Source of the DNA: Phycisphaerales bacterium
GTDB taxonomy: Bacteria > Planctomycetota > Phycisphaerae > Phycisphaerales > SM1A02
Assembly: GCA_029260575.1 (NCBI GenBank)
Contig: JAJDDB010000027.1
Coordinates: 498,501 to 562,500, forward strand
DNA length: 64,000 bases
Reading direction: 5' to 3'
Shown here piece by piece: positions 1 to 64,000 of the stretch. Each line of letters opens with the position of its first letter. Positions within the stretch are counted from its first letter, which is position 1. The position numbers were made by a program, and so were the translations under genes. The notes under the pieces were generated by a model. That model was not told the origin of the DNA. It searched no databases and saw only the letters and a program-made list of their open reading frames with translations.

Positions 1-442
1 ATGTGAACGGCCCGAAGACGCGTGCGCCTTTGTATTGCGGTTCACTCGGCTGGCGTGTGATGTACACAGCTGGAAACTCATCGCGCATGGTGACGACGAG
101 ATATGGGAACGTCTTGTCATCGGTAAGGAGGCTGTTGAAGCGCGGGCGGATATCTTTGATGAGGCGGGCTTCGGTGAGAAGTGCTTCCCATTCGCCTTCG
201 CAATCGATCGTTTCGAAATACGCGACCAGTTCAAGCATCGGCTGTTTCTTCGGGCCGAGGTCGGTTGATGTGATGAAATACGACCCGACGCGGCTGCGCA
301 GCGAGGACGCCTTGCCGACGTAGAGCACCCTGCCCTCGGCGTCTTTCATGAGATAGACGCCGGGCGTTTTAGGGAGCATTCGAGCGGATTCGCTGAGGCG
401 CTTCATCCGTTCGATGCGGGATTCGGATGTGGAGCCGTCCAT
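1..442 (-). CDS. uvrC: UvrC, excinuclease ABC subunit C (5' part only)
   Basis: N-terminal 147 codons of the nucleotide excision repair nuclease that makes the incisions in the UvrB-DNA complex; the rest lies beyond the left edge. The GIY-YIG nuclease domain is readable: PGVYLMKD around residues 27-34 and LYVGKASSLRSRVGSYF around 40-56, followed by the EGEWEALLTEARLIK segment and NSLLTDDKTFPYL, all typical of UvrC. The ATG at 442-440 is the first in-frame start. Only the 3'-incision domain is visible, so nothing can be said about the C-terminal endonuclease half. It diverges from the exported-protein gene at 633, with 190 bp between them. Confidence 0.93.
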   Translation of the reverse strand, partial: MDGSTSESRIERMKRLSESARMLPKTPGVYLMKDAEGRVLYVGKASSLRSRVGSYFITSTDLGPKKQPMLELVAYFETIDCEGEWEALLTEARLIKDIRPRFNSLLTDDKTFPYLVVTMRDEFPAVYITRQPSEPQYKGARVFGPFT

Positions 443-632
443 GTGCGGGCAATGGTAGGTCGCTACCTGCCAAAGATTTCATGTGGTTTTATCCAGACTG
501 CATGAATGACAGTCCGGTTCTGTGCGTTAGACTGATGGTGGTTCGCATCACGCAGCCGCCACGCATATCAAACAGACTCAATGAAACCGGCCGTACGGCC
601 ACACACCACATATTTGGGAGGTTGATTCCAAG

Positions 633-1616
633 ATGAAGAAGATGAACATGTTTGCGTCCTGTTTGGCTGCTCTGTGTCTTACGGCGGCGGCTTCGGCCCT
701 CGTCCCGTGTGACAAGCAGTCCGAGTGCTCGTCCGCAAAGGCCAAAACCGTCGCCCAGGTCCAGAACAGCGATTCCTGCGCCATCGGCGAAGCGGCCCGC
801 GCATACGTCGCCCAGGTCACTGAACTGATGACCGAAGTCGAAACTGACATGTGCCCCGGCGGCGCATCCGTCATGGCCCTGATGGCTGTTCTCGGTGAAA
901 ACGATGAATACAAGCCGATGGTCGCTGCCTTCGAGCAGTTCATGGCTGAGCAGATGCAGAAGAGCCAGGCCAACGCACAGATCAACGCAACCAGCGATTG
1001 CGCCACCAAATGCTCCGGTGCCGCGAAACCCGTTGCACAGATCAACGCCAGCGATTGCGCCACCAAATGCTCCGGTGCCGCTAAGCCCGTTGCACAGATC
1101 AACGCCAGTGATTGCGCCACCAAATGCTCCGGTGCCGCTAAGCCCGTTGCACAGATCAACGCCAGCGACTGCGCGACCAAGTGCTCCGGCGCTGCAAAGC
1201 CCGTTGCTCAAGTCAACGCCAGTGACTGCGCAAGCAAGTGCTCCGGCAGCAAGACTGTTGCCCAAGTCACCACTGAGACCGGCTGCAGCAGCGCAACCAA
1301 AGCAGTCGCACAGGTCACCGGCGAGAGCCAGTGCAGCAAAGCTGCCCAGGCCCGCTACACCGCCTACGGCTGCACCAACTGCGATCAGATCGCACGCGTT
1401 GCCGCACGCAGCTACATGAACATTCTCATCGAGCTGAAGAAGGTAGCCGGCGTCGAAGGTTGCCCGATGGATGTGGCTAACAAGACCCTGGCTGCTGTGA
1501 TGGCTGACCTGCAGACCGAAATGGCTGCGGCTGAAGCTGATAATGCTGAGGTCGTTGCGGTCAATCTGGGTGCGGTCAGCGAGAAGGCATCCGGCTGCTG
1601 CGCTTCCAAGAAGTGA
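633..1616 (+). CDS. Exported CxxxC-repeat protein of unknown function
   Basis: 327 residues. The N-terminus (MKKMNMF..., hydrophobic stretch to about residue 22) is a Sec signal peptide with an ASA-type cleavage site. Residues 117-211 hold five near-identical 18-20 residue units, each with DCATKC or DCASKC followed by SGAAKPVAQINAS; two looser repeats follow. On both sides are helical, Cys-containing segments (DSCAIGEAARAYVAQV... and YGCTNCDQIARVAARSYM...). A GGGAGG ribosome site lies 11 nt before the ATG. The protein ends in GCCASKK. The regular Cys pairs suggest metal binding or disulfide cross-linking outside the cytoplasm, but this is inference; I recognise no family. The next gene encodes a lipoprotein with the same CASKCS motif. 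A long reading frame on the opposite strand is a by-product of the repeats. Confidence 0.8.
   Translation: MKKMNMFASCLAALCLTAAASALVPCDKQSECSSAKAKTVAQVQNSDSCAIGEAARAYVAQVTELMTEVETDMCPGGASVMALMAVLGENDEYKPMVAAFEQFMAEQMQKSQANAQINATSDCATKCSGAAKPVAQINASDCATKCSGAAKPVAQINASDCATKCSGAAKPVAQINASDCATKCSGAAKPVAQVNASDCASKCSGSKTVAQVTTETGCSSATKAVAQVTGESQCSKAAQARYTAYGCTNCDQIARVAARSYMNILIELKKVAGVEGCPMDVANKTLAAVMADLQTEMAAAEADNAEVVAVNLGAVSEKASGCCASKK
981..1265 (+). repeat. Tandem 57-bp coding repeat (five units)
   Basis: Five units at 981-1040, 1041-1097, 1098-1154, 1155-1211 and 1212-1265. Units 2-4 are exactly 57 bp and differ by only a few bases. Unit 1 carries one extra codon and unit 5 lacks one. Each encodes the CxxxC module of the exported protein. 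The near-identity at DNA level points to recent expansion by slippage or unequal recombination, so copy number may vary between strains. Confidence 0.9.
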
Positions 1617-1646
1617 TTGCTGATTAGACAGCTTCAATACACGAAT

Positions 1647-1682
1647 CAACGCCCGGCCAGTTTGGTCGGGCGTTGTTCATTT
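1647..1682 (+). terminator. Rho-independent terminator after the CxxxC-repeat gene
   Basis: CAACGCCCG at 1647-1655 pairs with CGGGCGTTG at 1667-1675. The stem extends inward by three pairs around an AGTTT loop and is followed by a short T-rich stretch (TTCATTT). It begins 31 bp after the stop codon, so the gene is probably transcribed alone. Confidence 0.8.
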
Positions 1683-1925
1683 GAACACGGTTATCAGCCT
1701 TTCAGCGGTATCAAACTACGCCGGTCCACCAGCTTGACCTGCGATTTCGGCCACTGAGGGGGTGCCAATACGGCAGAATCGTGAAATTACAGCACCCCAA
1801 GTGCATGCTCGCACTACAATCGACGTTCTACGTTCGAAAGTCGACCCGGCAGGCAATGGAGCCGGCGGGTCATGGGCACTGGGAGCCCACGATTCAACCA
1901 TTACCTGCTACGGAGGTCCATCCCA
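1683..1925. other. Intergenic region upstream of the Cys-rich lipoprotein gene
   Basis: No gene seen. A TACAAT hexamer at 1815-1820 could be a -10 box, but I see no convincing -35. GACCCG at 1843-1848 and CGGGTC at 1866-1871 could form a hairpin in the leader. A GGAGG ribosome site lies just before the ATG at 1926. Confidence 0.4.
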
Positions 1926-2387
1926 ATGAAAGTATTCATGAATGTCCTTGCTGTCTGTTGTCTGCTGGTCGTTGTCGGCTGCTCTTCGAGCGATGACGTT
2001 GCCCCGGCAGCAATGGCTGAGTGCGGTGCAGATTGCTCGGCTGCCTGCTGTGCAGAAAAAGCATCCTGCTGCAAAGAAGGCGGCGCGATGTGCGACGACT
2101 GCAAAGCCAAGATGAAGTCCAGCCTGGGCGCGGTCGGCGATGCTCCGGCCTGCTGCAAGAGCACAGCAACCGACGCCAGCCCCGGTGCCGTCACCGATGC
2201 TCCGTCGTGCTGCAAGGGCAAGGCCACCGTCAGCCCCGCAGCGGTCAGCGACAGCAATTGCGCAAGCAAGTGCAGCACTGCGTCTTCATGCACCAAGACC
2301 GATGCCAGCCCCGGCGCGATCAGCGATAGCAACTGCGCGAGCAAATGCAGCAGCGCCAAGTCGTCCTGCACGAAGACCGACAGCTGA
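1926..2387 (+). CDS. Cysteine-rich lipoprotein of unknown function
   Basis: 153 residues. The signal peptide ends in a lipobox (LVVVGC, Cys18-19 region), predicting a lipid-anchored protein. The mature part is packed with cysteines: ECGADCSAACCAEKASCCKEGG, MCDDCKAKMK, ACCKS, SCCKG, and then SDSNCASKCS twice. The phrase DASPGA(V/I)(T/S)D recurs as a spacer, so the C-terminal half is itself a degenerate repeat array. The CASKCS motif is shared with the upstream exported protein, suggesting paralogy or a shared role. I chose the ATG at 1926 because GGAGG precedes it and the lipobox follows directly. Metal binding (Cu, Zn, Hg) or thiol buffering in the envelope is a guess from composition only. 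Confidence 0.8.
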   Translation: MKVFMNVLAVCCLLVVVGCSSSDDVAPAAMAECGADCSAACCAEKASCCKEGGAMCDDCKAKMKSSLGAVGDAPACCKSTATDASPGAVTDAPSCCKGKATVSPAAVSDSNCASKCSTASSCTKTDASPGAISDSNCASKCSSAKSSCTKTDS

Positions 2388-2415
2388 AATCAACAGTAAG
2401 TTTGAATGATCAATG

Positions 2416-2446
2416 AAATGCCCGCTGCGAAAGCAGCGGGCATTTT
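2416..2446 (+). terminator. Rho-independent terminator after the Cys-rich lipoprotein gene
   Basis: AAATGCCCGCTGC pairs with GCAGCGGGCATTT around a GAAA tetraloop, followed by a short T stretch. Strong stem, 29 bp after the stop codon. Confidence 0.9.
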
Positions 2447-2864
2447 CATGTCACGCGTATGCCGGATATGTGCGAACACTGCCATTCGCAATTGCAGACC
2501 ATTCGTTGTGCCTGACATCAACCACATCGCTGGGCCGATTCGAACGCCGTTGCAGTCGATTGCCGGTAGATCGAACAGAAGCTGAGAACAATCCGGGTGA
2601 TCAATTCTTGTAATTCGTCAAGTCGGCCATAGAATGCCGGTTTGAGAGAGCAGCACCTCCGGGCGCACTTCGTGTATCTGCGAAGTGCGAGCATGACCGG
2701 TTGAAAAAACGGCAAGTGGCAGTGAAGTGTCTGTATCATCACTTGCGTCTGGGATTCGTTGGTTGTGTGACATTGACACAGGTGCTGAGCACTTATTGAA
2801 ACACTGTCCGAATGACGGACAGATTCGATCAGTTCATGTCCACCAAACCAATGGAGCCGTTCCA
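2447..2864. other. Intergenic region before the hemoglobin-like lipoprotein
   Basis: No gene supported. The one clear structure is a perfect 8-bp stem, CGCACTTC at 2664-2671 with GAAGTGCG at 2682-2689 and a 10-nt loop. I could not place a convincing promoter. A 115-codon frame on the minus strand has no family signature and is not called. Confidence 0.5.
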
Positions 2865-3392
2865 ATGTTACATATCACACGTGTTCGTTGTGCCGTTGCG
2901 ATCCTCGGAACTCTGGCAATCGTTGTTGCGGACTTCGGCTGTTCATCAAGCGCTGCGCACACCGACGACTATGCCATGGCGAGTGATTCCTCCGAATCCA
3001 CAGTGAGTATGTCAACGACAAAGGCAACGCTTTACGAGCGGCTTGGTGGTTACGACGCCATCTCGGCTGTCGTCGATGTATTCGCACAGAAGTTGTTCGA
3101 AGACCCGGTTGTGGGCAAACGCTTTTTCGGAATGAGCGACGATTCTCGCGAAAATTTCCGTCAGATGAACAAGAACCTTGTCTGCAATGTGACCGGCGGT
3201 CCGTGTAAGGTTCTGAGTCGCCCCGCCAACGTCGCCCATGGCGGACTCGGCATCAAGGCGTCCGAATTCAACATTGTTGTTGGACACCTGGTTTCCACGC
3301 TCGAGGAATTTAACGTGCCCGAAGCGGAGAAGATGGAACTGCTCGAAATCATCGGAACGCTGCGGCCGGGCATTGTCGAGGTTGAGGATTAA
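2865..3392 (+). CDS. Lipoprotein-anchored group I truncated hemoglobin
   Basis: 175 residues. The N-terminal signal ends in a lipobox (VADFGC, Cys26), so the globin should sit on the outer face of a membrane rather than in the cytoplasm. The globin part starts at LYERLGGYDAISAVVDVFAQ (about 56-75) and continues with FFGMSDD, RQMNKNLVCN, GGPCKVLSRP and VAHGGLGI. His125 in the last motif matches the proximal heme ligand of trHbN-type globins. At the B10 position, usually Tyr or His, I align Ala74, which would change ligand chemistry. Truncated hemoglobins bind O2 or NO, and some act as NO dioxygenases. GGAG at 2853-2856 supports the ATG at 2865. The gene is monocistronic, with its own terminator. 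Confidence 0.88.
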   Translation: MLHITRVRCAVAILGTLAIVVADFGCSSSAAHTDDYAMASDSSESTVSMSTTKATLYERLGGYDAISAVVDVFAQKLFEDPVVGKRFFGMSDDSRENFRQMNKNLVCNVTGGPCKVLSRPANVAHGGLGIKASEFNIVVGHLVSTLEEFNVPEAEKMELLEIIGTLRPGIVEVED

Positions 3393-3448
3393 TCCACGTT
3401 CTGTTCTTCTATAGGTCAGTAGTCAGGCCACTATCAGGACAAAAGCTA

Positions 3449-3478
3449 CACCCGCTTGCTCATGCAGCGGGTTTTTGT
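3449..3478 (+). terminator. Rho-independent terminator after the globin gene
   Basis: ACCCGC and GCGGGT, with an inner TGC/GCA pairing and a bulged T, form a hairpin followed by TTTTTGTT. It lies about 57 bp after the stop codon. Confidence 0.85.
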
Positions 3479-3585
3479 TGCGCATAATGTGACGATGGTG
3501 ATGTGCTGCGCCGTGCGCGGAGATGTGGCATAAAGCCGCGGCTGGCGGCCACGCGTTAGGTGTGCGTTTCATTGTGACGCCGAGC

Positions 3586-3606
3586 GCGACCAACGGTCGC
3601 GGCTTT
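3586..3606 (+). repeat. Hairpin repeat copy 1 (GGTCGCGGCTTT motif)
   Basis: GCGACC-AAC-GGTCGC hairpin followed by GGCTTT. A second copy in the same orientation lies at 4489-4508, so the pair brackets the PEP-CTERM gene. It may act as a weak terminator or be a small dispersed repeat. Confidence 0.5.
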
Positions 3607-3610
3607 GTAC

Positions 3611-4294
3611 TCAGTAGACTCCAATCCGCCGTCTGCGCCGCACACCGAGCGCAGCGATGCCGAGCAGCGCGAGCGATCCCGGCGCGGGGATCGGCGCCTT
3701 TGTTATGGATGCCCAGAGTTCCTGCGGGCTCGTGCCGATGATCTTGATCTTCAGCTTGTACAGATGGCCCTCGAGAATGTCTATTGACAGCGCCCCAGCC
3801 GTGCCTATGTATTGGTGTCCGTACGGCAACAACTGTTCATTCGCAGTAACATCATGAACGTCGAATAGTGCATGCGCCACCCCTTGGCCGTATCCGGTCA
3901 AATCCCAACTCAATTCAATCGAGGTATCGCCCGGAACTGTGATGTACGCTTGTGAAACTACTTGCGCGTAACTGTATTGAGGCTGACCGCTCCACCCTAA
4001 CGTTGTGTCCAGAAACGCGCTGAGATGCGAGTTACTCAGCGACGCTCCTGCATACCCGCCTATGTACGGGTCGTTATACGAACCGAAGGCAATGTTCGTG
4101 CTTCCCGAGCCGTAATTGGTTTCATCATGGAAGAACCAATCCGGAGCAGAGTATGCGTAAGAAAATGCATACACACGAGTGTAGTTTTCACTGGCATGAT
4201 CTGGGCTCAGCATCCACTGCGCGTCAACTTTGCTGACGATTCCGGCTACGAAGAGTGCGCCACCGAAGAGCGCCTTTCGAGACATCGATTTCAT
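3611..4294 (-). CDS. PEP-CTERM-like sorted exported protein
   Basis: 227 residues. The N-terminal signal (MKSMSRKALFGGALFVAG, then SKVDA) is followed by a Tyr/Ser/Gly-rich beta-type region with no recognised domain. The C-terminus is a short sorting signal: PIPAPGSLALLGIAALG plus RRRRR, i.e. a P-x-P motif, one hydrophobic segment and an Arg cluster, as in PEP-CTERM proteins processed by exosortase. An AGGA sequence about 10 nt upstream favours the ATG at 4294 over the longer frame beginning at 4387. The protein is probably exported and released or anchored after cleavage by an exosortase encoded elsewhere. Substrate and partner are unknown. Confidence 0.85.
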   Translation of the reverse strand: MKSMSRKALFGGALFVAGIVSKVDAQWMLSPDHASENYTRVYAFSYAYSAPDWFFHDETNYGSGSTNIAFGSYNDPYIGGYAGASLSNSHLSAFLDTTLGWSGQPQYSYAQVVSQAYITVPGDTSIELSWDLTGYGQGVAHALFDVHDVTANEQLLPYGHQYIGTAGALSIDILEGHLYKLKIKIIGTSPQELWASITKAPIPAPGSLALLGIAALGVRRRRRIGVY

Positions 4295-4623
4295 CTGTGT
4301 CGTTCCTCCGAAGATCTGTGACAGCGCATACAGAAAGAGCGTCAGAAGCTGCATTTTCGCCGCAGCATCGCGCTCTCTCACTTCCACGCCGAAATCCTCA
4401 GAGGATTCGTACAGGTATTGAGTTGTTCACCTGCATCAGGGTGCCAATTTCTGTCACCACCGTCAAGCACAATTCGCTGATTTTAGCACGACCACCGGTC
4501 GCGGCTTTATGATGGAAGATGTGCGACACTGCAAGCGGCGGCTGATGTTTGCCATACGCCTACATCGAAATCCCCTCGGCAGAGCCGGGGCTAAAGGATT
4601 GTTGACGTTACAATACGGTGGAC
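4295..4623. other. Intergenic region between the PEP-CTERM gene and pyrC
   Basis: No gene seen. It contains the second copy of the GGTCGCGGCTTT hairpin repeat (4489-4508). The leaders of both divergent genes must lie here, but I could not assign promoter boxes with confidence. Confidence 0.4.
4489..4508 (+). repeat. Hairpin repeat copy 2 (GGTCGCGGCTTT motif)
   Basis: CGACC-ACC-GGTCG hairpin followed by CGGCTTT. It matches the element at 3587-3606 except in the 3-nt loop and the flanks. Confidence 0.5.
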
Positions 4624-5997
4624 ATGACGTACGCAGATGATGAGTGCCGGCCGATCCTCCTCCGTGGCGGTCGACTGATCGATCCGGCGACGGGGTTCGA
4701 TCAGACTGCGGATGTCCTGCTGGCTGAGGGACTGGCGCAGCAGATCCAAACCAAGCGCATCGACAGCGGTGACGCTGCGGTCATTGATGCGGAGGGGTTG
4801 ATCGTCTGTCCGGGGTTGCTGGACATACACGTACACTTTCGCGAACCGAGCGGCGACGGCGGGCCGGCCCACGATGAAACGATTGCGACAGGTTCAGCTG
4901 CGGCACTCAACGGCGGGTTCACGACTGTCTGCGTGATGCCGAACACGACCCCCGCGCTGGACACTGCTGCGATGATTCAGTTTGTGCAGGATCGTGCAGC
5001 GGAATCGGACAACTGCAGAGTGCTGGCAATCGGCTGCGCAACGCACCAAAGAGCAGGTGAAACGCTGGCGGAAATCGGCGCGATGACAAAGGCCGGCGCG
5101 GTCGGGTTTTCCGATGATGGCAGCGTCGTCGCATCTGCAGCAGTCATGCAGAAGGTGCTGCGCACTGCGAAAACGTATGACCGGTGCTTTATGCAGCATT
5201 GCCAGGAGCCGACGCTGACGGCTGGCGGTGTGATGAATGCCGGAGTTCTGGCGCAGCGGTTAGGGCTGGGCGGTTGGCCGAAGGTTGCCGAGGAGTTGAT
5301 CATCGCCCGCGACATCATGTTGAATCGTGAAATCGGGTGTCGATATCACGCGCAGCATGTTTCATCCGGCGGGTCGGTGGAGTTGATTCGACAAGCGCGG
5401 GCTGGGGGTCAACCGGTGTCTGGTGAAGCGTCGCCGCATCATTTGCTGCTGACGGAAGATGCCTGCGCGGATTACGACACAATGGCAAAGATGAACCCCC
5501 CGCTGCGCACGCAGACGGATGTTGATGCGCTCAAGGCAGGCGTGGCGGACGGAACGATCACCGTGCTCGCAACCGATCACGCACCGCATCCGATGCACAC
5601 CAAGCGCACGGATTTTGCAGCGGCTTCGTTTGGCATTGTGGGATTGGAATGCGCGCTGCCTCTCTATGCCAAAGCGCTGATTGCAGATGGTGTGCTGGAG
5701 TGGGCGGAGATGTTGAAGTTGATGACGGTCAACGCTGCGGAATTGATCGGACTGGAGGCGATGGGGCTCGGGCGGCTGGAAGTCGGTGGGCCGGCGGATG
5801 TGACGCTGATTGATCCGGATGCGAAGTGGACTCTTTCGCAGGAACAGTTCGTGGGGACCGGTGTGAATTGCCCGTTTTTCGGATGGGATGTGGTTGGGCG
5901 GGCCGTTGGGGCGATTGTCGGCGGGCGGTTGAAGATGAGCCGGCTGGAGTCGAGAAACACAGAAACGCCGAAGAAAATCGAAACGCCGAAGGGTTAA
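4624..5997 (+). CDS. pyrC: Dihydroorotase
   Basis: 457 residues. It catalyses reversible cyclisation of N-carbamoyl-aspartate to dihydroorotate in pyrimidine synthesis (amidohydrolase fold). Visible motifs are the metal-binding LDIHVHFREP (His69, His71), the MPNTTPALDT segment, FSDDGSVV, the histidine region MQHCQEP, AQHVSSGGSVELIR, and TVLATDHAPHP with the catalytic Asp. C-terminal GLGRLEVGGPADVTLIDPD is the usual amidohydrolase ending, and the last 20 residues are a Lys/Glu/Pro-rich tail. It resembles the class I (PyrC/PyrX) type; the other pyr genes are not in the window. An in-frame GTG at 4618 is an alternative start, and neither start has a good ribosome site. Confidence 0.93.
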   Translation: MTYADDECRPILLRGGRLIDPATGFDQTADVLLAEGLAQQIQTKRIDSGDAAVIDAEGLIVCPGLLDIHVHFREPSGDGGPAHDETIATGSAAALNGGFTTVCVMPNTTPALDTAAMIQFVQDRAAESDNCRVLAIGCATHQRAGETLAEIGAMTKAGAVGFSDDGSVVASAAVMQKVLRTAKTYDRCFMQHCQEPTLTAGGVMNAGVLAQRLGLGGWPKVAEELIIARDIMLNREIGCRYHAQHVSSGGSVELIRQARAGGQPVSGEASPHHLLLTEDACADYDTMAKMNPPLRTQTDVDALKAGVADGTITVLATDHAPHPMHTKRTDFAAASFGIVGLECALPLYAKALIADGVLEWAEMLKLMTVNAAELIGLEAMGLGRLEVGGPADVTLIDPDAKWTLSQEQFVGTGVNCPFFGWDVVGRAVGAIVGGRLKMSRLESRNTETPKKIETPKG

Positions 5998-6113
5998 CGG
6001 GATCAGCCGCCGTCAGAGCCGAGGGCTAATGGTCTCGTGGCGGTCGAAGTCCAGCTAATGCAGCCATTTCGAAACCCTTAGCTCCGGACTCTGCCCTGGG
6101 GGACCGGTGGTGT
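5998..6113. other. Spacer between pyrC and the rpsB promoter
   Basis: No gene, terminator or repeat recognised. Confidence 0.4.
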
Positions 6114-6142
6114 TTGAATTGACCGCCCCGGCCGGGTATCCT
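6114..6142 (+). promoter_or_regulatory. Candidate sigma-70 promoter of rpsB-tsf
   Basis: TTGAAT at 6114-6119 and TATCCT at 6137-6142, separated by 17 bp, match the housekeeping -35/-10 pattern. Transcription would start near 6149, giving a leader of about 180 nt before rpsB. Confidence 0.5.
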
Positions 6143-6225
6143 GCCCGGTTCTTCCCAATTCGGGAGGTTCCGTCCCGAGGCGCTGCAGCGACGTTCGGCG
6201 GCGGTTGTTTCAAATTCTGATTTCC

Positions 6226-6241
6226 GGCGTCTTCGGACGCC
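6226..6241 (+). promoter_or_regulatory. UUCG-capped hairpin in the rpsB leader
   Basis: GGCGTC-TTCG-GACGCC is a perfect 6-bp stem with a stable UUCG tetraloop, about 90 nt upstream of rpsB. It could be part of an autoregulatory leader bound by S2, as known in principle for many ribosomal protein operons. No T tract follows, so it is not an intrinsic terminator. Confidence 0.5.
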
Positions 6242-6332
6242 ATCTGAAGCGCCCTTGTGCGGTTCATCGTCCTGTTCTTCAAGGGTGTCGCTGCTGAACC
6301 TGCCGGTGTCGCTGACGTGTAAAGGAACGAAC

Positions 6333-7166
6333 ATGAGTTCTCTGGTGAAGGACCTGATCGAAGCGGGCATCCACTTCGGGCAGCGTCGCAGCGTCTGGAA
6401 CCCGCGCATGAAGCCGTACATCTACGGCACGCGGAACAAGATTCACATCATCGACATTCGCGAAACGGTCAAGGGCCTGCTGCGTGCGAAGAAGTTCGTG
6501 CACAGTGTTGTCGCCAACGGCCAGGATGTGTGCTTCGTCGGCACAAAGCGCCAAGCGAGGGCGTCGATTGAACAGTATGCAACGAGTGTTGGTATGCCGT
6601 TTGTCATTGAGCGCTGGCTCGGCGGCACGCTGACCAACTTCCGCACGATTCGTGAACGGCTCAAGCGACTCGAAGAACTCGAGAAGCTGATCGAGACCGG
6701 CGAGATTGATAACTACTCCAAGAAGATGGAGTCGCAACTGCTTCGCGAGAAGCGCAAGATTTCGCGCAACCTCGAAGGCATTCGCAACATGCACAAGCTG
6801 CCGGGCGCGCTGGTTGTTGTTGATGTGACGCGCGAGCACAACGCCCTGGCAGAAGCCCGCGGGCTGGGCATTCCCACGGTGTGCCTGATTGACACCGATG
6901 GCGACCCCACGAAAGTTGACCTGCCTATCCCGGGCAATGATGACTCGATGCGATCAATTGAAGTTGTTATCCGCGAGATTGCTGATGCGGTTGTGCAGGG
7001 CAAGAGCGGCCGAACAGCACAGGCAGAGGGCGCTGATCCGGAAGCTGAGCAGAAGCAGCCGAAGCGCCGCTCCAGTCGGGCTTCGTTCCGCTCAGATGAG
7101 ACTGCGCCCAGCGGTGGTGGCGAAGCGCCTGCTGAACAGCCGGCTGCCGAAGCATCTGCAAGCTGA
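6333..7166 (+). CDS. rpsB: 30S ribosomal protein S2
   Basis: 277 residues; component of the small ribosomal subunit. Recognised by LIEAGIHFGQRRSVWNPRMKPYIYG at the start, FVGTKRQA, RWLGGTLTNF, a coiled-coil insertion, HKLPGALVVVDV, IPTVCLIDTDGDP and the DLPIPGNDDSMRSI signature. About 50 Ala/Glu/Ser-rich residues extend the C-terminus beyond the core. AAAGGA ends six bases before the ATG at 6333, which decides this start over the longer frame. It lies 102 bp upstream of tsf, the usual bacterial order. Confidence 0.97.
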   Translation: MSSLVKDLIEAGIHFGQRRSVWNPRMKPYIYGTRNKIHIIDIRETVKGLLRAKKFVHSVVANGQDVCFVGTKRQARASIEQYATSVGMPFVIERWLGGTLTNFRTIRERLKRLEELEKLIETGEIDNYSKKMESQLLREKRKISRNLEGIRNMHKLPGALVVVDVTREHNALAEARGLGIPTVCLIDTDGDPTKVDLPIPGNDDSMRSIEVVIREIADAVVQGKSGRTAQAEGADPEAEQKQPKRRSSRASFRSDETAPSGGGEAPAEQPAAEASAS

Positions 7167-7268
7167 TACATCGACGATTGATCTGTTCAACAGCGCGCCT
7201 CAGAAGTTGTATCGCACAGTTGGGCTGTCACGAAATACATACGACACGGTTCGGAACAGGAACACGCT

Positions 7269-8069
7269 ATGGAGACGCAAGAGGTGAGCTTCACCGCTAA
7301 AGACGTAATGACCCTTCGCCAGAAGACCGGCATGGGCATGATGGAATGTAAGAAGGCATTGACCGAAAACAACGGCGATATGGAAGCTGCGGTCAACTGG
7401 CTGCGCGAGCGCGCCAAGGGAAAGATGGATGAGCGCACCGAACGCGCCACCGGCGAGGGCCGAGTCGGCATTGCGATCGACGGCTCGAGCGCTGCCATCG
7501 TTGAAATTCTGACAGAGACCGACTTCACCGCAAAGAACGATGACTTCGTCGCAATGACGGACGACGTTGTGAAAATGGCGCTGTCCCAACCCGCCGGCGA
7601 ACTGAGCGCGACTGATGACATTCTGAAGCGCATCGATGATGTCCGCCTGACGACGAAAGAAAACGTCAACTTCAAGCGCGGCATGAAACTTGAAGGCGGT
7701 TCGTTCGGCGCATACGTGCATCACGATGGCAAGCGAGCTGCGCTTGTTCAGGTCGATGGCAATGTCGATGCGGAAACGCTCAAAGGCATCTGCCAGCACA
7801 TCGTCTTCCATGATCCGCAGGGCATTGATGAGAATGATGTGCCTGCTGCCGAGCTCGACCGCATTCGCAGCGAAGCGATCGAAGAAGCCAAGGCCAACGG
7901 TAAGAACGATGAGATCGCAGGCAAGATTGCCGACGGCAAGGTTCGCAAGTTTCTCGAAGAGAACACGCTTGTGAACCAGAAATACATTCTTGATGAAACC
8001 AAACAAGTCAAGGATGTGCTCGGCGGCGCGAAGATCAAGAAATTCCTGCGGTATACGCTGGGGGCGTAA
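7269..8069 (+). CDS. tsf: Elongation factor Ts
   Basis: 266 residues. Guanine nucleotide exchange factor for EF-Tu. The N-terminal UBA-like segment (VMTLRQKTGMGMMECKKAL, then GDMEAAVNWLRERA) and the TDFTAKNDDF motif, which contacts EF-Tu, are clear. The rest contains the two core subdomains, including HHDGKRAALVQVDG and QHIVFHDPQ. AGGAA about 10 nt upstream supports this ATG. It is co-transcribed with rpsB and ends at a strong terminator. Confidence 0.97.
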   Translation: METQEVSFTAKDVMTLRQKTGMGMMECKKALTENNGDMEAAVNWLRERAKGKMDERTERATGEGRVGIAIDGSSAAIVEILTETDFTAKNDDFVAMTDDVVKMALSQPAGELSATDDILKRIDDVRLTTKENVNFKRGMKLEGGSFGAYVHHDGKRAALVQVDGNVDAETLKGICQHIVFHDPQGIDENDVPAAELDRIRSEAIEEAKANGKNDEIAGKIADGKVRKFLEENTLVNQKYILDETKQVKDVLGGAKIKKFLRYTLGA

Positions 8070-8099
8070 AGTCGCAGAGTTGCATTCGAAAGCAGATTA

Positions 8100-8134
8100 G
8101 ATCCCACGGACTGGAGTCCGCGGGATTTTTTTAT
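8100..8134 (+). terminator. Rho-independent terminator of rpsB-tsf
   Basis: ATCCC-A-CGGACT pairs with AGTCCG-C-GGGAT around a 2-nt GG centre (effective loop larger), followed by TTTTTTT. Strong intrinsic terminator 31 bp after tsf. Confidence 0.93.
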
Positions 8135-8150
8135 GCGCGCATAGTTTTCT

Positions 8151-8813
8151 TTAGCGCATGCGGCGGCCGATGAGTACGCCTTGACGCAGCGGGACTGCAA
8201 CGCTTTCGAAATCTGGATCGTCTGCTACGAGGCGATTGAATTCATCAGCCGCGTTGCGCGAGGCGTCGTCTTCATTATCAATCCACCACGAACCGCCGCC
8301 GAGCACGTTGTCTGCAAGGATCAACCCGCCGGGCTTTATGAGCGGGCATACTGCCCGCCAATAGTCGGGGTATTCCACCTTGATTGCGTCGAGGAAGACT
8401 ACGTCGAGACTTGCCTCGCCGAGTTCTGTTGCGATATCGGGCAGTACATCGAGCGCCTTGCCGAGGCGCAGATCAACACGATCCGCAACCCCTGCCGTTT
8501 CAAACTGCTGCTGCGCGAAGTCCGCGTGTTTGCGTTCTGCTTCAACCGTTATGAGTCTTCCGCCGGGTTGCAATCCGCGGGCGATCCAAATGCCGGAGTA
8601 TCCGCCGAGCGTACCGATTTCCAGCGCTGTACATGCGCGAGTCAGTGATGTCAGCAACAGAAGCAGTCGGCCGACATCCGCACTGACCGCAATATCAGGC
8701 AGGCCTGATTCGACTGCGCGCGTCATCAGGTTGCTCAGGTGGGCGTCCTGACGTCCGAAAACGCGCTTCATGTAATCGGACGTGTACTCCCAGCGATCGT
8801 TGGTCATGTCCAT
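8151..8813 (-). CDS. SAM-dependent O-methyltransferase (COMT-like)
   Basis: 220 residues, the usual size for this family. Seen motifs: SAM-binding ALEIGTLGGYSGIWIARGL, acidic GGRLITVEAE, VFLDAIKVEYPDYW with the metal-binding Asp, and GGLILADNVLGGG. These match class I, divalent-cation-dependent O-methyltransferases acting on catechol-like substrates; the real substrate is unknown. The frame stays open to 8978. I chose MDMTNDRWEY at 8813 because family members begin about there, but no good ribosome site helps. The gene diverges from the dockerin-like gene at 8910. Confidence 0.87.
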   Translation of the reverse strand: MDMTNDRWEYTSDYMKRVFGRQDAHLSNLMTRAVESGLPDIAVSADVGRLLLLLTSLTRACTALEIGTLGGYSGIWIARGLQPGGRLITVEAERKHADFAQQQFETAGVADRVDLRLGKALDVLPDIATELGEASLDVVFLDAIKVEYPDYWRAVCPLIKPGGLILADNVLGGGSWWIDNEDDASRNAADEFNRLVADDPDFESVAVPLRQGVLIGRRMR

Positions 8814-8909
8814 GCATGACAGCGTACTGCAGACATTGATCGAATTCATCTTGACCGGCTTTGCAACCGGAAGTAGTTTCCAGACAGAATCGGAACACGG
8901 AGAAAGACA

Positions 8910-9626
8910 TTGACCAAATTGCGAACAATCCGCGCGATGACTGCCACTACTTACCTGGTTGCTGCAGCAGCGGCGCATGGCGCGGCGACAGTAACGTGGA
9001 ATTTTGATGTCACAACGACCGGCAACGATGTGTTCTTTGACCCGGCGACGCCGGTGAATCCGAACGCAGCGGAGTTCGACACGACGTTGCAGGTGACGCA
9101 GGTGATCGTGACGGGCGTGTGGAACGCCATTCCGATCGGTCTGCTTGATGTGACAAGTGAAATTCCGCCGGCTGATCTGACTGCAACTGAATTACTTGCA
9201 GGACCCCCGCCGGTGACTGTTGTTGAAGCGCCGTTTGTGTATCCCCCGCCGCCTGACCCTGCCGGGATTGCTGCGACGATCTTCACCGAGATTGATGTCA
9301 ACGGTTTCGGCCACGGCAGCATGACCGGCGTGACGCTTGGCGATGTGCAGATGAATGTGCCGCCGTTTGGCGCAGTAACCGTGACGCTCACAAGCCTGCG
9401 CGTTGTCGGTTTGGTGCAGGTAACGGAAGTGTTTGCCCCAGCTGATACGGATGAAAGCGGCGCGGTTGATGTGTTCGATCTTCTGAACGTACTTGGTGAC
9501 TGGGGCGCGTGTGATCAGCCGTGTCCGCCGAGCTGTGCCTCGGACATCACCAATTCCACCGGCACCGGCACGGACTGCAACGTCAACGTGTTTGACCTGC
9601 TGGCAGTGCTCAACGGCTGGGGATAG
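8910..9626 (+). CDS. Exported protein with dockerin-like C-terminal repeat pair
   Basis: 238 residues. A signal peptide (hydrophobic AMTATTYLVAAAAAHGAA) precedes a Pro/Thr/Val-rich beta-type region. The last 60 residues hold two calcium-loop-like repeats, DTDESGAVDVFDLLNVLGDWG and TDCNVNVFDLLAVLNGWG, separated by a Cys-rich linker (CDQPCPPSCAS). This tail is widespread in Phycisphaerae-type exported proteins and resembles type I dockerin repeats. The start is unusual: TTG at 8910 has a well placed GGAGA, while the ATG at 8937 would cut into the signal peptide. Function unknown; probably outer-surface or secreted. Confidence 0.8.
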   Translation: MTKLRTIRAMTATTYLVAAAAAHGAATVTWNFDVTTTGNDVFFDPATPVNPNAAEFDTTLQVTQVIVTGVWNAIPIGLLDVTSEIPPADLTATELLAGPPPVTVVEAPFVYPPPPDPAGIAATIFTEIDVNGFGHGSMTGVTLGDVQMNVPPFGAVTVTLTSLRVVGLVQVTEVFAPADTDESGAVDVFDLLNVLGDWGACDQPCPPSCASDITNSTGTGTDCNVNVFDLLAVLNGWG

Positions 9627-9713
9627 CCCAAGGCAAGAGAATATACGTCAGTCGTTGGACGCCGCTCCTGAGGAGTTCGCGACGAAGGGGCGGGTAATTG
9701 CGTGACGATTGCA

Positions 9714-9748
9714 AGAAAAACCCGCCTCCTCGAAGACTCAGAGGTGGC
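9714..9748 (-). terminator. Candidate terminator after the fmdB-like gene
   Basis: On the minus strand GCCACCTC and GAGGAGGC pair (one A-A mismatch) around a 9-nt loop, followed by GGGTTTTTC. It lies about 45 bp beyond the stop codon. Confidence 0.6.
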
Positions 9749-9791
9749 TTCCAGAACGTAGAGCGAACAGTTGATAGCTGACGTCACTGTC

Positions 9792-10073
9792 TCAATCTGC
9801 GCTGATGACGTCGGGGCCGCCGCCGGATTTCTTTTCGAAGTGGCCGTGCCCTGCGTTTTCGTATTTCGTGAACCCAAGGCGATCGAGGTTCTTGTTGCTC
9901 AGCAGATCGCGTTTGGAGTTGTCGCTGATCATCGGGGCGACGATGACGCGGCGCACCGGCTGATCCGTATCCGGGTGCTTGGTCAATGGCGGATCGGACA
10001 TCTTCTGGAAGACTTCGAACGTTTCGCCGCCGGTGTCGTCGTCATTGATGATTTCGTAAACGTATGTTGGCAT
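9792..10073 (-). CDS. FmdB-family protein lacking the zinc-ribbon cysteines
   Basis: 93 residues. The frame aligns well with FmdB/zinc-ribbon putative regulators: MPTYVYE at the start, ETFEVFQKMSDPPLTKHPDTDQPVRRVI in the middle, then a Gly-rich KKSGGGP tail. The four cysteines that normally bind zinc are absent; the protein has no Cys at all. It may therefore fold without metal or be a diverged relative with a new role. It sits 46 bp downstream of the gamma-glutamyltransferase gene on the same strand, so the two may be co-transcribed. The family is poorly understood even in canonical form. Confidence 0.8.
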   Translation of the reverse strand: MPTYVYEIINDDDTGGETFEVFQKMSDPPLTKHPDTDQPVRRVIVAPMISDNSKRDLLSNKNLDRLGFTKYENAGHGHFEKKSGGGPDVISAD

Positions 10074-10119
10074 GGTTCACTCATTGTAGGGCAGACGTGC
10101 AACGCGAGGAGAGCACTTC

Positions 10120-11892
10120 TCAGTATCCCGCTGGTCGGCCGCCTTTGCGGGGGTCGGACGCTGCGCGAATGCCGTCGGTTGACACACGTATCAACTGTAC
10201 GACACCGATGTCGTCGCGCCGCCCTGTTGTATGACCGCGCCGCTGCATGGCGTCGATAACGTGTTCATCGGTCCAACGATCTTCAAACTGCAGCACTTCA
10301 GGCAACCACTGGTGATGAAACCGTGGGGCTGTGACTGCTGCTTCGGGTTGCATGTCAAACACCATACAGTTGAGAAGTGCCTGCAGCGTGCCGGTGATGA
10401 TGCGCGGTCCGCCCGATGCGCCTGCAATCAATTCAACGCGGCCGGCGCGCACGACAATCGTCGGCGACATACTGCTGAGCGGGCGCTTGCCCGGTTGTGG
10501 AAGATTGTCCTCGGACTGTTGCAGGCCGTATGCGTTCGGCTCGCCAGGGATTGTCGTGAAGTCGTCCATCTCGTTGTTGAGCATGAACCCGTAGCCGGGT
10601 ACTTCCACGCAGGAACCGAAGATTGTGTTGATCGTTTCCGTGCATGCGACCGCCATGCCGGTTGAATCGATGACGGAGAGATGACTTGTCCCTGAGTCTG
10701 CCGGTGCGGGAGCGACAGAGCCGTAGTTGAATCGTGGTTGTGTGTTGTTGAGATCAATGCTGTCTGCGAGTGATTTGACATACATTGAGTTCGTGAGGCG
10801 CTCGATCGGAACATCGATGAAGTCGTCATCTGCCAGATATGCAGCGCGATCAGCAAACGCGTGTTTCATTGCTTCGACAAGCAGGTGGACATAATTCGGA
10901 TCGATAGAATTGCGGCGCGCGACATCGACATTGAGTACTTCGCTGAGTCGGCGTTCGAGTATGCCGAGTATCTGCAACTGCGCGATTCCGCCGGAGGACG
11001 GCGGCGGCATGGTGATGATATCGCGGCCGAAAAAACTGCCGCGCAACGGCGTTTCAATGCGCATGGAATAGTTTGCCACGTCGTGCGCCGTCATCGGGCC
11101 ATTGTGATCGGCCATGACTGAAGCAATGGCGTCAGCAATCGGGCCGGCGTAGAACGCTTCGTCGCCGTGCAAAGCAATAAGTTGTAATGCAGCAGCTTGC
11201 TGCGGATTTGTGATGCGGTCGCTGAGCTTGAGCTCGCCTGCATTGCAGACGGTGTTCCAGAAATATTCTGTGGTTGCGCGCATCTCCGGCAGCTCGTCTC
11301 GCACCGTGCGCAATGTTGCGACCGCACTGAGAAAACTTGCATCAGCAGTGAAACCGAATTCAGCAGCCCGTATTGCTGGTGCGAGCACAGTCGCGCGGTC
11401 AAGTGTGCCGTAGTATTCGAGTGCATACAGCAAGCCGCGAACGGTGCCGGGGACTGCGACGCTGTGCACGCCGAACTGCGAATGTTTGTCACCTGCGTTT
11501 TTCAGATTGACGTAGTAGTTGCGATCGACAGCGACGGGAGATGTCTCGCGATAATTGAGCGCGACGGTGCTGGGCAGTTCGTGCCGGTTGCCCGGTTCAT
11601 AGATGAGCATGAAGCCGCCGCCACCGATGCCGCACGAGTATGGGCGCACGACTGAAAGACAGAAACTTGTTGCGACCGCAGCATCGACCGCGTTGCCGCC
11701 GAGCAACAGCATTTCGAGACCGGCCTGCGATGCGACTGGGTGATCGGATGCGACAGCGCCGTTTTGAAAAGGTTGCGCGAGAGCGGCACGAGGCGGCGGC
11801 GCGAGTTCGGTGTGTGAGGTTGTGCAGGCGCTTAGGCACACCACGAACATGTTGATGGAGCAAAATATGTACAGGGGGCGGTTTCTTCGCAT
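10120..11892 (-). CDS. ggt: Gamma-glutamyltransferase (lipoprotein-type signal)
   Basis: 590 residues. It transfers or hydrolyses the gamma-glutamyl group of glutathione and related compounds, normally in the periplasm, after self-cleavage. The N-terminus has a hydrophobic stretch ending in a lipobox-like CLSAC. Family motifs: GAVASDHPVASQAGLEMLLLGGNAVDAAVA, GIGGGGFML, NYRETSP, the cleavage/catalytic site DSGTSHLSVID (Thr402 as nucleophile), GYGFMLNNEMDDF, and LSSMSPTIV. PRIITGTLQ and HQWLPEVL are also typical. The length matches the unprocessed precursor. The ATG at 11892 has no clear ribosome site. The neighbours do not point to a specific glutathione pathway. Confidence 0.93.
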   Translation of the reverse strand: MRRNRPLYIFCSINMFVVCLSACTTSHTELAPPPRAALAQPFQNGAVASDHPVASQAGLEMLLLGGNAVDAAVATSFCLSVVRPYSCGIGGGGFMLIYEPGNRHELPSTVALNYRETSPVAVDRNYYVNLKNAGDKHSQFGVHSVAVPGTVRGLLYALEYYGTLDRATVLAPAIRAAEFGFTADASFLSAVATLRTVRDELPEMRATTEYFWNTVCNAGELKLSDRITNPQQAAALQLIALHGDEAFYAGPIADAIASVMADHNGPMTAHDVANYSMRIETPLRGSFFGRDIITMPPPSSGGIAQLQILGILERRLSEVLNVDVARRNSIDPNYVHLLVEAMKHAFADRAAYLADDDFIDVPIERLTNSMYVKSLADSIDLNNTQPRFNYGSVAPAPADSGTSHLSVIDSTGMAVACTETINTIFGSCVEVPGYGFMLNNEMDDFTTIPGEPNAYGLQQSEDNLPQPGKRPLSSMSPTIVVRAGRVELIAGASGGPRIITGTLQALLNCMVFDMQPEAAVTAPRFHHQWLPEVLQFEDRWTDEHVIDAMQRRGHTTGRRDDIGVVQLIRVSTDGIRAASDPRKGGRPAGY

Positions 11893-11991
11893 CGCCGGAT
11901 TGTATCGCCAGAGATTTGATGTCTTGCGGCCGTTGCAATTGATTAATGGTCGAGGGCAGGCTGATCGAGCACAGTCGCGGCCGACAAGTAG

Positions 11992-12080
11992 AAAAAGTAG
12001 TGCCTGTCCCTACTTTTGTGCGTGGGGGTGGAAAAGTAGTGCCTGTCCCTACTTTTCTTACTTTTCTTGTCCCTACTTTT
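11992..12080. repeat. Cluster of palindromic repeats (REP-like)
   Basis: Two near-identical palindromes, AAAAGTAG-N9-CTACTTTT, at 11992-12016 and 12032-12056, both with TGCCTGTCC as the centre. A truncated third copy (TTGTCCCTACTTTT) follows at 12067-12080. They fill most of the spacer between ggt and the isomerase-like gene. The shape is that of REP/MITE-like extragenic elements; no transposase is nearby. Confidence 0.75.
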
Positions 12081-12162
12081 CTGGCGGTCCGTTGCGGTGG
12101 CTGGCGGTTCTTTGAGAATGTCGATTTGCGAACGCGCTCGCCTCCCGCTTGTCGGATCGCGG

Positions 12163-12999
12163 CTACACCGTGGCAGCGATGTGCTGTGTGATGAGTGCGC
12201 GGGCAGTGCGGATATCGGCGATGCGGTTGGTACCCGCTTCACGTTCGATGACGCAGGTTACCGGCGATTGAAACTGCTCTGCGATGTCAAAGAACGCAGG
12301 CCAATCAACATTGCCCTCGCCGACCGGGACTTCCGACCCCCACTGGCCGGGCGTTGTCGTAGCAACCGCATCCTTTATATGCAATTGCCGAACATGCGGC
12401 GCGAGCGTGCGCAATGCAGCGATGGGGTCGCCTTTGTCATAGAGGATCATATTTGCCGGGTCGAAGTTGACGCCGAGGTTTGCGCGATTGATGTCACCCA
12501 CGACCTCTAACAATGTGTCCGCGGTTTCCTGGCCGGTTTCCAGCGCGATGTTTACGCCGGCATCGGCGAAGATGTCAGCAATCGTTTGCAGGCGTTCGAT
12601 CATTACGGCGCGTTCTGGATTTGCGAGTTCTTCAGGCAGGAATCCCGCGTGGAACGTGACGAGGTTGATTCGGGAGCGGCCGGCAAGTGTGGCGATATCG
12701 CGCGCGATGCGCAGGTTGTGATCCCAGTGTTGATCGGGACGGACGCCACCGGTGGCGCGGATGGAATCGAGCGTGCAATAGTCTTCGCCGATGGAGTTCA
12801 TCATGCCGCTACAGATTGTGCAGCCGGCGCCGCGCAGCAGATCGATCGCCCCAGCCCAGAGGGCTGGGGCATTGATGATGGGATTCAACGCGATCTGGAC
12901 GGATGTGATATCCAGGCGATCGAGCAATTCGCACAGGTGCTGCGGACCATCGGGTTGGAGGGACCAACTGCAGACAGCAATCGAAGATTCGGAATTCAT
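12163..12999 (-). CDS. Sugar-phosphate isomerase/epimerase-like TIM barrel protein
   Basis: 278 residues. It fits the xylose-isomerase-like AP endonuclease 2 superfamily: IAVCSWSLQPDGPQHLCELL near the N-terminus, LVTFHAGFLP, INIALETGQETADTLLEVV (metal-binding Glu), LGVNFDPANMILY, VRQLHIKDA, and VPVGEGNVDWPAFF, the standard order of barrel-strand metal ligands. The substrate cannot be told; related proteins include inosose and hydroxypyruvate isomerases and sugar epimerases. MNSESSIAVCSW at 12999 is preferred; the open frame extends upstream to 13056. No good ribosome site at either position. Confidence 0.85.
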   Translation of the reverse strand: MNSESSIAVCSWSLQPDGPQHLCELLDRLDITSVQIALNPIINAPALWAGAIDLLRGAGCTICSGMMNSIGEDYCTLDSIRATGGVRPDQHWDHNLRIARDIATLAGRSRINLVTFHAGFLPEELANPERAVMIERLQTIADIFADAGVNIALETGQETADTLLEVVGDINRANLGVNFDPANMILYDKGDPIAALRTLAPHVRQLHIKDAVATTTPGQWGSEVPVGEGNVDWPAFFDIAEQFQSPVTCVIEREAGTNRIADIRTARALITQHIAATV

Positions 13000-13052
13000 G
13001 TATTCACGATATGGCAGAATCTGTCGTTGTGCTTTGCAACCGAAAGCAAGTG

Positions 13053-13739
13053 TCAAATCGTAGTCAATTCACGTGAGCCTCCGCATTCAGGGCAGACATC
13101 ACCAAACGCACCGCGGAGGTCATAACCACAGTACGGACATCGGCTGTTGCGGAGTGATGTATTGTGGCGCTCAATGCGTTCGGCACATACACTTCTGTAG
13201 AGCACGCCGATGATCAAATATAGAATGAGACCAATGCATGCGATGACCGCCGCATTTCCAAGAACACCGGCCCAGTGAACTGTTGTTCGATCTATATCGC
13301 CTTCAAGTACCTGCGGTACCAAGTATGCCCATTCTTCGGTGGAAGCCATGTGGGCTGCGAGTTGTTCTCGCCATCGATCTGCAGCGGTACCGGTATGAGA
13401 AGGTGGGTACGTATTCGCATCGAACGAATATGGCCAGCTTACCATGAGATACCGCACCTCGTGCATTCTGGTTGGAAACAGAATTCCTCTGCGGCACACA
13501 GACTTCGACGTAGGCTGAAACGACAAATCACCGGTTGCGCCTTCAGCAAGCTGCAAATCCGATTCGAAGTGCCAACGGCCATCTATCTCGAAAACGAAAT
13601 AGAACGGTCTAGCTTTCGGATAGACGCGCGATCTGTCTTTTTCAATGAACCCGTCCCGACTTGAGATGAGGTCACCCGCCATACCACAAATAACCAAATA
13701 GGCAATGAACATCCAGACGTAGTTCTTTCTGCATTTCAT
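13053..13739 (-). CDS. Membrane protein with C-terminal zinc ribbon
   Basis: 228 residues, function unknown. One hydrophobic segment lies near the N-terminus (YVWMFIAYLVICGMAG) and a second near residue 170-190 (VIACIGLILYLIIGVLY), with an extracytoplasmic region between. The C-terminus carries CPYCGYDLRGAFGDVCPECG, a CxxC-x11-CxxC zinc ribbon common in Phycisphaerae membrane proteins. With two membrane crossings the ribbon should face the cytoplasm. It ends 53 bp before the isomerase-like start and may share its transcript. Confidence 0.75.
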   Translation of the reverse strand: MKCRKNYVWMFIAYLVICGMAGDLISSRDGFIEKDRSRVYPKARPFYFVFEIDGRWHFESDLQLAEGATGDLSFQPTSKSVCRRGILFPTRMHEVRYLMVSWPYSFDANTYPPSHTGTAADRWREQLAAHMASTEEWAYLVPQVLEGDIDRTTVHWAGVLGNAAVIACIGLILYLIIGVLYRSVCAERIERHNTSLRNSRCPYCGYDLRGAFGDVCPECGGSRELTTI

Positions 13740-13966
13740 CGGTCGGTCAGCAGAGTATCCGGCCCTGACGAAATGGCGGTTCCTGATTGATTGACGGCAC
13801 TCAAAGACCGCATTTCAGTATGCCCACAACCACCCTGAAAGGCTGGAATTACGGTGCTGGAACCCGGAGGCGTGTCGGCTTACCATTGTGGCCGAGTCGG
13901 CAGGTCGTTGTCTGGCCGTGCGGCCATTCACCGATACCACCCACACCCACGTGAGGATCAGTCAAC
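13740..13966. other. Divergent intergenic region
   Basis: Spacer between the zinc-ribbon membrane protein (minus) and the DUF4442-like gene (plus). No gene or clear promoter boxes recognised. Confidence 0.35.
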
Positions 13967-14605
13967 GTGTCATCCGCAGGCGATCACTGCTCAACCCAAC
14001 AGCCGGGCAAGTTGATGGATGGTTCCATCGACAGTTCGTCGCTGGCGACGCAGGGTGGTTCGATCGTAGCTGAGCCGCGGCGGTCGTGGATTGATCGTAC
14101 TGAAGCATTCATCAGTCGGCTGAGCACGAAGAACAATTTCTGGCATCGCGTGTGTTCGCTGGTCTGGCTGCCGTACGCATTCCGCAGCGGCATCACAATG
14201 AAGCGGCTGGACTCGAATCGATTTCGAGCGGTGTTGCCGTTTCGCCGGTTCAACCGCAACTGGTACAACGCAATGGCGGGGGCTGCGCTGCTCGGCAACA
14301 GTGAAGTGGCCGGCGGGATGTATCTGTTCAGCGAATGCGGCAGCGACTACACGGTGGTGTGCCGGAATCTGAATTACCGATTTCTTCGGCCGTGCCTGGG
14401 CCCGGCGGTGTATGAAGTCGTCAGCAGCGACCACTTGCAGGAGAAAGTCGCAGCCGGCGGCGAATTCAACATTGATCTGGAAATGGAAGTTCGCCAGCAG
14501 CTCAAGAAGAAGGGCAAAGAATTCCGTGTGGGCCGGTGTGAAATTACATTCCACTGCACGCCGAAGACGCAGGTAAAGCAGAAACGCAAGCGGAAGAAGC
14601 GCTGA
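13967..14605 (+). CDS. DUF4442 / hotdog-fold thioesterase-like protein
   Basis: 212 residues. The middle matches the DUF4442 pattern: LVWLPYAFRSGITMKRLDSNRFRAVLPF, then NRNWYNAMAGAALLGNSEVAGGMYLF, resembling hotdog-fold acyl-CoA thioesterase relatives. The C-terminus is strongly basic (KQKRKRKKR). No catalytic residue can be assigned by eye. The GTG start at 13967 has GAGGA about 8 nt upstream; an ATG at 14015 is the alternative. The following prepilin-like gene starts 57 bp downstream and may be co-transcribed. Confidence 0.65.
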   Translation: MSSAGDHCSTQQPGKLMDGSIDSSSLATQGGSIVAEPRRSWIDRTEAFISRLSTKNNFWHRVCSLVWLPYAFRSGITMKRLDSNRFRAVLPFRRFNRNWYNAMAGAALLGNSEVAGGMYLFSECGSDYTVVCRNLNYRFLRPCLGPAVYEVVSSDHLQEKVAAGGEFNIDLEMEVRQQLKKKGKEFRVGRCEITFHCTPKTQVKQKRKRKKR

Positions 14606-14662
14606 CGTTCGCACCACGCATTGATGCGAGCAACCCGACAATACAAGACAGGAGATCCCGCG

Positions 14663-15478
14663 ATGAAGCGTTTCCAACGACACGGTCTGACACGCATCGA
14701 TGTGCTGGGAGGGCTTGTGTGCATTGTCGCGGCGCTGGCGATGAGCGCGATTGTGTTCGCGCAAGGCGGGCGGGGCAATCCGAACGTACACGCAAAGACA
14801 CTCAAGGACGCCAAGCAGCAGGAACAGATTCACCAGGCGATGCTTATTTTTGCCCGTGAGTCTGAAGGCACGTTCCCGCGACCTGGTCTGATTAATCGAC
14901 TCGCTGACCCGGACCTCGGGCGGCACATTCCCGGCCGTGGACCGGAAGATGTTTCCGCAAACACGACCGCGAATCTGTATTCGTGCATGATCGCGCAAAA
15001 CTATTTCACACCAGAACTGGTGGTCTCGCCGGTTGAGCGGAATCCCAATGTCAGCGCGAAGGCAAATGAGAATGGTTACGACTACGATGCGTACAACCCG
15101 GTTGATGATTCGTACTGGGATTCCGATTTCAAGGCCGACCTGAAAACGAAATCGCATGTTTCATTTGCGCATCCACCGCTGGTCGATCCGCATGTCGATC
15201 GCTGGCTGGACGAGATGCGTCCAAACTACGCGCAACTCGGCAACCGTGGGCCGACCGACGGCACGCTTGATCCGGATTCATACACCTGCGGTCCACACGG
15301 CAACTGGGCGGGCAACATTGTCTTCGGTGACAATCACTTCGAATTCCTGAATTCGACGACGCCCGCGTCGCTGAAAGTCGACAACCTGTTCGCTGTAGAC
15401 AAGGAACGTAAACTTGACTCGCTGCTCGCATTCACAAAATCCATCGTCGCCGGCAAGGCGGAATTGCAATTCGATTGA
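14663..15478 (+). CDS. Prepilin-like (DUF1559-type) exported protein, degenerate signal
   Basis: 271 residues. The N-terminus MKRFQRHGLTRIDVLGGLVCIVAALAMSAIV has prepilin layout: basic start, Gly before the cleavage point, then a hydrophobic helix. The usual FTLIELL is LTRIDVL here, with Asp replacing the conserved Glu+5. The C-terminal part includes HGNWAGNIVFGDNHFEFL, like the H-x9-DG ending of Planctomycetes prepilin-like proteins. AGGAGA precedes the ATG at 14663. Whether it is processed and assembled is unknown. Confidence 0.7.
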   Translation: MKRFQRHGLTRIDVLGGLVCIVAALAMSAIVFAQGGRGNPNVHAKTLKDAKQQEQIHQAMLIFARESEGTFPRPGLINRLADPDLGRHIPGRGPEDVSANTTANLYSCMIAQNYFTPELVVSPVERNPNVSAKANENGYDYDAYNPVDDSYWDSDFKADLKTKSHVSFAHPPLVDPHVDRWLDEMRPNYAQLGNRGPTDGTLDPDSYTCGPHGNWAGNIVFGDNHFEFLNSTTPASLKVDNLFAVDKERKLDSLLAFTKSIVAGKAELQFD

Positions 15479-15567
15479 GCGTCACGTCGCGCGAATTGAT
15501 GTTCGGTGCCACCCGCAGCGATGACGCTGCGGCTCGCTGACGTACGTGTCTCGTTACACTGCTCGCC

Positions 15568-16734
15568 GTGGCGGATGGATCACTGAACAAGACAGCGGCA
15601 ACGATCGGCTGGGGCGTGTACTGCGCGTGCAGTTGGACGTGGTGCATCGGTATGTACCTGCCGATCATCATGTTGCATCGTTACGGCTGGCCGGGGTTTC
15701 TCGTCTTTGCGATTCCCAACGTGCTCGGCTGCGCTGCGATGGGATACATCGTCCGGACCCGGCAGCGGAGCGAAGCGATGATCGCACGCCATCGGCCGAT
15801 GATGATCGTGTTTTCAATCATAACCATTGCGTATCACATGTTCTTCATCGGCATGTTGACCATGCGACTGGGCGACGGCGCTGCGACGATCAATCTCGTG
15901 CCGGCGATTGCGCTCGCAGCAGTAGTCTTCCTGGCAGGTTTGGCAGTGAGCGCGATTCCGCTGCGCGTGTGGCCGTGGGTTGCGGTACTAGTATATGGCG
16001 TGTCGCTCACCACGCTGGGCATGATCGGTGTGGAACCGCTTGCGTTGTTGTCATGGTCAGGTGCGCAGCCGCTGCTTGATGTCATCTGGCTGGGGCCGGC
16101 GATCGTGTTCGGCTTCCTGTTATGTCCGTATCTGGACCTGACCTTTCACCGTGCGGTACAGGAAACACCGAGCCGGCATAGCTTTGGCGTGTTCGGCGTA
16201 ACGTTTACGGTCATGTTGGTCTTGACAGCGGCATATCACACACTTGGAAATGAATCTATCAACACTATGTTCGGTGAAGGCGCAATAGCCGGGCGCTTTC
16301 TTGTCGCGCATCTGCTCGCGCAGACAATTTTCACGATTGGCGTACACTGCCGAGAACTGCGCGTACAGCAGAAGTTTGGGTTGATGTTGCGGCGTTGCGG
16401 CGTTCTCATGCTGCCGATGCTTGGAGTTCTGCCGGTCGTTGGGGGCGCGTTGTTGCACTGGTCATACGCTGTCAACGAAGCGATGTACCTGCGCTGGCTG
16501 GTGTTTTACGGATTGATATTCCCCGCGTACGTGCTTGTTTTCATCGGACCGTGGCGGGCGAAACGATTGACCGCGACGAATCTCGGACAGCTTACGGTCG
16601 CGCTTATCGCGTTTGTTCCGCTGTATGAACTTGGGTTCATTCATCATTGGACTGCCGCGGTGTTGCCGCCGATGTTGTTGTTAATACTGGCAGTGGTGGT
16701 GACGCCGGGAACCGCGGATACGACCCCGAAATAA
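15568..16734 (+). CDS. Polytopic membrane protein of unknown function
   Basis: 388 residues with roughly 11-12 hydrophobic segments spread over the whole length. The N-terminus (GWGVYCACSWTWCIGMYLPIIMLHRYG) loosely resembles solute:sodium symporters, but I see no sodium-site signature and do not assign a transporter family. Conserved-looking polar spots in the membrane (YHMFF, YHTLG, VHCRELR) could bind a cofactor. The GTG start at 15568 lacks a ribosome site and is uncertain. It converges with secA across a strong hairpin. Confidence 0.6.
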   Translation: MADGSLNKTAATIGWGVYCACSWTWCIGMYLPIIMLHRYGWPGFLVFAIPNVLGCAAMGYIVRTRQRSEAMIARHRPMMIVFSIITIAYHMFFIGMLTMRLGDGAATINLVPAIALAAVVFLAGLAVSAIPLRVWPWVAVLVYGVSLTTLGMIGVEPLALLSWSGAQPLLDVIWLGPAIVFGFLLCPYLDLTFHRAVQETPSRHSFGVFGVTFTVMLVLTAAYHTLGNESINTMFGEGAIAGRFLVAHLLAQTIFTIGVHCRELRVQQKFGLMLRRCGVLMLPMLGVLPVVGGALLHWSYAVNEAMYLRWLVFYGLIFPAYVLVFIGPWRAKRLTATNLGQLTVALIAFVPLYELGFIHHWTAAVLPPMLLLILAVVVTPGTADTTPK

Positions 16735-16785
16735 AAATGCCGCTTGCGGAGTAGCACGTTCGCGTTGTGCTACGCCGCAAGCGGC
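16735..16785 (-). terminator. Terminator hairpin between a membrane gene and secA
   Basis: GCCGCTTGCGG (16739-16749) plus GTAGCAC (16751-16757) pair perfectly with GTGCTAC (16767-16773) plus CCGCAAGCGGC (16775-16785). On the minus strand the stem is followed by ATTTTTATTT, so it terminates secA. It may also slow the converging plus-strand transcript, though that side lacks a T tract. Confidence 0.85.
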
Positions 16786-16815
16786 AGCTGTCATATCTCT
16801 CCAACAAACGTTTTC

Positions 16816-19800
16816 CTACGTGCGTTTGCCACAACACTGTTTATATTTCTTGCCGGACTCGCATGGGCAGGGTTCGTTGCGACCGACGGTCGGTGCTGTG
16901 CGGACCGGTTGGCGCTTCGTCTGCGTGGCTGATGTACCTGCGCGCTCAGCTTGTTCAATATCGCGCTGTTGTTGTGCGGTGCCTGCGCTGGCAGCAGCTG
17001 CGGCTGCGGCTACGGCCGGCTGTGCTGCCTGCACCGGACGGCGCTCGGGCTGGGGCTGCTGCGCGCCACCATCGCCCTCGGCCGGCGGTTGTTGCGGCGG
17101 GCGCTGCTGCGGTGCGCGCACCTGCGGGGTGAGTTTCACCTTGAAAATCAGGTCAGTCAGCTTGTCGCGGATGGATTCCTTCATTTCTTCGAACAGGCGC
17201 GCACCTTCGCGTTTGAATTCGATGCGCGGGTCGCGCTGACTGAATGAACGGAAGCCGATCGATTCGCGCACCTGGTCCATTGCGTGCAGGTGATCCTTCC
17301 ACGCCTGGTCGATGATCTGCAACAAGACCCAGCGCTCGAACTGCGTGACTTCAGAACGCATGACGTTGCGAATCTTTTCTTCAGCGACCGACTTGGGATC
17401 GTCTTCAGCTCGCTCGCGTTCTTCTTCGGTAAGTTCAGCAGCCATCTCCTCACGGAACCATTCATTGAGTTTGTCCGGCGTTGTGCCGACTCGCACTGCC
17501 TGATGGGCCCGTTCTTCAATGCGGCTGTCATCCCACTTCTTCGCTTCTTCGAGCAGAATCGCTTTCAACTCCGCAGGATTCGTCGATGGCAGCGCGTTGG
17601 GGCTCCAACTCAATTCGTACCGCGATCGCACCCATCGACAGAAGTTCGTCAGCGCGAGCTGCGGGTTCTGCTGCATCGTGGCCGTGGTCATGTCAATAAT
17701 GAAATCTATCGGATACGTTTCCTCACGCTTGCGATATGCCGTGCGCGCCTCGTCCCGCATGCGATCGGCTGCGGTTTCAAGTTCCTCCAGGCCGACAAAC
17801 TTCTCGACCTCGATCTCGATTTCCATCTTGTTCTTTGCCCATTGCGCAAGTTCGTTCGGGCCGTAATTGGGAACGAGAAATTGATCGAGTGGGGAAAGAT
17901 CGGTGACATCGATCATTGCTTCAGCGGCCACTTCAAGCCGCCGGCGAATGTCAATCGGCTGCATGTCAACAAGTTCAGACACATTCAGGTTGGCGTTGAA
18001 GTGCGCGGCACCCCAGTCGACAAGACCCTTGAAGTCCCATTCGGATCGATCGAGATCTTCGGGCAGGTACTCGCCGAGCGTGACAGCGATCACCGAAGAT
18101 GCTTCTTCCTTGGCGTCAATCGTGACGAACCGGTGTAAATCAACGCGATCACCGATCTTGCTGCGCAGTCGTTCCGGGTCGATCGTGACATTGACGTTTT
18201 CACGAATCCATTCCGCAACACATCGAGCGACATAATCCTTGTGCAGATAGGTGTACACAGCATCTTCCACTGCGTCGTCAAGGTTGTCGAAAATGGTTTC
18301 GGTAATGCCGCGCCCTTCCAGAATGTCCTGCCGCATGCCGTAGAACTCATGACGCTGATGGTCCATGACTTCGTCGTATTCGAGAATGTTCTTGCGAATG
18401 AGGAAGTCTCGCTCTTCACCTTTGCGCTGGGCTCGGCCGACGGCTTTGGTCAGCATCGGATGTTCAATCGCATCGCCTTCCTTCATGCCGAGCTTGCTGA
18501 GCACATTGAGCGTGGTGTTGCCGGCAAACATCTTCATCAGGTCGTCTTCCAATGACAGGAAGAACCGACTTGAGCCGTTGTCACCCTGTCGGCCGGATCG
18601 ACCGCGCAACTGGTTGTCGATGCGCCGAGATTGATGGCGTTCGGTTCCAACGACGTGCAGGCCGCCGATGTCTTCGACGCTCTTGAACATGCGCAGCCGA
18701 TGCATGAGACAGGAACCGCTTGCATCGAGCGCTTCGAGCAGTTTGGCTTCGCTCATGGATTCGGCCTTGGATTCAGTGCCCCAGCAGAACTCCACAAACC
18801 AATGCTGCAGCAGCGCATTGCGTATGTCCACATCGGACATCGGTTCGACTTCGTTCTTGCGCAGGCCGAGTTCCTTGGGCGCGATGTGCCGATAGATCCT
18901 GGCGATGATCTCGTCCTCGGGCATGTCGGCTGTGACATCACGAGGGCAGATCCCCCGCCGCTTCCAGTGGTCGATGAGATCGGCAGGCGAGACGGAAGCG
19001 AGTTTGATGTCGGTGCCGCGGCCGGCCATGTTTGTGGCAATCATCACCGCGCCGAGTTGGCCGGCATGAGCGACGATGTCCGCTTCACGTTCGTGCTGCT
19101 TAGCGTTGAGCACTTCGTGCTTGATGTTGTACGTGCGCGTCAACATCTGGCTGAGCTGTTCGGAGTTTTCAACGCTGGTGGTGCCGACGAGCACCGGCCG
19201 ACCAATGTCGTGCTGGCGTTTGATCTCGTCGACAATTGCATCCCACTTGTCCTTAATCGCAATGAAGACCAGATCGTTGCGGTCGTCGCGGACGACGGGA
19301 ACATTTGTGGGAATGACAATGACATCGAGCTTGTAAATCTCGTAGAACTCGGTGGCTTCGGTATCGGCGGTGCCTGTCATACCCGCAAGCTTGTCGTACA
19401 GCTTGAAAAAGTTCTGGATGGTGATGGTCGCCATGGTTTGCGTTTCTTCCTTGATAGGAACGCCTTCCTTGGCTTCGACGGCCTGGTGCAGACCGTCGGA
19501 CCATTGCCGGCCGACCATTTTTCGGCCGGTGTTCTGGTCAACGATGACAACGGTCTGCTTTCCATCTTCACCGGGCGCGACGACGTAGTCACGATCGCGC
19601 TGATAGACAGCATGGGCGCGTATGGCGTTTTCCAACAGGTGCGGAATGTCCATATTCTCGCCGACGTAAAACGAACCGACGCCTGCTTCTTTCTGTGCGA
19701 GCGCAACGCCCTCATGGGTGATGTTGGCGCGTTTCTTGTCGAGTTCGACTTCGTAGTACTGCTGGAATTTATCGCGTTCGGCTTCAAGCTCGGGGAGATT

Positions 19801-20937
19801 GGCTTTGGCTTGGTCGAGTTTCTGCTTGAGTTCAGGGATTTTGTCTTTGTCGCGGGCGTTGCGAATGTCGCCTTCGATTGAAGAACTTTTCACAAGGCAG
19901 GATTGGACCTTCTGATCGGCTTCATTCCACGGTGCTTGTTTCTCAACAAGGAATCGCGCGAGGCGATCAGCCATTTCGTAACGAGGTTTGGTGTCATGCG
20001 CAAGACCGGAGATGATCAGCGGCGTGCGGGCTTCGTCGATCAATGTCGAGTCCACTTCATCGACGATCGCAAAGTTGCGGTGCTTTTGCACCTGATCGAT
20101 CGGGCGCAGCTTCATGTTGTCGCGCAGATAATCAAATCCGAATTCGCTGGTTGTGCCGTAGACGACATTGCACTGGTAGGCGAGCTGTTTCATTTGCGGC
20201 TGCTGCATGTGCTGCGGATGAATGGCGCCGACAGTGAGGCCGAGCCCGCGAAAGAACGGGAACGTCCAGTCACGGTCACGCTGCACGAGGTAATCGTTAA
20301 CCGTGACGACGTGGACCTGTTTGCCTTGCAGGGAAGCGAGGTAACAGGCAAGCGGCGCGACGATTGTCTTGCCCTCGCCGGTTTTCATTTCAGCGATGCG
20401 GCCTTCATAGAGCACGACAGCACCGATGATCTGTACATCGAACGGCCGGGCCCGAAACGGCGGGCGACTCTTCGGATGCAGCTCGCGCACCGCTTCGTAC
20501 AACCGGTTCGGGATATCGACGAACTGCCACGCGGGCGTGGGTTCTGTGTTGCCGAGGAAATCACCCTCCGGCGGCGCGGGTTCGGTTGCGTCGATTTCCG
20601 CTTTGACCTGTTCGTAGAGCTTCTGGGCATCGGCCGGAAGTGTCGTCGGATCAAAGCCATGTTCGGGGTTGAAGATGTTGCGGATGCCGACGTTTCGGTC
20701 CATTGCCTCACGGGCGATCGCAAAGACCTCGGGAATCAAGTCTTCAGCCTTGGTGCCGTCTTCGATGCGCTTGATGAAGTCATCTTTCTTGGCGCGCAGC
20801 TCAGCGTCGGTGAGTGTGCGGGTTTCTTCTTCGCGTACGGAGACCTGATCGACAACGCGCATGTATCGCTTGACCATGCGCTCATTGCGGGTGCCGAACA
20901 GTTTCTTCATTACGGGACTGACCACTGGAAAGGCCAT
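16816..20937 (-). CDS. secA: SecA, preprotein translocase ATPase (very long form)
   Basis: 1373 residues against about 900 in E. coli. The ATPase motor drives unfolded preproteins through SecYEG. Walker A is MKTGEGKT (184-191), Walker B IVDEVDSTLIDEARTP (291-306); TVNDYLVQRD, GTADTEATEF, MAGRGTDIKL, ERHQSRRIDNQLRGRSGRQGD and EYDEVMDHQR are all present. The C-terminus ends with the zinc motif CPCESGKKYKQCC after an Ala/Gln/Pro-rich linker. Extra length comes from about 75 residues before Walker A, a charged coiled-coil insertion at roughly 340-405, and a long extension in the helical scaffold region. All catalytic motifs are intact. GAGGTGA supports the ATG at 20937. It is followed by its own terminator. 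Confidence 0.96.
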   Translation of the reverse strand: MAFPVVSPVMKKLFGTRNERMVKRYMRVVDQVSVREEETRTLTDAELRAKKDDFIKRIEDGTKAEDLIPEVFAIAREAMDRNVGIRNIFNPEHGFDPTTLPADAQKLYEQVKAEIDATEPAPPEGDFLGNTEPTPAWQFVDIPNRLYEAVRELHPKSRPPFRARPFDVQIIGAVVLYEGRIAEMKTGEGKTIVAPLACYLASLQGKQVHVVTVNDYLVQRDRDWTFPFFRGLGLTVGAIHPQHMQQPQMKQLAYQCNVVYGTTSEFGFDYLRDNMKLRPIDQVQKHRNFAIVDEVDSTLIDEARTPLIISGLAHDTKPRYEMADRLARFLVEKQAPWNEADQKVQSCLVKSSSIEGDIRNARDKDKIPELKQKLDQAKANLPELEAERDKFQQYYEVELDKKRANITHEGVALAQKEAGVGSFYVGENMDIPHLLENAIRAHAVYQRDRDYVVAPGEDGKQTVVIVDQNTGRKMVGRQWSDGLHQAVEAKEGVPIKEETQTMATITIQNFFKLYDKLAGMTGTADTEATEFYEIYKLDVIVIPTNVPVVRDDRNDLVFIAIKDKWDAIVDEIKRQHDIGRPVLVGTTSVENSEQLSQMLTRTYNIKHEVLNAKQHEREADIVAHAGQLGAVMIATNMAGRGTDIKLASVSPADLIDHWKRRGICPRDVTADMPEDEIIARIYRHIAPKELGLRKNEVEPMSDVDIRNALLQHWFVEFCWGTESKAESMSEAKLLEALDASGSCLMHRLRMFKSVEDIGGLHVVGTERHQSRRIDNQLRGRSGRQGDNGSSRFFLSLEDDLMKMFAGNTTLNVLSKLGMKEGDAIEHPMLTKAVGRAQRKGEERDFLIRKNILEYDEVMDHQRHEFYGMRQDILEGRGITETIFDNLDDAVEDAVYTYLHKDYVARCVAEWIRENVNVTIDPERLRSKIGDRVDLHRFVTIDAKEEASSVIAVTLGEYLPEDLDRSEWDFKGLVDWGAAHFNANLNVSELVDMQPIDIRRRLEVAAEAMIDVTDLSPLDQFLVPNYGPNELAQWAKNKMEIEIEVEKFVGLEELETAADRMRDEARTAYRKREETYPIDFIIDMTTATMQQNPQLALTNFCRWVRSRYELSWSPNALPSTNPAELKAILLEEAKKWDDSRIEERAHQAVRVGTTPDKLNEWFREEMAAELTEEERERAEDDPKSVAEEKIRNVMRSEVTQFERWVLLQIIDQAWKDHLHAMDQVRESIGFRSFSQRDPRIEFKREGARLFEEMKESIRDKLTDLIFKVKLTPQVRAPQQRPPQQPPAEGDGGAQQPQPERRPVQAAQPAVAAAAAAASAGTAQQQRDIEQAERAGTSATQTKRQPVRTAPTVGRNEPCPCESGKKYKQCCGKRT

Positions 20938-21068
20938 GTGTCACCTCTTGGTTTCGTGTCGTTTACCGGATGCGCGAAAGTGCGATGATTCGCAGCGCAT
21001 CATGGATTGTTGAATCGTACAGTTCTGCGCACCGGGAAAAACCGCGCGCAGATTCACGTCAGAACGAT

Positions 21069-21443
21069 TCAGAGTGTGGGTGGGGGAAGGTCGAGCAAGC
21101 GCTCGCCGAGCTGGGTGCTGTGCGCGTTCTCAACATCTTCCGGCGGCAGCGCGAACGAACAGACGCGCGAGCCAACCGGCTGTGACGTGCCGGCGATGTC
21201 GAAGGTGCTTGTCGTCTGATCGACGCCGAGCATTTCCTTGGCAGCAGCGACCGCAACAGCAACAGCCCGAACCACGGAAGATTCGCGGATGGCAGGGCGC
21301 GCTTCGTGAAGAACCAGCACCTCGCCAATCGGCACCATTCGGGCAGCCGAGGCGATGGCGAGCAATGCCACGACCGTTGTTGCGGTTGAAGCAAAGCTTG
21401 TTGCCCGGGCGACCGAGCGGGATTTGTTCTGCACGGTTGTCAT
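21069..21443 (-). CDS. Small single-pass protein, hypothetical
   Basis: 124 residues from MTTVQNKSRSVARAT. One hydrophobic segment (about 18-38, TTVVALLAIASAARMV) follows a basic N-terminus, then an Ala/Val-rich helical stretch and a polar tail ending in PPPTL. I recognise no family. The frame is open upstream to 21527, but the shorter start gives a sensible signal-anchor. It lies 131 bp upstream of secA on the same strand. Coding status is moderately supported. Confidence 0.5.
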   Translation of the reverse strand: MTTVQNKSRSVARATSFASTATTVVALLAIASAARMVPIGEVLVLHEARPAIRESSVVRAVAVAVAAAKEMLGVDQTTSTFDIAGTSQPVGSRVCSFALPPEDVENAHSTQLGERLLDLPPPTL

Positions 21444-21605
21444 GTCACGATCAGCGAGGCCAGCGGTGGCCGAGCGGCTGAGATAAGTATCGTCTGCTTG
21501 AGGCCGCAGGACAAGTGTATGGGGCAAACTCGTTGGACCAGCAGTTTGTTGCGAAAACGGTCCAATACCATCTACCCGGCCGGTCCCGGCGTAATATTAT
21601 CGGCA

Positions 21606-24011
21606 ATGAGCGACAACCAGCACAGTACAACTGAATTGCGATTTGACGTACAGGACATGCACTGTGCGAGCTGTGCAGGCGCGGTCCAGAGGGCGATTGA
21701 AACCCATTCCGGGGTCGAATCGGCCACTGTAAACGTCACCGATGGCATGGCACGGGTCGTTGGAAGCGATCTGGATGGCCCTGCGATTGCAGCAACGATC
21801 TCCTCCAAGGGGTATCCGGCTTCGTATATTGAGCAGACAGCCTCGGTGGCCCAGCGGCGCAGTGAAATTGAACTGCGCCAGCAGCGCAATGAACAGCGAT
21901 GGCGATGGCGGGCGATCATCGGCCTGGGGCTGTGGCTGCCGATGGAAATTCTGCATTGGATGACGCATGGGCAGGACCTGACTTGGGTGCCTTGGGTGCT
22001 GCTGGTCGGATCAACGATCGTGATGGCCACCGCCGGTTTCGGGTTCTACGCATCAGCGATCAACGCTGCCCGGCACAAATCGGTGAACATGGACACGTTG
22101 ATCGCAATAGGCGCGACAGCCGCGTACGGGTTTTCGATGGTCGTGTTCATTGCGCATTTCGCAGGACGGTTGACTGAGCAGCCGCTGTACTTTGCCGAGA
22201 GCGCAGCACTTCTGGGGTTGATCAGCCTCGGACACTGGCTGGAAGCGCGCGCCACCGCCAAGGCAGGGTCAGCGGTGCGCGAGTTGCTGGAGTTGCAGCC
22301 GGAGGAGGCGGAAGTCATTGAAGAGCAATTGCCAAGCCGGACAGCCGGACAGCCGGACATTCAAAGCAATGGTGAAGCATCGCATGCGAATACCCAAATG
22401 ATTGCCAGCGGTGAAGTAGCGAAGGGCGATTTGATTCTGATTCGCCCCGGTTCGCGGGTGCCGGTTGATGGCGATGTTGTTGAAGGGCGCAGTGAAGTTG
22501 ACGAAGCGGTTGTGACAGGTGAATCGGTGCCGGTGCTTAAGCAACCCGGTGATGCTGTCGTTGCGGGCGCGATGAATACGACTGGACGGTTGGTTGTGCG
22601 GGCGACGGTTGATGGCAGAAACACAACCATCAGCCGGATTGCGGACATGGTCAGTGCTGCGCAGTCCAGCAAAGCGAACATTCAGAAGCTCGCGGACAAG
22701 ATCGCTTCAATCTTCGTGCCGGTGGTTCTGAGCATCGGCGTTGTGACGTTCCTGAGCTGGTGGCTGATCGTCGGGGACCCTGTAACAGGCATCATTGCAA
22801 CGGTGACGGTGTTGATCATTTCGTGTCCGTGCGCGCTGGGGCTGGCAACGCCGATGGCTGTGATGGTGGGCAGCGGCGCTGCAAGCAAACGCGGCATTCT
22901 TGTGAAATCCGCAATGGCTTTGGAACACGCAGGACGCGCGACGCATGTCGTATTCGACAAGACCGGAACGTTGACGCGCGGGATGCCCGCGCTCACCGAC
23001 ATCACGTTAGCCCCCGTATCTGCCCGGCCAAACGGGTCACCGTTGACTGAAAACGACATCCTTGCGATTGCGGCCGCTGCGGAATCTAACAGCGAACATC
23101 CGATCGCGCGGGCCATTGTCGCTGCAGCGAAGCAGCGCGATCTGTCGATTCCTGAAGCCGATGATTTTCAGGCCCTGCCGGGCGAAGGTGTGCAAGCGAC
23201 AGTCAACGGCAGCGATGTAGTCGTTCGCCTTGATGATGAAGCGACTTGCCGTGTCGAAATTGATGGCGAAACTGTCGCACGGATGATGCTGCGCGATGAG
23301 CTGCGCGTCGATGCAGCGACAACGGTGCAGCAATTACGCAAACGAGGCCTACATGTGAGAATGCTCACCGGCGACCGGCAGGTCATTGCTGCCCAGGTCG
23401 GCGCTGAGCTCGGATTGGAAGAAGCAGCGATCGAAGCCGGCGCGACGCCGGACTCGAAAGTGCAGTTCGTGCGCACTTTGGCGAAACAGCAAACTAATAA
23501 CATCGACAATGTTGTCGTGATGGTTGGTGATGGCATCAACGATGCAGCAGCACTGGCAGAGGCTGATCTCGGTCTTGCGATGGCGTCAGGAACGAACATT
23601 GCCATCGAATCTGCAGGCGTCGTGATTCCGGGCGACCGTGTGACGGCTGTGGCGGAAACCGTCGATATCGCCCGCAAGACGCTTCGCACCATCAAGCAGA
23701 ACCTGTTCTTTGCGTTCTTTTATAACGCAGCCGCGATACCGGCAGCTGCATTCGGGCTGCTGGGCTTATATGGCCCGCTGATCGGCGCTGCGGCTATGGG
23801 GTTTAGTGATGTGACGGTGATCGGCAATGCGCTGCGATTGAAGGCGAAACTGACTCGAGACTGGCGAACTGCAATGGCTGAAGGGGATGCTGCAGGAGCC
23901 GGCAACGGCTCAGGAAATGCCGATTCGGGATCCATGTCCCGCAGAGTCGGTAAAACAACAACAGATGTAGTGAATCAGCCGAATGATTCATTGACAGGGG
24001 CAGCGTCCTGA
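21606..24011 (+). CDS. copA: Copper-exporting P1B-type ATPase
   Basis: 801 residues. One N-terminal HMA domain with DMHCASC (Cys20, Cys23), the Cu(I)-binding CxxC. Membrane helices carry the CPC motif SCPCALGLATP (407-409). Phosphorylation site DKTGTLT (Asp451), SNSEHPIARAI (the P1B HP motif), and GDGINDAAALAEADLGLAM are intact. TM7 has the expected FYN. In the last helix the usual MxxSS reads MGFSDV, with Asp at one conserved Ser position, which could affect the transport site. It pumps Cu(I) (or Ag(I)) from the cytoplasm. The ATG at 21606 starts just before the HMA; the frame is open upstream to 21498. Confidence 0.93.
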   Translation: MSDNQHSTTELRFDVQDMHCASCAGAVQRAIETHSGVESATVNVTDGMARVVGSDLDGPAIAATISSKGYPASYIEQTASVAQRRSEIELRQQRNEQRWRWRAIIGLGLWLPMEILHWMTHGQDLTWVPWVLLVGSTIVMATAGFGFYASAINAARHKSVNMDTLIAIGATAAYGFSMVVFIAHFAGRLTEQPLYFAESAALLGLISLGHWLEARATAKAGSAVRELLELQPEEAEVIEEQLPSRTAGQPDIQSNGEASHANTQMIASGEVAKGDLILIRPGSRVPVDGDVVEGRSEVDEAVVTGESVPVLKQPGDAVVAGAMNTTGRLVVRATVDGRNTTISRIADMVSAAQSSKANIQKLADKIASIFVPVVLSIGVVTFLSWWLIVGDPVTGIIATVTVLIISCPCALGLATPMAVMVGSGAASKRGILVKSAMALEHAGRATHVVFDKTGTLTRGMPALTDITLAPVSARPNGSPLTENDILAIAAAAESNSEHPIARAIVAAAKQRDLSIPEADDFQALPGEGVQATVNGSDVVVRLDDEATCRVEIDGETVARMMLRDELRVDAATTVQQLRKRGLHVRMLTGDRQVIAAQVGAELGLEEAAIEAGATPDSKVQFVRTLAKQQTNNIDNVVVMVGDGINDAAALAEADLGLAMASGTNIAIESAGVVIPGDRVTAVAETVDIARKTLRTIKQNLFFAFFYNAAAIPAAAFGLLGLYGPLIGAAAMGFSDVTVIGNALRLKAKLTRDWRTAMAEGDAAGAGNGSGNADSGSMSRRVGKTTTDVVNQPNDSLTGAAS

Positions 24012-24082
24012 CGGAGTCTCAGTAGGGTGGGCGACGTCGGCAACGTCGTCGAACCGCATTGCCACGCCGATTGGAGCACGCC

Positions 24083-25579
24083 ATGGCCCGAGGCGCACTC
24101 AAGCCGCTTCACGAATCTGACTTCGAGTATTGGTCAACGCATCACCTTCTGAACCGGGCCGGCTTCGGCGGCACGCCCGGCCAGGTGCGGGCGCTCACCA
24201 ATATGGGACTTGAAAATGCAGTCGATTATATTGTCGACTACCAGGGCGTTTCGATGGCCGCAGTCGAGGCGGACCGGTTCGACGAGGACATCATGCGGCC
24301 GCGCTCTGATGCAGAGCGCAACGAGATTGCCATGGCCCGGCAAGCCGGAAACGAGGCGGTTGTAGAACGATTGCGGCTGCAGCGGCAGGCAGCCCAGCGT
24401 GCAGACCGCCAGCAGATGCGCGAGATTCAGATCTGGTGGCTGGCGCGGATGATTGAAACCCCGCGGCCTTTGGAAGAAAAACTCACGTTGTTCTGGCATG
24501 GCCATTTTGCGACCAGCTACCGCAAGATCGAAGACAGCTATCACATGTTCCGGCAGAACCAGATGTTCCGGGCCGGTGCAACAGGCAGTTTCAAAGCGCT
24601 GGCGCACGACATCATCCGCGATCCGGCGATGCTGAAGTATCTGGACAACAACCGCAATGTGCGGCGCAGCCCCAACGAAAACCTTGCCCGCGAGCTGATG
24701 GAGCTCTTCACACTCGGTGAAGGCAATGCCTACACTGAGCAGGACATCAAGGAAGGCGCCCGCGCGCTGACGGGTTACACCTATGACGACAACAATTTCG
24801 TCTTTGCTGAGCGCGCGCATGACTCCGGACCGAAACGCATTCTCGGAAAGATCGGGAACTACAACGGTGAAGACTTCGTCAACATCATTTTGACCAAGCG
24901 GGCGTGCAGTGAATTCCTGTGTCTGAAGCTGTACCGGTTTTTTGTCAACGACATGCCCGGCGAACCGACGGGGGCGGCTCGAAAGTTCATCATCGAACTT
25001 GCGAAGTTGTTCCGCGATACGAATTACAGCATCAAGGCAGTGTTGAAAACGATGTTCACAAGTGCGCACTTCTATGAGCAAGAGAACGTTGCGTCGATGA
25101 TAAAAAGCCCGATTCAGTTGATTATTGAAGCGATTCGATCGCTGCGCACGCCGACGCGGAATCTTGCTGCGCTGGTCGGCGCTGGTGATCTGATGGGGCA
25201 GAACATTTTCTACCCGCCTTCGGTCAAGGGTTGGCCGGGTGGGCGGACATGGATCAACACATCCACGTTGTTTGTGCGGCAGAATCTGCTGGTGTACCTG
25301 CTGACAGGTCGGCGTCCGGATGCGTATCCGTGGGAAAAAGACGGCTCGAACTACGATGCGATGCACCTTATAGAGCATCTTCGCGATGAAACAGGCGCGA
25401 TCGATGTCGAGCAGGCGGTTGTATACCTGCTGCGGTTTACGCTCGGCCGTGAGCCACACCGAACTCGTGTCGATGAATTGAAGAACTTTGTAAAGACCCA
25501 CGGCAATGAAATCAATAACACGCTGCTGGTGGCGCTGTTGTCGTTGATTACCGCAATGCCGGAGTATCAATTGTGTTAG
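24083..25579 (+). CDS. DUF1800 family protein
   Basis: 498 residues. Family features: HHLLNRAGFGGTPGQVRAL near the N-terminus, EKLTLFWHGHFATSYRK, DPAMLKYLDNNRN, NENLARELMELFTLGEGNAYTEQDI, and PPSVKGWPGGRTWINTSTLFVRQNLL near the C-terminus. DUF1800 proteins occur next to DUF1501 proteins in many Planctomycetes and Proteobacteria; their biochemical role is not established. No signal peptide is evident. TGGAG lies about 7 nt before the ATG at 24083. The DUF1501 gene follows after 28 bp. Confidence 0.9.
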   Translation: MARGALKPLHESDFEYWSTHHLLNRAGFGGTPGQVRALTNMGLENAVDYIVDYQGVSMAAVEADRFDEDIMRPRSDAERNEIAMARQAGNEAVVERLRLQRQAAQRADRQQMREIQIWWLARMIETPRPLEEKLTLFWHGHFATSYRKIEDSYHMFRQNQMFRAGATGSFKALAHDIIRDPAMLKYLDNNRNVRRSPNENLARELMELFTLGEGNAYTEQDIKEGARALTGYTYDDNNFVFAERAHDSGPKRILGKIGNYNGEDFVNIILTKRACSEFLCLKLYRFFVNDMPGEPTGAARKFIIELAKLFRDTNYSIKAVLKTMFTSAHFYEQENVASMIKSPIQLIIEAIRSLRTPTRNLAALVGAGDLMGQNIFYPPSVKGWPGGRTWINTSTLFVRQNLLVYLLTGRRPDAYPWEKDGSNYDAMHLIEHLRDETGAIDVEQAVVYLLRFTLGREPHRTRVDELKNFVKTHGNEINNTLLVALLSLITAMPEYQLC

Positions 25580-25607
25580 TCGGCGGTGCGATTCGCCTGA
25601 GGATTGA

Positions 25608-26915
25608 ATGATGCATGAACCGAATGAAAATGCGTATACCCGTCGACTGTTCCTACAACAGGGGCTGACTCTGGCGTCGATGGTGACGACCGTGCCGTGG
25701 TTTGTGCAGAATTCCGCACATGCAATGATGTTGCCGCTTGGTTCGCAGACAGCAAGCCAGGCGGGAGTACCCGAAGATCGAATCCTCGTGGTCGTGCAAC
25801 TCGGCGGCGGCAACGACGGCCTGAACACGGTCGTGCCGTTCGGCGACAGTCGGTATTACAACGCGCGGCCGACACTTGGCATTGCTGCGCCGGGGCGGGC
25901 TGGAAACAACCTGTCAGCGCTCGCGCTTGATGAAACCAGCGGCATCGGACTGCATCCGTCGATGTCCGGCTTCAAGGAACTGTATGACGATGGCGTTGCA
26001 TCGATCGTGCAGGGCGTCGGCTATCCGAATCCGAACCGTTCGCACTTTACTTCGATGGATATCTGGCACACGGCAAATACGGACGCGGCCGGAACAGGAT
26101 GGCTCGGCCGGTATTACGATGCGCAGTGCAACGGTTCACCGGCCAATGATCATGCAGTGGCGATCGGGCGCACTGCGCCGCTTGCACTGATAGGCGACCA
26201 GACCAAGCCGGTCAGTTTTGAATCTGCTGATCTGTTCCGCTGGATCGGCGCAGATCTGCATGATGATCTTGACGATCCGTACCAACGGCTCAATCGAACC
26301 GCGCCGCCGAAAGACGTTGACGATGACGGACAGATGGCGTTCCTCATGCGAACGGCACTGGATGCGCAGGTGTCTTCTGATCAGATTCGCGAAGCAGTGA
26401 GCAAACGGCCGTTGGTCCCCTACCCCGGCGGCAACCTGTCGCAACAGTTGCAGACAGTCGGCGCGATGATTCGTGCGGAACTTCCGACGCGTGTGTATTA
26501 CGTCACGCTTGGCGGGTTCGACACCCATGCAGGACAGGCCAATCAACATGCGCAGCTCCTGCGACAGCTTGGTGATTCGCTCAATTCGTTCTACAAAGAT
26601 TTGAAAGCGCAAGGTAACACTGACCGCGTGCTGACAATGGTGTTCAGCGAATTCGGTCGGCGTGTGAGCCAGAATGCATCCGGCGGCACCGATCACGGAA
26701 CGGCTGCGCCGATGTACTTCATTGGAGATATGGTCAAGCCCGGCCTGCTTGGGCAACACCCCTCACTGACCGATCTGGATCAGGGCGATCTGAAGTTCAC
26801 AGTCGATTTTCGAAGTATCTATACAGGCGTGCTGACGGACTGGATGAATTCGCCGGCGCAGAAGATTCTTGGCGGCCAGTTCCGTAAGGCCCAGATCATC
26901 GGCGCGACAACGTGA
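25608..26915 (+). CDS. DUF1501 family protein with Tat-type signal
   Basis: 435 residues. The N-terminus has a twin-arginine motif (TRRLFLQQGLTLASMV) and a hydrophobic stretch, so it is probably exported folded. Family motifs: VVQLGGGNDGLNTVVPFGDSRYYNARP, GVGYPNPNRSHFTSMDIWHTA, TLGGFDTHAGQANQHAQLL and MVFSEFGRRVSQNASGGTDHG. The fold is related to alkaline phosphatase/sulfatases, but no activity is established. It is translationally close to the DUF1800 gene, and the two probably act together on an extracytoplasmic substrate. Confidence 0.92.
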   Translation: MMHEPNENAYTRRLFLQQGLTLASMVTTVPWFVQNSAHAMMLPLGSQTASQAGVPEDRILVVVQLGGGNDGLNTVVPFGDSRYYNARPTLGIAAPGRAGNNLSALALDETSGIGLHPSMSGFKELYDDGVASIVQGVGYPNPNRSHFTSMDIWHTANTDAAGTGWLGRYYDAQCNGSPANDHAVAIGRTAPLALIGDQTKPVSFESADLFRWIGADLHDDLDDPYQRLNRTAPPKDVDDDGQMAFLMRTALDAQVSSDQIREAVSKRPLVPYPGGNLSQQLQTVGAMIRAELPTRVYYVTLGGFDTHAGQANQHAQLLRQLGDSLNSFYKDLKAQGNTDRVLTMVFSEFGRRVSQNASGGTDHGTAAPMYFIGDMVKPGLLGQHPSLTDLDQGDLKFTVDFRSIYTGVLTDWMNSPAQKILGGQFRKAQIIGATT

Positions 26916-26983
26916 ATGATCGTTCCTGTTGATTGCGCGCCTACGATCTGCGGAGCTGGATCATTAAGAAGGAGTTGCCCGCT

Positions 26984-27403
26984 ATGCATGCCATCACACG
27001 ACTGATGTCCCGATCAATTCTGATGCTGGCCTGTACCGTGTTCGGAGCAATGTTGCTGACAGGATGTTCGGAGTCGTATTCGCCGAATGCGGTAACAGCG
27101 GCTCAGCCGGACGCTGATCAACAGGAAACAGACGCCCAGGCGATTGATTCGGATGGTCTTGAGTTTGATCCGCAAACCGAAACGCTGCTGGTGTTCAATG
27201 TCAGTGGGATGACATGCGACGGGTGCGCGATGGCAATCGAGAACAAGATTCGCACGGTCGCGGGTGTCCGGAACTGTCTGGCATCTTTTGAGGAGGGCGA
27301 GGCACAGGTTGTGGTGTCCGATCCGGAGGCTGCGGATTCGATCCTCCAAGCTATAACCGATCTGGATTACGAAGCCCGTCTCCGTACCGAACACGGATCG
27401 TAA
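26984..27403 (+). CDS. HMA-domain lipoprotein (heavy-metal binding)
   Basis: 139 residues. The signal ends in the lipobox MLLTGC (Cys28), then an acidic linker. The C-terminal half is a heavy-metal-associated domain: LVFNVSGMTCDGCAMAIENKI with the metal-binding Cys78-x-x-Cys81, then VAGVRNCLASFEEGEAQVVV and the final AITDLDYEA. This matches CopZ/MerP-type ferredoxin-like folds, here tethered outside the cytoplasm. AAGGAG at 26969-26974 supports the ATG at 26984. With copA 3 kb upstream on the same strand, a role in copper handling in the periplasm is plausible but inferred. Confidence 0.88.
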   Translation: MHAITRLMSRSILMLACTVFGAMLLTGCSESYSPNAVTAAQPDADQQETDAQAIDSDGLEFDPQTETLLVFNVSGMTCDGCAMAIENKIRTVAGVRNCLASFEEGEAQVVVSDPEAADSILQAITDLDYEARLRTEHGS

Positions 27404-27485
27404 GCCCATGATTCACAGGCATTTATCAAACATACGAATGCCGGAATGTTATGCTGTCATGGCGCTCAAAGCCTGTCAAATCTCG
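27404..27485. other. Spacer upstream of the prepilin promoter
   Basis: No gene, terminator or repeat recognised. Confidence 0.35.
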
Positions 27486-27513
27486 TTGCATCCACGACTG
27501 TGTCGGCTATACT
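27486..27513 (+). promoter_or_regulatory. Candidate sigma-70 promoter of the prepilin gene
   Basis: TTGCAT at 27486-27491 and TATACT at 27508-27513 with a 16-bp spacer. Transcription would begin near 27520, leaving about 240 nt of untranslated leader. Confidence 0.55.
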
Positions 27514-27565
27514 TGTGTGCGTAGGAATCGAGGCAGCGCGGCTGCCCTGATCTGTCGTGTGGAAG

Positions 27566-27684
27566 TGCAGGTCATCTCGTCATCTCTGTATGACCTGCAA
27601 ATTGCGGTCTTCTGACCGCGAGAAATAGGCGTGTATTTGAACGCCAGCGAAGTCGGCGCATGTCGTTGCACCATGACACATGCG
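27566..27684 (+). promoter_or_regulatory. Hairpin-rich 5' leader of the prepilin gene
   Basis: Three stems in a row: TGCAGGTCAT (27566-27575) with ATGACCTGCA (27590-27599); GCGGTC-TTCT-GACCGC (27604-27619); CGCATGT (27657-27663) with ACATGCG (27678-27684). None is followed by a T tract. The arrangement suggests an RNA-level control element or an mRNA stabiliser. I do not recognise a known riboswitch. Confidence 0.5.
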
Positions 27685-27760
27685 GTTCCGGGGCGGGGAT
27701 TGCCGACCGGGAGTTCGCTGCTCGTTCAGCTTTCACACACGCCGTGAAAGGAAGTCAATT

Positions 27761-28813
27761 ATGAATCGAAAGGCGTTCACCATCATCGAATTGCTGGTTG
27801 TGGTGTCGATCATCGCACTGCTGATCGGTATTCTGCTGCCAGCCATCGGCAAAGCGCGTGATAACGCACGGCTCACACAAAGCCAGGCAAATCTGCGCAA
27901 CCTTGCCACCGCACATGCTGAATACGGCGCGGAGTGGGGTGACAAGCAGCTTTCGTTCATCCCCGATAACGTGTCGGCATATGGAACGAATGAGCAGTCA
28001 GCGTTTCAGAATTATGCCGCACAAGTCGGATCGCCAAGCGAGATTATTCTCGGCTGGGAGAACGGCACACTGTGGATTCTGAATCCTGTGTATTACTCGT
28101 CATTCCTGCCGATCGCATTCCCGGGCTCAGTTGAAGAGTACTGGGGCGCGTTCCGACTGATCAACGCGGGTAACTTCAACACGTATATCAATAACCGTTT
28201 CTACGACGAGATTTTTTACGCGCCCAAGGACACAATCGTGCTGAACATGGTTGAGCCCGCTCTGGACAGCCCCAATCAGTTCTCCGTGGGTTTGCTCGGC
28301 GGAGACATCGCCATGTCGTCCTACATCCTCTCGCCTGCAGGCATGTTCAACGCGCAGATTCTCTCAGAGAATCCGAACACCGGCGACTTCTTCACAGATC
28401 CGTGGTCAGTCCCTGCCGGTTACAAGACCCCGTCGTACAGTGCTCCGCTGTTCCCCGACCAGAAAACGCACATGCTTGAGCACCACTGGTTGCAGAATTC
28501 CGAAGTCGACTGCAACCCCGCATTCGGCGCACAAGGCACCTATGACGGTTGCGAACCGTTCTACTTCAACCATGCATGGGCATCCATTCCGATGACGCTG
28601 TTCTACGACGGCCACATCGAGGGCTTTGGTGTGCGTCAGTCCGAACAGGCTGACAACCGCAGCCTCTCGCAGACTGGTACAGGTCTGTGGAGCCGCGACA
28701 CACCGTTCGGTTCAGAGGGCTATCAGTCCGATATCGGCTTTGACTTTGCCAACACGAGCTATCACATCTTTACGATCGGTGGCATCCGTGGCCGCGACAA
28801 GGCTTCCGGCTGA
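27761..28813 (+). CDS. Prepilin-like protein with N-terminal methylation motif
   Basis: 350 residues. MNRKAFTIIELLVVVSIIALLIGILLPA is a textbook type IV prepilin/pseudopilin leader: cleavage after Ala6 (instead of Gly) before FTIIELL, with Glu+5. The remaining region is long for a pilin and lacks a named domain, but it ends in the planctomycete pattern SIPMTLFYDGHIEGFGVRQ, an H-x-DG-like motif. Such proteins are numerous in Planctomycetes, with unknown roles in surface or secretion structures. AAAGGAAG precedes the ATG. The gene is monocistronic between its promoter and a strong terminator. Confidence 0.88.
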   Translation: MNRKAFTIIELLVVVSIIALLIGILLPAIGKARDNARLTQSQANLRNLATAHAEYGAEWGDKQLSFIPDNVSAYGTNEQSAFQNYAAQVGSPSEIILGWENGTLWILNPVYYSSFLPIAFPGSVEEYWGAFRLINAGNFNTYINNRFYDEIFYAPKDTIVLNMVEPALDSPNQFSVGLLGGDIAMSSYILSPAGMFNAQILSENPNTGDFFTDPWSVPAGYKTPSYSAPLFPDQKTHMLEHHWLQNSEVDCNPAFGAQGTYDGCEPFYFNHAWASIPMTLFYDGHIEGFGVRQSEQADNRSLSQTGTGLWSRDTPFGSEGYQSDIGFDFANTSYHIFTIGGIRGRDKASG

Positions 28814-28848
28814 TTTCGAGCCGCCAAGATAAGATTCCAGGATTGCCA

Positions 28849-28880
28849 GGGGCTGCACCACAAAGGTGCAGCCCTTTTTC
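28849..28880 (+). terminator. Rho-independent terminator of the prepilin gene
   Basis: GGGCTGCACC (28850-28859) pairs perfectly with GGTGCAGCCC (28865-28874), loop ACAAA, followed by TTTTTC. Confidence 0.95.
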
Positions 28881-29009
28881 ATTGGGGCGAGTCGCGCCCG
28901 CTCGCTACCATTCCAACGGGCCGTTACCATCGCTGTAGTTTGCGTTTCGGCTGACGTATTTCTGGTCGGCGCACTGGTGTTGATGAATCTGACAGGAGGA
29001 CGGACGGCG

Positions 29010-30416
29010 ATGTCCAAAGCGGTGGACGCAGCGACGCATGCTGCACCGATCTACAAGAACGTGCTCGACATGGTGTTCAATACGCCGATGCTCGAGTTGT
29101 CGCAGCTTGATACCGGGCCGTGTCAATTGTTTGGCAAGCTGGAACTTGTGCAGCCGGGCAATTCGGTCAAGGATCGCATTGCGGTGTACATGATCGAATC
29201 TGCCGAGCAGCAGGGTCTGCTGAAACCCGGCGGGCGCATCATTGAAGCAACCGCAGGCAACACCGGCATTGCCCTTGCCCTCGTCGCAGGACAAAAGGGC
29301 TACAAACTCACCGTCGTCATGCCGGACAAAATGAGCGCAGAGAAGATTTCGCATCTTCGTGCAATGGGCGCAGAAGTCGTGCTGACCCGATCTGATGTTG
29401 AAAAAGGCCACCCCGAGTATTACCAGGATATGGCGGCGCGGCTCGCTGCGGAAGATCCTTCGAGTTACTACATCAACCAGTTCTCCAACGACAACAATCC
29501 CCGCGCGCATTACGAAACGACAGGACCGGAGATTTGGCGACAAATGGATGGCCGCATTGATGCGTTTGTCGCGGGTGTTGGTTCCGGCGGTTCGATCTCG
29601 GGAACCGGGCGATACCTCAAGGAGCAGAACCCCGATATAGAGATCATTCTTGCTGATCCGGACGGCTCGGTACTCGCACCACTGGTTAACGAAGGCAAGA
29701 AAATCAAACCGGGTTCGTGGCTGGTCGAAGGCATTGGCGAAGACTTTGTTCCGGACATCCTCGCACTGGAAATTATAGATAAAGCGTATTCGGTCACCGA
29801 TGCCGAAGCGTTTCACACAGCCCGCGATATGCTGAAGACTGAGGGTCTGCTTGCCGGCTCGTCAACCGGCACGCTGGTGCATGGCGCGCTGCAGTACTGC
29901 CGTCAGCAGACCGAACCCAAACGCGTCGTTACGTTCATCTGCGACAGCGGCGCAAAGTATTTGTCGAAGATGTTCAACGACTTCTGGATGATCGACAACG
30001 GGTTCATCGAACGCAAGACCTACGGCGACCTGCGCGATCTGATCGCTCGGCGGCATCTGGACAGCGAAGATTTCACACTCCTGCAGACCACACCGATCGC
30101 CCAGGCAATCAAGCAGATGCAGATGTTTGATGTAAGTCAGATGGCGGTGCTGGATGACAACGACAAAGTCACGGGAATCATCGACGAGTCGGATGTGTTA
30201 CTTGCAGTGATGCACGACTCAGAGTGTTTCACCCGTCCTGTCAGTGATTTCATGACTCGACGTCTGGAAACCGTCAAACCAACAGCGTCGGTGAACGATC
30301 TACTTCCTGTATTCCGCGCCGACCGCATTGCCATCATCGCTGATGATGACAATTTCTACGGACTGATTACCCGCATTGACCTGATCAACTACCTCCGAAA
30401 CCAACTGCCCCGCTGA
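29010..30416 (+). CDS. Cystathionine beta-synthase with C-terminal CBS pair
   Basis: 468 residues. PLP enzyme of the cysteine synthase family condensing serine (or O-acetylserine) with homocysteine. GNSVKDRIA gives the PLP-binding Lys54; ATAGNTGIALALVAGQKGY, VAGVGSGGSISGTGRYLKE and LLAGSSTGTLVHGALQY are family motifs. Residues from about 345 form two CBS motifs (ALKQMQMFDVSQMAVLDDNDKVTGII and FMTRRLETVKPTASVNDLLPVF), as in the regulated eukaryotic and some bacterial enzymes. AGGAGG 10 nt upstream fixes the ATG at 29010. The gamma-lyase/synthase gene follows after 11 bp. Together they would run transsulfuration from homocysteine to cysteine. Confidence 0.92.
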   Translation: MSKAVDAATHAAPIYKNVLDMVFNTPMLELSQLDTGPCQLFGKLELVQPGNSVKDRIAVYMIESAEQQGLLKPGGRIIEATAGNTGIALALVAGQKGYKLTVVMPDKMSAEKISHLRAMGAEVVLTRSDVEKGHPEYYQDMAARLAAEDPSSYYINQFSNDNNPRAHYETTGPEIWRQMDGRIDAFVAGVGSGGSISGTGRYLKEQNPDIEIILADPDGSVLAPLVNEGKKIKPGSWLVEGIGEDFVPDILALEIIDKAYSVTDAEAFHTARDMLKTEGLLAGSSTGTLVHGALQYCRQQTEPKRVVTFICDSGAKYLSKMFNDFWMIDNGFIERKTYGDLRDLIARRHLDSEDFTLLQTTPIAQAIKQMQMFDVSQMAVLDDNDKVTGIIDESDVLLAVMHDSECFTRPVSDFMTRRLETVKPTASVNDLLPVFRADRIAIIADDDNFYGLITRIDLINYLRNQLPR

Positions 30417-30427
30417 ACGTTCTCAAC

Positions 30428-31639
30428 ATGACAGACCACGACATCCAATCCAAGCATCAGGCAACGCTTGCCATTCACGGCGGGCAAGCTCCGGAACCTA
30501 TCACCGGCGCGGTCATGCCGCCGATTACGTTGTCTTCGACGTATGCACAGGCGTCGCCCGGCGAACACAAGGGCTTTGAATATTCACGATCGCACAATCC
30601 CACGAGGTATGCACTTGAACGCTGCATTGCGAAGCTCGAATCGTCGCCGTTGACGCGGGAGCAGGATGTCACGCACGGCGGCTTTGCGTTCAGCAGCGGC
30701 CTTGCATCGACAGCCACAACGCTTGAACTGATCGATTCGGGCGCCCATGTCATTGCAATGGACGATTTATACGGCGGAACGTATCGTTTGATGACCAAAG
30801 TGCGCGAGCGCAGCGCCGGCCTGAACCTTACCTACGTCGACATGACCGATCTCGATGCACTACGCAGCGCGATTACTGATGACACGCGGATGATCTGGGT
30901 GGAGTCGCCGACGAACCCAACGTTGAAACTTGTCGATCTGGCGGGTGTCGCGGAAATCACCAGTGGCAGAAACATCATTACTGCGTGTGACAACACGTTT
31001 GCGACGCCGATGTTGCAGCGGCCGTTGGAACACGGCTTTGACATAGTGATGCATTCTGCGACGAAGTATCTCGGCGGGCACAGCGATGTTGTGGCAGGTG
31101 TACTGGTTACAGCTCGGCCGGAGTTGGCACAGCGGCTGCGTTTCCTGCAGAACGCGGTGGGTTCGGTGCTCGGGCCGTTTGATTCGTACATGGTGCTGCG
31201 CGGGTTGAAGACGCTGGCAGTGCGCATGCGTGCGCACTGCTGCTCTGCTGCGCGAATTGCGGAGTGGCTCGCAGCGCATCCAACGGTTGAACGAGTAGCC
31301 TACCCCGGTCTTGCATCGCATGCACAGCATGCGCTTGCCCAGCGGCAGATGCGCCTGGAGTGCTCCCCTGCCGGCGGCGGCATGATCACGATCTATCTCA
31401 AAGGCGGCATTGCTGAATCGCGGCGCTTCCTGGAAAATCTGCACCTGTTCGCGCTGGCGGAATCACTCGGCGGCGTGGAGTCACTGGTGGATCATCCTGC
31501 AATTATGACGCACGCATCAGTGCCGCCTGAGATCCGGGGCAAACTCGGGATCACTGACAATCTGTGCCGGTTGTCCGTCGGCATTGAACACCCCGATGAT
31601 CTGATCGCTGATCTTGAACAAGCGCTGGCGGCGGTGTGA
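30428..31639 (+). CDS. Cystathionine gamma-lyase/gamma-synthase family PLP enzyme
   Basis: 403 residues, Cys/Met metabolism PLP family. The PLP Lys is Lys213 in MHSATKYLGGHSDVVAG. Also seen: GAVMPPITLSSTYAQ, EYSRSHNPTRYALE, FSSGLASTATTLELI, DDLYGGTYRL, WVESPTNPTLKLVD and the C-terminal SLGGVESLVDHPAIMTHASVP. Sequence alone does not decide between lyase (makes cysteine) and synthase (makes cystathionine from homoserine esters). Operon position right after cystathionine beta-synthase favours the lyase reaction. Confidence 0.92.
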   Translation: MTDHDIQSKHQATLAIHGGQAPEPITGAVMPPITLSSTYAQASPGEHKGFEYSRSHNPTRYALERCIAKLESSPLTREQDVTHGGFAFSSGLASTATTLELIDSGAHVIAMDDLYGGTYRLMTKVRERSAGLNLTYVDMTDLDALRSAITDDTRMIWVESPTNPTLKLVDLAGVAEITSGRNIITACDNTFATPMLQRPLEHGFDIVMHSATKYLGGHSDVVAGVLVTARPELAQRLRFLQNAVGSVLGPFDSYMVLRGLKTLAVRMRAHCCSAARIAEWLAAHPTVERVAYPGLASHAQHALAQRQMRLECSPAGGGMITIYLKGGIAESRRFLENLHLFALAESLGGVESLVDHPAIMTHASVPPEIRGKLGITDNLCRLSVGIEHPDDLIADLEQALAAV

Positions 31640-31703
31640 GAAGGTGACCTGCCGCAGCGACACAGATGGCGCGGAGATGAAAGAACATTGGAAGTGAGCA
31701 TCT

Positions 31704-33710
31704 GTGTTCGAGTCATTTGATGATGCGATCTACGACGCTATTCGTTGCGGCGATGCAGACTCTGTTCGCCAAATAATTTGTGAGTGTCCACGCACTCCCG
31801 GAGATGAGCATTGGGCGATAAATACTGCAATTGACCACGATCCCGACTTGATTCATTTGTTGATCGCAGAAGGCATCAACGTTGATGTGCGAGACGACAG
31901 TCAGAACACCGTCCTCATGGATGCGGCCGCGGGTGGCAAAGACGCCAGCATTCGAATCCTGCTGCAACACGGCGCTGATGTGAATGCTCGCAATGCCTGG
32001 TGGGAAACGCCGTTCAGCTACGCATGTGCGTGGGGTCACGAAGAGACGGCGGCGCTCTTGCACGAGCATGGCGCGGATGTTAACTGCATCCACCGCACCG
32101 GTGGAACACCGCTCGATGACCGTGTCAGGACCGGGAATCACAAACCGGTCCGGGACTTCCTGCAATCCGCCGGCGCCCGACAGCAGCACGACATTCCTCG
32201 CGACGAAGCCCGAAATCACATAGGCCCGTGGTTCGATCTTGATCACGAAACGGTGAACGTGTTCGCCGAATCACCGTGGCGCCAGTATTCTTCGCTTATG
32301 ACGCACATCAAATTGGACTACGCGAACTGCTTGAACGGCCGGGTTGGTGAACATGGCATCCCTACGAGCGCACTTGACGGTGCCGCTGAGCGCATTGCAG
32401 CGATCACGAAGGATCTGGAAACAACGCGGGGCATCGGTTGGGAGCGCTGGCGGACGCTGCCGTTTGAACCGATGCGCAGTGAGCATGTCGCAGACGTCGG
32501 CAGACTAGTCGATCAGCATACCGGCGCGCAGAACCTGCTGGTGCTTGGTATCGGCGGCAGTGCGCTGGGCAACATCGCGTTGCAATCGGCGCTGAATCCT
32601 GTGACGTACAACCTGCAGCCGGACAATTATCGCAGCGGCCCCCGGCTGTTCGTGCTGGACAATGTCGACCCGGAGTTCGTCGGCCACACGCTTCGCTACA
32701 TCGAACAATCCGACCCCGGTTGGCATCACACCGTGGTCAACGTCATCAGCAAGTCCGGTGAAACCGCAGAAACCGCAGCGCAGTTCATGATCGCGCGGTC
32801 GATACTCCGGAAGACGATCGGCTCGAATTATGCGCAGCACATCGTTGCGGTCACTGACCCTGAGAAGGGCACAATGCGCAGCATATGTGATGCGGAGGGC
32901 ATCGATACGCTGCCCGTGCCGGAGGGTGTGGGCGGGCGGTTCAGCGTGTTGTCTCCGGTCGGACTGTTCAGCGCAGCAATGTGCGGCATCGACATCAACG
33001 CGCTTCTTGACGGTGCTGCAGCAATGGATGAACGATGCCGAGCGACTGATATGCGCGCGAATCCCGCTGCGATGCTGGCGTTTCTGCTTATGGAATTGAC
33101 ATCGCATGGCAAGCCGAATCATGTGTTGATGCCGTACAGCAACCCGCTGTATCTGCTTGCGGATTGGTTCCGGCAGTTGTGGGCGGAATCGCTGGGCAAG
33201 AAAGTGGATACGAGCGGCGCGACGGTGCATGCCGGAGCAACGCCGATCAAGGCGCTGGGCACGACGGATCAGCACAGCCAGGTGCAGTTGTATCGCGAGG
33301 GTCCGAACGACAAGGTGATCGGGTTCGTTGAAGTTGCGGAGATTGATGATGATGTCACCATCCCCAGCGACCTGGAGATAGAGAATCTGAAGTATCTGCA
33401 CGGCGCGACGCTGGGTAATTTGCTGGCTTCGGAGAAACGGGCAACGGAATATGCGCTGGTGGAAAGTCAACGGCCGAACTTCACGCTTACGCTGCCGCGG
33501 CTTGATGCGGATTCCGTCGGTCAGTTCATTCAACTCTGGGAAGTCACGACTGCGTATGCAGGGCGAATGTTGAACATCGACGCGTACGACCAGCCGGCTG
33601 TCGAGACAGGCAAGAAGGCAACATTCGGCTTGATGGGGCGCGACGGCTATGGTGAGTGGAAGCAGAAGGTTGATGCGGCGCTGGCGCCGACGGAATACGT
33701 AATTGAATAG
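31704..33710 (+). CDS. pgi: Ankyrin-repeat / glucose-6-phosphate isomerase fusion
   Basis: 668 residues in one uninterrupted frame. Residues 1 to about 170 are ankyrin repeats (HLLIAEGINVDVRDDSQNTVLMDAAAGGK, ILLQHGADVNARN, LLHEHGADVNCIHRTGGTPLDD). From about 199 (MTHIKLDYANCLNG) to the end is a full phosphoglucose isomerase: VLGIGGSALGN near 280, NVISKSGETAETAAQF, EGVGGRFSVLSPVG, HAGATPIKALGTTDQHSQVQLYREGPND, and a C-terminal GMLNIDAYDQPAVETGK-type end. It interconverts glucose-6-P and fructose-6-P. Normal bacterial PGIs begin near residue 199, so the ankyrin part is an added N-terminal module. The GTG at 31704 follows GGAAGTGAG. An internal ATG at 32298 could also produce a stand-alone PGI. 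Confidence 0.88.
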   Translation: MFESFDDAIYDAIRCGDADSVRQIICECPRTPGDEHWAINTAIDHDPDLIHLLIAEGINVDVRDDSQNTVLMDAAAGGKDASIRILLQHGADVNARNAWWETPFSYACAWGHEETAALLHEHGADVNCIHRTGGTPLDDRVRTGNHKPVRDFLQSAGARQQHDIPRDEARNHIGPWFDLDHETVNVFAESPWRQYSSLMTHIKLDYANCLNGRVGEHGIPTSALDGAAERIAAITKDLETTRGIGWERWRTLPFEPMRSEHVADVGRLVDQHTGAQNLLVLGIGGSALGNIALQSALNPVTYNLQPDNYRSGPRLFVLDNVDPEFVGHTLRYIEQSDPGWHHTVVNVISKSGETAETAAQFMIARSILRKTIGSNYAQHIVAVTDPEKGTMRSICDAEGIDTLPVPEGVGGRFSVLSPVGLFSAAMCGIDINALLDGAAAMDERCRATDMRANPAAMLAFLLMELTSHGKPNHVLMPYSNPLYLLADWFRQLWAESLGKKVDTSGATVHAGATPIKALGTTDQHSQVQLYREGPNDKVIGFVEVAEIDDDVTIPSDLEIENLKYLHGATLGNLLASEKRATEYALVESQRPNFTLTLPRLDADSVGQFIQLWEVTTAYAGRMLNIDAYDQPAVETGKKATFGLMGRDGYGEWKQKVDAALAPTEYVIE

Positions 33711-33718
33711 GTGTTCCG

Positions 33719-35527
33719 TTACGGATTGACAGGCGTGCGCCAGAGCATTTCGGTATCGCGCTTATCGACAACGACTTCATGCAGAGGGACATAACCGGCA
33801 GTTGTAAGAGCGGTGTTGTGTTCATCGGTCTGGCGGGCGAGAACGTAGCCGGTGCCGCTGGTCTGGCGGGCAAAATCCGTAAGTTCATCGAGCCGCACCC
33901 ACGGAATGAGCCGGCCGAAATAGATGCGAAACTCTTCGTTGAGAATGAACGCGCGATCGACGCCGGAGATGCGCAAGGAGCGCAGCGGCGCATCCCCCAC
34001 TTCCTGGCGCAGCTCGAATGCGACGGGCTTGACGGGATGATCGCCGGATGCTGCCCTGCTGTAGCACTGCCAGAAGACAGTCATCAGGACAATGCCCCAG
34101 ATGCCGGTCAGCGCGAATGCGGCCAGTGGTTTGCCGCGCCGATGTATGCGCCATGTCATCAGCGCGAGCACGGTGAGCACAACAGTGATGATGATCGCAG
34201 CCGGCCAGGTGACGGAACCGACGGCTGGTTCGTGCAGCGCTTCCAGTTGCTGTGCGACATCCTGTTTGGCTGTGTACTGCACGAGCCAGTTCTGCAGCGT
34301 GAGAAACGGTCCGTAGAACAGTGACACGAGCAGCATGGAAATGCCGTGTACGTTGACCCAGCCGGAGTAGCCGTCGGGCGTGCGACCCTTGCGCAACATG
34401 GAATCGTGATCGCGCCACACGAAAGCAAGCAGCAGCGCAACCGCCGGGATGATCGGCAGGATGTAGCGCTGCTGCTTGGTCGGGTGGATGGAGAACATGA
34501 TGAAAATGACGAGAAGCCACAGCCACGGCAGCAGCCGCGTTCGAAAACCGATGCGCTTTCCGTCCATGAATGGATGCGCAACTGCTGCGATCATCCACAC
34601 GGACCATGGCGCAACGAGTGCAAATATGCCCAGGTAGTAATAGAACGGCTGCGATGAATCGCGCATGGCTTCGAACTCCACGCGCAGCCGATCGTCTGCA
34701 TTCTTGACAGTGTTGTGAATCGTGACGTACCACGGCACGACCGCAGCGAGTGAAATCGCAACCGCGCCCAGCAGGCCAGCGACACTTGCGATTTTGCGGC
34801 GCGGGCTGATAGCGATCGCAAGAACGAGCGGGCCGAGTACAACTGGATACGCCAACGGATTCTTGCTGAGCGCTGCGGCAGCGAGGGCTACGCCGGATAC
34901 GGCCCAGCCGGTGATGATGCGACTGGTTGCGAGTGCGGTTTCTTTCGGTCCGATCGCCCACAGCCCCGCCGCAATGGAAAGCGTTGCAAAGGCGACGAAA
35001 TGAATGTCGTAGGAGGCGGTGCGGGCCTGTCTTTGAAAGAACACGGTCGCACCGGCTGCGAGCGCAGCACTGGCTGCGAGCGCGACATCATCGAGTGTCA
35101 GGCCGGCCCAGTAGATTGCGATCAATGTGAGCAGACCCATGCAGACAGCCATGAGTCGAGCACGATAGATCAACGTGTCCGCTGTTGCGGTTTCAGGGTC
35201 AAGGCCGGTCCACGCAAGCATCTGCTGCCAGGTCACCATCGGCGGCTTGGCAATGCGCGGAATTGTATCGTTGTATGACAAATACCAGTCGTAGTCCGAC
35301 TGGGCGTGCATGCGCAGCCAGGTTTCTTGTGAGACGACCAGCGCAACATTTTCCATGGTGTGCGTGGTATCGCGGCTGCCGAGGCTGATGAGCAGTGGCG
35401 GCAAACACAGCAGCAGCACAAACACCAGCGGCAGCCAGCGGCGTGTGATGCCGCGCGTTGCGCCGCGTGGTGTGTGATTGAGCCGCTGCATCGGCGGCGC
35501 GATCGAGCTTTCATAATGGCGTGCCAT
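33719..35527 (-). CDS. GT39/ArnT-like membrane glycosyltransferase
   Basis: 602 residues with about 11-12 membrane segments. The first periplasmic loop has the family signature ENVALVVSQETWLRMHAQSDYDW followed by IPRIAKPPMVTWQQ, equivalent to the acidic patch and KPP of ArnT/PMT enzymes, which use polyprenyl-phosphate sugars. Later segments include FQRQARTASYDIHFVAF, AALSKNPLAY, WYVTIHNT and HPTKQQRYILPIIPAVALLLA. Acceptor unknown (lipid A, glycolipid or protein). The ATG at 35527 is chosen; the frame opens at 35599 and another Met lies at 35491. It converges with pgi, with only 8 bp between stops. Confidence 0.82.
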   Translation of the reverse strand: MARHYESSIAPPMQRLNHTPRGATRGITRRWLPLVFVLLLCLPPLLISLGSRDTTHTMENVALVVSQETWLRMHAQSDYDWYLSYNDTIPRIAKPPMVTWQQMLAWTGLDPETATADTLIYRARLMAVCMGLLTLIAIYWAGLTLDDVALAASAALAAGATVFFQRQARTASYDIHFVAFATLSIAAGLWAIGPKETALATSRIITGWAVSGVALAAAALSKNPLAYPVVLGPLVLAIAISPRRKIASVAGLLGAVAISLAAVVPWYVTIHNTVKNADDRLRVEFEAMRDSSQPFYYYLGIFALVAPWSVWMIAAVAHPFMDGKRIGFRTRLLPWLWLLVIFIMFSIHPTKQQRYILPIIPAVALLLAFVWRDHDSMLRKGRTPDGYSGWVNVHGISMLLVSLFYGPFLTLQNWLVQYTAKQDVAQQLEALHEPAVGSVTWPAAIIITVVLTVLALMTWRIHRRGKPLAAFALTGIWGIVLMTVFWQCYSRAASGDHPVKPVAFELRQEVGDAPLRSLRISGVDRAFILNEEFRIYFGRLIPWVRLDELTDFARQTSGTGYVLARQTDEHNTALTTAGYVPLHEVVVDKRDTEMLWRTPVNP

Positions 35528-35621
35528 GTGCGCACCCCACTCTACGGCATCTGCAGGGTTGGTGCAGTGTCGATGCAACGGCGTACTGCGAATGAACATC
35601 CTTGTTTTTGGTGGAGGAGAA

Positions 35622-35658
35622 CGCGCATAAAGAAGGCGGCGACCGAATGGTCGCCGCC
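35622..35658 (-). terminator. Terminator of the flagellar cluster
   Basis: GGCGGCGACC (35635-35644) pairs perfectly with GGTCGCCGCC (35649-35658) around GAAT. On the minus strand it is followed by TTCTTTATG, 40 bp beyond the last flagellin gene. Confidence 0.85.
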
Positions 35659-35698
35659 CTGGGATTGCGTCAGAAGTGTGTTACGGAGGTGTCTGAGC

Positions 35699-37171
35699 TT
35701 AGCCGAGCAATTGCAGCACTGCTTGCGGCTGCGAGTTGGCGATTGCCAGAGACTGCGTCGCTGCCTGTGCCAGAATCTGCTGGCGGGTCAGGTTTGCGGT
35801 TTCCTGAGCGAAGTCCGTGTCACGGATCGCTGATTCAGCCGCAGCGGTGTTCTCGAGCGTAACGCTGAGGTTATTGATCGTCGAGCCGACGGTGTTCTTG
35901 CTGAACGCGCCGAGTCGTCCACGGAGCGTGGAGATCTGCTTGGCCGCCTTGTCGACGATCTTCTGTGCCTTGGACAAATCACCGTTGGTAACGTTGGCCG
36001 CACCGCCGGACTTCATTGCCGAGAGGAAACCGTCAATAGAATCACCGAGGTTACCAGTGGTGACGGTCTCGATACCGAGTGATACCTTCGAGGCAAGCGA
36101 AACTTTTGGCGAGAGGTTGAAGTCCGCGCCGCCACCGGTGATGGTGAATGTTTCAGTGCCTGTGGTGGTGTTGATTGCACTTGTTCCGTTGAGTGTGACA
36201 GATACGTCAAACCCGTCGCTGGAGACTCGTGCTTTCAGGCCGTCCGTAGTGGCCGTGATTCCGTTGATGAGGACGACTGCGTTCCGCCCCAGGTCTTTGA
36301 GGTCCTGACCCTCGGTGCCGCTTAGGTCAACGGCCGTTTTGATTATGTCATTCCCAGTCCCGCCGTCTTCTAGTATTTTCACCCGCACAAAGGCGTTTGT
36401 TCCATACTCGAGTGACGAGATGTTGACGGTGTTGCCGGAGACAATAGCCGAGACACCAATCGAATCCTTGAAGGTATTGATGCCTGTGACAATATCTGCC
36501 TGGGCGGTGCCGGATGCAAACGTGAACTGCTGCACGCCGTCGAGACCAGTGATCTCGATTGTCAACGCGCCGTTGTTCCCGTTTGCGAGGTTGGCGCCGG
36601 TTGACAGGTACAGGGTGCCTGTCTGAGCGGATGTCGAGACATCGACGGTGACGTCAATTGTCGCGCCGGCCGCGTCGGACAGGCGTGCTGAATTGATCGA
36701 CACATCATCGAGCAACGCAGCATTAACGCCTGTCGTGGTGTAATCGAAGTTGCCGTTAAGCAGTTTCGTACCATTAAAGCTTGTTGCGTTTGCGACACGG
36801 TCAATCGTCTGAAGGATCGAATCGATCTGAAGCTGATTGGCTTCTTTCTCTTCAGCAGACACGCCTGCATCGTTTGCGGTTGAGCCGACCAGCGACTGCA
36901 GCTCAACCAGAAGATTGTTGATTTCCTGAAGACCACCCTCTGCAACGTTGGCGACCTGTTCGGCCCGCTGGGCGTTGCTGATGGCCGCATTGATGGCCTT
37001 CTGCTCAGCACGCAGCGTTTCGCTGGCGATCAGACCGGCTGGATCATCGGCACCGCGGTTGATCCGCAGACCGGTGCTCAGGCGTTCGAGGCTGGTTGTC
37101 AGATGCTTGTTCTGAAAGTTTAGAACTCGTCGAGCAAGCATTGACGAGACATTCGTGTTGATACGACTCAT
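35699..37171 (-). CDS. fliC: Flagellin (copy 1)
   Basis: 490 residues; filament subunit. The conserved N-terminal D0/D1 region is clear (MSRINTNVSSMLARR..., LSTGLRINRGADDPAGLIASE), as is the C-terminal D1/D0 region (GRLGAFSKNTVGSTINNL, AESAIRDTDFAQETANLTRQQILAQAATQSL, PQAVLQLLG). The middle 200 residues are the variable outer domain. GGAGG precedes the ATG at 37171. It has its own sigma-28-like promoter and a leader of about 217 nt with several hairpins, so it is regulated separately from copy 2. It is the last gene before the terminator. Confidence 0.95.
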   Translation of the reverse strand: MSRINTNVSSMLARRVLNFQNKHLTTSLERLSTGLRINRGADDPAGLIASETLRAEQKAINAAISNAQRAEQVANVAEGGLQEINNLLVELQSLVGSTANDAGVSAEEKEANQLQIDSILQTIDRVANATSFNGTKLLNGNFDYTTTGVNAALLDDVSINSARLSDAAGATIDVTVDVSTSAQTGTLYLSTGANLANGNNGALTIEITGLDGVQQFTFASGTAQADIVTGINTFKDSIGVSAIVSGNTVNISSLEYGTNAFVRVKILEDGGTGNDIIKTAVDLSGTEGQDLKDLGRNAVVLINGITATTDGLKARVSSDGFDVSVTLNGTSAINTTTGTETFTITGGGADFNLSPKVSLASKVSLGIETVTTGNLGDSIDGFLSAMKSGGAANVTNGDLSKAQKIVDKAAKQISTLRGRLGAFSKNTVGSTINNLSVTLENTAAAESAIRDTDFAQETANLTRQQILAQAATQSLAIANSQPQAVLQLLG

Positions 37172-37225
37172 GGTGTCCTCCGTGAACACTTCGCCTTTAC
37201 GCGGCGACTGACGCAATCCGTTTCA

Positions 37226-37320
37226 GACTTGAGAATTCAAGTCCTCCCCGTTCCCTTGAATACGAGTTACTCGTGCAACCCGTTGACGCAACCCTTGGAT
37301 CAAGGCAAACCGTTTTGCCT
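37226..37320 (-). promoter_or_regulatory. Structured 5' leader of flagellin copy 1
   Basis: Four inverted repeats in 95 bp: GACTTGA/TCAAGTC (37226-37232, 37237-37243), ACGAGT/ACTCGT (37262-37274), CCTTG/CAAGG (37293-37305) and AGGCAAA/TTTGCCT (37303-37320); the last two overlap and could be alternatives. Just upstream (37329-37340) the transcript would read ACAGGAGCATGT, close to a CsrA-binding site, and another GGA sits in the ribosome site ACGGAGGAC. Confidence 0.5.
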
Positions 37321-37395
37321 CTCGCCGCACATGCTCCTGTCGGGCATTACTCACGAGGAACCGAATGCCTGACCCGTAGCAAATAGGCGTAAGGT

Positions 37396-37423
37396 GTATC
37401 GGCCCCACCCTTGAGGGACTTCA
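37396..37423 (-). promoter_or_regulatory. Sigma-28 (FliA)-type promoter of flagellin copy 1
   Basis: On the minus strand TGAAG, 15 bp, GCCGATAC. This matches the flagellar sigma-28 pattern TAAAG-N15-GCCGATAA at nearly every key base. The predicted start is near 37388, about 217 nt before the ATG. Confidence 0.7.
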
Positions 37424-37443
37424 GTCGCGTTCTTATTGGGAGA

Positions 37444-37613
37444 TGCACAGTTTCTACGAGACCGAAAAACACCGAACGATGATGCCTGGTCGTGGAATTC
37501 GCGATGCCAATAAAAACGCCCTGCCGATTCAGGCAGAGCGGATTGATTGATGCATGCGGTTATCGGTCACGTCGGAATTGGCTGCGTCGATTGACAGCAA
37601 GTCGCGAAAGTTT
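37444..37613. other. Spacer between the flagellin genes
   Basis: Contains the terminator of copy 2 and the upstream edge of the copy 1 promoter region. No gene recognised. Confidence 0.4.
37510..37541 (-). terminator. Terminator after flagellin copy 2
   Basis: On the minus strand CTGCC and GGCAG pair around a 6-nt loop, extended by GC pairs, and are followed by GGCGTTTTTATT. It lies about 75 bp beyond the stop codon. Confidence 0.7.
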
Positions 37614-39092
37614 TTATCCCAGCAGTTGCAAAACCGTTTGTGGAAGCGCGTTTGCCGTGGCAAGCACCGCCGTTCCAGCCTGTTGGAGCACCTGCGTACG
37701 GGCCAGTTGAGCCGTCTCATCCGCAAAATCAGCATCGCGGATCTTCGATTCACTTGCTGCCAGGTTCTCAACGCCGATCTGCAACGACCGAATGTTGGTC
37801 TGCACGGTGTTGCGTTCGAACGCGCCCAGCCGACCACGCGTGACCGATAAATCGGTGATCGCCTGATCGAGAATAGTGGATGCATTCTGGGCGTTGCCGG
37901 AGATCAGCGAATTCGCCTGTCCTGATTTGATTGAATCCAGGAAGAAGCGAATGCCGCCGAGCGTCGTTCCGCCGAGACGGCTGGTGGCAACGGACTGCAC
38001 GCCAATGCCGACCTGCTGTACAGCATTGATACTCGGACCAAGCTGAAATTCCGCGCCGCCGCCGGTTATCTGGAACGTCTGCTGCACGCCGGTTGTCTGG
38101 GCGAAAGCAGTGGACAGCTCAATTGCGACGCCGAGGCTCTGGGTGTTGAGCTCGACCTGCGTACCCTTGCCGGTGGCCAATGCGCCGTTAATGATTGCAG
38201 TCACATCCACGCCGGTGTCTCTGGTGGTGATATTTCCGCCTTGTGCGTCTGCCATAGAGAAGAAACTGCCGCCCTGCCCGATACGACGCACGGAGACGAA
38301 CTGCTCTGAGCCGTATTCAGTTGAGTTGAAGACGAGGCCGCTGGTCTGATCCGCCCCGTCAACGAGCGAAGCGCTGACGCCGGTGGATTCCTTGAGCATG
38401 TTTACCGCAGATGCGACAGCACTGAGCGTCGTTCCGGATGTGAACTGCAGTGTTTGCACACCGATGTTGCCAGCCAGTTCAATTGTCAGACTACTCAGCA
38501 GCGCGCCTGGCGAACCTGCAGTATTACCCGATAGAAACAGCTGCGCCGTCTGCGCTGAACTGATGACTTCGACATTGACCGCAACATTGGCGTTGTTGCC
38601 GAACTCTGCGGTGAAGATGCGGGCATCAAGAATGTTCGCAGTCGGCACGCCTGATGTGAGATAATCAAGCGAACCGTTGAGCAGTTGCAGCCCTGCGAAA
38701 CTTGCGGTGTTGGAGATGCGCGTGATCGAATCCAGGGCGCTGTCAATCTGCAACTGGTTGGCTTCGATCTCTTCCTTGCTGACGCCGCCGGTGTTGGCCG
38801 CTTCGACAACAAGCCCCTTCACAGAGTTCAGCAGATCTGCAACTTCAGCGAGATAGCCTTCTGTTGTCGCAATAACCGAGCTTGCGCGTTCGGAGTTGGT
38901 GATTGCCTGCCGAATACCTTTGAGTTCGCTGCGCAAGCGCTCAGAAACAATCAACCCTGCAGGATCATCAGCGCCACGATTGATGCGCAGACCGGTTGAC
39001 AGTCGTTGCAGCCGAGTGGTCAGATCGTTGGTTGTTCGTCCGAGCCGTGTTTGTGCAATAAGTGACGGGATGTTCGTATTGATCCTAGCCAT
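37614..39092 (-). CDS. fliC: Flagellin (copy 2)
   Basis: 492 residues. N-terminal MARINTNIPSLIAQTRLGR and LSTGLRINRGADDPAGLIVSERLRSE, C-terminal GRLGAFERNTVQTNIRSLQIG, AESKIRDADFADETAQLARTQVLQQAGTAVL and PQTVLQLLG identify it. It is similar in size to copy 1 but differs through the central domain, so the two probably form distinct filament segments or are used under different conditions. AGGAGG lies 6 nt before the ATG. It follows csrA by 102 bp on the same strand. Confidence 0.95.
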   Translation of the reverse strand: MARINTNIPSLIAQTRLGRTTNDLTTRLQRLSTGLRINRGADDPAGLIVSERLRSELKGIRQAITNSERASSVIATTEGYLAEVADLLNSVKGLVVEAANTGGVSKEEIEANQLQIDSALDSITRISNTASFAGLQLLNGSLDYLTSGVPTANILDARIFTAEFGNNANVAVNVEVISSAQTAQLFLSGNTAGSPGALLSSLTIELAGNIGVQTLQFTSGTTLSAVASAVNMLKESTGVSASLVDGADQTSGLVFNSTEYGSEQFVSVRRIGQGGSFFSMADAQGGNITTRDTGVDVTAIINGALATGKGTQVELNTQSLGVAIELSTAFAQTTGVQQTFQITGGGAEFQLGPSINAVQQVGIGVQSVATSRLGGTTLGGIRFFLDSIKSGQANSLISGNAQNASTILDQAITDLSVTRGRLGAFERNTVQTNIRSLQIGVENLAASESKIRDADFADETAQLARTQVLQQAGTAVLATANALPQTVLQLLG

Positions 39093-39194
39093 GGCAATCC
39101 TCCTTGATTGTGGCTAGCGCCGTCGAGCGGCGTTCCTGAAAAGAGCGAGACAGTCATCACGGATCATGGTGGACGTGACTTCTCGTGGCGGACA

Positions 39195-39485
39195 CTACGC
39201 AGTCTCCCTCCGGAGCGGCGTTGCAGTGGCGTCGAGCTTGGACGCCCGTTCAGCAGTGTTGTCTGCGCATGGCGGCGTCAAGCCACACAGCGCATCCTCA
39301 TCAAAGCGCACCGCCTGTTCATTCTCCCGTCGTATCGCTTCGTACACCTCCTTGCGGTGTACGGGAATGTTCGGCGGCGCTTCGATACCAATCCTGACCT
39401 TGTCGCCGCGGATGTCCACGACTGTCAGTTCGATCGCATCACCGATCATGATCGTTTCGTCACGCTGTCGTGAAAGGACCAGCAT
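39195..39485 (-). CDS. csrA: CsrA, carbon storage/translational regulator (extended)
   Basis: 96 residues. The first 60 match CsrA closely: MLVLSRQRDETIMIGD, ELTVVDIRGDKVRIGIEAPPNIPVHRKEVYEAI, including Arg6 and Arg44, which contact GGA motifs in RNA. The homodimer blocks ribosome access to target mRNAs. About 35 extra residues (FDEDALCGLTPPCADNTAER...) extend the C-terminus beyond the usual 60-75. AAGGAAGGAG is an excellent ribosome site and fixes the start at 39485. Position between fliW and flagellin is the classical arrangement for flagellin control. Confidence 0.95.
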   Translation of the reverse strand: MLVLSRQRDETIMIGDAIELTVVDIRGDKVRIGIEAPPNIPVHRKEVYEAIRRENEQAVRFDEDALCGLTPPCADNTAERASKLDATATPLRRETA

Positions 39486-39562
39486 GGGTCGGCTCCTTCC
39501 TTCAGGCGGATGGACGCAGCATTGTTGCTGCGACAATCCAAGAGGCCTCCGTGCCTCAACCC

Positions 39563-39587
39563 GGCGCGTCTGTGCGCGCCAATTTTT
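39563..39587 (+). terminator. Terminator-like hairpin on the plus strand between fliW and csrA
   Basis: GGCGCG (39563-39568) pairs with CGCGCC (39575-39580), followed on the plus strand by AATTTTTTCG. All genes here run on the minus strand, so it would end an antisense transcript. As an mRNA hairpin on the minus strand it could also separate fliW from csrA expression. Confidence 0.45.
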
Positions 39588-39631
39588 TCGACGCCGCCCG
39601 CAACTGATGCTGCGAATGACGAGACAGTTTC

Positions 39632-40078
39632 CTACGCCGTCGCTGCCTGCAACGGTTGACTGACATCCACAATGGCGTGCCGTGTTGTCCAGCGTTTTTC
39701 CGCCAGCACCAACTGCATCGCAGTGCGGTTGTATGTGTTCACAATCAGCGGTCCCTGCAGATTTGCAGTCAGCGTGCGGTCGTATTTGTTGACAATGCAG
39801 AACACCTGCGCATCGTCAATGCTTGCAAGGCCCATCTCAGCCATCTGTTCCGTGCGGATAGATGCCTGGAAACCGTTGACCCACAAACTCGGATCAGTCA
39901 CCACGAACGCCAGCTCCGGCGATTCGATGGACTGCAACCAATAGAACACGCCTTCATCGCTTGGCTGCAGCAATGCATACTGCGTGTACTTCGCAAACCC
40001 CAACAAACCAGCCGGGAATGTAATGATCCGGTTGTCATCGACCTTCACCGGTCCAAATCGAGTCGTCTCCACGTTCAT
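39632..40078 (-). CDS. fliW: FliW, flagellar assembly factor
   Basis: 148 residues. FliW binds and inhibits CsrA allosterically and is itself titrated by unassembled flagellin. Seen: MNVETTRFGPVKVDDNRIITFPAGLLGFAKY, YALLQPSDEGVFYWLQSIESPELAFVVTDPSLW, and NLQGPLIVNTYNRTAMQLVL near the C-terminus, all in family order. GGAG before the ATG at 40078 supports this start over the longer frame. csrA follows after 146 bp. Confidence 0.95.
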   Translation of the reverse strand: MNVETTRFGPVKVDDNRIITFPAGLLGFAKYTQYALLQPSDEGVFYWLQSIESPELAFVVTDPSLWVNGFQASIRTEQMAEMGLASIDDAQVFCIVNKYDRTLTANLQGPLIVNTYNRTAMQLVLAEKRWTTRHAIVDVSQPLQAATA

Positions 40079-40204
40079 TGGACGCTCCACTATTCGGCCT
40101 TCCAATCCTTGGTCTTCCCGCCGACACTCCGCCTGCGGGTGGACGTCCTGTCCGGGCTGTGCGTCGATCCGGCCGAAAGATCGACAACCCGATTTACGTG
40201 CGCG

Positions 40205-42190
40205 CTACCGGAGAAAATCCAGCAGCGACAGGGACAATGATCTGCTTGCTGTGGTCAACCCCGCCTGCAATTGCGTCTGCAACGTGGCAAAACGAATGGC
40301 TGCCTCGGTGTAATCCAAATCCTCAACTTCACTTCGCAATGCGGTGTCCTGCAATTTCAAATCCTCTTCACGAGTGACGGCATCGGAAACTTGCCGGGTC
40401 CGCACGCCGACTGTGGCGCGAGCCTCTGCAACCTGGGGGATGTCCGTCTCAATACGGCTGGTTGCAAGGGATATGCCACGCGAGTCATTGGCCAGCAATG
40501 CATCGCGAAGGGCGATCAGGTGGCTGAAGACACTGTCGACTGCAACTTTTGCGCGGTCTTCGCCGGTGATTACTGCGCTGCTCGTCGATTGTTCGATGCC
40601 AAGATTTGCAGCGGCGTGCGAGCCGTTGAGTGCAGTCACCGACAAATTACCCGCCCCGCCTGTGCCATCTCCAAGTTCGATGCCGTTGCCATCGCCGGCC
40701 AGCCGCGCTTCAAATTCGCCCGGCACGGCAATGCCCGCAGTGGTTGCTGCAGCGTTGATTGCGTCAATGGCATCCTGCACCGTCGCTGCGCCTGCGAGAT
40801 CGACATCAAATGTCTGTGCGTCCTTCAGCGTGACTTGAAAGTCCAGATCCCGGCTGGGGTCGGGTAATCCGCTGACGGGGTCAGTCCCGCCGGTGAGAAT
40901 CTCTACGCCAAGCCCGTCGTTGAAGTCGCTGAGCAATGTTGAGCCGGTGAAGCTGCGTACACCAAGCTGCGTTCCGGTGTTGCCGCCGGCGACTTCGGCA
41001 ATTGCCATCTGCCCGCCGGAGAGTTCATTGATGAAAGTCAGCCGATCGCCTGCATCGTTGATCTCGATACGGATGCCGATGTCGAGCGCTGCGACGGCAT
41101 TCTGAATATCCTCGACCGTTTCGGCGCCACTGAGATCAAGCTCGCGAACCAGACCGGCGTTGCTCAGGCGGATGGTTCCGAGCGGTGTCGTCACACCCGA
41201 CAGTTGCGTCAATGCCGTGCGCGTTGTCAGCAGCGGCTTGATATCAGCGCCGGTTGTGCTGCCTGCGTTGAACGTACCGCTCAGGCCGAGATCAACCGCA
41301 GCTCCATCGCCGTTGATGTCATCAATCGTGACGGTGACGCCGCCGCTGGGGATGATTTCAAATCGGTCGCCGGTGACAGGATCGATCTGGACAGTCGCGC
41401 CTGCATCAACAGTTTGAATGCCGGCCTGCAGCGCATCGACAACATCCTGCACGGTATGTGCATCTGTCAGATCAACCTCGACATCGGTGCCGTTGACATC
41501 GACATTGATCGTGGTGAGGCGAACGCCGAGACCGAGCGCGCCATCAAGATCGGCAATCCGCGTATCCGCAACCATAGATGGGTCAAGATCACGATCACCT
41601 TGCACGCGGGCGCTGAGCGCGCCGAATGCAGTCGTCCCAGACATGGTAATCGGCACGTTGCGGGCATCGCCAAGGTCAGTTGTCAGTCCGTTGCCCTGTC
41701 CAACATAGCGAATGCCGTTGAGTACACTTTCAAATGGTTGCGTGTTGGTGCGCGAACCGCCGAACAGTTGAATGTTCTGGTAATCGCGGTTGGCGATCGT
41801 CGTCAATGAATCGATCATCGCAGTGATTACAGCTGCCTGGTTGGCCCGCGTGTCGGCATCGGAGGTCGCCCCGATCTGGCTCATGCCGATGCTTTGGGCT
41901 TCCAACAACATGTCCGAGACATCGCCGAGCGATGCATCGACATTGTTCAGCGTCGCTTCCGCATGACTGAGATTGCGCAGCCGTTGATCGCGGCGCTCGA
42001 TGACATCATCAAGCACAGTGATCATGCTGGTGGCAATGACATCATCGGAAGGACGATTGACCGCCCTGCCGGTTGCCATCTGGACCTGCAGATTCAGCAG
42101 CAGACGCTGGGTGTTGCCGAGTTGGCCGGCCGCCATCTGACTGGCCAAAAGCGTCGGCACGCGACCGATGTTTGAAGGAAACGATGTCAT
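40205..42190 (-). CDS. flgL: FlgL, hook-filament junction protein with large insert
   Basis: 661 residues, about twice the usual length. N-terminal IGRVPTLLASQMAAGQLGNTQRLLLNLQVQMATGRAVNRPSDD and C-terminal SRIETDIPQVAEARATVGVRTRQVSDAVTREED, RSEVEDLDYTEAAIRFATLQTQLQAGL are FlgL-type. Between them lie at least three flagellin_IN-like repeats (AHTVQDVVDALQAG, AETVEDIQNAVAAL, AATVQDAIDAINAA), each followed by a beta-rich stretch. These inserts should protrude from the junction. The gene begins 29 bp after flgK ends. Confidence 0.9.
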   Translation of the reverse strand: MTSFPSNIGRVPTLLASQMAAGQLGNTQRLLLNLQVQMATGRAVNRPSDDVIATSMITVLDDVIERRDQRLRNLSHAEATLNNVDASLGDVSDMLLEAQSIGMSQIGATSDADTRANQAAVITAMIDSLTTIANRDYQNIQLFGGSRTNTQPFESVLNGIRYVGQGNGLTTDLGDARNVPITMSGTTAFGALSARVQGDRDLDPSMVADTRIADLDGALGLGVRLTTINVDVNGTDVEVDLTDAHTVQDVVDALQAGIQTVDAGATVQIDPVTGDRFEIIPSGGVTVTIDDINGDGAAVDLGLSGTFNAGSTTGADIKPLLTTRTALTQLSGVTTPLGTIRLSNAGLVRELDLSGAETVEDIQNAVAALDIGIRIEINDAGDRLTFINELSGGQMAIAEVAGGNTGTQLGVRSFTGSTLLSDFNDGLGVEILTGGTDPVSGLPDPSRDLDFQVTLKDAQTFDVDLAGAATVQDAIDAINAAATTAGIAVPGEFEARLAGDGNGIELGDGTGGAGNLSVTALNGSHAAANLGIEQSTSSAVITGEDRAKVAVDSVFSHLIALRDALLANDSRGISLATSRIETDIPQVAEARATVGVRTRQVSDAVTREEDLKLQDTALRSEVEDLDYTEAAIRFATLQTQLQAGLTTASRSLSLSLLDFLR

Positions 42191-42219
42191 CTCATCAATG
42201 CTCCAAAGTCTCGTCGAGT

Positions 42220-43914
42220 TCAGGCGATTGACAACAACGTCTGCAGCGCTTCATCAATTACCGCGATGAAGCGGGCTGCTGCCTGGAACTGTCGTTGATA
42301 TGTCAACAGGTTTATTGATTCTTCATCCAGCGACACGCCGGAGACACTTTGAATCTGTGTATAAAGGTTTTCGCGAACCAGCGAATTGGTCGTCACTGCG
42401 TCGTTGGCTGCATCCGTGCGTACTGCAAGATTGTTTACAGATGACTGCCAGTATTCACGTAGGCTTCGATCGCCGAGATCTGAAATACTCGTATCCTGAA
42501 GGCCTGCAATGGCAAGTGCAGTTCCGTTGGACCCACCGATGTGATCAGCACCCATCGAAAGCAGGTTGGTGTTGTTGACGACAGTGTCGTTAACGCCGAC
42601 ATCCGTTGCATCTTTACCGGTGAAGAACGTATTGATTCCCAGTGCGGCCAGCGCGCCGGAAGAATCTTCGGAGAAGCTGAGTTCGTACCCAGCCGCAGCG
42701 TTCAACGTGAATTGATTGTTAGTACCTAAACCCGCTGTAACGTTGGGTACGCCGATGGTGGTGTTGATACGACTTACCAGATCGTCCAGTGAATCGGCAT
42801 TGCCATTTACGTTGACCTGGTAACTCTCGCGGTTCCCGGTCTGGGAGTTGGTAACGTGCAGTACTAAGCTGCCGTTGCTGATGGGAAAGCCGAGGTCAGC
42901 ATCGGTACTGTTGAGGTTGGCCGTGGTGTCATCCACCGAATACGTGCCGGTGATGCTGGTTTGACCGATGCGCCCCTGCCCCTGCGAGTGCAGACGGTTG
43001 ACCTGAAAAATGAGTTGGCTGGTGAACTGATCCAGCGCATCAATGGTCGGCTGAATGGTCTCATCGCGCTGTCGAAGCAGGCCGCCGATCTTCCCCTCGG
43101 TCGGGTTGAGGAGCGTTCCATCAGCAGCCACGCGGATGCTGACGCCGCCCTGGCCGCCTTGGGATTCCTTGCGCACCTCGATGCCGCGCGATTGCGCAGC
43201 AAGTACAACAGGCACTGAATCAATAAAGATGTCCGTCGAGCCGGTGGACTGTTCAACGACATCGATATCCACTATGCCCGACAAATTATCGATCAGCACA
43301 TCGCGCTGATCACGCAGCGCGCTGGCTTCTCCTGCGGTGCTCTCAGCGAGCGCTATTTCGCGATTGATTTCCGCAATACGATCAAGCAAACGATTTGCTT
43401 CATCAACCGAAGCGCCGAGGGCGCGATCGACTTCGCTGCGCACTCCAGTCAAGTCGCCGCGCATGGACTGCAATCGATCCGCAAGGCTGGAACCCTGAGT
43501 AATCACCAGCGAGCGCACGGAATTGTCTTCTGCGTTGTTTGCCAGCTCGCTGAACGAATTGAAAAACTCGCTGAGCATGCTGGAGATGTCATTGTCCGTC
43601 AGTTCATTCTGGATGGTTTCAATTGCAGAGAGGAACCGTTGATCCATGATGGATGCCTGTTCCTGACTGACGGATTCGCGAAATCGTGACTGCAGTGCAG
43701 TGTCAACTTCACGGCGAACTGCGACAAGATCGACACCGAGGCCGACGAACTGATTGCGCCCTGCTTGCTGACCCTGCAGCGGTGTGAAGTGTACACGCCG
43801 CCGCGCGTAGCCTTCGGTGGCTGCGTTGGCCATGTTGTTACCTGCGACCTGAATCGCAGCCTGGCTTGCGAGCAGCGCCGAACGGCCGACGTGCAATGCT
43901 CCGTTGATACTCAT
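42220..43914 (-). CDS. flgK: FlgK, hook-associated protein 1
   Basis: 564 residues. The N-terminus MSINGALHVGRSALLASQAAIQVAGNNMANAATEGYARRRV is the flagellar rod/hook consensus. ISSMLSEFFNSFSELANNAEDNSVRSLVI, INREIALAESTAGEASALRDQRD and the C-terminal SGVSLDEESINLLTYQRQFQAAARFIAVIDEALQTLLSI complete the family pattern. With FlgL it joins hook to filament. I chose the ATG at 43914 because homologues start there; the frame is open 51 nt further. flgN, its likely chaperone, ends 55 bp upstream. Confidence 0.94.
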   Translation of the reverse strand: MSINGALHVGRSALLASQAAIQVAGNNMANAATEGYARRRVHFTPLQGQQAGRNQFVGLGVDLVAVRREVDTALQSRFRESVSQEQASIMDQRFLSAIETIQNELTDNDISSMLSEFFNSFSELANNAEDNSVRSLVITQGSSLADRLQSMRGDLTGVRSEVDRALGASVDEANRLLDRIAEINREIALAESTAGEASALRDQRDVLIDNLSGIVDIDVVEQSTGSTDIFIDSVPVVLAAQSRGIEVRKESQGGQGGVSIRVAADGTLLNPTEGKIGGLLRQRDETIQPTIDALDQFTSQLIFQVNRLHSQGQGRIGQTSITGTYSVDDTTANLNSTDADLGFPISNGSLVLHVTNSQTGNRESYQVNVNGNADSLDDLVSRINTTIGVPNVTAGLGTNNQFTLNAAAGYELSFSEDSSGALAALGINTFFTGKDATDVGVNDTVVNNTNLLSMGADHIGGSNGTALAIAGLQDTSISDLGDRSLREYWQSSVNNLAVRTDAANDAVTTNSLVRENLYTQIQSVSGVSLDEESINLLTYQRQFQAAARFIAVIDEALQTLLSIA

Positions 43915-43969
43915 GGTTCGCGTCCCTGCGAAAATCGTGTACGGGTTCCATCCACCCGCCGACATATTC

Positions 43970-44542
43970 CTAACTTCGTAAATCCACAGATCGCATCACG
44001 GGCGTTGCATGCGCCAGCCGTCCGCGCCGCTCATACACTCCGGTCTTGTTCATTGCCGCCTGCACACTCTGCATGACGCCGGTCATATGCCGGTTCAGCG
44101 CATCCGATGCCTGCCTGACGATCGAATGCGCATGCTTCACTTCGCCGATCCGATCGCGCAGCTGCGCTGCAAGGGCTTGAAGTGTTCCTTTGTACGGTTC
44201 ATCAAGTTCCGCAGCTATCGTGCCGGATGTGATCGCCTTGTCTGTCGGCAGGTGCAGTTCCAGCAGCGTCGCAAGATGACGAACGATCGGTTCACGCTTT
44301 ATTTCCAGATCATTGAGCGTGGTCATGATCTTCTGTTCACGCTGACACAGCGCGGTGACTTCATCGATATCTGCAGTGCGAATAGCCTCGCGCTTGGCAT
44401 CGATGCACTCCAGAAGTCTTGTGTGTAAATCAAGCTGCCGTGAAAGTAGCTGGCGCAGCAATTCAATATTGGCGCGCCGCTCCTTGTCAGGGTGCATTAC
44501 CGGCTGTGCAGGTCGTGTTGTCTGATGTTTAGCCGCGGACAT
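43970..44542 (-). CDS. flgN: FlgN-family export chaperone
   Basis: 190 residues, almost wholly helical. The middle matches FlgN: LLRQLLSRQLDLHTRLLECIDAKREAIRTADIDEVTALCQREQKIMTTLNDLE, and YKGTLQALAAQLRDRIGEVKHAHSIVRQASDALNRHMTGVM. FlgN chaperones FlgK and FlgL to the export gate, consistent with its position just before flgK. A GTG at 44548 is possible, but GGAGG fits the ATG at 44542. It overlaps the end of the flgJ-like gene by 14 bp, suggesting coupled translation. Confidence 0.85.
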   Translation of the reverse strand: MSAAKHQTTRPAQPVMHPDKERRANIELLRQLLSRQLDLHTRLLECIDAKREAIRTADIDEVTALCQREQKIMTTLNDLEIKREPIVRHLATLLELHLPTDKAITSGTIAAELDEPYKGTLQALAAQLRDRIGEVKHAHSIVRQASDALNRHMTGVMQSVQAAMNKTGVYERRGRLAHATPVMRSVDLRS

Positions 44543-44927
44543 CGACACCTCCAGTCGGCTCAGATGCAGGAAGATGCTGCGTCATCTGCTGCACAATGCG
44601 ATCAACCAGCGGGAAATTCGCTGAGCTCGTCACTCGATCAGCAATCTGCCAGTCGAGCATGGGCATGAAACGCTTCTGTGCGGAATTCGGCGCAAACGGT
44701 TCGGTCGCAAACGGCGTGTCGTGCATCATTTTCAGCACAGGCATGATGAACGCTGTGGCGACGAACTGCGATGCAGCTTCGCGCGCCTCTTGGCGAATCG
44801 CCGCAGCATCTTCAGACGAAGCGCTCAATGCCGATGCAAATCCACCATCGGTAGGCGCGACATGCGATGAACCCGCCATTGCAGGCAGATTCGCCATTGC
44901 ATCGATTTGAAAATCTAGCGTGTTCAT
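44529..44927 (-). CDS. flgJ: FlgJ-type rod-binding protein (no muramidase domain)
   Basis: 132 residues. Corresponds to the rod-binding N-terminal domain of FlgJ: EAREAASQFVATAFIMPVLKMMHDTPF, KRFMPMLDWQIADRVTSSANFPLVDRIVQQM. The peptidoglycan hydrolase domain of enterobacterial FlgJ is absent, as in many other phyla. Its ATG overlaps the flgI stop (ATGA, 44924-44927) and its end overlaps flgN, so the three are tightly coupled. Confidence 0.87.
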   Translation of the reverse strand: MNTLDFQIDAMANLPAMAGSSHVAPTDGGFASALSASSEDAAAIRQEAREAASQFVATAFIMPVLKMMHDTPFATEPFAPNSAQKRFMPMLDWQIADRVTSSANFPLVDRIVQQMTQHLPASEPTGGVDVRG

Positions 44928-46030
44928 TCGCTAATAATCTCCGCGTGCAATGCGCCGGTCTTTTTCATTTCGTAAACAATTGCGATCTGGTCTTCGACCG
45001 CAACTTTCAATTGATCGAATGCAGCAAGCAGATCGACCAGCCGAGTCGAAGAACGGCTGCTGCGGTCGGTTATGTCGAGGTTGGCCCACTGGTTCTGCTG
45101 GACAAGCGGATCCTGCGGCGACGGCACGGGCTCGGGCGAAACCGTCGTGATCGTCAATCCCGCAGCCCGCACGCCGACCGGACCGATCTCGACATCGCCT
45201 GTGACAAGTATGATCCCCCGTCGTTCGTTGATAACGATGCGGGCTTCCGGCTGAATGAGCGACGGGTCAATATTCATCGTCAACAGCGCCGCAAGAAACT
45301 CAGCCGGCTGCAGACGATATTCATCGCGAAGCGTAATGCGAATGTTGCGCGCGTCTTCAACCCGTGCCAGCGGTTTGCCGCCAATCAGATCGAATTCATC
45401 GTTGATCTGGGCCGCCAGCATTGTCGTAATCGGATAGGCCGCGTATTGATCGTGCATGACCAGCGTAATGGACCCGCCGGGCGTAATCGGGTTGGCGCGT
45501 ACATCCGCAATCATCTGCCCGCCGTTGCGGACAAGACCGCTGCGCGGGTTGTCACCTTCAATAATGACCGAACCTTGCGCGATTGCCATAGGCAGAACTT
45601 CCGGCGAATCGCGGCGCGGCAGGCGCAACGGTGATGAAATCAATCGTCCGCCGGCCAGTGATTCCGCATTGAACAGCGTTTCCACTGAGATATTGAATCG
45701 ATCGCCATCACGAGCACCGGATGGCGGAACTTCCATCGACACCGCAACAATTGCGTACGAATCCATCTCCGCAAGTTCTTCGATGAACGGAACGGGATAA
45801 CCCAGGTTCTTGAGCAATTCAGCGTACGGCCGAGCTGCGACGAGAGAATCCTTGGATTGATCTCCGGTGCCATTGAGCCCGACGACAATTCCCATACCTG
45901 TGAGTACGACGGGTTCATGACCCTTGAGGCGCACAAGGTCCTGCACGCTTGTTGCAGCAGCGGGAGTTGCGCACAGCGCAAGAATCGACATGATGAAAGT
46001 TGCAGCAATCCACTTCATTGGCGCTCGCAT
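44924..46030 (-). CDS. flgI: FlgI, flagellar P-ring protein
   Basis: 368 residues. A signal peptide (MKWIAATFIMSILALCATPAAA) sends it to the periplasm, where it assembles around the rod. Family motifs: VQDLVRLKGHEPVVLTGMGIVVGLNGTGD, LKNLGYPVPF, AIVAVSMEVPPSGARDGDRFNISV, GGRLISSPLRLP, ALAQGSV-like AIAQGSVIIEG, NPITPGGSITLVM and RIVINERRGIILVTGDVEIGPVGV. AGGAGG 5-6 nt before the ATG decides the start at 46030. It is first in the operon, behind a sigma-54 element. FlgH (L ring) is not in the window. Confidence 0.95.
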   Translation of the reverse strand: MRAPMKWIAATFIMSILALCATPAAATSVQDLVRLKGHEPVVLTGMGIVVGLNGTGDQSKDSLVAARPYAELLKNLGYPVPFIEELAEMDSYAIVAVSMEVPPSGARDGDRFNISVETLFNAESLAGGRLISSPLRLPRRDSPEVLPMAIAQGSVIIEGDNPRSGLVRNGGQMIADVRANPITPGGSITLVMHDQYAAYPITTMLAAQINDEFDLIGGKPLARVEDARNIRITLRDEYRLQPAEFLAALLTMNIDPSLIQPEARIVINERRGIILVTGDVEIGPVGVRAAGLTITTVSPEPVPSPQDPLVQQNQWANLDITDRSSRSSTRLVDLLAAFDQLKVAVEDQIAIVYEMKKTGALHAEIISE

Positions 46031-46072
46031 ATGGACCTCCTGTCCGGTTGGAGCCTGTATGCAGGTGACACG

Positions 46073-46088
46073 TGCAACCGCCGCGCCA
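46073..46088 (-). promoter_or_regulatory. Sigma-54 (-24/-12) promoter of the flagellar operon
   Basis: On the minus strand TGGCGCG-N4-TTGCA, matching the RpoN consensus TGGCACG-N4-TTGCW with one mismatch and the invariant GG-N10-GC spacing. Transcription would start near 46062, about 30 nt before flgI. Confidence 0.75.
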
Positions 46089-46128
46089 GTTGGCGTGGCT
46101 TTGGGCATTGGTCGTACAATCGCCACCT

Positions 46129-48228
46129 GTGGCGGAATTGACGACAAAACGCAGCGAAAAAATCGTGACCTCACGGCAGGTCGCCGTACCTATCGCGCTG
46201 GCGACTGCGATTTGTGCTGCTGTGTTCTTGGCGGCATCAACATGGACCGGCGATGATCTTGCGTCGAACACCTACCCTGCGGTGTATGAATTGGTTTCCG
46301 CGCTGCCGTGGGTCGGACTGTGGCTGGCAGCGGCAGGCGGGCTGGGCATCTTGTTGCGAGTGGTGTTGCGCGACGCTTTGGAAATCGATGCAACGGTGCA
46401 ATTCGCTGCGGGGATAGCGCTACTTCTCGTGTTGGATGCAGCACTCGGGGCGCTCGGCGTGTTGCAGAACCGCGCGATGCCGGTTGGCGCATGGGTATTG
46501 ACCGTTCTCGCCATTGTGCCAGTGGTTGTCACTTTGGTTCGAGCAGCGAAGAGGCAGGTTGCGGTGCGGATTCCGATGCCGTGGTTCTGGCCGGCCGCCG
46601 CGCCGGCGGTCGCAATACTGCTGCTTGCAGCGTGTTCAGCACCCGGCTGGCTGTGGGAAAGCGAGTTCGGTGGATACGACGCACTGTCCTATCACTTGCA
46701 ACTGCCGAAGGAATGGATGGCCGCAGGGGCAATCACACCGTTGCAGCACAACGTGTACAGCTTTCTGCCGAGTTACATGGAAGCTGCGTATTACCACGTC
46801 ATGCTGCTGCGCGGCAGTGCACTTGATGCAGTCATTGCTTGCCAACTGTTGCATGCCGCAATTGCTGTTGTAACAGCGCTGGCAGCGGCACGGCTTGTCA
46901 TGACGCTGCTGGGTGGCCGAGGCGAAAGCAGTATTTCAGCGATTACTGCTGCAGTGGTGCTTGGCACGCCTTGGGTCGTAATTGTTGGCACGCTTGCGTA
47001 CAACGAACTGCCGACGGCGCTGATGCTCGCAGCAGCCCTGACGATGATTGTGCCGCAGTCAGGCAAGCCGATTGGGCGTGGAATTGTGGTCGGGTTGTTG
47101 ATGGCGGCTGCGGTTGGAGCCAAACCCACAGCAGTTGGTTTCGTCGTGTTGCCGGTGACGATTGTGCTGTTGTGGCGCAGTACGGGACTGTGGAAAGCGG
47201 TTTTAGCTGCGGCGGTAACAGGAGCATTGTGCATTTCGCCGTGGCTTGTTCGCAATGCTCTGCACGGTGGGAACCCGGTCTTTCCGTTCGCAGCGGAACT
47301 CCTCGGCAGCGCGCATTGGACTGCGGAACAGGTCACGATCTGGAATGCCGGCCACCACGCTGAATTGTCATTCGGCGAACGGATCGGCGAAGCGTTCAAT
47401 CAGTTATTCCGCTACGGCCTTGGCAGCAATCCGGATGCGCCGGGCAACGAGCCGTGGCAACCGCAATGGTCAGTCCTGCCCTGGCTCGGGATTGCCGGAG
47501 CTGTGCTTGCGACAACCGCGCCGCGCCTGCGCCGCCCTGCCATGCTGTTGCTTGTTGTCATGGTTGTACAAATGGCGTTCTGGTTGTTGTTCACACACAT
47601 CAAGTCACGGTTTATGTTGCCGATGGTTGTGCCTGCTTCGTGCGGCATCGCAATCGGCGTTTTGCGACTGCAGCAATTTCTGCAGTTCGAACATGAATCA
47701 AGTTCGCGTCTGTCACAGGTTCTCGTATTTGGGTTTGTTGCAGTGTGGTGTTTACAACCGGCGTTGCTGTATCGTGCGCAGCGCGACGGCGCGCCGTCAG
47801 CCCGCATCGGCTGGGTTGGGTTGTTCAGCGGAACGGACATCGCTGACGATCAACTGCATATGGCAACAGGTTCTGCGACGGTCCGAATCAATCGCACCCT
47901 GCCACGTGATGCGCGCGTGATGCTGGTCGGTGATGCTGCGCCGCTGTATTACACAGCTGATGTGACATACACAACAGTATGGGATCGCGGGCCGATGTCG
48001 GCTGCGATCGCAGCACATCCTGATGAACCCGCGCGGTGGATGCAAACGCTGCGGAAACAAGGGTTTTCACACGTGCTGGTGTCGCCGACTATGCTCAGAC
48101 TGTGGCAGGAATCGCGGTGGCGGGATCCGCTGCTGGACCCGGATGCGATCCTTCGTGCGGCTGAACGACACGGCACCGTTGTTGCGCGCTTCGCTGATGG
48201 GAGCGTTCTGTTTGCGATTGGTGATTAG
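46129..48228 (+). CDS. Polytopic glycosyltransferase-like membrane protein
   Basis: 699 residues with about 13 hydrophobic segments. After two N-terminal segments a loop carries EFGGYDALSYHLQLPKEWMAAGAI, followed by FLPSYMEAAYYHVMLLRGS. This acidic loop between membrane helices is typical of GT-C enzymes (GT39/GT83 relatives). Later there are GAKPTAVGFVVLPV, LVRNALHGGNPVFPF and TRIKSRFMLPMV-like HIKSRFMLPMVVP. The C-terminal 130 residues are soluble and end in DGSVLFAIGD. Acceptor and sugar donor unknown. The GTG at 46129 is a guess without a ribosome site; 46072 is an upstream alternative. It diverges from flgI. Confidence 0.72.
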   Translation: MAELTTKRSEKIVTSRQVAVPIALATAICAAVFLAASTWTGDDLASNTYPAVYELVSALPWVGLWLAAAGGLGILLRVVLRDALEIDATVQFAAGIALLLVLDAALGALGVLQNRAMPVGAWVLTVLAIVPVVVTLVRAAKRQVAVRIPMPWFWPAAAPAVAILLLAACSAPGWLWESEFGGYDALSYHLQLPKEWMAAGAITPLQHNVYSFLPSYMEAAYYHVMLLRGSALDAVIACQLLHAAIAVVTALAAARLVMTLLGGRGESSISAITAAVVLGTPWVVIVGTLAYNELPTALMLAAALTMIVPQSGKPIGRGIVVGLLMAAAVGAKPTAVGFVVLPVTIVLLWRSTGLWKAVLAAAVTGALCISPWLVRNALHGGNPVFPFAAELLGSAHWTAEQVTIWNAGHHAELSFGERIGEAFNQLFRYGLGSNPDAPGNEPWQPQWSVLPWLGIAGAVLATTAPRLRRPAMLLLVVMVVQMAFWLLFTHIKSRFMLPMVVPASCGIAIGVLRLQQFLQFEHESSSRLSQVLVFGFVAVWCLQPALLYRAQRDGAPSARIGWVGLFSGTDIADDQLHMATGSATVRINRTLPRDARVMLVGDAAPLYYTADVTYTTVWDRGPMSAAIAAHPDEPARWMQTLRKQGFSHVLVSPTMLRLWQESRWRDPLLDPDAILRAAERHGTVVARFADGSVLFAIGD

Positions 48229-49526
48229 GGGAAGAATTCGCGCAAGCGCAGTCGTTCCAATTCGCGCTCTGCCTGATCGACCTGCTCGGCAATGTCGGCC
48301 GGCCGCACGGACAACGGCGCGTTGATGCGCACATCTTCAAGACGCGTGATCGCCTGTTCGTAATCTGCTATGCGATCGGAAAGTTCACGAGTGTCATCCT
48401 TTGCAGCATTGATCAACTCGTGCGCTTCGCTAAGCAATTTTTCGTATGGCGAAGGCGCAGCGGGTGCGGAAGCATCGTTGTCAACAGGCTGATTCTCGTC
48501 CTGTTCGGTCACCTCTGGCGTTACAACGTCGATTGGGGATTGCTCAACTGCATCGGCGTTGTCTGCACTGGTATCGTCATGCGCATCTGTCGATGCATTG
48601 GATTTAGACGTTTCTGTTGCGGACTTTGCTGAAGCGTCAGTTGCGGAATCTGCGGGGTCGGTTCTCGCGTTGGGAGCAAAGAGCATCACTGATGCGAGCA
48701 CAACGTTGAGTGCTATGCTGATTCCGAGCGCGATCCACAACCGCTGCATCTTTGCCTGCAAACGAAGCACACGCCTACGAGCGAGGCGGACCAGATTGTC
48801 ATTGGTCTGCGAGGCAGCCGGCTGCTGCGCTTCGGCGGCTTCGGCAACTGCTGTAGCTGTCGATTGCGACTGCGAATATGTCGCACCGGCATCGGCGAAG
48901 TCGTCCGGCGGTGTTGATCGCAGTTCGGGGCCGCCCCATGCCTGGTCATCCACATCCTCGGGGCTGAGCAGTTCATCGTCGGTCGCAAAGCTGGACAAAC
49001 GCCCGCCGGTTGACTGGTCATCAAAATCCGTTGCTCCGGCAGAGGCCTGCGGACTGGCGGCAAGGGCTGACGTTTCAGGCGCGGCATTTTCCTGAGATTC
49101 CCATGGCAGCGGCCGCAACTCCGGCAATCCCATATAGTTGCGATCAACTAACGCCACAAACCTGGCACCACAGGAGTGGCACCCGTGATCGTCAAGATCA
49201 ACAGGAGCATCGCACTGGTGGCAATAGCCCAGCAAATGAGCCACCCCCGGGACATGGCGGGCGATCGTCCAGAACTGCTTGGTAGTTGGTCCGCGTACGA
49301 TCGTGAGCTTGGTAATCTGACCACGCTGAATCATTCGAACCAGCGTTTCATAGCTGCATCCCGGCTGAAACGGCCGATCAGGATCACGGAAAAACCACGG
49401 CCCCATCGCGTTGTGCGTGGCCCGCCGGCTCAGCGACTCAAACAGCCCGCCGCAGGCCTTGCACCGTTCGCCCGCCGGCTGGGTCTCGCCACAGTAAGGA
49501 CAGATTGTGACTTTCGTCTTTGCCAT
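48225..49526 (-). CDS. Zinc-ribbon, GYF-like, single-pass membrane protein
   Basis: 433 residues. Order seen: a CxxC-x9-CxxC ribbon (ICPYCGETQPAGERCKACGG, about 8-27); a GYF_2-like segment (GPWFFRDPDRPFQPGCSYETLVRMIQRGQI..., about 42-100); a second Cys cluster (CHQCDAPVDLDDHGCHSCG); a long acidic disordered region; a single membrane helix (LWIALGISIALNVVLASVMLF, near 262-284); an Asp/Ala-rich linker; and a C-terminal coiled coil (YEKLLSEAHELINAAKDD... and AEQVDQAERELERLRL). It resembles a membrane-tethered adaptor whose ribbon and GYF domain face the cytoplasm. No function known. Its stop overlaps the converging gene by 4 bp. Confidence 0.75.
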   Translation of the reverse strand: MAKTKVTICPYCGETQPAGERCKACGGLFESLSRRATHNAMGPWFFRDPDRPFQPGCSYETLVRMIQRGQITKLTIVRGPTTKQFWTIARHVPGVAHLLGYCHQCDAPVDLDDHGCHSCGARFVALVDRNYMGLPELRPLPWESQENAAPETSALAASPQASAGATDFDDQSTGGRLSSFATDDELLSPEDVDDQAWGGPELRSTPPDDFADAGATYSQSQSTATAVAEAAEAQQPAASQTNDNLVRLARRRVLRLQAKMQRLWIALGISIALNVVLASVMLFAPNARTDPADSATDASAKSATETSKSNASTDAHDDTSADNADAVEQSPIDVVTPEVTEQDENQPVDNDASAPAAPSPYEKLLSEAHELINAAKDDTRELSDRIADYEQAITRLEDVRINAPLSVRPADIAEQVDQAERELERLRLREFFP

Positions 49527-49599
49527 ACCGAATTCGTACTTCCTCAGAATCGGACCACTTCAGAGTCCGTTCGGCGTTTTTCGTGTCCTTCTTCTCAGG

Positions 49600-50673
49600 A
49601 TGCACCGTCTGGCGGCATCCTGTTGCTGTTTTCGAAGCTCTGCAACGGTGCCGATCGTTGCAGCCTTGCTGCTGTTGTACGGCTGTGAAACCGGTTCTGA
49701 TTCACAATCGGGCGGATTTGGCAGTGGTAGCGCCGGGAAAGCACCAGCTGTCAACAACGATACGCTGTATTCCGACGGCCCGCGTCAGATTCACCAGAAA
49801 ACGACCGGCGACGGTTCGATACCCGTTGCTACGATGGTTGACGCCAGGCCGGCGGCACTGGTGAATGGAACCCAGATCAACTGGGGCGAGCTTCGGCCGC
49901 TGCTCAACGAAGCAGCCGGGGCTGAGGTTCTCGAAGAAGTGATTGTTGACATGATGCTGCAGCGGCAGTTGGAATCGGCCGGCCGAGTCGTCGGCCAGCA
50001 GGATGTCGAGCGCGAACGTGAATTGCTGCTGAAGTCGTTGAGCATTGATCCGAACGTCGCGATGCGACTGCTCGAAGAATTGCGGGCTCGGCGTGGCTTG
50101 GGTGATATGCGCTTTCAGCGACTGCTTAAACGCAACGCAATCCTTCGCGCTTTGGTCAGTTCCAGAGTTCAAGTGAACGAAGAGCAGATTCAGCGACTGT
50201 ACACGATTCGGCATGGCCCCAAGCGTCAGGCGAGGTTGATCGTGTTACCCGATCTTGCAATCGCGCAGCAGGCGATCGAGCGTGTGCGTAGCGGCCGATC
50301 ATTCGGCGATGTTGCGGTTGAGTTGTCTGTTGATTCGAGCGCAACGCGCGGCGGACTGCTGGAACCGATCAGCCGGGCTGATCCGAGTTACCCCGCAGCG
50401 CTGCGTGAGGAATTATGGGCGCTGCAGCCGGGAGAAATTTCCTCGCCGGTGCTTCTGGACAATCAGTACGCAGTGATTCAACTTGTGCGCACGCTCAACG
50501 CTGACAACGTTGGCCTCGAAGAACTGCGTTTTGATCTGCAGCGCGATGTGCGCATCAGTCAGGAGCGGCTGCTAATGGACGAACTGATCAGCCGAATCAT
50601 GAACGATGTGTCGGTGGTGATCTTCGACGAATCGTTACGTGCTGCGTGGAAGCAAGGGCCGGCAGCGCGGTAA
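49600..50673 (+). CDS. PpiC/SurA-like peptidyl-prolyl isomerase lipoprotein
   Basis: 357 residues. The signal ends in a lipobox (LLLLYGC). A SurA-like N-terminal helical region (ALVNGTQINWGELRPLLNEAAGAEVLEEVIVDMMLQRQLES) precedes a parvulin domain at about 210-310: QARLIVLPDLAIAQQAIERVRSGRSFGDVAVELSVDSSATRGGLLEPISR and LQPGEISSPVLLDNQYAVIQL. It likely assists folding of exported or outer-membrane proteins. The frame is open to 49507 upstream; MHRLAASCCCF at 49600 gives the best signal peptide. lptG and lptF converge on it from the other side, so this is an envelope-biogenesis neighbourhood. Confidence 0.85.
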   Translation: MHRLAASCCCFRSSATVPIVAALLLLYGCETGSDSQSGGFGSGSAGKAPAVNNDTLYSDGPRQIHQKTTGDGSIPVATMVDARPAALVNGTQINWGELRPLLNEAAGAEVLEEVIVDMMLQRQLESAGRVVGQQDVERERELLLKSLSIDPNVAMRLLEELRARRGLGDMRFQRLLKRNAILRALVSSRVQVNEEQIQRLYTIRHGPKRQARLIVLPDLAIAQQAIERVRSGRSFGDVAVELSVDSSATRGGLLEPISRADPSYPAALREELWALQPGEISSPVLLDNQYAVIQLVRTLNADNVGLEELRFDLQRDVRISQERLLMDELISRIMNDVSVVIFDESLRAAWKQGPAAR

Positions 50674-50690
50674 GTGACTGGCAGGTCGGG

Positions 50691-51821
50691 TTACGATCGG
50701 AAGTATGTCCATCGCGCCAGGGTCAGAAGCAGCAGAATAATGACAGGCAGGAAGACGCCGACGGCCGGCGAAATGCCCGGCATGTCAATATTCATTCCCA
50801 GTCCGGCTCCCATCATTGCCGGGACTGCGATTCCGGCAGCGAACAGCGACTGTCTGAGCAGCGACGCTGGGCCGCGCAGCAGAAATGATGGCAGCGTCAG
50901 CGCCATCACGAGCAAATTCACGAGAACAACAGCAAACCGTGCGTATTTGTGGCGCGTCAACAGGCCGACATCGACAACGCTGGGCGTGGAGAGCATCTCC
51001 TCGATTTGCCGAAGGCTGAGCATGGCTGCGTATTCACTGTGGCGGCGCATTGTCAGCGCACGTGGCGACAAATCAGTTTCGTATACGGCAATGGGCTCGC
51101 GAATCGGCTCTGCACCGAGCATGCTGTTCGGATCAGCGGTGCGCACCGAGACCCCATCATGAAGCGTCCACGCATTTGCATTCGCCTTCCATGTCGCAGA
51201 GCGAGCGCTTATGCGCCGTGTGGTGCGACCGCGCTCATCGACTTCGAGAATCGTCGGATATTCCAGCACGGGATTCACAGGGTCAGGTCGGAAAAGTTGC
51301 GCCTGCACAACATTGCCGGCACTGTCGGGCGTGAGCGGTACGGCAAAACTGTCCAGTGTGGCCGAACCGATCTGGCCGTGATCCCGCAGCAGCAGCGGCG
51401 CAACCTTCGGCAGCATCGTCTCCTGATTCACAAGCTGCACAATGCTCAACATGAACGCGCATACGAGAAACGGCATGGCAACGCGGTACAGACTGACGCC
51501 TGATGCGAGCAGCGCAACAAGTTCCTTATGTCGATGCATCTGTGCGACGGTGAACGCCATCGCGCCGATCGCAATCAGGCCGTGCATATAGCTGTAGAAC
51601 ATGAAAATGCGCGGCGTCTGGAATTCTAGTACAAGCCCAAAGGTGCGGATGGTTGAAGCGAAGAAGGATGCATCGTCGCCAGTGAGTTCGCGACCCATCT
51701 CCACGAACCGGTCCAGGCTGAGCAGCAGATCGACCGAGATCGCAAAAAGAAACAGCAACATGAACAGGATCGTGAAGTTCACGAAGAAGCGGACGAAAAT
51801 ATATCGATCAATCAAGCGCAT
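50691..51821 (-). CDS. lptG: LptF/LptG family permease (LptG-like)
   Basis: 376 residues. YjgP/YjgQ family: N-terminal MRLIDRYIFVRFFVNFTILFMLLFLFAISVDLL, then the paired helices, a beta-jellyroll periplasmic domain in the middle (about 150-285), and the C-terminal helices ending VFLPVIILLLLTLARWTY. Together with LptF and LptB it extracts LPS from the inner membrane for transport to the outer membrane. It follows lptF by 14 bp. The shorter of the two permeases, so I label it LptG, but assignment between F and G is by size and order only. Confidence 0.85.
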   Translation of the reverse strand: MRLIDRYIFVRFFVNFTILFMLLFLFAISVDLLLSLDRFVEMGRELTGDDASFFASTIRTFGLVLEFQTPRIFMFYSYMHGLIAIGAMAFTVAQMHRHKELVALLASGVSLYRVAMPFLVCAFMLSIVQLVNQETMLPKVAPLLLRDHGQIGSATLDSFAVPLTPDSAGNVVQAQLFRPDPVNPVLEYPTILEVDERGRTTRRISARSATWKANANAWTLHDGVSVRTADPNSMLGAEPIREPIAVYETDLSPRALTMRRHSEYAAMLSLRQIEEMLSTPSVVDVGLLTRHKYARFAVVLVNLLVMALTLPSFLLRGPASLLRQSLFAAGIAVPAMMGAGLGMNIDMPGISPAVGVFLPVIILLLLTLARWTYFRS

Positions 51822-51835
51822 ACGTGTTGTCGGCG

Positions 51836-53452
51836 TCAGTTCCGCGCGAGTTTCATGTAGACCCTGCCGAAGATAATTGCGAGTAGTGCTGTGCCGCCCC
51901 ACATGATGACCGCACCGAACCATTTGCCATCGCGAAGCATCTGTTCGCCGCTGGAAATCATCAGCAGGTCTGCAATCGAAGGCAGGAACGCGATCAGGTA
52001 AATTGTCAACGGCAAGCTGCGGCGCATGTATATTGCCAGTATTGAACCCAGAAGCAGCAGCAGCATGGCGGTAATTGACAGCGCGTAGCGCTTTTGCAAA
52101 CGACTGTCGATCTCGCGATTAAGCTTTGCGATCTTGTCACGCACATCCTGAGCTTCGGTGGCGACATTCGAATGGTCGGCTTCGAATTGCGCAGCGCGGG
52201 CAAGCAACTCTGCAGCGGACATTTCATACAGGGAAGCGGTTGGTGTGCCTGTCAGGCGCAGCGCGGGTAGCGTAAGTTGTTCGCGCTGGTTGGGCGGGCC
52301 TGTTGATTGCGGCTCGCGCACAGTACAGCGCAGCAGAGTCAACTCGATCGTACGTGCATCGGACAGTGCGGTTGACACCGATGTCAGGAAGGCTTCATCT
52401 GTCTGAAAGATGCGCCGCACCGTGCCATTTTCGAGCTGGCGGATTTCGACAGGCAGGCCGGCCTTGTTTGAAAGCTGATCGCGTTTGAGGCGGGCCGCAA
52501 GGACTTCGTATGTTCGACCGTCAGAACCCGCTGAATGCAGCGTCAACATCCCGCCGGCACGAAGCTGTTCGTTAATCTGCTTGCGCAGCTCAACAGTCTC
52601 AAGCGCATCGGCAAGATCGCGGCGCTCGTTGCGCACCTGCCGAAACCGATCAGGTTCATCTCGCAGTCGCAGCAGTTCCGAGCGGCTCATGAGTTTGGGA
52701 TCGTCGTCGAATACATTGGGCACAACGATGTCGCGTTCGATTTCCGGAAAGCTCACAAGTTCCCCGCTGCTGTGGCTGTACGCCACCGCATCGAACAGCC
52801 TGAGCTTGAGAATGGTCTGACCTTCCCTGCGATACAGATCAACGATGGCACGGCTGGCGGTAACGTCCTTATGAATGCGGCCTTCATCGTCAAGCTCTGC
52901 TGCTGCAACGCGCCACAACTGCATCCGCGTGTCTGCCACACTGCCTTGCGGATTGTCCTCCACCACCATTCGCTGGGCATAAATCTGCAGATCCTTGAGG
53001 ATAAACGGCTGGCCGCTGTCGATCGATGCCTGAAAAATCTCCGTGATGTCTGTGACGATCGTGTGCTTCATCAGTGCCCAGAACCGGGGGATCACACCCT
53101 GCGTCAACACGATCATCACAATCGTCAGCGCCAGCCCCAGCGCCGCGATCGGCCCCAGAATCTGGCGATAGTTGATACCGCTGGCGGACATAGCCAGGAT
53201 TTCGTTGTCGGTTGCGCAGCGGTGCAGCACAATAGTGCCGGCAAATCCCGCAGCAAACGGCAGCGCGAACTGCATCATCGGCACTGTCGCCAACAACACA
53301 TACTTCAGCGTTTGCTGGGTATCGAGCAGCGCGTTGTTGGTCAGCGGCTTCACAGCTGCTCCAAAAGCAATCACCGTCACCAGCACGATGGTGGTGAGCG
53401 CGAGCACTTTGAGCAGCTCAATAAGGATGTACCGGGACAGCAACAACGGCAT
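51836..53452 (-). CDS. lptF: LptF/LptG family permease (LptF-like, long)
   Basis: 538 residues, longer than the usual 360-370. N-terminal MPLLLSRYILIELLKVLALTTIVLVTV, QFALPFAAGFAGTIVLHRCATDNEILAMSASGINYRQIL and C-terminal ALSITAMLLLLLGSILAIYMRRS are typical. The extra length lies in the periplasmic region (about 150-430), which includes coiled-coil-like and charged stretches. It is upstream of lptG in the same operon. The ATG at 53452 lacks a ribosome site. Confidence 0.85.
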   Translation of the reverse strand: MPLLLSRYILIELLKVLALTTIVLVTVIAFGAAVKPLTNNALLDTQQTLKYVLLATVPMMQFALPFAAGFAGTIVLHRCATDNEILAMSASGINYRQILGPIAALGLALTIVMIVLTQGVIPRFWALMKHTIVTDITEIFQASIDSGQPFILKDLQIYAQRMVVEDNPQGSVADTRMQLWRVAAAELDDEGRIHKDVTASRAIVDLYRREGQTILKLRLFDAVAYSHSSGELVSFPEIERDIVVPNVFDDDPKLMSRSELLRLRDEPDRFRQVRNERRDLADALETVELRKQINEQLRAGGMLTLHSAGSDGRTYEVLAARLKRDQLSNKAGLPVEIRQLENGTVRRIFQTDEAFLTSVSTALSDARTIELTLLRCTVREPQSTGPPNQREQLTLPALRLTGTPTASLYEMSAAELLARAAQFEADHSNVATEAQDVRDKIAKLNREIDSRLQKRYALSITAMLLLLLGSILAIYMRRSLPLTIYLIAFLPSIADLLMISSGEQMLRDGKWFGAVIMWGGTALLAIIFGRVYMKLARN

Positions 53453-53739
53453 AGACGGGCATTATTGACCAGTCAGCCGGTCTTCACCACTGACCGTCGA
53501 ATTCAATGTGCTGACAGCGCCAGCAGAGAATCTTGAAATTTCAGGTATCGGACGCGCTGAGAGCAACGTGATTTTCTGGGACTGACATCGCACAGGCAGC
53601 GCAAGGGCTGCGTTCTGCATGATCTGGGTTGCGTGGCTTGTGGAACACATGCCCAGCGGGGCTTGGTTTGCACCGCAACATATTCGATGAGTTGAAGTAC
53701 GGATCGGTGCCTGTATGTGCCGAACGGGGGTGGAACCAG

Positions 53740-54213
53740 ATGATCAGTACACATTCTTCAGGACAGTACAGATGTCGAGCCCGACGCGGGTTTACGCTTG
53801 TCGAGGCGCTCATGGCCAGCGGCATTCTGTTGGCTGTTGTGGTCAGTGTGACCGCAGCCATCACAGCAGGGCAGCAGAATTCCTACGAGGCGCAGCAGCG
53901 CATTGCAGGTGCACTTGCCGCTGAAGAGTTGCTCGGACGGCTGATCGTCGCGGAGTACAGCACCCTGCCAACGTACCACGGTCAAACGGAGAATGTCGGG
54001 GCCATGCTGGACATGAACGCGCAGCCGATGCCGGAGCTGTACGGTGCGATCGGGCGCGTTGTCACTGTCACGACGGTGCTTCAGAATCTCAGCAGTATGA
54101 ATGTCAAGGTGCGCGGGCGTGAAGTCGCGGTGCAAACGTTTGACGGCAACGGCAGAACGCTTGCAGAAGTGCGCACGTTTGTCCCCGAGCCGGCTGCCCA
54201 GTCACAACCCTGA
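53740..54213 (+). CDS. Minor pilin / pseudopilin (PilV/GspI-like)
   Basis: 157 residues. Prepilin leader RRGFTLVEALMASGILLAVVVSVTAAITAG, with Gly before the cleavage site and Glu+5. The rest (SYEAQQRIAGALAAEELLGRLIVAEYSTL...) resembles GspI/PilV minor pilins. A GGGGG-GG ribosome site precedes the ATG at 53740; upstream extension to 53629 has no signal sense. First gene of a four-pilin operon. Confidence 0.83.
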   Translation: MISTHSSGQYRCRARRGFTLVEALMASGILLAVVVSVTAAITAGQQNSYEAQQRIAGALAAEELLGRLIVAEYSTLPTYHGQTENVGAMLDMNAQPMPELYGAIGRVVTVTTVLQNLSSMNVKVRGREVAVQTFDGNGRTLAEVRTFVPEPAAQSQP

Positions 54214-54234
54214 AAGCGAGCGCAACGAACACGT

Positions 54235-54861
54235 ATGCCCATGCGACGCCCAATTCGACGCGGACTCAGCCTGCTTGAGCTGATCCTGGCTACAACCATC
54301 ACCGCTATGGTTGCTGCTGCGATTGCGGGCATGTTGTCTGCTGTAACGGCCGGTGTCGGCTCGAGCAATGACAGCCGGGCGGCGATGATCCGCACAAATG
54401 CGGGCAATACGCGTATCGGATCGTATGTTGCTCCGTCGCGGTGTCTGCTGGGCGTGTATGCAGATAGTGGCGTGGCGCTGTGGCAGGATGACACCCGACA
54501 AAGCGGAACTGTGCATGCAACAGAGATTCGCTGGCTGCTGTACGACTCCGAAACAGAGTCACTGAATGTGTACTTCGTTGAATTTCCGGATGAGTGGATG
54601 CAGGCAGCCAAAGACCTCGCAGATATTGAATATCCATCATCAACTGATTGGATCACAGTGCTGGAGACGTATCAGACCGCTGGTCATATTTCCATTGTCC
54701 CGCTGGTGGATGCGCTAAGCGCAGTAGCAGTCACAGCGGACGATGCAACGCCTCTTGACGCGCGCCAGGTGTACTTTGACTTGGATATGCGCACCGGCAA
54801 CGGTGTGCTGCAGTCGCGCGTTGCCAGTGTCGTACACTATCACGAAAGGCCGGATGCATGA
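54235..54861 (+). CDS. Minor pilin / pseudopilin (PilW/GspJ-like)
   Basis: 208 residues. Leader RRGLSLLELILATTITAMVAAAIAGMLSAV: cleavage after Gly, Glu+5 present. The C-terminal part is a beta-rich region with no named domain. It starts 21 bp after the previous pilin gene and its end overlaps the next start by 4 bp (ATGA, 54858-54861). A second Met two codons in is an equal start candidate. Confidence 0.8.
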   Translation: MPMRRPIRRGLSLLELILATTITAMVAAAIAGMLSAVTAGVGSSNDSRAAMIRTNAGNTRIGSYVAPSRCLLGVYADSGVALWQDDTRQSGTVHATEIRWLLYDSETESLNVYFVEFPDEWMQAAKDLADIEYPSSTDWITVLETYQTAGHISIVPLVDALSAVAVTADDATPLDARQVYFDLDMRTGNGVLQSRVASVVHYHERPDA

Positions 54862-56585
54862 GCAATCGTCATCGAGTCGCCCATTATTCGTTTCTGAATC
54901 AACCCAGCCGCCCGCGGCGCGGCGTAGCCATGCTGCTGGTGCTTATCAGCCTGGCTACGGCAACGATTCTGACGATGGCGTATGTGTCCAGCCGGGACAA
55001 CTCCATTGAGATCGGCGCGAATGTCGCTGATTCAGCAACGGCGCGCTGGTCGGCGATGTCCGGCCTTGAACTTGGCATTGCAGTTCTCGAAACTGAGTCT
55101 GACTGGCGCACGAATCACACCAACGGATTGATCCTGGACAATTACGCCCTGGGTGATGCGCTGGTTGATCTGCTTGCAGAGGACATCGAGACCGGAGCCC
55201 TGCCTACGGAATCGACCAGCGATGTTCGATTGACTTCGATTGCTTCAGTCGGCGGCGTTACACAAACCGCCTCAGCAACTGCGCATGTCGATGATTCAGC
55301 AGCGAGCGGCATTGATCTCGATCTGAGCGAATTCTCCGTCTTCACATCGGGTCCTGTTCTTCTCAAGAATAACTCAACGATTACACGGTGGCCGACCGCG
55401 CCCGCAAGTGCAATGGGTAAACGCATCTCGATGGGTACGCAAAGCCTTTCTTCAGGCTCTGTGATGATCGAGAACAATGCAGCCGCAATCGACACTACAG
55501 TATATTTGGGTGCTGGCGCATCGGGTACTGCCGTTATGAACACCGCAAGTCCGGGCCTGGACACTGAAGGCCTGCTGGCCAACATCCCGCTTCCTGCCCC
55601 GCCGCAGCCGAACGTTCAGTCTGTTGAGGAAACTCAGAATGAGAACCTCAATTTTACGGATCTCAGCGTTTCCAACCCTACATCAATCGAATTTGACTCA
55701 CGTTATGACAATATAGAAGTTTCATCGAAGATGGGCATCCTTCAACTTGATGGCGACATCACACTCGTCGCCGAGCAAAACATACACCTGCGCAACGATT
55801 CCGGCGTCGTCGTCAACGGCAATGTCACGATCGTGGTGTTCGATGACCTCGTGCTTGATAATAAGAGTTTCATCGAATTGATGCCGGGTGCTTCGCTTAC
55901 CCTGTTCGTCACTGGAGATGTCTCTCTCGACGATGCATACATAGGCAACCTTCGAGCAGACCGAAGTGTTCTCGACACCTCCGGTAATGAGTCATATATG
56001 AACCCCGAACGAATCACGATCTTCGACATGGAAAATGACTCCACATGGACCACGAAAGATGCAACAGTTGTCAAAGCGAATATCTATACGCCACGCATGA
56101 ATATGGTATTGGCTGATGATACGGCGATCTACGGCAGAGTTGCCGTAGCAAAATTGGAGATGAAGAATCGTGCAGCCATTTTCTACGACCATGCGCTGAA
56201 CTCCGGCGGTGGGTACACAAATCCGAACAGCATGGTCTTTGAAGCTGATGGCACGCTCAAGAGTGATGTGACAAGCCTGGCGTCACTTGATCCCGCCGAT
56301 CTGCAAGCGCTTGCAGATGCACTCGCGGCGCCGGTCACGAACTTGCTCGGCGAGCTGTTGAATCCATTACTCGGTGGTGGCGGCGGTGAGGTCGTGCTCG
56401 GGCCGACTGATCCAACTCCACGGACGATCACGGTAGTCATGGACTTTGAGCAGCATGGTGCAGATTCCAGCACGTGGGAATCTCAAGCTGATGGCGCGAT
56501 TGTGGTGAAAATCAATAATTCAGGCAGCGGCACGGAATTCACCGCAAGCTTTGAGGCGCCCGGTCCCTTGACGATCGTGCGATAA
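54858..56585 (+). CDS. PilX/GspK-like protein with DUF7305-type beta domain
   Basis: 575 residues. The N-terminus RRGVAMLLVLISLATATILTMAYVSSRD fits PilX/GspK-type leaders, which lack the Glu+5 needed for normal subunit packing and cap the pilus tip. The large C-terminal part is beta-helix-like: DGDITLVAEQNIHLRNDSGVVVNGNVTIVVFDDLVLDNKSFIELMPGASLTLFVTGDVSLDDAYIG resembles DUF7305 domains. A Gly-rich loop (LLGGGGGEV) lies near 510. It is translationally coupled to the upstream pilin. Probably a tip or adhesive component. Confidence 0.78.
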   Translation: MSNRHRVAHYSFLNQPSRPRRGVAMLLVLISLATATILTMAYVSSRDNSIEIGANVADSATARWSAMSGLELGIAVLETESDWRTNHTNGLILDNYALGDALVDLLAEDIETGALPTESTSDVRLTSIASVGGVTQTASATAHVDDSAASGIDLDLSEFSVFTSGPVLLKNNSTITRWPTAPASAMGKRISMGTQSLSSGSVMIENNAAAIDTTVYLGAGASGTAVMNTASPGLDTEGLLANIPLPAPPQPNVQSVEETQNENLNFTDLSVSNPTSIEFDSRYDNIEVSSKMGILQLDGDITLVAEQNIHLRNDSGVVVNGNVTIVVFDDLVLDNKSFIELMPGASLTLFVTGDVSLDDAYIGNLRADRSVLDTSGNESYMNPERITIFDMENDSTWTTKDATVVKANIYTPRMNMVLADDTAIYGRVAVAKLEMKNRAAIFYDHALNSGGGYTNPNSMVFEADGTLKSDVTSLASLDPADLQALADALAAPVTNLLGELLNPLLGGGGGEVVLGPTDPTPRTITVVMDFEQHGADSSTWESQADGAIVVKINNSGSGTEFTASFEAPGPLTIVR

Positions 56586-56622
56586 AGCGCCGTACAACCG
56601 GAGGACCCGCAGGGGGCTATAC

Positions 56623-57219
56623 ATGCAGGCATCGTTACGGCAAACCTGTTCTCAGCGCGGTTTCACGCTTCTGGAACTGATGGTGGCGCTCACCATCATT
56701 GCAGTCGTTGCCGTTACTGTAATGCCGCAGTTCCGAAATGAGGATCGCTTGCGCGTCATTGCAGCAGCGCAGATCCTGACTTCGGATATTGAAGCTGCAC
56801 AGGTGATGACCATCTCGTATCCCGAACAACCGGTAGTTGTTCGCTTTGATACTGCCGCAGGTCAATACTGGCTGGCGGAATCCGCCACGCCGGATACGCC
56901 GATCCTGCATCAACCCACCGGCGTGGAGTATCTGGTCGAATTTGGCGTTGGCAGAGCGGCCGCGGCCAACGGCGTCACGATTACGGTCTCCAATACGACC
57001 GACGACACGATCGAGTTTGATTCGAACGGCGGGCTTATGGATTTCACTTCCGCCCCGGCGATTCGACTGCAGCGCGGCGAAGCGATTATTGAACTGATCA
57101 TCGCACCGACGACAGGCTCGGTTATTGAAACCACCGTCGAATTTGTCGAAGGGGGTGGGAGCATGGAAGCTCAGGAGGGAATCGTTCCCGGAGGCGGGCT
57201 TGGCGGAGGTGGGTTGTAA
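56623..57219 (+). CDS. GspH/FimT-like pseudopilin
   Basis: 198 residues. Leader QRGFTLLELMVALTIIAVVAVTVMPQFRNEDRLRVIAAAQILTSDIEAAQ, followed by beta-rich VVRFDTAAGQYWL and DTIEFDSNGGLMDF, as in GspH/FimT. The C-terminus is Gly-rich (GGGLGGGGL). It ends the operon 37 bp after the PilX-like gene and converges with the NtrC-type regulator gene. Confidence 0.82.
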   Translation: MQASLRQTCSQRGFTLLELMVALTIIAVVAVTVMPQFRNEDRLRVIAAAQILTSDIEAAQVMTISYPEQPVVVRFDTAAGQYWLAESATPDTPILHQPTGVEYLVEFGVGRAAAANGVTITVSNTTDDTIEFDSNGGLMDFTSAPAIRLQRGEAIIELIIAPTTGSVIETTVEFVEGGGSMEAQEGIVPGGGLGGGGL

Positions 57220-57249
57220 TTCCGCCGGGACTGCGCACGTCGCGCCTAC

Positions 57250-58632
57250 TCACTTCAAGCCATATTCCTTGAGCTTGCGATACAGCGTGCGTTCGCCGAT
57301 ACCGAGCAGCTTTGATGCGTGTTCGCGATTGCCGCCGGTCATCGCCAGGGTCTGGCGTATTGCTTCCTTTTCCAGCTTGTCCAGCCCGACGCCTGCCAAA
57401 CTTCCGACGCTCAGATCTTCGTCTGATTCGCTCATCCGAATGTCTTCGGGAACGTGTCGAACATCGATCGCCGGCCCGTCGCAGGTCACGATGATCTTCT
57501 GCATGGTGTTGAGCAGTTCGCGGACATTGCCCGGCCAGTGGTACGCAACCAGTCGTAACATCGCCGGCTCTGAAACCTTCAACGGCTGTCTGCCCATCTC
57601 CGCTGCAAAGCGCCCTGCAGAGTGATTCACCAGCAGCGGAATGTCATCACGCCGATCGCGCAGCGGCGGCACGTGTATTTCAGCAGCATTAATGCGGTAA
57701 TACAGATCTTCGCGGAAACTGCTGTCTTTCACCATCGCTTTGAGGTCGCGATTCGTCGCGCTCACAAATCGTACATCGACCTTGCGCATTTCATTTGCGC
57801 CCAGGCGAACGATCTCGCCGGTCTCAAGTACACGCAGGAGCTTCGCCTGCATGGACAGCGGCATGTCGCCGATCTCATCAAGAAACAGCGTTCCACCATC
57901 GGCATACTCGAAAACGCCTTCTCGATCACGATCAGCGCCGGTGAAGGCGCCTCGCACGTGGCCGAACAGTTGATCTTCAAGCAACGTTTCACTCTGGCCG
58001 GCCGCGTTGAACGTGACATACCGCTTCTTTGTGCGAGTCGAATGCTTATGTAGCGCGGCTGCGATGAGTTCCTTGCCAGTGCCGGATTCACCTGCAATGA
58101 GAACAGGAATGGTGCTGGGCGCGACCTGTTTGATCGTGGCAATGACCTGTCGAATCGCAGTCGACTCGCCGATGATTCCCTCGAAGCCATACGCAGCATC
58201 GAGTTGGCCCTGCAGGCCGACGTTCTGATGCCGAAGCAAGACTGTCTCGGCGGCGCGGTTGACGAGATTGCGGAAGACTTCCAGGTCCAGCGGCTTTTCG
58301 ATGAAGTCGTATGCCCCGCCCTGCAGTGCCGCTTTGGCGGTGGGCACGTCGCCGTGGGCGGTGACCATGATTGTTTCAGCTTCGGGCTGATGTTCGTTGG
58401 CGAGTTTGAGAATCGCAAGACCGGTGGTTTCGCTTTCCATGACCAGGTCGGTGACGATCACATCAAACTTGCCGTGCTGCAATTCATCTGCGGCACCGCT
58501 GAGGTCATGAACAATTGTGCAGACGTGGCCGGGCTTGCGCAGGGCCTCTGCCATGACATCAGCGTGATCCGGCTCATCATCGATGACGAGGACCTGGGCG
58601 TGAAGTTCCGCTTTCGTCGATACGTCTGCCAT
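57250..58632 (-). CDS. NtrC-family sigma-54-dependent response regulator
   Basis: 460 residues. Receiver domain: VLVIDDE, phosphoacceptor Asp62 in VIVTDLVM, conserved VTAHGD and EKPL. AAA+ domain: Walker A GESGTGKE (181-188), sigma-54 contact GAFTGA (228-233), GGTLFLDEIGDMP and FREDLYYRINAAEI. C-terminal Fis-type helix-turn-helix GGNREHASKLLGIGERTLYRKLKEYGL. GAFTGA means it can activate RpoN promoters, such as the one upstream of flgI; which genes it serves is not shown. The start at MADVSTKAEL (58632) is chosen because upstream residues have no receiver character. No sensor kinase is adjacent. Confidence 0.93.
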   Translation of the reverse strand: MADVSTKAELHAQVLVIDDEPDHADVMAEALRKPGHVCTIVHDLSGAADELQHGKFDVIVTDLVMESETTGLAILKLANEHQPEAETIMVTAHGDVPTAKAALQGGAYDFIEKPLDLEVFRNLVNRAAETVLLRHQNVGLQGQLDAAYGFEGIIGESTAIRQVIATIKQVAPSTIPVLIAGESGTGKELIAAALHKHSTRTKKRYVTFNAAGQSETLLEDQLFGHVRGAFTGADRDREGVFEYADGGTLFLDEIGDMPLSMQAKLLRVLETGEIVRLGANEMRKVDVRFVSATNRDLKAMVKDSSFREDLYYRINAAEIHVPPLRDRRDDIPLLVNHSAGRFAAEMGRQPLKVSEPAMLRLVAYHWPGNVRELLNTMQKIIVTCDGPAIDVRHVPEDIRMSESDEDLSVGSLAGVGLDKLEKEAIRQTLAMTGGNREHASKLLGIGERTLYRKLKEYGLK

Positions 58633-58759
58633 AGGTCGAAGATTGTATCGAACAGACGTATGCTCGAAAGTGCCGTCAGGAGCGCGACCGAACGGGCATG
58701 GATTGTCTCCAGTGTTTTCTGGACTATCTGTACCGATACCAGTCGATAGAATCGACGCA

Positions 58760-60250
58760 ATGACACCCGCTGCCACCACGATCGCACCCCCAACGACAAC
58801 GGCTTTTGCGGCTCCGATTGATTTTTCCAGCAAGTCGCTGCATTTCATCGGCATCGGCGGGTGCGGGATGAGTGGGCTGGCCCGTGTGCTCAGCCGGCTG
58901 GGGGCGCTGTGCAGCGGCTCGGATACAACGCCCAGTGAATTCACCGCAGCGCTGCAGCATGAGAAAATTGCTGTTCGATTTGATCAGTCCTCGGGTGAAC
59001 TGCCGCAGCGCTGTGATTTCGTCATCGCATCGGCAGCGATCAAGGCGGATCATCCTGAGTTGCTAGCTGCCGAAGCACGCGGAATCGCTGTGTTGACGTA
59101 TGCCGAAGCGCTCGGCCATGTTCAGGCGCAGCGCACCGGCGTTTCGATTGCTGGCACGCATGGCAAGAGTACGACCGCGGCCATGCTTTGTCATGTGCTC
59201 ATCGAGTCCGGCCTGGATCCGAGCTTTATTGTCGGCGCGAATTGTGCGCAGATCGGCGGCGGCAGCCGCACCGGCGCCGCAACGATTCCTGCTGGTCCGA
59301 TGCTGCGCAAACCTGCTTTGTTCATTGCTGAAGCGTGCGAATTCAATCGATCGTTTCATCACCACCGCCCCACAATCGCACTGATCAACAACGTAGAGGA
59401 AGATCATCTCGACATCTACGGCTCGCTGGAGCATGTGGTCGAAGCATTTGCGCAGTTCGCGCAACTGGTGCCGAACGATGTTGACGGAGGCAGGTTGTTG
59501 ATTGGTCACGATGGCGCACACCGGCGTGAGATTACTGCCGGGCTGAACTGTGCCGTGCAGACGTTTGGGTTCAATCCGTCTGCGGATTGGCACGTGACCT
59601 TTGACCCGGCAAAGAATACGGTCACCGTGCAACACGGCCACGAAGTATGTGCGACGTGGACGCTTTCGATGGCTGGAGATCATAATGCTCTGAATTCCGC
59701 TGCGGCGGCAATTCTCGCGCATAGTTTCGGCGCCACGTGGAACGACATCGCAGCGGCGCTTTCGAGTTTTCGGGGCATTGATCGGCGCATGCAGCGGCTG
59801 GGTGAACGTGTTGTCAACGGCGGCATTGTCACGATCTTTGACGATTACGGACACCACCCCACAGAGATAGATGCGACGCTTCGAGCCTTGCGGCAAAGTG
59901 AAAAACCGCAGCGGCTGATCTGCGTGTTTCAGCCGCACCAGCACAGCCGCACACGGTTCCTGCTTGAACAGTTCGCCAATAGTTTTTCATCAGCGGACAT
60001 CGTGATCGTGCCGCACATCTATTTTGTGCGCGATTCGGAGATCGAAAAGCATCGCGTGAGCGCGCATGATCTTGTCGATCGCCTACGCGAATTGGGCGTG
60101 ACGGCGCTGCATCTGTATCCGTTTGATGCGATTGTCGAGCAGCTTGAAGTGATCTGCCGGCCGGGTGATCTGCTTGTCATCATGGGCGCTGGTCCGGTGT
60201 GGCAGGTGGGTAAGGCATTTCTGAATTCCGCAAGTGATCCGGCCACTTGA
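58760..60250 (+). CDS. murC: UDP-N-acetylmuramate-L-alanine ligase
   Basis: 496 residues. Adds L-Ala to UDP-MurNAc in peptidoglycan synthesis. N-terminal HFIGIGGCGMSGLARVLSRLGALCSGSD, ATP-binding AGTHGKSTTAAML (132-143), ACEFNRSFHHHRPTIALINNVEEDHLDIYG, AAAILAHSFG, and FDDYGHHPTEIDATLRA are all present. The first 22 residues are a Thr/Ala/Pro-rich lead. Start at 58760; the frame is open 117 nt further. murB follows directly. Confidence 0.95.
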   Translation: MTPAATTIAPPTTTAFAAPIDFSSKSLHFIGIGGCGMSGLARVLSRLGALCSGSDTTPSEFTAALQHEKIAVRFDQSSGELPQRCDFVIASAAIKADHPELLAAEARGIAVLTYAEALGHVQAQRTGVSIAGTHGKSTTAAMLCHVLIESGLDPSFIVGANCAQIGGGSRTGAATIPAGPMLRKPALFIAEACEFNRSFHHHRPTIALINNVEEDHLDIYGSLEHVVEAFAQFAQLVPNDVDGGRLLIGHDGAHRREITAGLNCAVQTFGFNPSADWHVTFDPAKNTVTVQHGHEVCATWTLSMAGDHNALNSAAAAILAHSFGATWNDIAAALSSFRGIDRRMQRLGERVVNGGIVTIFDDYGHHPTEIDATLRALRQSEKPQRLICVFQPHQHSRTRFLLEQFANSFSSADIVIVPHIYFVRDSEIEKHRVSAHDLVDRLRELGVTALHLYPFDAIVEQLEVICRPGDLLVIMGAGPVWQVGKAFLNSASDPAT

Positions 60251-60261
60251 GATTCACTACC

Positions 60262-61218
60262 ATGTCAGGAATGCTTCGCTCTGCTTCCAGTTTGTTTGGC
60301 GATCTCGATGTTGAAGTCGAACTCGACGCGCCGATTGGCGCGATGACGTGGTATGGCATCGGCGGACGGGCTGATGCGCTGGTTCGGCCGCGCACGATTG
60401 AAGCATTGACCACGCTTGCGAGTCGATGCGCGCGATCCGGTGCATCGCTGCGCGTGCTTGGAGCTGGTGCGAATCTGCTGGTGGCGGATGAAGGCGTGGA
60501 CGGTGTCGTCGTCAAACTCGATCAGCAAACGTTTCGGGATGTCAAATACAACCCGGATGGCGCAATTGATCGCATGAAGGCGATGGCTGGGGCGGACATG
60601 TCCAAGACAGTTATGGATACTGCGCGACGCGGACTTGTGGGCCTGGCGCATATGGCAGGTATTCCCGCAACGATCGGCGGCGCAGTGCGCATGAACGCTG
60701 GCGGCGCGTTCGGAGCAATCAGTGACACGCTTGAAACTGTTACATGCATTACCCGCACGGGCGAACAGGTGACGTACCCCAAGAGTGAACTGCGGTTTGA
60801 CTATCGCAGCACGAACATTCCCGATTCGATCATCATCTCGGCGATCTTTCATCTTTCTGAGGATGATCCGATTGCTGTGCGCGATCGCGTCAAAGAGATT
60901 TTTTCGTTCAAGAAGAGTACGCAACCGTTGGCGGAACATTCGGCCGGCTGCGCGTTCAAGAATGCAATTGATCCTGTCACCGAGCAGCGCGTTTCCGCAG
61001 GCAAGCTGATTGATGAAGCCAAACTCAAGGGCACCACCATCGGCGGGGCGACAGTCAGTACGCATCACGCCAATTTCATCACGGTCAACCCCACCGCCAC
61101 TGCTGAGCACGTTCTGCGGCTGCTCGAACTTGTGCAGAAGCGTGTATATGAGTCGTCAGGCGTCCAACTGGAGCGCGAAGTCGTCCTCTGGCGGCGTGAC
61201 GAGGGTGTTTCGGCATAA
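60262..61218 (+). CDS. murB: UDP-N-acetylenolpyruvoylglucosamine reductase
   Basis: 318 residues. NADPH-dependent flavoprotein making UDP-MurNAc. FAD-binding TWYGIGGRADALVRP, LRVLGAGANLLVADEGVDGVVV, GIPATIGGAVRMNAGGAFG; substrate region RFDYRSTNI; and SAGCAFKNA. In the last motif Cys230 stands where E. coli MurB has catalytic Ser229. The C-terminal GTTIGGATVSTHHANFITVNP is intact. A TTG at 60247 overlapping murC by 4 bp is an alternative start. Confidence 0.94.
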   Translation: MSGMLRSASSLFGDLDVEVELDAPIGAMTWYGIGGRADALVRPRTIEALTTLASRCARSGASLRVLGAGANLLVADEGVDGVVVKLDQQTFRDVKYNPDGAIDRMKAMAGADMSKTVMDTARRGLVGLAHMAGIPATIGGAVRMNAGGAFGAISDTLETVTCITRTGEQVTYPKSELRFDYRSTNIPDSIIISAIFHLSEDDPIAVRDRVKEIFSFKKSTQPLAEHSAGCAFKNAIDPVTEQRVSAGKLIDEAKLKGTTIGGATVSTHHANFITVNPTATAEHVLRLLELVQKRVYESSGVQLEREVVLWRRDEGVSA

Positions 61219-61336
61219 GTTGGCTGTTTCGATGCACGTGGTCGATGAAGTCTGCACGACATAGATCATGTGTCTTGCTGTTCAGTGCAATCGGACAGCA
61301 GTTCGGAAACGCCCGCAGGTCTCAGCGGAACAGGTC

Positions 61337-62254
61337 ATGAACGAACACCTCAACATTACTGTCCTGATGGGCGGGCCGGATGCGGAACGTGCTGTGAGCC
61401 TCGACTCCGGCAGGGCGATTGCGCAAGGGCTGCGCGACTGCGGCGGTTTCAATGTCACCGAACATGTCATCGACGAGCCAACTGCGACGATTCCTGTACA
61501 AGACGTTGACGTGTTTTTCCCCGCTTTGCACGGCCCCTGGGGTGAAGGCGGACCGCTGCAGCGGATTCTCGAATTCACCGGCGTGCCGTACGTCGGCTCG
61601 GGTCCCGAAGCAAGTGCGCTGTGCATGGACAAGTGGGCAGCCAAGCAGGCATTGATCGAACTGCGCGGGTTTCGCACACCGCATGCTGCAGCGTTTATCG
61701 CAAGCGAAGTCTGCCCCATTGAGCCGCCGGTGGTTTTGAAACCCATCAATGACGGTTCCAGCGTCGATGTGTATATCTGCCGAAACGCATCTGAACTTGC
61801 TGCGGCACAGCAGACATTCCAGCCGCAGCAGGAGATACTTGCAGAACGCTACATCGACGGCAGAGAACTCACAGTCAGTGTGCTTTGTGATCGCGTTCTA
61901 CCGATCATCGAGATTATCCCCGGCGTTGCGTTTTATGACTATGACGCAAAATATGCGCGCAATGACACGCGATATGAAATTGATCCGAGTTTGCCCAAAG
62001 TGTTCGCAGATCAGTGCATAGCAATGGCGCAACTTTCCTTCGACACGCTTGGCTGCAGAGATCTGGCCCGGGTTGACTTCATGTGTGATGACACCGGCCC
62101 GTGGTTCCTCGAGGTGAACACGATTCCGGGCTTCACATCGCATTCGCTGATGCCCAAGGCTGCGGTTGCTGCGGGGATCGATTTCACCGGATTGTGTGCG
62201 AAGCTTGTGCATGCGGCACTTTCCCGAAGCCCTGCTCCCATCCGATCGGCATGA
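61337..62254 (+). CDS. ddl: D-alanine-D-alanine ligase
   Basis: 305 residues. ATP-grasp enzyme making D-Ala-D-Ala for peptidoglycan. Seen: ITVLMGGPDAERAVSLDSGRAIAQGL, ALHGPWGEGGPLQRILEFTGVPYVGSG, MDKWAAKQAL, PVVLKPINDGSSVDVYI, AERYIDGRELTVSVL, and EVNTIPGFTSHSLMPKAA with the metal-binding Asn and Glu. The start at 61337 is chosen from family length. It lies 118 bp after murB. Confidence 0.95.
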   Translation: MNEHLNITVLMGGPDAERAVSLDSGRAIAQGLRDCGGFNVTEHVIDEPTATIPVQDVDVFFPALHGPWGEGGPLQRILEFTGVPYVGSGPEASALCMDKWAAKQALIELRGFRTPHAAAFIASEVCPIEPPVVLKPINDGSSVDVYICRNASELAAAQQTFQPQQEILAERYIDGRELTVSVLCDRVLPIIEIIPGVAFYDYDAKYARNDTRYEIDPSLPKVFADQCIAMAQLSFDTLGCRDLARVDFMCDDTGPWFLEVNTIPGFTSHSLMPKAAVAAGIDFTGLCAKLVHAALSRSPAPIRSA

Positions 62255-62283
62255 TTCCTGTGGTTTGGAAGGGACCGTGGCCG

Positions 62284-63198
62284 ATGGTGAACGAACAACC
62301 AATGGCTAAACGAAAAACGAAAAAGCGCAAGAAGAACTCGGACGGTCTGTTTACGCGATTACGCTGCTGGGTCACCGCGCCGGACTGGCCGACGATACGC
62401 CGAACGGGTATTGCCACGACCTGGCTGCTCGCTGTGATTGGCGTGATCGTCGGATGGATGTTCGGCGTTCCGCAATTGGAGAGCCGCGTCGCCGCTGCGA
62501 CAATAGCCGGGGCTGAGCAGATCGTGGATGTTCGATTTGCAAATGCGCCGTCGTGGGTGCAGGGCGATCTCGAAGCGATGCTCGCACACACGGCCGGGGC
62601 GCATTTGAGCCCAAACCCGCTTGCGCATGATGAACTTGTAAACGCCCAAAACGCACTGCTGGAGACAGGTTGTTTCGAATCGATTCAACAACTGCGGCGC
62701 GTGGATGTCACGCGCGTGGAAGTACATGCAACGTTCCTGACGCCGTACGCAGTTGTGAACGGCAGCAATCACAATTGGATCATTGATCGAAACGGGCGAT
62801 TACTGCCTGCGTCATACCGGGTTTCGGATCAGAGTCACTTCATTGCGATTCGCGGTGTGCGCTACGAACCGCCGCGCGAGCCGGCTCAGCGGTGGGAAGG
62901 AACCGACATCACCGCAGCACTGCGATTGATCCGCCTGATTGAATCCCAGCGCTGGGCTGGGCAGATCGACGCTGTCGATATAACTGGGTTTATGCAGGGC
63001 AAACCGATGCGACTTCGTACGGATCGCGGCAGTGTGCTTTTGTGGCATTCTGCACCTGGCGACGAGGCGGCGGGTGAAGTGTCCGCCAATGAAAAGATTC
63101 GCCGGATTGACTTTCTGTTCGAGCAGCGCGGCCACGTCGATGGCGGCTACGACAACGAGCTTGATCTCGCAGACCCGCGCGGGGTTTTCGCTCGCTAG
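62284..63198 (+). CDS. ftsQ: FtsQ/DivIB-like division protein
   Basis: 304 residues. A basic cytoplasmic tail (KRKTKKRKKNSD), a membrane helix (TGIATTWLLAVIGVIVGWMFG), then a POTRA-like and beta region: ANAPSWVQGDLEAMLAHTAG, VDVTRVEVHATFLTPYAVVNGSNHNWIIDRNGRLLPAS (the FtsQ 'W.iDr.GrvL' pattern). FtsQ links cytoplasmic and periplasmic parts of the divisome. It follows ddl as in classic dcw clusters. AAGGGA supports 62284; an ATG at 62251 overlapping the ddl stop (ATGA) is the alternative. Confidence 0.82.
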   Translation: MVNEQPMAKRKTKKRKKNSDGLFTRLRCWVTAPDWPTIRRTGIATTWLLAVIGVIVGWMFGVPQLESRVAAATIAGAEQIVDVRFANAPSWVQGDLEAMLAHTAGAHLSPNPLAHDELVNAQNALLETGCFESIQQLRRVDVTRVEVHATFLTPYAVVNGSNHNWIIDRNGRLLPASYRVSDQSHFIAIRGVRYEPPREPAQRWEGTDITAALRLIRLIESQRWAGQIDAVDITGFMQGKPMRLRTDRGSVLLWHSAPGDEAAGEVSANEKIRRIDFLFEQRGHVDGGYDNELDLADPRGVFAR

Positions 63199-63244
63199 CG
63201 AGTTGCTTGCAGCAAGTGCTGCGGCACCGTCCTCTTGCGAGAGG
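63191..63244. repeat. Small inverted repeats after ftsQ
   Basis: CTCGCTAGCGAG (63191-63202, containing the ftsQ stop), then CTTGC-A-GCAAG, then CCTCT-TGCG-AGAGG (63231-63244). No T tract follows, so none is a typical intrinsic terminator. Confidence 0.4.
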
Positions 63245-63295
63245 TCAGATGCAATCCAATTCCATGAAGACCCGAGCGGTCCTACACTTTTCCCG

Positions 63296-63988
63296 ATGTC
63301 GACCCCAACCGCTCAGCCGCAACCACCGCAGGGCATCCCCCTACCGCGTGCGCTGATCTTTTTTGCATCGTTCTGGCTCATCGGATCGTGGATACTGGCG
63401 ATGGGGTTGCGGACACCGGTGCATCCGAATTCTGCAAGTTTTACGCCCGGCGTACGGCTGATGATGTTGTGCATCACCGTCGGCATAATGATCGGTTGGC
63501 CTTTGATGCGGCTGAGCCAGGCCAAAGCCCGTTGGCCGATTCGGCAAACCATTCTGGATGTCATCGTTTTGCTGCTGCTCGTGCAGGTCGTGATCTGGCC
63601 GCTGCGCCTTGTGACGGACTGGTCAACAATGCGCACCGCTGCCATGGCTGCGACGCTTGGATGCTGGTTGCTGTTTGTCGGCGCGATTGTTGCGGGCGCG
63701 ATCGTCACAGACCGCCCCGGCCCGCGCATGCTGGCAATGCTTGCATGCATCGCTGTCAGTTTGCTCGGCCCCGCACTCACGTTACTCGGCGTCGTCACCG
63801 GTGCGAACTGGATGTCACTGATCGAGCTCAGCCCGCTTATGGCGGTGCATACGCTCGGCCAAGGTGGCTCGATCCCGCCGCCTGATGAGCAGTGGACGCT
63901 CATCACGCTGCTCGCAGTTGGCGGCGTGTTTGTGTGGGCTGCGCTGCTTGCCGGAACGTTGTGGCGCGGCGCAACGCACACCGACTGA
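63296..63988 (+). CDS. Small polytopic membrane protein, hypothetical
   Basis: 230 residues with about six hydrophobic segments (ALIFFASFWLIGSWILAMG, LMMLCITVGIMIGWPLM, TILDVIVLLLLVQVVIWPL, and so on). A Pro/Gln-rich N-terminal tail (MSTPTAQPQPPQGIPLP) is cytoplasmic by the look of it. No family recognised. The ATG at 63296 is chosen because the hydrophobic core begins soon after; the longer frame overlaps ftsQ. It ends 12 bp from the window edge, and the next gene is out of view. Confidence 0.6.
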   Translation: MSTPTAQPQPPQGIPLPRALIFFASFWLIGSWILAMGLRTPVHPNSASFTPGVRLMMLCITVGIMIGWPLMRLSQAKARWPIRQTILDVIVLLLLVQVVIWPLRLVTDWSTMRTAAMAATLGCWLLFVGAIVAGAIVTDRPGPRMLAMLACIAVSLLGPALTLLGVVTGANWMSLIELSPLMAVHTLGQGGSIPPPDEQWTLITLLAVGGVFVWAALLAGTLWRGATHTD

Positions 63989-64000
63989 TCGCCATTTCGC

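Follow-up and report, generated by a model that had tools for sequence, protein, structure and literature searches.

The question raised by this locus is whether an ankyrin-repeat domain and a phosphoglucose isomerase (PGI) that share a reading frame are made as a single protein, as the plain enzyme, or as both. Within the window, by which we mean the whole 64,000-nucleotide stretch of Phycisphaerales DNA that was analysed, the frame runs on the + strand from a GTG start at 31704 to 33710 without an internal stop (668 aa), and an in-frame TGA at 31695-31697 lies closely 5' of the GTG. Pfam places Ank_4 (E 1.7e-15), Ank_2 (E 1.8e-14) and PGI (PF00342, E 3.5e-39, residues 276-638) on this one protein, which confirms the claim of an earlier, sequence-only reading that ankyrin repeats and a complete PGI are joined in one stop-free frame. 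The scores of both domains are far above chance, which cannot be said of the in-frame junction alone. Judged by its sequence, the fusion is real and, so far, without a second example; it involves the only PGI gene detected in the genome, which is complete. The best reading, to which we assign a probability of about 60%, is that it would be a lineage-specific nested gene giving two forms of PGI.

The PGI occupies residues 199-668 of the fused protein and is complete; ortholog comparison and PF00342 delimit a native reading frame of 470 aa with an internal ATG start (32298..33710, + strand). The PF00342 profile scores 135.2 bits against a curated cut-off of 22, and the best NCBIfam match, the PGI model PRK14097 (residues 199-658), scores 257.7 bits, under its strict cut-off of 443. 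On these profile matches, we class the enzyme as a PGI by PF00342 that lies outside the narrow PRK14097 equivalog model. Residues R412, E495, H524 and K637, which we take to be the catalytic positions of PGI, are invariant across an alignment of 37 sequences, and no second PF00342 match was found in the 4.11-Mb genome (41 contigs). The best solved relative by sequence is the Thermotoga maritima PGI 2q8n, matched from residue 262 on, and comparison of the predicted fold with 2q8n_A gives 42% identity and a TM-score of 0.93 (by target) over 451 columns. Residues 199-668 match nearly the whole of the short bacterial PGI represented by 2q8n and PRK14097, from which the window protein differs by 198 extra N-terminal residues with ankyrin repeats.

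Taken alone, residues 1-198 score 64.2 bits with Ank_4 (cut-off 22.7) and 59.4 bits with Ank_2 (cut-off 27.3), and five stacked helix pairs are predicted between residues 5 and 155, in keeping with the structure of ankyrin repeats. The ankyrin part covers residues ~5-156 (31704..32171, + strand). Of the ~170 residues of ankyrin claimed earlier, the repeats themselves stood up and the length did not: it comes to ~150 residues, followed by a linker of ~40 residues with low pLDDT (residues 157-198; 32172..32297, + strand). In the AlphaFold2 model of the fused protein (mean pLDDT 84.6; input of 37 aligned sequences, with relatives in the alignment for the PGI part only), the PGI lies mostly above 85 after residue 200, and the ankyrin blocks lie at 71-84 up to residue 130, but at 56 for residues 61-70 and at 51-55 from 131 on; block values across residues 131-200, linker included, are 39-57.

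Codon statistics were obtained with genes and gaps set by a simple long-frame rule. The ankyrin part reaches 0.235 bits/codon, the average of genic 40-codon windows being 0.30, and the 40 linker codons 159-198 reach 0.237 bits/codon, which is the 33rd percentile of 1863 genic windows; among 1740 intergenic frames 5.9% score as high, a share that rises to 11.4% for the 638 without a stop. A first codon model, trained on the 64-kb window alone, gave the linker 0.19 (19th percentile). Codon usage in the linker thus appears to lean weakly to coding.

Six further ankyrin frames of ~400-640 residues are found in the same genome, with Pfam repeats in all six; Pfam detects no enzyme domain in any of them, and one carries DUF1573 and an Ig-like domain. 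Two long ankyrin-repeat genes adjoin at G000 C16:285866-288532. A small free-standing ankyrin protein in a related locus (L003) has repeats similar to those of the window (E 6.8e-15, 32% identity); by eye, its frame stops about ten residues past the last repeat, whereas the window frame goes on into PGI. Nine phage records match the ankyrin part, with a best listed identity of 38%, and give no pointer to its source.

It had also been suggested that an internal ATG at the normal PGI start could give two forms. ATG 32298 (residue 199) does coincide with the starts of orthologous PGIs, and the idea of two forms is backed by a conserved, leaderless-type promoter element directly before it: the -10-like TATTCT (32286..32291, + strand), 6 nt before the ATG, takes positions -12 to -7, the motif position of leaderless genes. 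The 60 bases before the native ATG were compared in 87 of 108 distinct ortholog rows (at least 56% identity, ATG, full length), the excluded rows being the window itself, L121 (without ATG) and 19 rows below 56% identity. A TANNNT hexamer with its end 5-8 nt upstream of the ATG is present in 75 of the 87 (exactly 6 nt in 57; 5, 7 or 8 nt in 18), whereas 200 shuffles gave 2.0 on average and never more than 6. The information content is 0.88, 1.2 and 0.91 bits at columns -12, -11 and -7, and averages 0.04 bits outside -14 to -7 and -1; since the other upstream columns share almost no information, shared ancestry by itself does not account for the motif. L105 and L090, where pgi abuts or overlaps the neighbouring gene cgl, are among the 12 orthologs that lack the element.

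TANNNT about 12 bp before the start is described as a mark of bacterial leaderless genes (PMC3160421, 2011), and a 2025 paper states that, in Deinococcus radiodurans, the motif was experimentally validated as a -10 region of leaderless transcripts (PMC12340547). These leaderless genes (in PMC12340547, of Deinococcus-Thermus) share motif and distance with the window, and the 75 orthologs agree within 1-2 nt; the window element differs in lying inside a longer open frame. The string 'planctomyc' is absent from the texts of both papers.

Two other accounts of the region before the ATG were set aside. A conventional promoter for pgi is countered by the lack of any sigma-70-type match on the + strand of 31400-33800 and by a -35 element that is not enriched in orthologs (mean of 2.64 matches in the 75 orthologs versus 2.67 in shuffled sequence; 3/6 in the window). 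A conserved peptide would be in frame at 6 nt, yet 18 of the 75 motifs stand at 5, 7 or 8 nt, and the stretch from the upstream in-frame stop to the native ATG contains no ATG, GTG or TTG in 36 of 86 orthologs. In 400 kb of the genome (G000 C27:1-400000; 456 ATG candidates of 235 long frames), TANNNT lies 6-9 nt before the ATG 26 times versus 8.3 expected from other distances, which suggests leaderless-type starts beyond pgi, probably as a minority mode in this genome. Because TATTCT is kept inside the fused frame, we consider production of the normal short PGI from the internal ATG to be well supported.

The arrangement was said to be unfamiliar from other PGIs, and it is equally foreign to related loci: ankyrin repeats stand in front of PGI at none of 124 distinct PGI places (own genome removed), which are mainly best matches and hardly cover distant PGIs, such as the ~30%-identical type of many family members. 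By identity, 97 of the places fall at or above 56%, 23 at 45-56% and 4 below; the pooled loci include the best 80 of 254 relatives and 12 taken mostly for their long open frames. By phmmer, with E values up to 1 admitted and extensions of 20 residues or more compared, none of the 124 places showed an ankyrin-like in-frame extension. In the 119 places that offer 60 nt or more of upstream sequence (at least 600 nt in 114 of them), scanning as far as 3 kb before pgi gave no convincing ankyrin match (best E 0.16). The candidate that ankyrin precedes other PGIs with long upstream frames was rejected, as 18 such extensions gave no match to the ankyrin part; by eye, the long extensions look like unselected reading frames.

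In 201 genomes of the order and 392 of the phylum (overlapping samples; whole-protein query, few candidates scored per genome), none of the PGI matches listed beyond the own genome reaches residues 1-153. Among the matches listed, PGI orthologs are up to 72% identical in these genomes and up to 73% in 121 family genomes (PGI part). Ankyrin matches as such are common (present in 60 of 61 relatives), and 192 plasmid records match some part of the fused protein, none of them covering 80% of it in one place. The closest relatives are, by name, metagenome assemblies of Phycisphaerales and other Planctomycetota, with other phyla among the more distant ones. A conserved ankyrin-PGI family, in the sense of a fusion in more than one genome, was not found, and an ankyrin-PGI fusion goes unmentioned in the titles and abstract openings of literature on ankyrin with phosphoglucose or glucose-6-phosphate isomerase.

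The usual upstream neighbour of pgi in close relatives is cgl, which encodes a Cys/Met metabolism PLP enzyme (30428..31639, + strand, in the window). Neighbour mapping covered loci L071-L090 and L097-L176 and, with same-contig loci removed, gave 15 distinct relatives in which pgi is preceded by cgl in the same orientation, the gap between alignment ends being 0-216 nt in 13 and ~0.94 and 1.02 kb in the remaining two. Among L071-L090, 6 of 20 loci have no cgl upstream (in one of them the sequence extends just 392 nt that way), and over their 3 kb the more distant loci mostly lack it, so this gene order is a feature of the closer relatives. In the window, the gap is 658 nt and is filled by the ankyrin gene reading in frame into PGI. 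In the closest relative, L071 (G009; 72% at PGI), the gap is occupied by an independent 279-codon frame that ends at a stop of its own and has a weak LTXXQ match, and the other long gap, in L075 (G094), holds sequence without a Pfam or NCBIfam match. The ankyrin gene is probably a lineage-specific filling of a spot that is variable elsewhere too.

With ~1 kb of unrelated sequence in L071 and L075, the cgl-pgi gap may be a spot that gains DNA often. Mobile cargo was considered for the L075 frame, which looks transposase-like by eye, and was dropped as Pfam and NCBIfam gave no match. A search for target-site duplications or flanking repeats as a trace of insertion returned short imperfect repeats only, which are likely due to chance. 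In L072 (G031), a frame that is pseudopilin-like by eye lies upstream of pgi and is preceded by the end of a very similar second copy.

We propose that a small ankyrin-repeat gene came into the short cgl-pgi gap in this lineage and that, with no stop before pgi, its frame would continue across the former upstream region of pgi into the enzyme. The original promoter of pgi, comprising the -10 element and a transcription start at or next to the ATG that yields a leaderless mRNA, would survive in the joined frame and give the ordinary 470-residue PGI, and ribosomes that initiate at GTG 31704, on transcripts extending from cgl, would give the 668-residue ankyrin-PGI. Two promoters would then set the proportion of normal to tagged PGI in the cell. 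The frame, its domains, the synteny and the conserved element are observed; from them we infer that TATTCT acts as a promoter here and gives a leaderless mRNA, that translation also begins at the upstream GTG, and that read-through from cgl supplies the mRNA for it. Against this reading weigh the lack of an enriched -35 element and of a sigma-70-type match, and the 12 orthologs without the -10 element. The GTG start lies 64 nt 3' of cgl and is preceded at 9 nt by GGAAG (31690..31694, + strand), a putative Shine-Dalgarno-like sequence; the 64-nt gap has no TA dinucleotide, and hence no TANNNT or other -10-like element before the GTG, in keeping with read-through from cgl. If the GTG is used, the long form follows, since no stop intervenes before the end of PGI.

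The overlap could instead be incidental, with an ankyrin gene that lost its stop and is now silent or decaying, and with the short PGI as the only product, a possibility that we find doubtful but not negligible. Stop-free frames are common: the 1740 intergenic frames mentioned above, each of 39 codons, include 638 of them, and at least 38 open codons stand upstream of the native ATG in 41 of the 87 orthologs. The open frame across the junction is weak evidence for a fusion protein, and with chance in-frame joining quite possible, no claim of selection for the fusion can be made. An incidental overlap also fits the lack of a -10-like element in the 64 nt upstream of the GTG, the absence of the fusion from all 124 related places and the poorly ordered linker; low linker pLDDT would be expected equally for read-through of non-coding DNA. 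On the other hand, the ankyrin repeats are intact and score well, their codon use is gene-like, the Shine-Dalgarno-like GGAAG precedes the GTG, and the codon use of the linker is moderately gene-like too.

A fusion under selection, in which the ankyrin domain would bind a partner and position or regulate PGI, along the lines of the earlier reading, is unlikely. It would suit a protein whose flexible-looking linker connects a predicted ankyrin solenoid to a complete enzyme, the only PGI match of the genome, in a genome whose six other ankyrin frames are without a Pfam enzyme domain. Against it stand the single genome, the 119 relatives' stretches without a convincing upstream ankyrin gene, and the lack of any indication that the long form predominates. 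With the fusion in one genome, selection on the long form is not measurable, and a localising or regulating role is without comparative support; synteny and the poorly ordered linker fit the merging of two neighbours at least as well as a selected regulatory domain. That a mistake in assembly or base calling erased a stop or frameshift and so joined two separate genes is very improbable: the genome is incomplete (41 contigs, 95.3% complete), but the locus is interior to an 808-kb contig and codon preference for the same frame carries on across the junction.

The nested gene with two products remains the preferred reading, and a more speculative extension of it, which we hold only tentatively, is that an ankyrin-tagged PGI, translated from an mRNA in common with sulfur amino-acid genes, would form mixed assemblies with plain PGI made from the nested leaderless promoter, and that these assemblies would place or tune the sole PGI of the cell. 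Another PGI that shares its chain with an upstream domain, judging by the model name, is the bifunctional transaldolase/PGI of model PRK09533. The window protein matches this model weakly (136.1 bits, below the cut-off of 712) and best over residues 260-500, in the PGI part only. The partner in PRK09533 is an enzyme of sugar metabolism; the window protein carries a binding repeat instead, and its gene keeps the native PGI start signal. If our reading is true, a domain fusion onto a central metabolic enzyme has been caught with the old start signal still present, and shows a fusion arising without loss of the original protein. The comparative evidence for leaderless-type starts in Phycisphaerales would also bear on start-codon annotation there.

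On the 3' side of pgi, a flagellin gene on the other strand is found in 11 of the 20 loci L071-L090 and likewise in the window, where a flagellar block with three flagellin-like genes and FlgK extends over 35699-43965 (- strand). Between pgi and flagellin, 33719-35599 of the window encodes a 626-aa protein with no Pfam match and a weak match to an aminoarabinose transferase family; relatives of this protein occupy the same place in L072 and L084 (40-41%) and, in part, in L085 (32%).
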